From NCBI GenBank assembly GCA_934630555.1, contig CAKTXB010000033.1:1-13158 (forward strand): a DNA stretch of 13,158 nucleotides, written 5' to 3'. The position numbers and the translations under genes are program-made. This DNA comes from an uncultured Oscillospiraceae bacterium (lineage in GTDB: Bacteria > Bacillota > Clostridia > Oscillospirales > Oscillospiraceae). The first letter of the stretch is position 1, and each line of letters starts with the position of its first letter. Below the pieces are notes generated by a model, which was not told where the DNA came from, ran no database searches, and worked only from the letters and a program-made list of their open reading frames with translations. Positions 1 through 13,158 of the stretch are shown here, piece after piece.

Positions 1-261
1 GTTGATAATGATCCCGATGGCAAAGTATTTTCCGGGGCGCAGCTCCAACAGTGTGGATGGGCGGCCGGGCTTTACCGGCGCTGCGCCGCTGCATTCGCGT
101 ACAAGCTGCTCCTCGAGCAGCTCATTGACGATGCTGGTGACAGCGGAGCGGGCCAGACCGGTTTGCTGGGCGAGCTGCGCGCGGGAGGATGGCCGCTGGT
201 GCAGCTGCTTGAGCAGGAGCGCACGGTTTGCCACACGCAGCGATCGGTTGGTATTGGACAT
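1..261 (-). CDS. ROK-family transcriptional repressor, N-terminal part (runs off left edge)
   Basis: Eighty-seven codons are visible on the minus strand from an ATG at 261; the gene continues beyond base 1. Residues about 10-55 form a winged helix-turn-helix of the MarR-like kind found at the N-terminus of ROK repressors (RAQLAQQTGLARSAVTSIVN as the helix-turn-helix core). It is followed by the typical wing and junction GRPSTLLEL and the start of the sugar-sensing domain (YFAIGIIIN). A GGGGA ribosome site lies 7 bases before the ATG, with a matching promoter further upstream. The gene is transcribed divergently from the sugar importer operon, which is the usual place for a local regulator. 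Family knowledge says such proteins bind operators as dimers and release on binding a sugar. The inducer and the sensing domain cannot be seen here. Confidence 0.85.
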   Translation of the reverse strand, partial: MSNTNRSLRVANRALLLKQLHQRPSSRAQLAQQTGLARSAVTSIVNELLEEQLVRECSGAAPVKPGRPSTLLELRPGKYFAIGIIIN

Positions 262-299
262 AGAACGATCCCCATCTTTCCATGTGTTCTGATAGCTGC

Positions 300-328
300 A
301 TCATAGCAGAGAATTTTAGAAATGTAAA
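300..328 (-). promoter_or_regulatory. Promoter of the left ROK repressor
   Basis: On the minus strand there is a -35 box TTTACA (plus-strand 323-328), a 17-base spacer and a -10 box TATGAT (plus-strand 300-305), each matching the sigma-A consensus at 5 of 6 bases. Transcription would start near 293, giving a leader of about 32 bases before the ATG at 261. The spacer contains plus-strand TTTTAGAAA (314-322), which is close to a motif near the other two promoters of the locus. Confidence 0.65.
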
Positions 329-535
329 GATAATAATTCATGATAAGAACAAAAAATGCGAAAATATCCTGACGGGCGGGAAGATGATTTCACATATAAA
401 ACCCAAATACAATACGGCAGATATGCGAAATGACGGATAATCGAGAAAGTACGGAAATAAATTGTTGAATATAATCAAATTACACATGGCGCCACTGTGC
501 ACATTCCTGTTTTTGAGAAACTTTTAAAAAACAAT

Positions 536-564
536 TTGACAATAGTAGAATAAGAACGTAAAAT
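536..564 (+). promoter_or_regulatory. Main operon promoter
   Basis: A perfect -35 box TTGACA (536-541), a 17-base spacer and a -10 box TAAAAT (559-564, 5 of 6) make a strong sigma-A-type promoter about 100 bases ahead of the importer ATPase gene. Start of transcription is expected near 571. It should drive at least the three importer genes and probably the enzyme genes too, because no other convincing plus-strand promoter was found until 11841. Confidence 0.75.
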
Positions 565-570
565 GGCGAT

Positions 571-669
571 AGACAGACCCCCGGCACATTGGTGCGGCAG
601 GGAACAGGCCGGACTGCCGGCGTGGGAACGACCGGCGGCGGCACACGAGCAGGAGGAAAGGAGCGGGAA
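571..669 (+). other. 5' leader of the importer operon
   Basis: This roughly 99-base leader is G+C-rich. It can form small hairpins: GCAC/GTGC at 584-587 and 592-595, and GCCGG/CCGGC at 608-612 and 617-621. The same frame as the ATPase is open from a TTG at 589, but there is no ribosome site before it. AAAGGAG sits 6 bases before the ATG at 670, so the leader is judged non-coding. No known riboswitch was recognised. Confidence 0.5.
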
Positions 670-2196
670 ATGGAGAGTCAATATATCTTGGAGATCCGGC
701 ACGTCCGCAAAGAGTTTCCCGGCGTGGTTGCGCTGGATGACGTATCGCTTTATTTGAAGCGCGGCGAAATTCACGCGCTGGTGGGTGAGAACGGTGCCGG
801 AAAATCAACGATCATGAAGATCCTGGCGGGTATTTACACAATGGATTCCGGCGAGATCCTGTTTGACGGAAAGCCGTTTGCGGCGCGCCGTCCGGTGGAG
901 GCGCTGGAAAAGGGCATTTCCATGGTGCATCAGGAGCTGGATCTGATCCCGGATATGACCGTGGAGGCCAACGTGTTCGCCGGGCGTGAAAAAGGCCGCG
1001 GACTTGTGGCCGACAAGCACTGGATGACGCAGCGCACGCGGGAACTGATGGAGGAACTCGGCATTGATATTGACCCCAAGACCAAGGTCGGCAAGCTGAG
1101 TACGGCACAGCAGCAGATGGTCGCCATCACACGGGCCATTGCGTTTAACGCGGAGGTCATCATTATGGATGAGCCGACGTCAGCCATTACGGACCGCGAG
1201 GTGGAAAAGCTGTTTGAGATCATCCGGCGGCTGAAGGAACAGAACAAGGCCATCGTTTACATCTCCCATAAGATGGACGAGATCTACGCGCTGACGGACC
1301 GTATCACCGTGCTGCGCGACGGCCAGCTGATCGGCAGTGTGGACACCAAGGACGTGACGCCGGAAAAGCTCATCAATATGATGGTAGGCCGCGACCTTTC
1401 GGACGTGTACGTGAAAAATGCGCCGAAGGCGACGGACTTTGACGAGAACGAAGTGCTTTTGAAGGTGGAAAACCTCAGCCGCGAGGGGGAATTCCGCGAT
1501 GTGAGCTTTGAAGTAAAGCGCGGCGAGATCCTGGGGTTCTACGGCCTGATGGGCGCGGGGCGCACAGAGATCATGGAAACGGTATTTGGTCTGCGTAAGG
1601 CGGATGACGGCGCGGTGACGCTGAATGGCAGGAAGATCCATACCATCCGCGGAGCGATCAACAATGGCATGGCATTTATAACGGAGGACCGGAAGATCTT
1701 TGGACTGAACCTGATCGCATCGGTGAAGGATAACATTACCATTGCCTATCTGCGCCAGGTGCTGAAGGGCGGCTTCCTTATGAACTTTAAAAAGGAAAAA
1801 AAGACGGCAGATTCGCTGATCGAAAAGCTGCGCATCAAATGCGCCAGCCGCGATGTACTGGCCGGAACGCTTTCCGGCGGCAACCAGCAGAAGATCGTCA
1901 TTGCCAAGTGGTTCATGGGCGACCCGGACGTGCTGATCATGGACGAGCCGACGCGCGGCATTGACATTGGTGCAAAGGCGGAAATTTACAAGCTGATGGA
2001 TACACTGGCCAAGAGCGGCAAGAGCATCATCATGATCTCATCGGAAACACCGGAGCTGCTCGGCATGAGCGACCGCATCATTGTGATGCACGAGGGTGAT
2101 ATGACCGGCGAGTTTACCCGCGATGAAGCGGACCAGGATACGCTGATGGCGTGTGCCATCGGCGAAGTCAGCGCGATGGGCGAAAGGAGAGCATAA
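670..2196 (+). CDS. Sugar ABC importer, double ATPase subunit (RbsA/MglA family)
   Basis: This 508-residue cytoplasmic ATPase powers uptake through the neighbouring permease. Both nucleotide-binding halves are present. The first has Walker A GENGAGKST (39-47), Q-loop Gln88, signature LSTAQQQ (143-149), Walker B ending DEPT (163-170) and switch His200. The second has the degenerate Walker A GLMGAGRTE (292-300) usual in this family, signature LSGGNQQK (401-408) and Walker B ending DEPT (421-428). Length matches RbsA/MglA (about 500). Start: ATG at 670 with AAAGGAG 6 bases upstream; the upstream TTG at 589 has no ribosome site. It is first in the operon, with 4 bases to the permease gene. The substrate cannot be read from an ATPase; the class imports ribose, galactose, xylose, allose and some polyols. 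Confidence 0.95.
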   Translation: MESQYILEIRHVRKEFPGVVALDDVSLYLKRGEIHALVGENGAGKSTIMKILAGIYTMDSGEILFDGKPFAARRPVEALEKGISMVHQELDLIPDMTVEANVFAGREKGRGLVADKHWMTQRTRELMEELGIDIDPKTKVGKLSTAQQQMVAITRAIAFNAEVIIMDEPTSAITDREVEKLFEIIRRLKEQNKAIVYISHKMDEIYALTDRITVLRDGQLIGSVDTKDVTPEKLINMMVGRDLSDVYVKNAPKATDFDENEVLLKVENLSREGEFRDVSFEVKRGEILGFYGLMGAGRTEIMETVFGLRKADDGAVTLNGRKIHTIRGAINNGMAFITEDRKIFGLNLIASVKDNITIAYLRQVLKGGFLMNFKKEKKTADSLIEKLRIKCASRDVLAGTLSGGNQQKIVIAKWFMGDPDVLIMDEPTRGIDIGAKAEIYKLMDTLAKSGKSIIMISSETPELLGMSDRIIVMHEGDMTGEFTRDEADQDTLMACAIGEVSAMGERRA

Positions 2197-2200
2197 CGAG

Positions 2201-3172
2201 ATGAGCAAGGATAATAACCGCATGAAAACACTCCAGCAGCGCCGCCGCGTCGGCACGCTGATCGGCAAATACGGCGTATATTTTGCGCTGGTTGTAATGT
2301 TTGTGGCAATGAGCTTTGCCTCACCGACATTTTTGACGGTGACGAACCTGTTCAACATCCTGAAGCAGAATGCGGTCATCGGCATTATATCCGTTGGCAT
2401 GACGTTTGTCATCGTGACGGGCGGCATCGACCTTTCCGTGGGCGCGATCGTGGCCATGGCAGCGTGTTTTGGCACGAGCCTTGCCCAGAAGGGCACGGCG
2501 ACCCCGACGGCCGTGGCATATTTGGTGGGCGTTTTGGCCGGCATCGCGTGCGGCGCGTTCAGCGGCTTGTTTATTGCGCACTTCCATCTGCCGGCCTTCA
2601 TTGCAACGCTTGCGACACAGACCATTGTGCGCGGCATTGTGTACGTGTTCACCGATGGCCGCCCCATTACAGGCGTGACGGATGCGTACAAGGTCATTGG
2701 CCGGAGCTCGTGGGGATTTCTTCCCATTGCAGTCGTTATTTACGCGGTATTTATTGCAGCGGGAATTTTCTTCCTGAGCTACACGAAGTTCGGACGACAC
2801 GTGTATGCCATCGGCGGCAACAAAAAAGCGGCAATCGTATCCGGCGTGAATGCAAAGCTGACGGAGTTTATGGTGTACGTCATTTCGGGTTTTACGGCGG
2901 CGTGTGCCGGTGTGCTGCTCTCCAGCCGTATCCAGACCGGCCAGCCGGCTGGCGGCCAGGGCTATGAGCTGGATGCTATCACGGCTACGGTCATTGGCGG
3001 CTCCAGCCTTTCGGGCGGACGCGGCACGGTGTTTGGCTGCTTCGTCGGTATGCTGGTCATCGGTATCATGACAAACGGCCTCGACCTGCTGAATGTTTCG
3101 TCCTACTATCAGCAGATCATCAAGGGCGCGATCATCCTGCTGGCTGTGCTGGCCGACCGGAAGAACGCGTGA
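2201..3172 (+). CDS. Sugar ABC importer permease (RbsC family)
   Basis: This 323-residue membrane protein is the channel subunit of the importer; two copies would pair with the ATPase. It begins with a short basic cytoplasmic tail (MSKDNNRMKTLQQRRR), then has a series of hydrophobic segments (for example about 24-42, 57-73, 104-124, 174-193, 224-240, 280-292, 305-317). Family hallmarks are GGIDLSVG (74-81), the cytoplasmic loop IGGNKKAAIVSGVN (204-217) that contacts the ATPase, and GGSSLSGGRGT (266-276). ATG 2201 lies 4 bases after the ATPase stop, and its AAAGGAG ribosome site lies inside the end of the ATPase gene, so the two are translationally linked. A later Met at codon 8 is a less likely start. 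Two stop codons (TGA TAA) end the gene. Confidence 0.95.
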   Translation: MSKDNNRMKTLQQRRRVGTLIGKYGVYFALVVMFVAMSFASPTFLTVTNLFNILKQNAVIGIISVGMTFVIVTGGIDLSVGAIVAMAACFGTSLAQKGTATPTAVAYLVGVLAGIACGAFSGLFIAHFHLPAFIATLATQTIVRGIVYVFTDGRPITGVTDAYKVIGRSSWGFLPIAVVIYAVFIAAGIFFLSYTKFGRHVYAIGGNKKAAIVSGVNAKLTEFMVYVISGFTAACAGVLLSSRIQTGQPAGGQGYELDAITATVIGGSSLSGGRGTVFGCFVGMLVIGIMTNGLDLLNVSSYYQQIIKGAIILLAVLADRKNA

Positions 3173-3177
3173 TAAGT

Positions 3178-3215
3178 TCCATTTCGCATCCACCTGAGAA
3201 TCCATTTTTGCATCC
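3178..3215 (+). repeat. Imperfect tandem direct repeat downstream of the permease
   Basis: TCCATTTCGCATCC (3178-3191) recurs as TCCATTTTTGCATCC (3201-3215), 23 bases from start to start. A more diverged copy, TCCATTTATCGATCC, lies after the binding-protein gene at 4369-4383. These are visible in the sequence; their role is unknown. They sit in the 119-base gap between permease and binding protein, where no convincing promoter was found. Confidence 0.4.
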
Positions 3216-3291
3216 CTTGTTCACGGTAATAACCGCTGGAGGGCGGATATTATAAGCGCAAGCACAAAAACAAATTTTAGGAGGAGAAAAA

Positions 3292-4296
3292 ATGAAAAAA
3301 CTGATTGCTCTTATGTTGGCGCTCGTGATGTGCCTGGGCCTGATGGCCTGCGCATCTTCGGGCAGCAAGGAAACCCCTGCCGCGACCACGGAAAAGCCCG
3401 CCGCGACAACTGAGGCCCCGGCTGACAAAGAACAGACGGCCGAACCGTCCGGCGAGAAGAAGCTCGTCATTGCCTGGACTGACGGCAATCTGGCCAACGA
3501 AAACAATGCCATGTGCACCGACGTTGCCAAGGCGTATGCCGCAGAAAAGGGTATTGACTTCATTCTGCTGGACGGCGAAGGCAATGGCGAAAACCAGGTT
3601 GCACACTGCGAAACCCTGATCGCACAGGGCGTTGACTGCGTTATCATGCAGGCATATGACGCCGCGGCCTGCGAAGCGGGCGTTGAGATGTGCATTGAGG
3701 CCGGCGTGCCGGTCCTGTGCGCAAAGACCATGCTGGAGGACAACACCCTCTGCCCGTTTGTCGGCCAGAACGACACAGACGCCGGTGAGATGGAAATGCA
3801 GTGGATCGCCGACCAGCTGGGCGGCAAGGGCAACATCGTTATCCTGGAAGGCCCGACCGGCAACTCGGCGGCTATTCAGAGAAACGACGGTATCCACAAT
3901 GTTTTGGAAAACTACCCCGACATCAAAGTCCTTTATACGCAGACCGGCAACTGGAACCGTGAAGAAGGCATGGCTCTGATGGAAACCTGGCTGCAGATGG
4001 GCGAGCAGATCGACGCGGTCGTGGCACACAACGATGAAATGGCGCTGGGCGCTTATGACGCCATCGCAGACGCCGGCAAGGCGGGCGAGATCCTGGTCAT
4101 CGGCATTGACGCCATTCAGGCAGCCAAGGAATCTGTTGCAGCCGGCGAGATGAATGTCACCATCCTGCAGGATGTGGAGACCATTGCCAAGACGGCTATT
4201 GACACGGCCGTCAAGCTGGCAAAAGGCGAGACCGTGGAGCAGTTCACGTATGTTGCGCCGGTGCTGCTGACGAAGGAAACTGTTGGCGACTATTGA
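3292..4296 (+). CDS. Sugar-binding lipoprotein of the ABC importer (RbsB-like, periplasmic-binding type I fold)
   Basis: This 334-residue extracytoplasmic binding protein is tethered to the membrane by lipid. The signal peptide has a basic start (MKK), a hydrophobic core and a lipobox LMAC with the lipidated Cys at residue 20. A flexible Ala/Thr/Pro/Glu linker (about 21-56) follows, including the near-repeat AATTEKPAATTEAP. The ligand-binding lobes begin at KLVIAW (57) and contain HNDEMALGA (246-254) and VIGIDAI (269-275), typical of the ribose/galactose-binding family. ATG 3292 has AGGAGG 7 bases upstream. It lies 119 bases after the permease, a longer gap than elsewhere in the importer, which may allow separate mRNA processing and high expression of this subunit. 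The ligand cannot be assigned; the locus points to a polyol or ketose. Confidence 0.93.
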   Translation: MKKLIALMLALVMCLGLMACASSGSKETPAATTEKPAATTEAPADKEQTAEPSGEKKLVIAWTDGNLANENNAMCTDVAKAYAAEKGIDFILLDGEGNGENQVAHCETLIAQGVDCVIMQAYDAAACEAGVEMCIEAGVPVLCAKTMLEDNTLCPFVGQNDTDAGEMEMQWIADQLGGKGNIVILEGPTGNSAAIQRNDGIHNVLENYPDIKVLYTQTGNWNREEGMALMETWLQMGEQIDAVVAHNDEMALGAYDAIADAGKAGEILVIGIDAIQAAKESVAAGEMNVTILQDVETIAKTAIDTAVKLAKGETVEQFTYVAPVLLTKETVGDY

Positions 4297-4403
4297 TAGC
4301 CACGCTGAGGTAAGCGGTGGATACCATTTCAAAATTCGCGATCTGGAAGTACAGCTTGAGCTGAAAGATCCATTTATCGATCCGCATTCATGAATTACCC
4401 CCC

Positions 4404-4455
4404 GGCGGGCCGGAACGGTGTGCCGCAAGGCCGGATCCCTCCGTGCCGGCCCGCC
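4404..4455 (+). other. Large G+C-rich stem-loop between importer and enzyme genes
   Basis: GGCGGGCCGG (4404-4413) pairs perfectly with CCGGCCCGCC (4446-4455). After one A-G mismatch, ACGG (4415-4418) pairs with CCGT (4441-4444), giving an almost continuous 15-step stem with a 22-base loop. No run of T follows, so it is not a standard terminator. Family experience suggests such structures protect the upstream mRNA from 3' exonucleases or thin out downstream transcription. The rest of the 200-base gap (4297-4496) holds a smaller hairpin at 4300-4320 and no gene. Confidence 0.7.
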
Positions 4456-4496
4456 CCTCAATTCAAAGCACTGCAAGCGTTTAAGGAGGTTTGCGT

Positions 4497-5543
4497 ATGA
4501 AAACCATGAAAGCCCTGGTTTATGACAAGTCCGGACGGCAGTATTCCAGCATCCGGCAGATCCCGTATCCCACCTGCGGTGACAACGATGTGATCGTGAA
4601 GGTCATGTCGGCCTCCATCTGCAAGGGCGTGGAGCATGACCATGACCGTGGCGTCGGTACAGATCTTGCAAAGTACCCGGTCGTGCCTGGCCACGAATTT
4701 GCTGGCTACATCTATGAAATTGGTAAAAACGTCACGGATCTCAAGGTTGGCGACCGCGTGACTTGTGATAATACGGAGTATTGCGGCTCCTGCTATTACT
4801 GCAAGAAGGAGGAATCCAACTATTGCCCGACGTTTGGCTCGCTGGGTCACAACATCAATGGCGGTTTTGCCGAATATGTGCGTGTGAACAAGGATAAGGC
4901 CTTCCCCATTCCTGACAGCGTTTCGTTTAATGCCGCTGCGTTGTGTGAGCCGATCGCGTGCTGCCTGCACGCCGTGGATCGCACCAATATCCGCTATGGC
5001 GACACGGTGGTCGTGTTCGGCGCAGGCTCCATGGGCATGATCCTGGCACAGCTGTTCCATCACTCCAATGCACGGGAAGTTATCCTCATTGCCAGCACGA
5101 AGAGCAAGCTGGATCTGGCGGAAAAGATGGGGATCCGTACCATTGTGATGGACCGCAACGACTATTCCAAGCACGAAAAGGAACTGCTGGCGCGCCATCC
5201 GCTGGGCGTGAATGTGATCGTGGACGCTACGGGCAGCCCGAAGGTTTGCGAAAACGGTATGAAGCTGCTGAAAAAGGGCGGTATGCTGCTGCAGTACGCA
5301 CTGGTGCACAGCGATGAAAAAATGACGCTGGACCCGCGCCTGATGTTCAACAACGAACTGACGTTTACAACGTCGTTCTGTCAGTCGCACAACTTCGGCC
5401 GTGCGGTCGAATGCCTGGAGAGCGGCATTGTGAACGGCGATGCGCTGGTGACGGGCGAGTATCCGCTGGACGAGTTCTATGCGGGCCTGGATGAAAATGT
5501 GAATGACCGCAATTCGCTGAAGGTCATCATCCATCCGAACTAA
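4497..5543 (+). CDS. Zinc-dependent medium-chain alcohol/polyol dehydrogenase
   Basis: This 348-residue cytoplasmic MDR oxidoreductase interconverts an alcohol and a carbonyl. Catalytic zinc ligands are Cys42, His66-Glu67 in PGHEFAG and Glu151 in CEP. The structural zinc lobe is complete, with Cys96, 99, 102 and 110. The nucleotide-binding turn GAGSMG lies at 175-180. At the end of the next strand (about residue 200) there is Ser (LIASTK) instead of the Asp that selects NAD, so NADP may be preferred (inference). ATG 4497 has a perfect AAGGAGGT 6 bases upstream; a TTG at 4491 in the same frame is too close to that site. It is the first enzyme gene after the importer. The substrate is unknown; relatives act on polyols, polyol phosphates or butanediol. 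It is clearly distinct from the second zinc dehydrogenase at 8748. Confidence 0.88.
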   Translation: MKTMKALVYDKSGRQYSSIRQIPYPTCGDNDVIVKVMSASICKGVEHDHDRGVGTDLAKYPVVPGHEFAGYIYEIGKNVTDLKVGDRVTCDNTEYCGSCYYCKKEESNYCPTFGSLGHNINGGFAEYVRVNKDKAFPIPDSVSFNAAALCEPIACCLHAVDRTNIRYGDTVVVFGAGSMGMILAQLFHHSNAREVILIASTKSKLDLAEKMGIRTIVMDRNDYSKHEKELLARHPLGVNVIVDATGSPKVCENGMKLLKKGGMLLQYALVHSDEKMTLDPRLMFNNELTFTTSFCQSHNFGRAVECLESGIVNGDALVTGEYPLDEFYAGLDENVNDRNSLKVIIHPN

Positions 5544-5551
5544 GAATAAAA

Positions 5552-5570
5552 CAACTCTGATCCAGAGTTG
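5552..5570 (+). other. Small hairpin preceding the terminator
   Basis: CAACTCTG (5552-5559) and CAGAGTTG (5563-5570) form a perfect 8-bp stem with a 3-base loop directly after the dehydrogenase stop codon. No T-run follows. The segment between it and the terminator could pair CCGC (5577-5580) with GCGG (5586-5589), which would use the first bases of the terminator stem. An alternative structure is possible but unproven. Confidence 0.5.
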
Positions 5571-5586
5571 CTGAAGCCGCGAACAG

Positions 5587-5626
5587 CGGGAGAACGCGTT
5601 CACGGAGCTGCGTTCTCCCGTTTTTT
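5587..5626 (+). terminator. Rho-independent terminator inside the operon
   Basis: CGGGAGAACGC (5587-5597) pairs perfectly with GCGTTCTCCCG (5610-5620), an 11-bp stem with a 12-base loop, immediately followed by six T (5621-5626). All the sequence hallmarks of an intrinsic terminator are present. It ends only 16 bases before the ATG of the next gene, leaving no space for a new promoter. The downstream genes therefore depend on read-through or antitermination, or on a promoter not recognised here. Confidence 0.85.
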
Positions 5627-5642
5627 CGGAAGAGAGTACATT

Positions 5643-6788
5643 ATGGAGAGAAACGAACCACTTTGCCTGGCGCTTGGAATGGGCGCGATCGGCAAGGCTG
5701 TGTCGGGCTACGCCATGCGGCGAGCGGGTGTGCGCGTCATTTATGCGGACATTGCGCAGACGCTGATCGACACCGTGAACCGTGACGGCGGTTACTGGCT
5801 TGGCACAGCGGATATTTACACAAAAACACTGACAAAGGAATTTATCACGGGCGTAAGCGCGGTGCATACTGACGCGCCGGAGGCGCAGCAGGCGGCAATA
5901 GAGGCGGACTACATGATCTCTGCCGTTGGGCCGAAGGGCTTTCGGGCGCTGCTGCCCAAAGCGGCAGACTGGCTGCGCGCACGGGCGGCAGTGACGGATA
6001 AGCCCCTTTACTATATGGTCTTTGAAAATGACCATGACGCGATGGAGCTTTTGCGCGGTGCGGTGCGAGAAGCGCTGGGCGATATTCCATCGTGGCTGCA
6101 TCTGACAAAGTGCTCCATTGAGCGGATGACAAAGGTCGTGGAGCTTCCGGACACCGGCACGACGGCGATCGGCGAAACATTTTTCCCCATTATTGCCGAC
6201 GGTGCAGCCATGACCGGAAGCGGCATTGCCGGGCGTGCGGATGTCATTGAGCTGGCAGATGATGTGGAAAAATATTATTACCGCAAGCTGCTGACGAACA
6301 ATCTGGGTCATGCAGTGCTGGGCTATGCGGGGATCCCAAAGGGATATACGAATACGCTGGAAGCAATGGCAGATGCGGAGATCTACACGCTGCTGCGCCG
6401 GGCACTGGAAGAATCAGGGCGGGCCATCTGCGCCAAATGGGGCTTTACGGCTGCGCATATGCAAAAGCACATTGATACGCTGATGCTGCGCTACGCGAAC
6501 CCCGGGCTTGTGGACGCGCTGCCGCGGCTGGCGCGCGACCCGCTGCGCAAGCTCTCGCCGGACGACCGGATCGTACTGCCGATACGGCTGTGCTACACAT
6601 ATGGCATTCCGGCGGAGGGGCTGCTGGAAGTGCTGCATCGGGCCATCTGCTTTGATGCACCGGATGTAGAGGGCAGCGATACGCTGCGGGCGCTGCACGC
6701 AAGCATTGGTGAAGCAGGTATTTTGAAAACAGTCTGCAAAGCAGACGGAGCATTTTTGCAGGATGCGCTGCATCTTGCTGCAACTTGA
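5643..6788 (+). CDS. Polyol(-phosphate) dehydrogenase, mannitol-1-phosphate 5-dehydrogenase-like (long-chain family)
   Basis: This 381-residue protein has the length of MtlD (about 382). The N-terminal Rossmann domain has GMGAIG (12-17), with Asp36 at the end of the second strand, pointing to NAD. The family catalytic pattern K-x4-N-x2-H is present as Lys215, Asn220 and His223 within KLLTNNLGH; KCSIERM (156-162) precedes it. The family is zinc-independent and oxidises hexitols or hexitol phosphates, for example mannitol 1-phosphate or glucitol 6-phosphate to fructose 6-phosphate. ATG 5643 was chosen because translation from further upstream would start within the terminator; its ribosome site (GGAAGAG, 5628-5634) is weaker than others here. 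The gene lies 19 bases before the transaldolase. Whether the substrate is phosphorylated is inferred only from the SorE-like neighbour. Confidence 0.85.
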   Translation: MERNEPLCLALGMGAIGKAVSGYAMRRAGVRVIYADIAQTLIDTVNRDGGYWLGTADIYTKTLTKEFITGVSAVHTDAPEAQQAAIEADYMISAVGPKGFRALLPKAADWLRARAAVTDKPLYYMVFENDHDAMELLRGAVREALGDIPSWLHLTKCSIERMTKVVELPDTGTTAIGETFFPIIADGAAMTGSGIAGRADVIELADDVEKYYYRKLLTNNLGHAVLGYAGIPKGYTNTLEAMADAEIYTLLRRALEESGRAICAKWGFTAAHMQKHIDTLMLRYANPGLVDALPRLARDPLRKLSPDDRIVLPIRLCYTYGIPAEGLLEVLHRAICFDAPDVEGSDTLRALHASIGEAGILKTVCKADGAFLQDALHLAAT

Positions 6789-6807
6789 ATTTTTGAGGAG
6801 TTTTTTC

Positions 6808-7458
6808 ATGGACTACAGAATTTTCCTGGATACCGCCAACATTCACGAAATCGAAGACGCGCTTTCCACGGGCATTGTGGACGGCATTGCGACAAACCCG
6901 AACAAGATGTTTCAGGTGGGCCGCAAGTATGAAGATGTCATTCGTGACATCCGCTCCATTTTTGACGGCCCGGTGGCCGTGGAGGCTATTTCGACCAAGG
7001 CAGAGGACATTGTAGAGGAAGCGCAGCGCTTGTCCGGAATGGCCAAGAACATGGTCATCAAGATCCCCGGCAACAAGGAAGGCATCAAGGCCATCAGCAA
7101 GCTCGTGCCTATGGGGATCGCAACGAACTGCACGCTGCTGTTTAACCCGGCACAGGCGCTGGCGGCCGGCTTGGCCGGGTCGCCGTTCATCAGCCCGTTT
7201 ATCGGCCGTGTGAATGCGTGCGGCATGGATGGCATGAAGCTGTTTTCCGAAGTGCGGAAAATGTATGATTTCTATAATATCAAGTCTGTGGTGATCGCGG
7301 CGTCCATCAAGAATGTATATGACGCGGTGCAGGCCGTCTGTGCGGGTGCGGATTCTCTGGCGCTGACGTATGAGGTATTCAACCAGCTGTTCTCGCATCC
7401 GCTGACAGAGCAGGGCATTGAAAAGTTTACGGCGGATTACCGCGCGATCAACGGCTGA
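6808..7458 (+). CDS. talC: Small transaldolase (TalC/fructose-6-phosphate aldolase family)
   Basis: This 216-residue class I aldolase-fold protein is of the short decameric type. The Schiff-base lysine is Lys85 in VIKIPG. Asp8 (FLDTA), Asn30 (ATNPN) and Thr109 complete the conserved centre, and Arg134, Ser166 and Lys168 match the phosphate-binding positions. At the two positions that separate the chemistries, this protein has Glu59 and Phe131, as in transaldolases. E. coli fructose-6-phosphate aldolase has Gln59 and Tyr131. A transfer reaction (fructose 6-phosphate/sedoheptulose 7-phosphate) is therefore more likely than simple cleavage; automatic annotation may call it fsa. ATG 6808 has GAGGAG 7 bases upstream. 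It probably passes phosphorylated ketose from this locus into the pentose phosphate pool. The loop NKMFQVGRKY after TNP is unusual and might reflect a special substrate. Confidence 0.9.
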   Translation: MDYRIFLDTANIHEIEDALSTGIVDGIATNPNKMFQVGRKYEDVIRDIRSIFDGPVAVEAISTKAEDIVEEAQRLSGMAKNMVIKIPGNKEGIKAISKLVPMGIATNCTLLFNPAQALAAGLAGSPFISPFIGRVNACGMDGMKLFSEVRKMYDFYNIKSVVIAASIKNVYDAVQAVCAGADSLALTYEVFNQLFSHPLTEQGIEKFTADYRAING

Positions 7459-7468
7459 GGGCGCAGGT

Positions 7469-8734
7469 ATGAAGACAAAAGCAGTCCGTCTGTATGGCGC
7501 GAACGACGTGCGGCTGGAGGAATTTGAACTGCCTGAGATCACGGAGGGCGAAATTCTGGCGCGCATTGTGACGGATTCACTTTGTATGTCGTCATATAAG
7601 GCAGCATATATGGGCGCGAGCCACAACCGCGTGCCAGATGACGTGGCGGAGCATCCCATTATATTGGGCCATGAGTTCTGCGGTGAGATCGTGAAGGTCG
7701 GGGCGCGGTGGCAGGCACAGTTCCATCCGGGCGAACGGTTTACCATCCAGCCGGCGCTCAACTACAAAGGACGCATTGACGCACCGGGCTATTCGTTCCC
7801 CTATATTGGCGGCTGCGCAACGTATATCGTGATCCCGGAGATGGTGATGGAGGTCGGGTGCCTGCTGCCATATCATGGCGACGCATTCTTCTATGGTTCG
7901 CTGGCTGAGCCGATGAGCTGTGTGATCGGGTCATTTATGGAGTTCTATCACTCCAAAGCCGGTATTCATGCACATGAGATGGGGATCTTGCCGGATGGCA
8001 ATTTGATCGTGCTGGCGGGCGCCGGGCCGATGGGGTTTGGCGCAGTGGATTTCATCCTTCACGCGGAGCGGCGGCCGGGGCGGCTGGTCGTGACCGACAT
8101 CGACGCAGCGCGGCTGGAGCGCATGGCGGCCCTTATTACGGTGGAGGAAGCAGCGCGCAACGGCGTGGAGCTGCACTATGTGAACACAGCGGTCATTGCA
8201 GATGCGCAGGCGTATCTGATGGCGCTGACGGACGGACACGGTTATGACGACGTGATGGTCATGGCGCCGGTGCGCAGTGTGTGCGAGCAGGCAGACCGCC
8301 TGCTGGCGTTCAACGGCTGCCTGAGCTTCTTCTCCGGGCCGAAGGATACACAGTTCTCGTCGATGGTGAACTTCTATAACATCCACTACCGCGCCACACA
8401 TTATCTTGGCACGGTGGGCGGCAATACGGACGATATGCGGCTGGCGCTTTCCATGTGTGCGGAGGGAAAGATCGATCCTTCTGGCATGATCACGCATGTG
8501 GGAGGCTTGGACAGCGCGGCAGAGGCCACCCTGCATCTGCCTGAGATCCCGGGCGGGAAAAAGCTCATTTATACACAGGTCGCCATGCCGCTGACAGCGA
8601 TCAGCGATTTTGCGGCGCTGGGTAAGGACGACGCATTTTTTGCTGCGCTGGCCGAGATCACGGCACAGCACGGCGGCATTTGGTGCGCGGAAGCGGAGCA
8701 GTATCTGCTGGCGCACGCACCGAAGATCCAGTAA
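7469..8734 (+). CDS. sorE: SorE-like L-sorbose-1-phosphate reductase (zinc-binding MDR)
   Basis: This 421-residue MDR protein matches the SorE family along its whole length as remembered: RLYG near the N-terminus, VTDSLC, PIILGHEFCGEI, PGYSFPYIGG, GHGYDD, GGNTDDMR and the C-terminal GIW..EAE.YLLAHA. Catalytic zinc candidates are Cys39, His68-Glu69 and Glu147 (AEP). The four-Cys structural zinc lobe is absent, as expected for this branch. The nucleotide turn GAGPMG is at 184-189 and Asp210 (VVTD) favours NAD. Known SorE reduces L-sorbose 1-phosphate to D-glucitol 6-phosphate, next to a PTS transporter. Here no PTS is present, but an ABC importer and a sugar kinase are. ATG 7469 lies 10 bases after the transaldolase stop; its ribosome site is modest (GAGG, spacing 8). 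The exact sugar phosphate is not proven. Confidence 0.82.
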   Translation: MKTKAVRLYGANDVRLEEFELPEITEGEILARIVTDSLCMSSYKAAYMGASHNRVPDDVAEHPIILGHEFCGEIVKVGARWQAQFHPGERFTIQPALNYKGRIDAPGYSFPYIGGCATYIVIPEMVMEVGCLLPYHGDAFFYGSLAEPMSCVIGSFMEFYHSKAGIHAHEMGILPDGNLIVLAGAGPMGFGAVDFILHAERRPGRLVVTDIDAARLERMAALITVEEAARNGVELHYVNTAVIADAQAYLMALTDGHGYDDVMVMAPVRSVCEQADRLLAFNGCLSFFSGPKDTQFSSMVNFYNIHYRATHYLGTVGGNTDDMRLALSMCAEGKIDPSGMITHVGGLDSAAEATLHLPEIPGGKKLIYTQVAMPLTAISDFAALGKDDAFFAALAEITAQHGGIWCAEAEQYLLAHAPKIQ

Positions 8735-8747
8735 AGGAGAGACGATA

Positions 8748-9785
8748 ATGGTTAATAAAGCAGCGTATATGACAGACGTCAACACCATGTTTTTTAAAGA
8801 AGTGCCTATGCCGCAGCCAGGGCCGAAGGACGTGGTGGTCAAGGTGGAATACTGCGGTATCTGCGGCTCGGATGTACATTACTATAATAAGGGCCGTATT
8901 GGCGATTATGTTGTACAGGGCGAATTCGTTCTGGGCCACGAGGTAGCCGGCACAGTGACGGAACTTGGCAGTGAGGTGACGAGCCTGAAGGTCGGCGACC
9001 GCGTGGCATTGGAGCCGGGCATTACCTGCGGGCATTGCGAGCAGTGCAAGGAAGGCAAATACAATTTGTGCAAGGATGTCATCTTCTTTGCGACGCCGCC
9101 GGTACAGGGCGCGCTGCAAAACTTTGTGAAGCATCCGGCCGATATGTGCTTTAAGCTGCCGGAGAATGTTTCCACAAAGGAAGGCGCGCTTGTGGAGCCG
9201 CTGGCGGTGGGTCTGCATGCCTGCAAGCAGGGCGGCGTGGGCCTTGGCGACAGCGTGGTCATTCTGGGCGCCGGCTGCATCGGACTTGTGACGCTGCTGT
9301 CGGCAAAGGCCATGGGCGCATCCAATGTGATCGTGGTCGACCTGGTGGAAAAGCGGCTGGAATACGCCAAGAAGCTGGGCGCAAATCATGTTATCAATGC
9401 AAAAACAGAGGACGTGGAAACAAAGATCGCGGAGCTTCTGGGTGAACGCGGCGCGGATGTGGTGCTGGAAACGGCAGGGTCGCCAAAGACGATCTATCAG
9501 ACGCCGTTTTTTGCCAAGCGCGGCGGCACGGTGGTGCTGGTGGGGTTGGCAGTTGATTCGACGCTGCAATACAACTTCTCACAGGTGATGAACAAGGAAC
9601 TGACCATTAAGTCAGTATTTCGGTATCGCAACCTGTATCCGACGGCCATCAATGCCATTGCCGACGGCAGCATTGACGTTAAGCAGATCGTGACGCATGA
9701 GTTCAAGTTTGAGGACGCCAAGCTGGCGTTTGACACGGTGATCGCCGACGCGCAGAATGTAGTGAAGGGTGTAATTGCACTGTAA
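8748..9785 (+). CDS. Sorbitol/xylitol dehydrogenase-type zinc MDR
   Basis: This 345-residue NAD-dependent polyol 2-dehydrogenase-type enzyme has CGICGSDVHYYNKGRIGDYV (36-55) and FFATPPVQGAL (113-123), both hallmarks of sorbitol dehydrogenase and D-xylulose reductase. Catalytic zinc: Cys36, His64-Glu65 and Glu150 (VEP). Structural zinc lobe: Cys94, 97, 100 and 108. The cofactor turn GAGCIG is at 174-179, and Asp198 (VVD) selects NAD. It should convert a free hexitol or pentitol to a ketose, for example glucitol to fructose, iditol to sorbose, or xylitol to xylulose. ATG 8748 has AAAGGAG 8 bases upstream, and the stop codon of the SorE-like gene lies within this ribosome site, so the two are tightly coupled. 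It is the likely entry enzyme if the imported compound is a polyol. Confidence 0.92.
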   Translation: MVNKAAYMTDVNTMFFKEVPMPQPGPKDVVVKVEYCGICGSDVHYYNKGRIGDYVVQGEFVLGHEVAGTVTELGSEVTSLKVGDRVALEPGITCGHCEQCKEGKYNLCKDVIFFATPPVQGALQNFVKHPADMCFKLPENVSTKEGALVEPLAVGLHACKQGGVGLGDSVVILGAGCIGLVTLLSAKAMGASNVIVVDLVEKRLEYAKKLGANHVINAKTEDVETKIAELLGERGADVVLETAGSPKTIYQTPFFAKRGGTVVLVGLAVDSTLQYNFSQVMNKELTIKSVFRYRNLYPTAINAIADGSIDVKQIVTHEFKFEDAKLAFDTVIADAQNVVKGVIAL

Positions 9786-9820
9786 AGACACGGCGCGTCC
9801 GCATCCGGGCAGACTGCTGT

Positions 9821-9862
9821 AAAAAACGGGCGGGCAGGGTGTTTGCACTCTGCCCGCATTTT
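9821..9862 (+). terminator. Terminator-like stem-loop before the pyranase gene
   Basis: A run of six A (9821-9826) precedes a 12-step stem, GCGGGCAG (9830-9837) with CTGCCCGC (9850-9857) plus a G-T pair and GTG/CAC, around a TTTG loop. After one A, TTTT (9859-9862) follows. A second CGGGCAG at 9806-9812 could pair with the same 3' arm. The T-run is short, so termination is probably incomplete. The next start codon is only 17 bases away and uses AAAGGAG at 9865-9871. Confidence 0.6.
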
Positions 9863-9879
9863 GAAAAGGAGAGAAATTT

Positions 9880-10308
9880 ATGAAACGACAGGGTGTCATC
9901 AATCAGCCGCTGAGCAGCGCGCTGGCAGGGTTGGGGCATGGCGACTATTTTTTGCTGTGCGATGCGGGGTTTCCCATTCCCAAAAGTGTGGAGCGCATCG
10001 ACCTGGCATTGTGCTTTGGCGTGCCGTCCATGCAGCAGTGTCTGGAGGCGATCTTACGCGAGATCGTGGTGCAAAAGGTGACGTATGCCGCTGAAATGCC
10101 CGGACTGAACGCAGAAGGCGCAGCCTATATCCAGAGACTGTTCAAAAATCAGGAGGTCGTGCAGGTATCGCAGAGCGAGCTGGTACGACTGGCACAGGGG
10201 GCAAAGTTTATTGTGCGCAGCGGCGAGCTTGGGTGTTATTCCAACATCCTGCTGGAGGCAGCCTCTGGTGTGGAGCAGTTTAAGAAGGAACTCATCATTG
10301 ACCCGTAA
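9880..10308 (+). CDS. rbsD: RbsD/FucU-family sugar pyranase (mutarotase)
   Basis: This 142-residue protein matches RbsD (139 residues in E. coli) throughout. Catalytic His20 lies in LGHGD, CDAGFPIPKS is at 27-36, and the C-terminal sugar-binding segment RSGE is at 113-116 with Tyr120 and Asn122. RbsD converts the pyranose ring form of ribose to the furanose form that ribokinase uses; FucU does a similar job with fucose. The function here is therefore non-redox ring-form conversion in the cytoplasm, supplying the kinase encoded 25 bases downstream. AAAGGAG lies 8 bases before the ATG. In a locus rich in polyol dehydrogenases the real substrate may be a ketose instead of ribose; that is inference. 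Confidence 0.9.
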   Translation: MKRQGVINQPLSSALAGLGHGDYFLLCDAGFPIPKSVERIDLALCFGVPSMQQCLEAILREIVVQKVTYAAEMPGLNAEGAAYIQRLFKNQEVVQVSQSELVRLAQGAKFIVRSGELGCYSNILLEAASGVEQFKKELIIDP

Positions 10309-10333
10309 GGGCAGGCAGAGAAAAGGGGAAACT

Positions 10334-11467
10334 ATGGGCATCTTGGAAAAACCGATCGTTGTAGCGGGGCTGGTGTGCGTGGACATTACACCGCAGTTTG
10401 CGGCGGATGGCGGCTACAGCCTGCAATCGTGCCTGCAGCCGGGTAAGATCGTGCGAACGCATGGCGTGACCATCAGTGCCGGGGGCGTGGTGGCAAACAC
10501 GGGGCTTGCGCTGCGAAAACTGGGGGCGAAGGTCCACCTGATGTACATGGTGTCGGATGACCCCTTCGGCAAAATGGTGACGGAGCAGCTGGAGGCGGCG
10601 TGCGTACCGGCAACGCGGCGCGTGACATATGAATCGGCAACAAGTTATTCGGTCATTCTGGCCCTGCCGGGGAGCGACCGCATTATTTTGCATGACGTGG
10701 GGGCAAATGACATTTTGGACGACACGGACTTTGACTATGACGTCATTCAAAATGCGTGCATCTTTCACTTTGGCTATCCGCAAAGCATGCGGCAGTTTTA
10801 TTTGAACAAGGCTGAAAAACTGGTGCGGATGTATGAACGCGTACACAGTATGGGCGTTGCAACATCGTTGGACATGGCGATGGCTGATGCGGCGAGTGAA
10901 TGCGGCCGTGTGGACTGGGGCAGTGTTGTGAAAAGGGTGCTGCCATATGTGGATCTGTTTGAACCGAGCCTGGAAGAGATCTGCTGGGCGGTCGACCCGG
11001 AGCGGTATGCCGCGTGGAACGCGCAGGCTGTGGCGGAAGGGAAGTCTATTTTGCAGATCGTGCCGCAGGATTATGTACCGGAACTGGCTGAACGGCTGCT
11101 GCAATGGGGCGGCCGTGTGGTGCTCATTAAATGCGGAGAAAAGGGCATGTATCTGCGCACTGCGTCACAGGCGCGGCTGGACGATATTGGCGGCGGACTG
11201 GCAGAAAACCTGCGTGGTTGGGGCGACCAGGCTATTTGGATGCCATGTTTTCACGTGGATACGGTGCGCTCCGGAACAGGTGCGGGCGACACAAGCATTG
11301 CAGGGTTTTTATATGCGATCCAGCGGGGGTTCCCGGTGCGGCGGTGCGTGGAATTGGCTGCGGCCACAGGCGCGTGCTGTGTGACAGCGTACGATGCGCT
11401 GAGCGCGATCGAGCCGCTGGACGCCATCAATGCGAAAATCGAGGCAGGCTGGAAACACAGTGAATAA
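10334..11467 (+). CDS. PfkB-family sugar kinase, enlarged
   Basis: This 377-residue cytoplasmic ATP-dependent carbohydrate kinase has the N-terminal sugar-binding motif SAGGVVANTGLALRKLGAKV (48-67) and the C-terminal PfkB signature RSGTGAGDTSIAGF (312-325), where GAGD (316-319) forms the anion hole and Asp319 is the catalytic base. It is about 40-70 residues longer than ribokinase. Extra stretches appear around 219-245 and 276-302, so it is probably not a plain ribokinase or fructokinase. ATG 10334 has AAGGGG 5 bases upstream. Pairing with the pyranase mimics the RbsD-RbsK module. The phosphorylated sugar cannot be read off; the SorE-like neighbour suggests a ketose phosphorylated at C1. Codon use resembles the surrounding genes. 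Confidence 0.88.
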   Translation: MGILEKPIVVAGLVCVDITPQFAADGGYSLQSCLQPGKIVRTHGVTISAGGVVANTGLALRKLGAKVHLMYMVSDDPFGKMVTEQLEAACVPATRRVTYESATSYSVILALPGSDRIILHDVGANDILDDTDFDYDVIQNACIFHFGYPQSMRQFYLNKAEKLVRMYERVHSMGVATSLDMAMADAASECGRVDWGSVVKRVLPYVDLFEPSLEEICWAVDPERYAAWNAQAVAEGKSILQIVPQDYVPELAERLLQWGGRVVLIKCGEKGMYLRTASQARLDDIGGGLAENLRGWGDQAIWMPCFHVDTVRSGTGAGDTSIAGFLYAIQRGFPVRRCVELAAATGACCVTAYDALSAIEPLDAINAKIEAGWKHSE

Positions 11468-11482
11468 AGGGCGGTGCAGACG

Positions 11483-11863
11483 ATGGCGCCGGCACTTTTG
11501 CACGTCATTTTGCCCACGTCTGCGCCGCTCCTGCTGGTTTTGACGCTGGGGCTGGCAGCTTTGGACTTTTGGCTGCGGAAAACGGTACAGTTTGGCTGTT
11601 ACAGCTTGCCAATGGCGTTGGCGGAAGCAGAGGGAAGCCTTGCCGTACCGCGGATGACGATCCAGTTTTTTGCCGCCGCCGTTTCCGGCGATCGATCTAT
11701 GCCGCACAGAGCGCCAGAGCGCTGCGGCGGCCGGGGCGTGCTCAGCGGCGACGGTGGGCACGCTGGCGGCATTCTGCATCATCACGGCAGCGGCCTGAAG
11801 GGAACAGGTGGTGTTGTGGTGAGCATTTTAGTGAAACCGCTTGCATTTGAGAAATCAAACTGA
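11483..11863 (+). CDS. Hypothetical small protein or decayed gene, doubtful
   Basis: No gene is recognised between the kinase and the right repressor (11468-11905). The best open frame starts at ATG 11483, with AAAGGG overlapping the kinase stop, and reads 126 residues to 11863. Its first part has a hydrophobic stretch (LLLVLTLGLAALDFWL, about residues 16-31) and codon use like real genes. Its second part is odd (GGHAGGILHHHGSGLKG) and looks non-coding. A different frame, from about 11655 to the stop at 11806-11808, is open with G/C-rich third positions and another hydrophobic stretch (GTLAAFCIITAAA). This could be a frameshifted membrane-protein gene or chance. The repressor promoter overlaps its end. 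Confidence 0.25.
   Translation: MAPALLHVILPTSAPLLLVLTLGLAALDFWLRKTVQFGCYSLPMALAEAEGSLAVPRMTIQFFAAAVSGDRSMPHRAPERCGGRGVLSGDGGHAGGILHHHGSGLKGTGGVVVSILVKPLAFEKSN
11832..11846 (+). promoter_or_regulatory. Candidate cre site (CcpA catabolite control)
   Basis: TGAAACCGCTTGCAT, read on the minus strand, fits the broad cre consensus WTGNAANCGNWNNCW at every defined position; on the plus strand it fits TGWAANCGNTNWCA with one mismatch. It overlaps the -35 box of the right repressor promoter, a position where CcpA binding would block RNA polymerase. The match is seen in the sequence. Binding is inference, and the organism must encode CcpA. Confidence 0.6.
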
Positions 11864-11869
11864 TAAAAT
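11841..11869 (+). promoter_or_regulatory. Promoter of the right ROK repressor
   Basis: The -35 box TTGCAT (11841-11846), a 17-base spacer and the -10 box TAAAAT (11864-11869) are present, with TG one base before the -10 (11861-11862) giving an extended -10. The -10 box is identical to that of the main operon promoter. Transcription would start near 11876, about 30 bases before the ATG at 11906. Confidence 0.7.
11846..11859 (+). promoter_or_regulatory. Operator-like palindrome between -35 and -10
   Basis: TTTGAGAAATCAAA has perfect 5-base arms (TTTGA/TCAAA) around GAAA. It lies wholly in the promoter spacer except for one base of the -35 box, a classic repressor position that would suit autoregulation by the adjacent ROK protein. 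The 9-mer TTTGAGAAA recurs at 512-520 upstream of the main operon promoter. Confidence 0.5.
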
Positions 11870-11905
11870 AAAACCAAAAGTGGGAAAAGGCGAGAAAGGC
11901 AGACA

Positions 11906-13030
11906 ATGGGAACACCAAACATGGAACTAAAACGGATCAACCGCAACCGGATCTTTCGTTCTATTTTGCGAAAGGGAACGACCTCGAAAGCGGAGATCGC
12001 CTATGAACTACAGATCAGCCTTCCAACAGTGACGCAGAACATTGCGGCACTGAAAGCGGAAGGGCTGGTCGTGGAAAGCGGCGAGTACGAATCCACGGGC
12101 GGTCGCCGGGCAAAGATGCTTTCGTGCAGCGCGCGGGCGCGCGTGGCGGTGGGCATCAATGTGACCCGTAACCACATCAGCGCGGTGGTGATGGACTTGT
12201 TCGGTGGCCTGATCGACAGCGTGCGTGAGAGCTGGGATTGCATCGATACGCAGAGCACCATCCGTAAGATCCAGGAACTGACGGAACGAATGCTCATTGC
12301 CAATGCGATCGACGACCAGACGGTACTGGGCGTGGGGATCGCGCTGCCGGCCATTATCGATACGGATAATCTGACCGTGAAAACGGCGCTGGTCGTGCCG
12401 CTGCCGATGGATTTTTATCAGCAGCTGCGGACCTATATCCGCTTTCCATATGCACTTTTTAACGACGCAAACTGCGGCGGTTTTGCAGAGTTGTGGAGCC
12501 GGCGTCCGATGGAGCGGGATATTTTCTATTTCAGCCTCAGCGGCACGGTGGGCGGCGCGGCGGTCATCAACAACCAGATCTACACTGGCTGCGATTTTAC
12601 CGGCGGCGAGGTCGGGCATATGACGCTTGTGCCGAATGGCCGGAGGTGCTATTGCGGCAAGCGCGGATGTGTGGACTGCTATTGCAGCAGCAACCGCCTG
12701 GCGGAGCTTGCGCCGAATGGCGACCTGGCGGCGTTTTTTGCAGCGTATCAGCGCGGCGACGCGGCGGCGCAGCAGCGGATGGAGGAATATCTGGACTATT
12801 TGACCGTTGCCATCCACAATGTACGGATGCTGTTTGACTGCAATATTATTCTGGGCGGCTACGTAGGCAGCTACAGCCATCTGTTTTTGGATGCGCTGAA
12901 AAAGCGGCTGTTTGCGGCGGACACGTTTGGCCACGACGTCAGCTATGTGACAGGCTGCCATTACAACACAGAGGCGGCGGCTGTTGGCGCGGCGCTGATG
13001 TATACGAGCAAATTCATTGACACGATCTAA
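11906..13030 (+). CDS. ROK-family transcriptional repressor (NagC/Mlc/XylR type)
   Basis: This is a complete 374-residue regulator. The N-terminal winged helix-turn-helix spans about 10-60 (SKAEIAYELQISLPTVTQNI at 27-46), followed by GGRRAK. The sensing domain (from about 78) has the ROK features: NDAN (186-189), EVGH (235-238) and the zinc site His238-x9-Cys248-x-Cys250-x4-Cys255, with extra Cys258 and Cys260. The ATP-binding DxGxT loop is replaced by GINVTRN, so it should sense sugar without phosphorylating it. ATG 11906 has AAAGG 6 bases upstream; a second ATG at 11921 is possible. It has its own promoter with cre-like and palindromic sites, and a strong terminator follows. It probably controls this locus and itself; the effector is unknown. 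Confidence 0.93.
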   Translation: MGTPNMELKRINRNRIFRSILRKGTTSKAEIAYELQISLPTVTQNIAALKAEGLVVESGEYESTGGRRAKMLSCSARARVAVGINVTRNHISAVVMDLFGGLIDSVRESWDCIDTQSTIRKIQELTERMLIANAIDDQTVLGVGIALPAIIDTDNLTVKTALVVPLPMDFYQQLRTYIRFPYALFNDANCGGFAELWSRRPMERDIFYFSLSGTVGGAAVINNQIYTGCDFTGGEVGHMTLVPNGRRCYCGKRGCVDCYCSSNRLAELAPNGDLAAFFAAYQRGDAAAQQRMEEYLDYLTVAIHNVRMLFDCNIILGGYVGSYSHLFLDALKKRLFAADTFGHDVSYVTGCHYNTEAAAVGAALMYTSKFIDTI

Positions 13031-13040
13031 ACTGCGATAC

Positions 13041-13072
13041 AAAGCCCCCGGCCGATCGGCCGGGGGCTTTTT
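13041..13072. terminator. Strong palindromic, probably bidirectional terminator
   Basis: Bases 13041-13070 form a perfect 30-base palindrome: 13 pairs beginning AAAGCCCCCGGCC, with GATC as the loop. It is flanked by AAA on the left and TTTTT (13068-13072) on the right. It lies 10 bases after the repressor stop and would end transcription from the left; because of its symmetry it may also stop transcription arriving from the right. Confidence 0.92.
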
Positions 13073-13158
13073 CAGACCGTCAAAAGCCTCGCAGAGTTCG
13101 CGCCCGCAGGCGCGAAAAAAGTCCGGATCATTTTCGGCGGCGGCGTGTACGTCGCCGA
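13073..13158. other. Unassigned tail with an inverted repeat
   Basis: These 86 bases contain TTCGCGCC (13097-13104) and GGCGCGAA (13109-13116), an 8-bp stem with a 4-base loop. It is followed by A and not T, so it is not a plus-strand terminator. On the minus strand an open frame enters from the right edge and stops with TGA at 13074-13072, right beside the terminator. This could be the 3' end of a convergent gene, but a plus-strand frame (ending RIIFGGGVYVA) is also open with good codon use. Too short to decide. Confidence 0.3.

Follow-up and report, generated by a model that had tools for sequence, protein, structure and literature searches.

A single plus-strand operon (positions 670–11467) of an uncultured Oscillospiraceae bacterium holds an apparently complete gene set by which a sugar alcohol or a rare sugar could be taken up and channelled into sugar metabolism, with an ATP-driven importer and a kinase that would replace the phosphate-coupled transporter of the best-known route. 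It lies in a stretch of 13,158 nucleotides, here called the window. We read it, at slightly better than even probability, as an operon for the breakdown of a hexitol, its corresponding ketohexose or both, in which the ketohexose would be converted via a ketose 1-phosphate and a hexitol phosphate to a ketose 6-phosphate. Substrates and reactions are predictions from sequence, which provides gene content and order, no detected PTS in the window, an association of SorE-like and MtlD-like clades, and conserved phosphate-binding and catalytic residues. With this operon it can be tested whether a SorE-type enzyme receives its phosphorylated substrate from a kinase of the same operon; if so, rare ketoses and hexitols, some of them in use as sweeteners, would have a further route that dispenses with a PTS.

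Table 1. Features of the window. L001 is the related locus CAJTAK010000027.1.
Feature	Position	Strand	Evidence
Winged-helix transcriptional regulator, start only, divergent, cut by contig end	1..261	-	87-aa ORF, 3' open
Promoter-like site 5' of ABC genes	536..564	+	TTGACA-17-TAAAAT, 11/12 consensus match
ABC importer ATPase, CUT2 type (RbsA/AraG/MglA-like)	670..2196	+	ABC_tran; RbsA 561.8 bits, below cut-off 745
ABC importer permease, CUT2 type (RbsC-like)	2201..3172	+	BPD_transp_2; 277 bits vs cut-off 398
Solute-binding protein	3292..4296	+	Nearest solved relatives by sequence 4rs3, 5hko, 4yo7, 4rsm, then 2ioy
Medium-chain dehydrogenase 1, Zn-dependent, perhaps acting on polyols	4497..5543	+	79% identity to L001 copy
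MtlD-like polyol-phosphate dehydrogenase, rare subfamily	5643..6788	+	K215/N220/H223 and Arg triad R298/R302/R309
Transaldolase-type enzyme, TAL/FSA family	6808..7458	+	Glu and Phe in place of the Gln and Tyr of FSA
SorE/YggP-like reductase, probably of phosphoketoses	7469..8734	+	Presumed Zn ligands C39, H68, E69
Zn-dependent sorbitol/xylitol/arabinitol-type dehydrogenase 2	8748..9785	+	Pfam and PDB comparison
RbsD-family pyranase	9880..10308	+	NCBIfam D-ribose pyranase 114 bits, above cut-off 93; 71% identity to L001 copy
PfkB-family kinase	10334..11467	+	Relatives often paired with class II aldolases
ROK-family transcriptional regulator	11906..13030	+	44% to L001 copy

The sequence-only reading had named a SorE-like reductase, an MtlD-like dehydrogenase, an ABC importer, a sorbitol-type dehydrogenase, an RbsD pyranase and a PfkB kinase, and all its genes were found on the plus strand where it had placed them, with starts and stops checked and with matches in Pfam and NCBIfam. 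A chance or misannotated gene set was rejected, given the strong family support of the ten operon genes. The transaldolase, the ROK regulator and the divergent regulator had gone unnamed. The latter, which bounds the operon on the left, narrowly passes the cut-offs of HTH_24 (22.3 vs 21.9 bits) and HTH_IclR (22.4 vs 22), with the remaining HTH families below theirs. The promoter-like site is a consensus match only, and the window contains 13 such sites against 7.8 expected in shuffled sequences.

That no PTS gene is visible could be confirmed for the window: eight reference proteins (four Man-family sor EII parts and one each of EIICB, EIIA, HPr and a PRD regulator) gave no tblastn match at E≤0.01 in these 13.2 kb, and Pfam scans of the window proteins contain no PTS domain. 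The window appears to be the whole contig, a protein identical to its kinase along the full query being listed with a longest contig of 13158 bases, so that this absence holds within the window, with farther genes possible. PTS independence alone is not special, because SorE-like genes are commonly found without any probed PTS part (23 of 36 neighbourhoods, made up of 20/20 in one set and 3/16 in another, where the other 13 loci are PTS-linked); what is new is the combination of an ABC importer and a kinase with SorE and MtlD. For the same reason, the name L-sorbose 1-phosphate reductase, borne by at least one SorE relative, may mislead.

The SorE-like protein shares 49–50% identity, with 99–100% of the query aligned, with the annotated SorE of Klebsiella, Serratia and Citrobacter plasmids, and is slightly closer to YggP-type proteins of Escherichia coli (51%). 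Residues C39, H68, E69, K364 and K365 are invariant in 63 of 63 SorE-like sequences; the first three we take to be zinc ligands, a role carried over from the dehydrogenase superfamily. Including these five, 33 polar positions are shared by at least 97% of the 63 sequences, and all 33 are found in Klebsiella SorE and E. coli YggP, 32 in a Lactiplantibacillus relative that is annotated just as “zinc-binding dehydrogenase” and adjoins a Man-family PTS. The enzyme probably reduces phosphoketoses. In a tree with midpoint rooting only, Klebsiella SorE and the Lactiplantibacillus protein pair (100/100) on long branches apart from the window protein, which sits in a large, distant group. The proposal of a PTS-independent sorbose/polyol pathway is supported in part: its gene set, the apparent SorE/MtlD unit, the kinase context, the gene order shared with L001 and the lack of a detected PTS in the window speak for it, and sorbose itself stays a hypothetical substrate. 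In the class of G300, presumably Clostridia, SorE-family genes are frequent: a sample of 391 genomes gave them in 64 (E≤1e-165), the best at 64% identity.

The MtlD-like enzyme passes the Pfam cut-offs for Mannitol_dh (35.2 vs 27 bits) and Mannitol_dh_C (86.1 vs 30.7) and stays below every NCBIfam cut-off for mannitol-1-phosphate dehydrogenase (M1PDH) that it matched (best 165.1 vs 356). It contains the motifs K-x4-N-x2-H and R-x3-R-x6-R, the arginine triad being placed by alignment and spacing; both also occur in E. coli MtlD and in 27 of 27 relatives. Passages of PMC6623548 assign a catalytic role to the Lys/Asn/His residues and phosphate binding to the arginine triad, described there as a feature that M1PDHs conserve, unlike mannitol 2-dehydrogenases. 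The subfamily is rare, with 27 entries at E≤0.001 after scoring of 7996 candidates out of a database of 5.8 billion, the first being the window's own cluster (98%); MtlD relatives on plasmids have about 30% identity in the 6 matches considered out of 29, and six sampled genomes, with no known positive among them, gave none. Contigs equal in bases to that of an MtlD entry carry 4 of the 11 SorE proteins with at least 78% identity and none of the other 109 listed (Fisher p 4e-5), and a size of 21954 bases is common to contigs of SorE, MtlD and PfkB relatives. The rare MtlD subfamily thus seems to track the SorE clade of the window and the two enzymes seem to form a unit, in agreement with the pairing proposed initially.

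A class II aldolase lies within 600 bp of the kinase's relatives in 25 of 39 loci; because of this frequent pairing, the product of the kinase is predicted to be a phosphorylated ketose, which fits the earlier suggestion that it makes a sugar 1-phosphate after uptake. Structure comparison returned ribokinase-type folds in all 50 matches listed, and no substrate stands out. Locus L001 comprises, in succession, a dehydrogenase, RbsD, PfkB (52% identity), a class II aldolase and ROK; dehydrogenase 1, RbsD, PfkB and ROK keep the order of the window. In contrast to the window, L001 has the aldolase after the kinase, and MtlD, transaldolase and SorE are not in view, the contig ending directly before the dehydrogenase. 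SorE-like genes are present elsewhere in the genome of L001. A decayed aldolase in the corresponding gap of the window (positions 11468–11905) was rejected: 26 class II aldolases had no match there among the best 20 listed, their best match anywhere in the window (E 0.059) lies outside the gap, and the small ORFs of the gap have no Pfam match.

A search for the gene set in other genomes recovered the shared dehydrogenase–RbsD–PfkB order of L001, but not the full operon in the sampled genomes. At E≤1e-50, the kinase was found in 33 of 299 sampled genomes of the family of G001, only G001 itself exceeding 50% identity, and at E≤1e-105 in none of 394 of the order of G300, a set with no known positive. 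SorE at E≤1e-188 to 1e-190 was found in 0/250, 0/1 and 0/51 sampled genomes, again with no known positive. The scan of genome contigs listed 80 of 478 kinase relatives, and closer ones may exist; no kinase relative was among 38 pattern matches in viral contigs.

The view from L001, where dehydrogenase, RbsD, kinase and aldolase occur with no SorE or MtlD in sight, bears on whether the operon encodes one linear route. It could be a composite for several polyols, with a dehydrogenase and the kinase generating fructose phosphate from one hexitol, and SorE and MtlD acting on phosphorylated hexitols from elsewhere. Two separate Zn-dehydrogenases, the SorE-like genes elsewhere in the genome of L001 and the PTS-linked SorE relatives would suit such an arrangement, which we nevertheless regard as distinctly improbable: the MtlD, transaldolase, SorE and dehydrogenase 2 genes succeed each other with gaps of 10–19 bp and the kinase lies on the same strand, relatives of SorE, MtlD and the kinase share a contig size, and the truncation of L001 makes upstream genes possible there. 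On the preferred reading of a single hexitol/ketohexose route, we tentatively suggest, with a confidence somewhat short of even, a self-contained PTS-free ketohexose pathway combining kinase and SorE/MtlD, whose module would be plugged into a class II aldolase in L001, giving two interchangeable fates of the ketose 1-phosphate.

As to the imported ligand, 4rs3, 5hko and 4rsm are presumably complexes with xylitol, L-sorbitol and D-threitol, respectively, and 4yo7 with myo-inositol. Ribose-binding proteins (including 2ioy) match the binding protein almost as well as these polyol binders; in structure comparison, the model is nearest to 4yo7, with ribose-binding proteins just behind. According to parts of PMC10935332, 4RS3 is among the sources of ribitol and xylitol coordinates.

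The proximity to 4yo7 would agree with a variant of the inositol/inosose pathway with an IolC-like kinase and IolM-like dehydrogenases, as would the NCBIfam models that score best, namely IolM for both dehydrogenase 1 and the SorE-like protein and IolC for the kinase. However, these scores are far below the cut-offs (182 and 80 vs 450 for IolM; 70.7 vs 300 for IolC), the ten operon proteins have no Pfam match to an inositol-pathway hydrolase, isomerase, dehydratase or Gfo/Idh-type protein, and we know of no place for MtlD-like, RbsD or transaldolase proteins in that pathway, making it highly implausible.

More weight, although still on the unlikely side, is given to a pentose/pentitol operon, in which importer, pyranase and kinase would handle ribose or a sugar akin to it, the dehydrogenases pentitols, SorE and MtlD pentitol phosphates, and the transaldolase the pentose phosphate pathway. 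Besides the ribose-type neighbours of the binding protein, this is favoured by the RbsD score, by importer components matching Rbs models best, albeit under the cut-offs, by ribokinase folds being among the nearest to the kinase, and by D-lyxose isomerase-type genes beside kinase relatives in two loci (L022 and L024). The top PDB match of dehydrogenase 2 is an alcohol dehydrogenase (5vm2), followed by sorbitol, ketose-reductase, xylitol and arabinitol dehydrogenases; its likeness to the xylitol and L-arabinitol enzymes also fits a pentitol. The transaldolase (TalC type), overlooked at first, keeps this reading alive with its active site: alignment with TalB and solved transaldolase chains shows the Schiff-base Lys and the Glu and Phe of TalB conserved. 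A fructose-6-phosphate aldolase was rejected for this gene, which has Glu and Phe as in TalB instead of Gln59 and Tyr131 (E. coli FsaA numbering) and misses the FSA cut-off of NCBIfam (229.5 vs 245.95). Against a pentose substrate, the kinase scores far below the ribokinase cut-off (60.8 vs 299.65 bits), the aldolase pairing of its relatives is unneeded for ribose 5-phosphate, and the MtlD arginine triad together with the annotated SorE activity points to hexitol phosphates. To our knowledge, 2-ketopentoses cannot form pyranoses; therefore, the pyranase, judged sensible for sorbose in the sequence-only reading, suits a ketohexose more than a ketopentose.

In the favoured hexitol/ketohexose pathway, the CUT2 ABC importer would take in the unphosphorylated substrate, as its family suggests, and one or both Zn-dehydrogenases could oxidise a hexitol to the ketohexose. 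The RbsD pyranase may speed up pyranose–furanose exchange and so supply the kinase, which is predicted to form the ketose 1-phosphate, the product of PTS uptake in the classical route. The SorE-like enzyme would reduce this compound to a hexitol phosphate, which the MtlD-like enzyme would reoxidise to a ketose 6-phosphate. The pair would, thus, accomplish a redox-neutral move of the phosphate from the 1 end to the 6 end, ending at fructose 6-phosphate in the case of L-sorbose. In the weakest step, the transaldolase might feed fructose 6-phosphate to the pentose phosphate pathway.

A search of open-licence papers found nothing on this gene set; related systems are known, however. Mannitol/sorbitol systems of Pseudomonas fluorescens (PMC11519228) and Sinorhizobium (PMC10433430) share PTS-free polyol uptake, and that of Pseudomonas also the oxidation to fructose, which a fructokinase, unlike in our model, converts straight to fructose 6-phosphate; a reductase/oxidase pair acting on phosphorylated polyols is not described in the sections of these papers considered here. 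The mannitol/sorbitol pathway of Haloarcula hispanica, as outlined in parts of PMC11519228, likewise combines ABC hexitol uptake, two dehydrogenases and a kinase of the ribokinase/pfkB superfamily yielding a ketose 1-phosphate. In contrast, it is archaeal, has a CUT1 importer and a second kinase (fructose 1-phosphate to fructose 1,6-bisphosphate), and those parts describe no SorE or MtlD step. The classical sor pathway of E. coli and Klebsiella, whose SorE step is covered in portions of PMC12817954, has a Man-family PTS, the SDR protein SorD and an annotated sugar-binding regulator, whereas the window has an ABC importer, a pyranase and a PfkB kinase, an MtlD-type enzyme, which may replace SorD (no SDR domain was found by Pfam in the ten operon proteins), and a ROK regulator. 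Common to both are the co-occurrence of a SorE-family reductase with a hexitol-phosphate dehydrogenase and the expected intermediates, namely ketose 1-phosphate, hexitol 6-phosphate and ketose 6-phosphate.

The sequence-only reading had claimed a sorbose/polyol gene set without a visible PTS, and this is borne out: all genes of the set lie in a single long same-strand series (see table), and none of eight PTS-related reference proteins (four Man-family sor EII parts, EIICB, EIIA, HPr and a PRD regulator) has a match at E ≤ 0.01 within the window, which seemingly is a whole contig, so that PTS genes may lie beyond it. Neither tRNA genes nor Rfam families at gathering score were found in the window. 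The interpretation is supported in part: a PTS-free hexitol/ketohexose operon using the kinase together with the SorE-like and MtlD-like enzymes is the best reading, which we favour with modest confidence; sorbose, the sugar originally proposed, is one among several candidates.

Features of the window and of a recurrent protein at other SorE-like loci
Feature	Locus	Coordinates	Strand	Remark
Winged-helix regulator	window	starts at 261	−	divergent
Gene series	window	670-11467	+	5'→3': CUT2 ABC ATPase, permease, binding protein; Zn-dehydrogenase 1; MtlD-like; TAL/FSA-family; SorE-like; Zn-dehydrogenase 2; RbsD; PfkB
Interval kinase to ROK (438 bp)	window	11468-11905		small ORFs of no known family; aldolase position in sister locus L001; no aldolase remnant detected
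ROK regulator	window	11906-13030		3' of gene series
390-435-aa protein	L137	9074-10252		PHP-domain similarity: none seen
390-435-aa protein	L138	5778-6959		PHP-domain similarity: below cut-off (22.6)
390-435-aa protein	L198	9392-10690		PHP-domain similarity: above cut-off (32.2 vs 26.4)

The MtlD-like protein shares its catalytic K-x4-N-x2-H motif and its R-x3-R-x6-R triad with E. coli MtlD and with all 27 MtlD-like entries found at E ≤ 0.001 among 7996 candidates scored, the window's own cluster counted in; 16 of these entries form a close group (57-98% identity). According to PMC6623548, the arginine triad constitutes the phosphate pocket, is conserved in M1PDHs and is absent as a conserved feature from mannitol 2-dehydrogenases. 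Because the triad is kept, the substrate of the MtlD-like enzyme is likely phosphorylated. The longest contig equals that of an MtlD entry in length for 4 of 11 SorE proteins of ≥78% identity versus 0 of 109 at ≤66% (Fisher p 4e-5), an indirect sign that both genes share one contig.

The SorE-like protein is 49-50% identical, across 99-100% of its length, to SorE-annotated proteins and 51% identical to YggP-type proteins; the presumed zinc ligands C39, H68 and E69 are conserved in all 63 aligned sequences. In the tree of these 63 rows, Klebsiella SorE and a Lactiplantibacillus relative (annotated only as a zinc-binding dehydrogenase, its gene adjoined by a Man-family PTS and an SDR) form a pair on long branches, separate from the other 61. 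The window protein groups with its relatives P0001-P0012, P0017 and P0087 (98/93), and YggP with 13 relatives from PTS-bearing loci (100/98). YggP is represented here by the E. coli protein L082, 97% identical to K-12 YggP over 319 residues compared; in K-12, the PTS genes cmtA and cmtB adjoin yggP. Taken together, the window protein is a member of the broad SorE/YggP family and at most a putative orthologue of the annotated enzyme.

Within the family to which G001 (the genome carrying L001) belongs, SorE-like matches at E ≤ 1e-100 occur in 16 of 150 genomes at 18 places, 16 of which were examined, two partial matches being excluded. PTS parts are present in 13 of these loci (EIICB in 11, EIIA in 9, HPr in 5). 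L137, L138 and L151 lack such parts, and they alone have a SorD-like SDR. A 310-aa PfkB directly adjoins the SorE-like gene in eight PTS-bearing loci (L140-L143, L145, L147, L148, L150), that of L143 reaching 318.5 against a 1-phosphofructokinase cut-off of 292.

In the class of G300 (presumably Clostridia), matches at E ≤ 1e-165 occur in 64 of 391 sampled genomes, and 20 of the 64 places, all from the 30 best, were examined. None of the 20 loci matches the PTS references. With one representative scanned per neighbour family, a SorD-like SDR is found in 12 and parts of a pyruvate-dehydrogenase-type complex (E1, E2 or E3) in 11 to 13; the one SDR scanned scores 370, above the cut-off for sorbitol-6-phosphate dehydrogenase (307). 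Both recur with the SorE-like gene and a DeoR-type regulator as a cluster (L183, L184, L187-L189, L193, L195, L198-L200, L202), in which the complex comprises a fused E1 of ~823 aa, E2 and E3, and from which all of the probed PTS types are absent. At L190, L192, L194 and L196, a rhamnulokinase-like FGGY kinase directly adjoins the SorE-like gene, hinting at phosphoketose substrates different from sorbose 1-phosphate; the sole copy scanned (L192) reaches 481.8 bits, below the cut-off of 527.95.

Taken together, 3 of 16 and 20 of 20 loci lack a PTS-reference match, so that PTS-free SorE genes are common as far as the reference types reach, other types, e.g., the glucitol family, lying outside the set. 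A SorD-like dehydrogenase stands near 15 of the 23 SorE-like genes without probed PTS parts, and an MtlD-like gene near none of the 36 in both sets; the dehydrogenase partner of SorE in the window seems to be MtlD-like where elsewhere a SorD-like enzyme often stands. Close to SorE/SDR pairs without PTS parts, a 390-435-aa protein is met repeatedly (see table). Two loci with a relative of the window kinase, L022 and L024, contain CUT2 ABC genes and a D-lyxose isomerase-type gene, L024 also a class II aldolase; this gene set suggests a route of the D-xylulose 1-phosphate type.

The proposed kinase-fed SorE/MtlD pair, of which no description was found in the open-licence literature searched (subscription journals lay outside the search), is what is new here, polyol routes without a PTS being already known. 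Among these, PMC11519228 describes one in Haloarcula whose ketohexokinase belongs to the pfkB superfamily.
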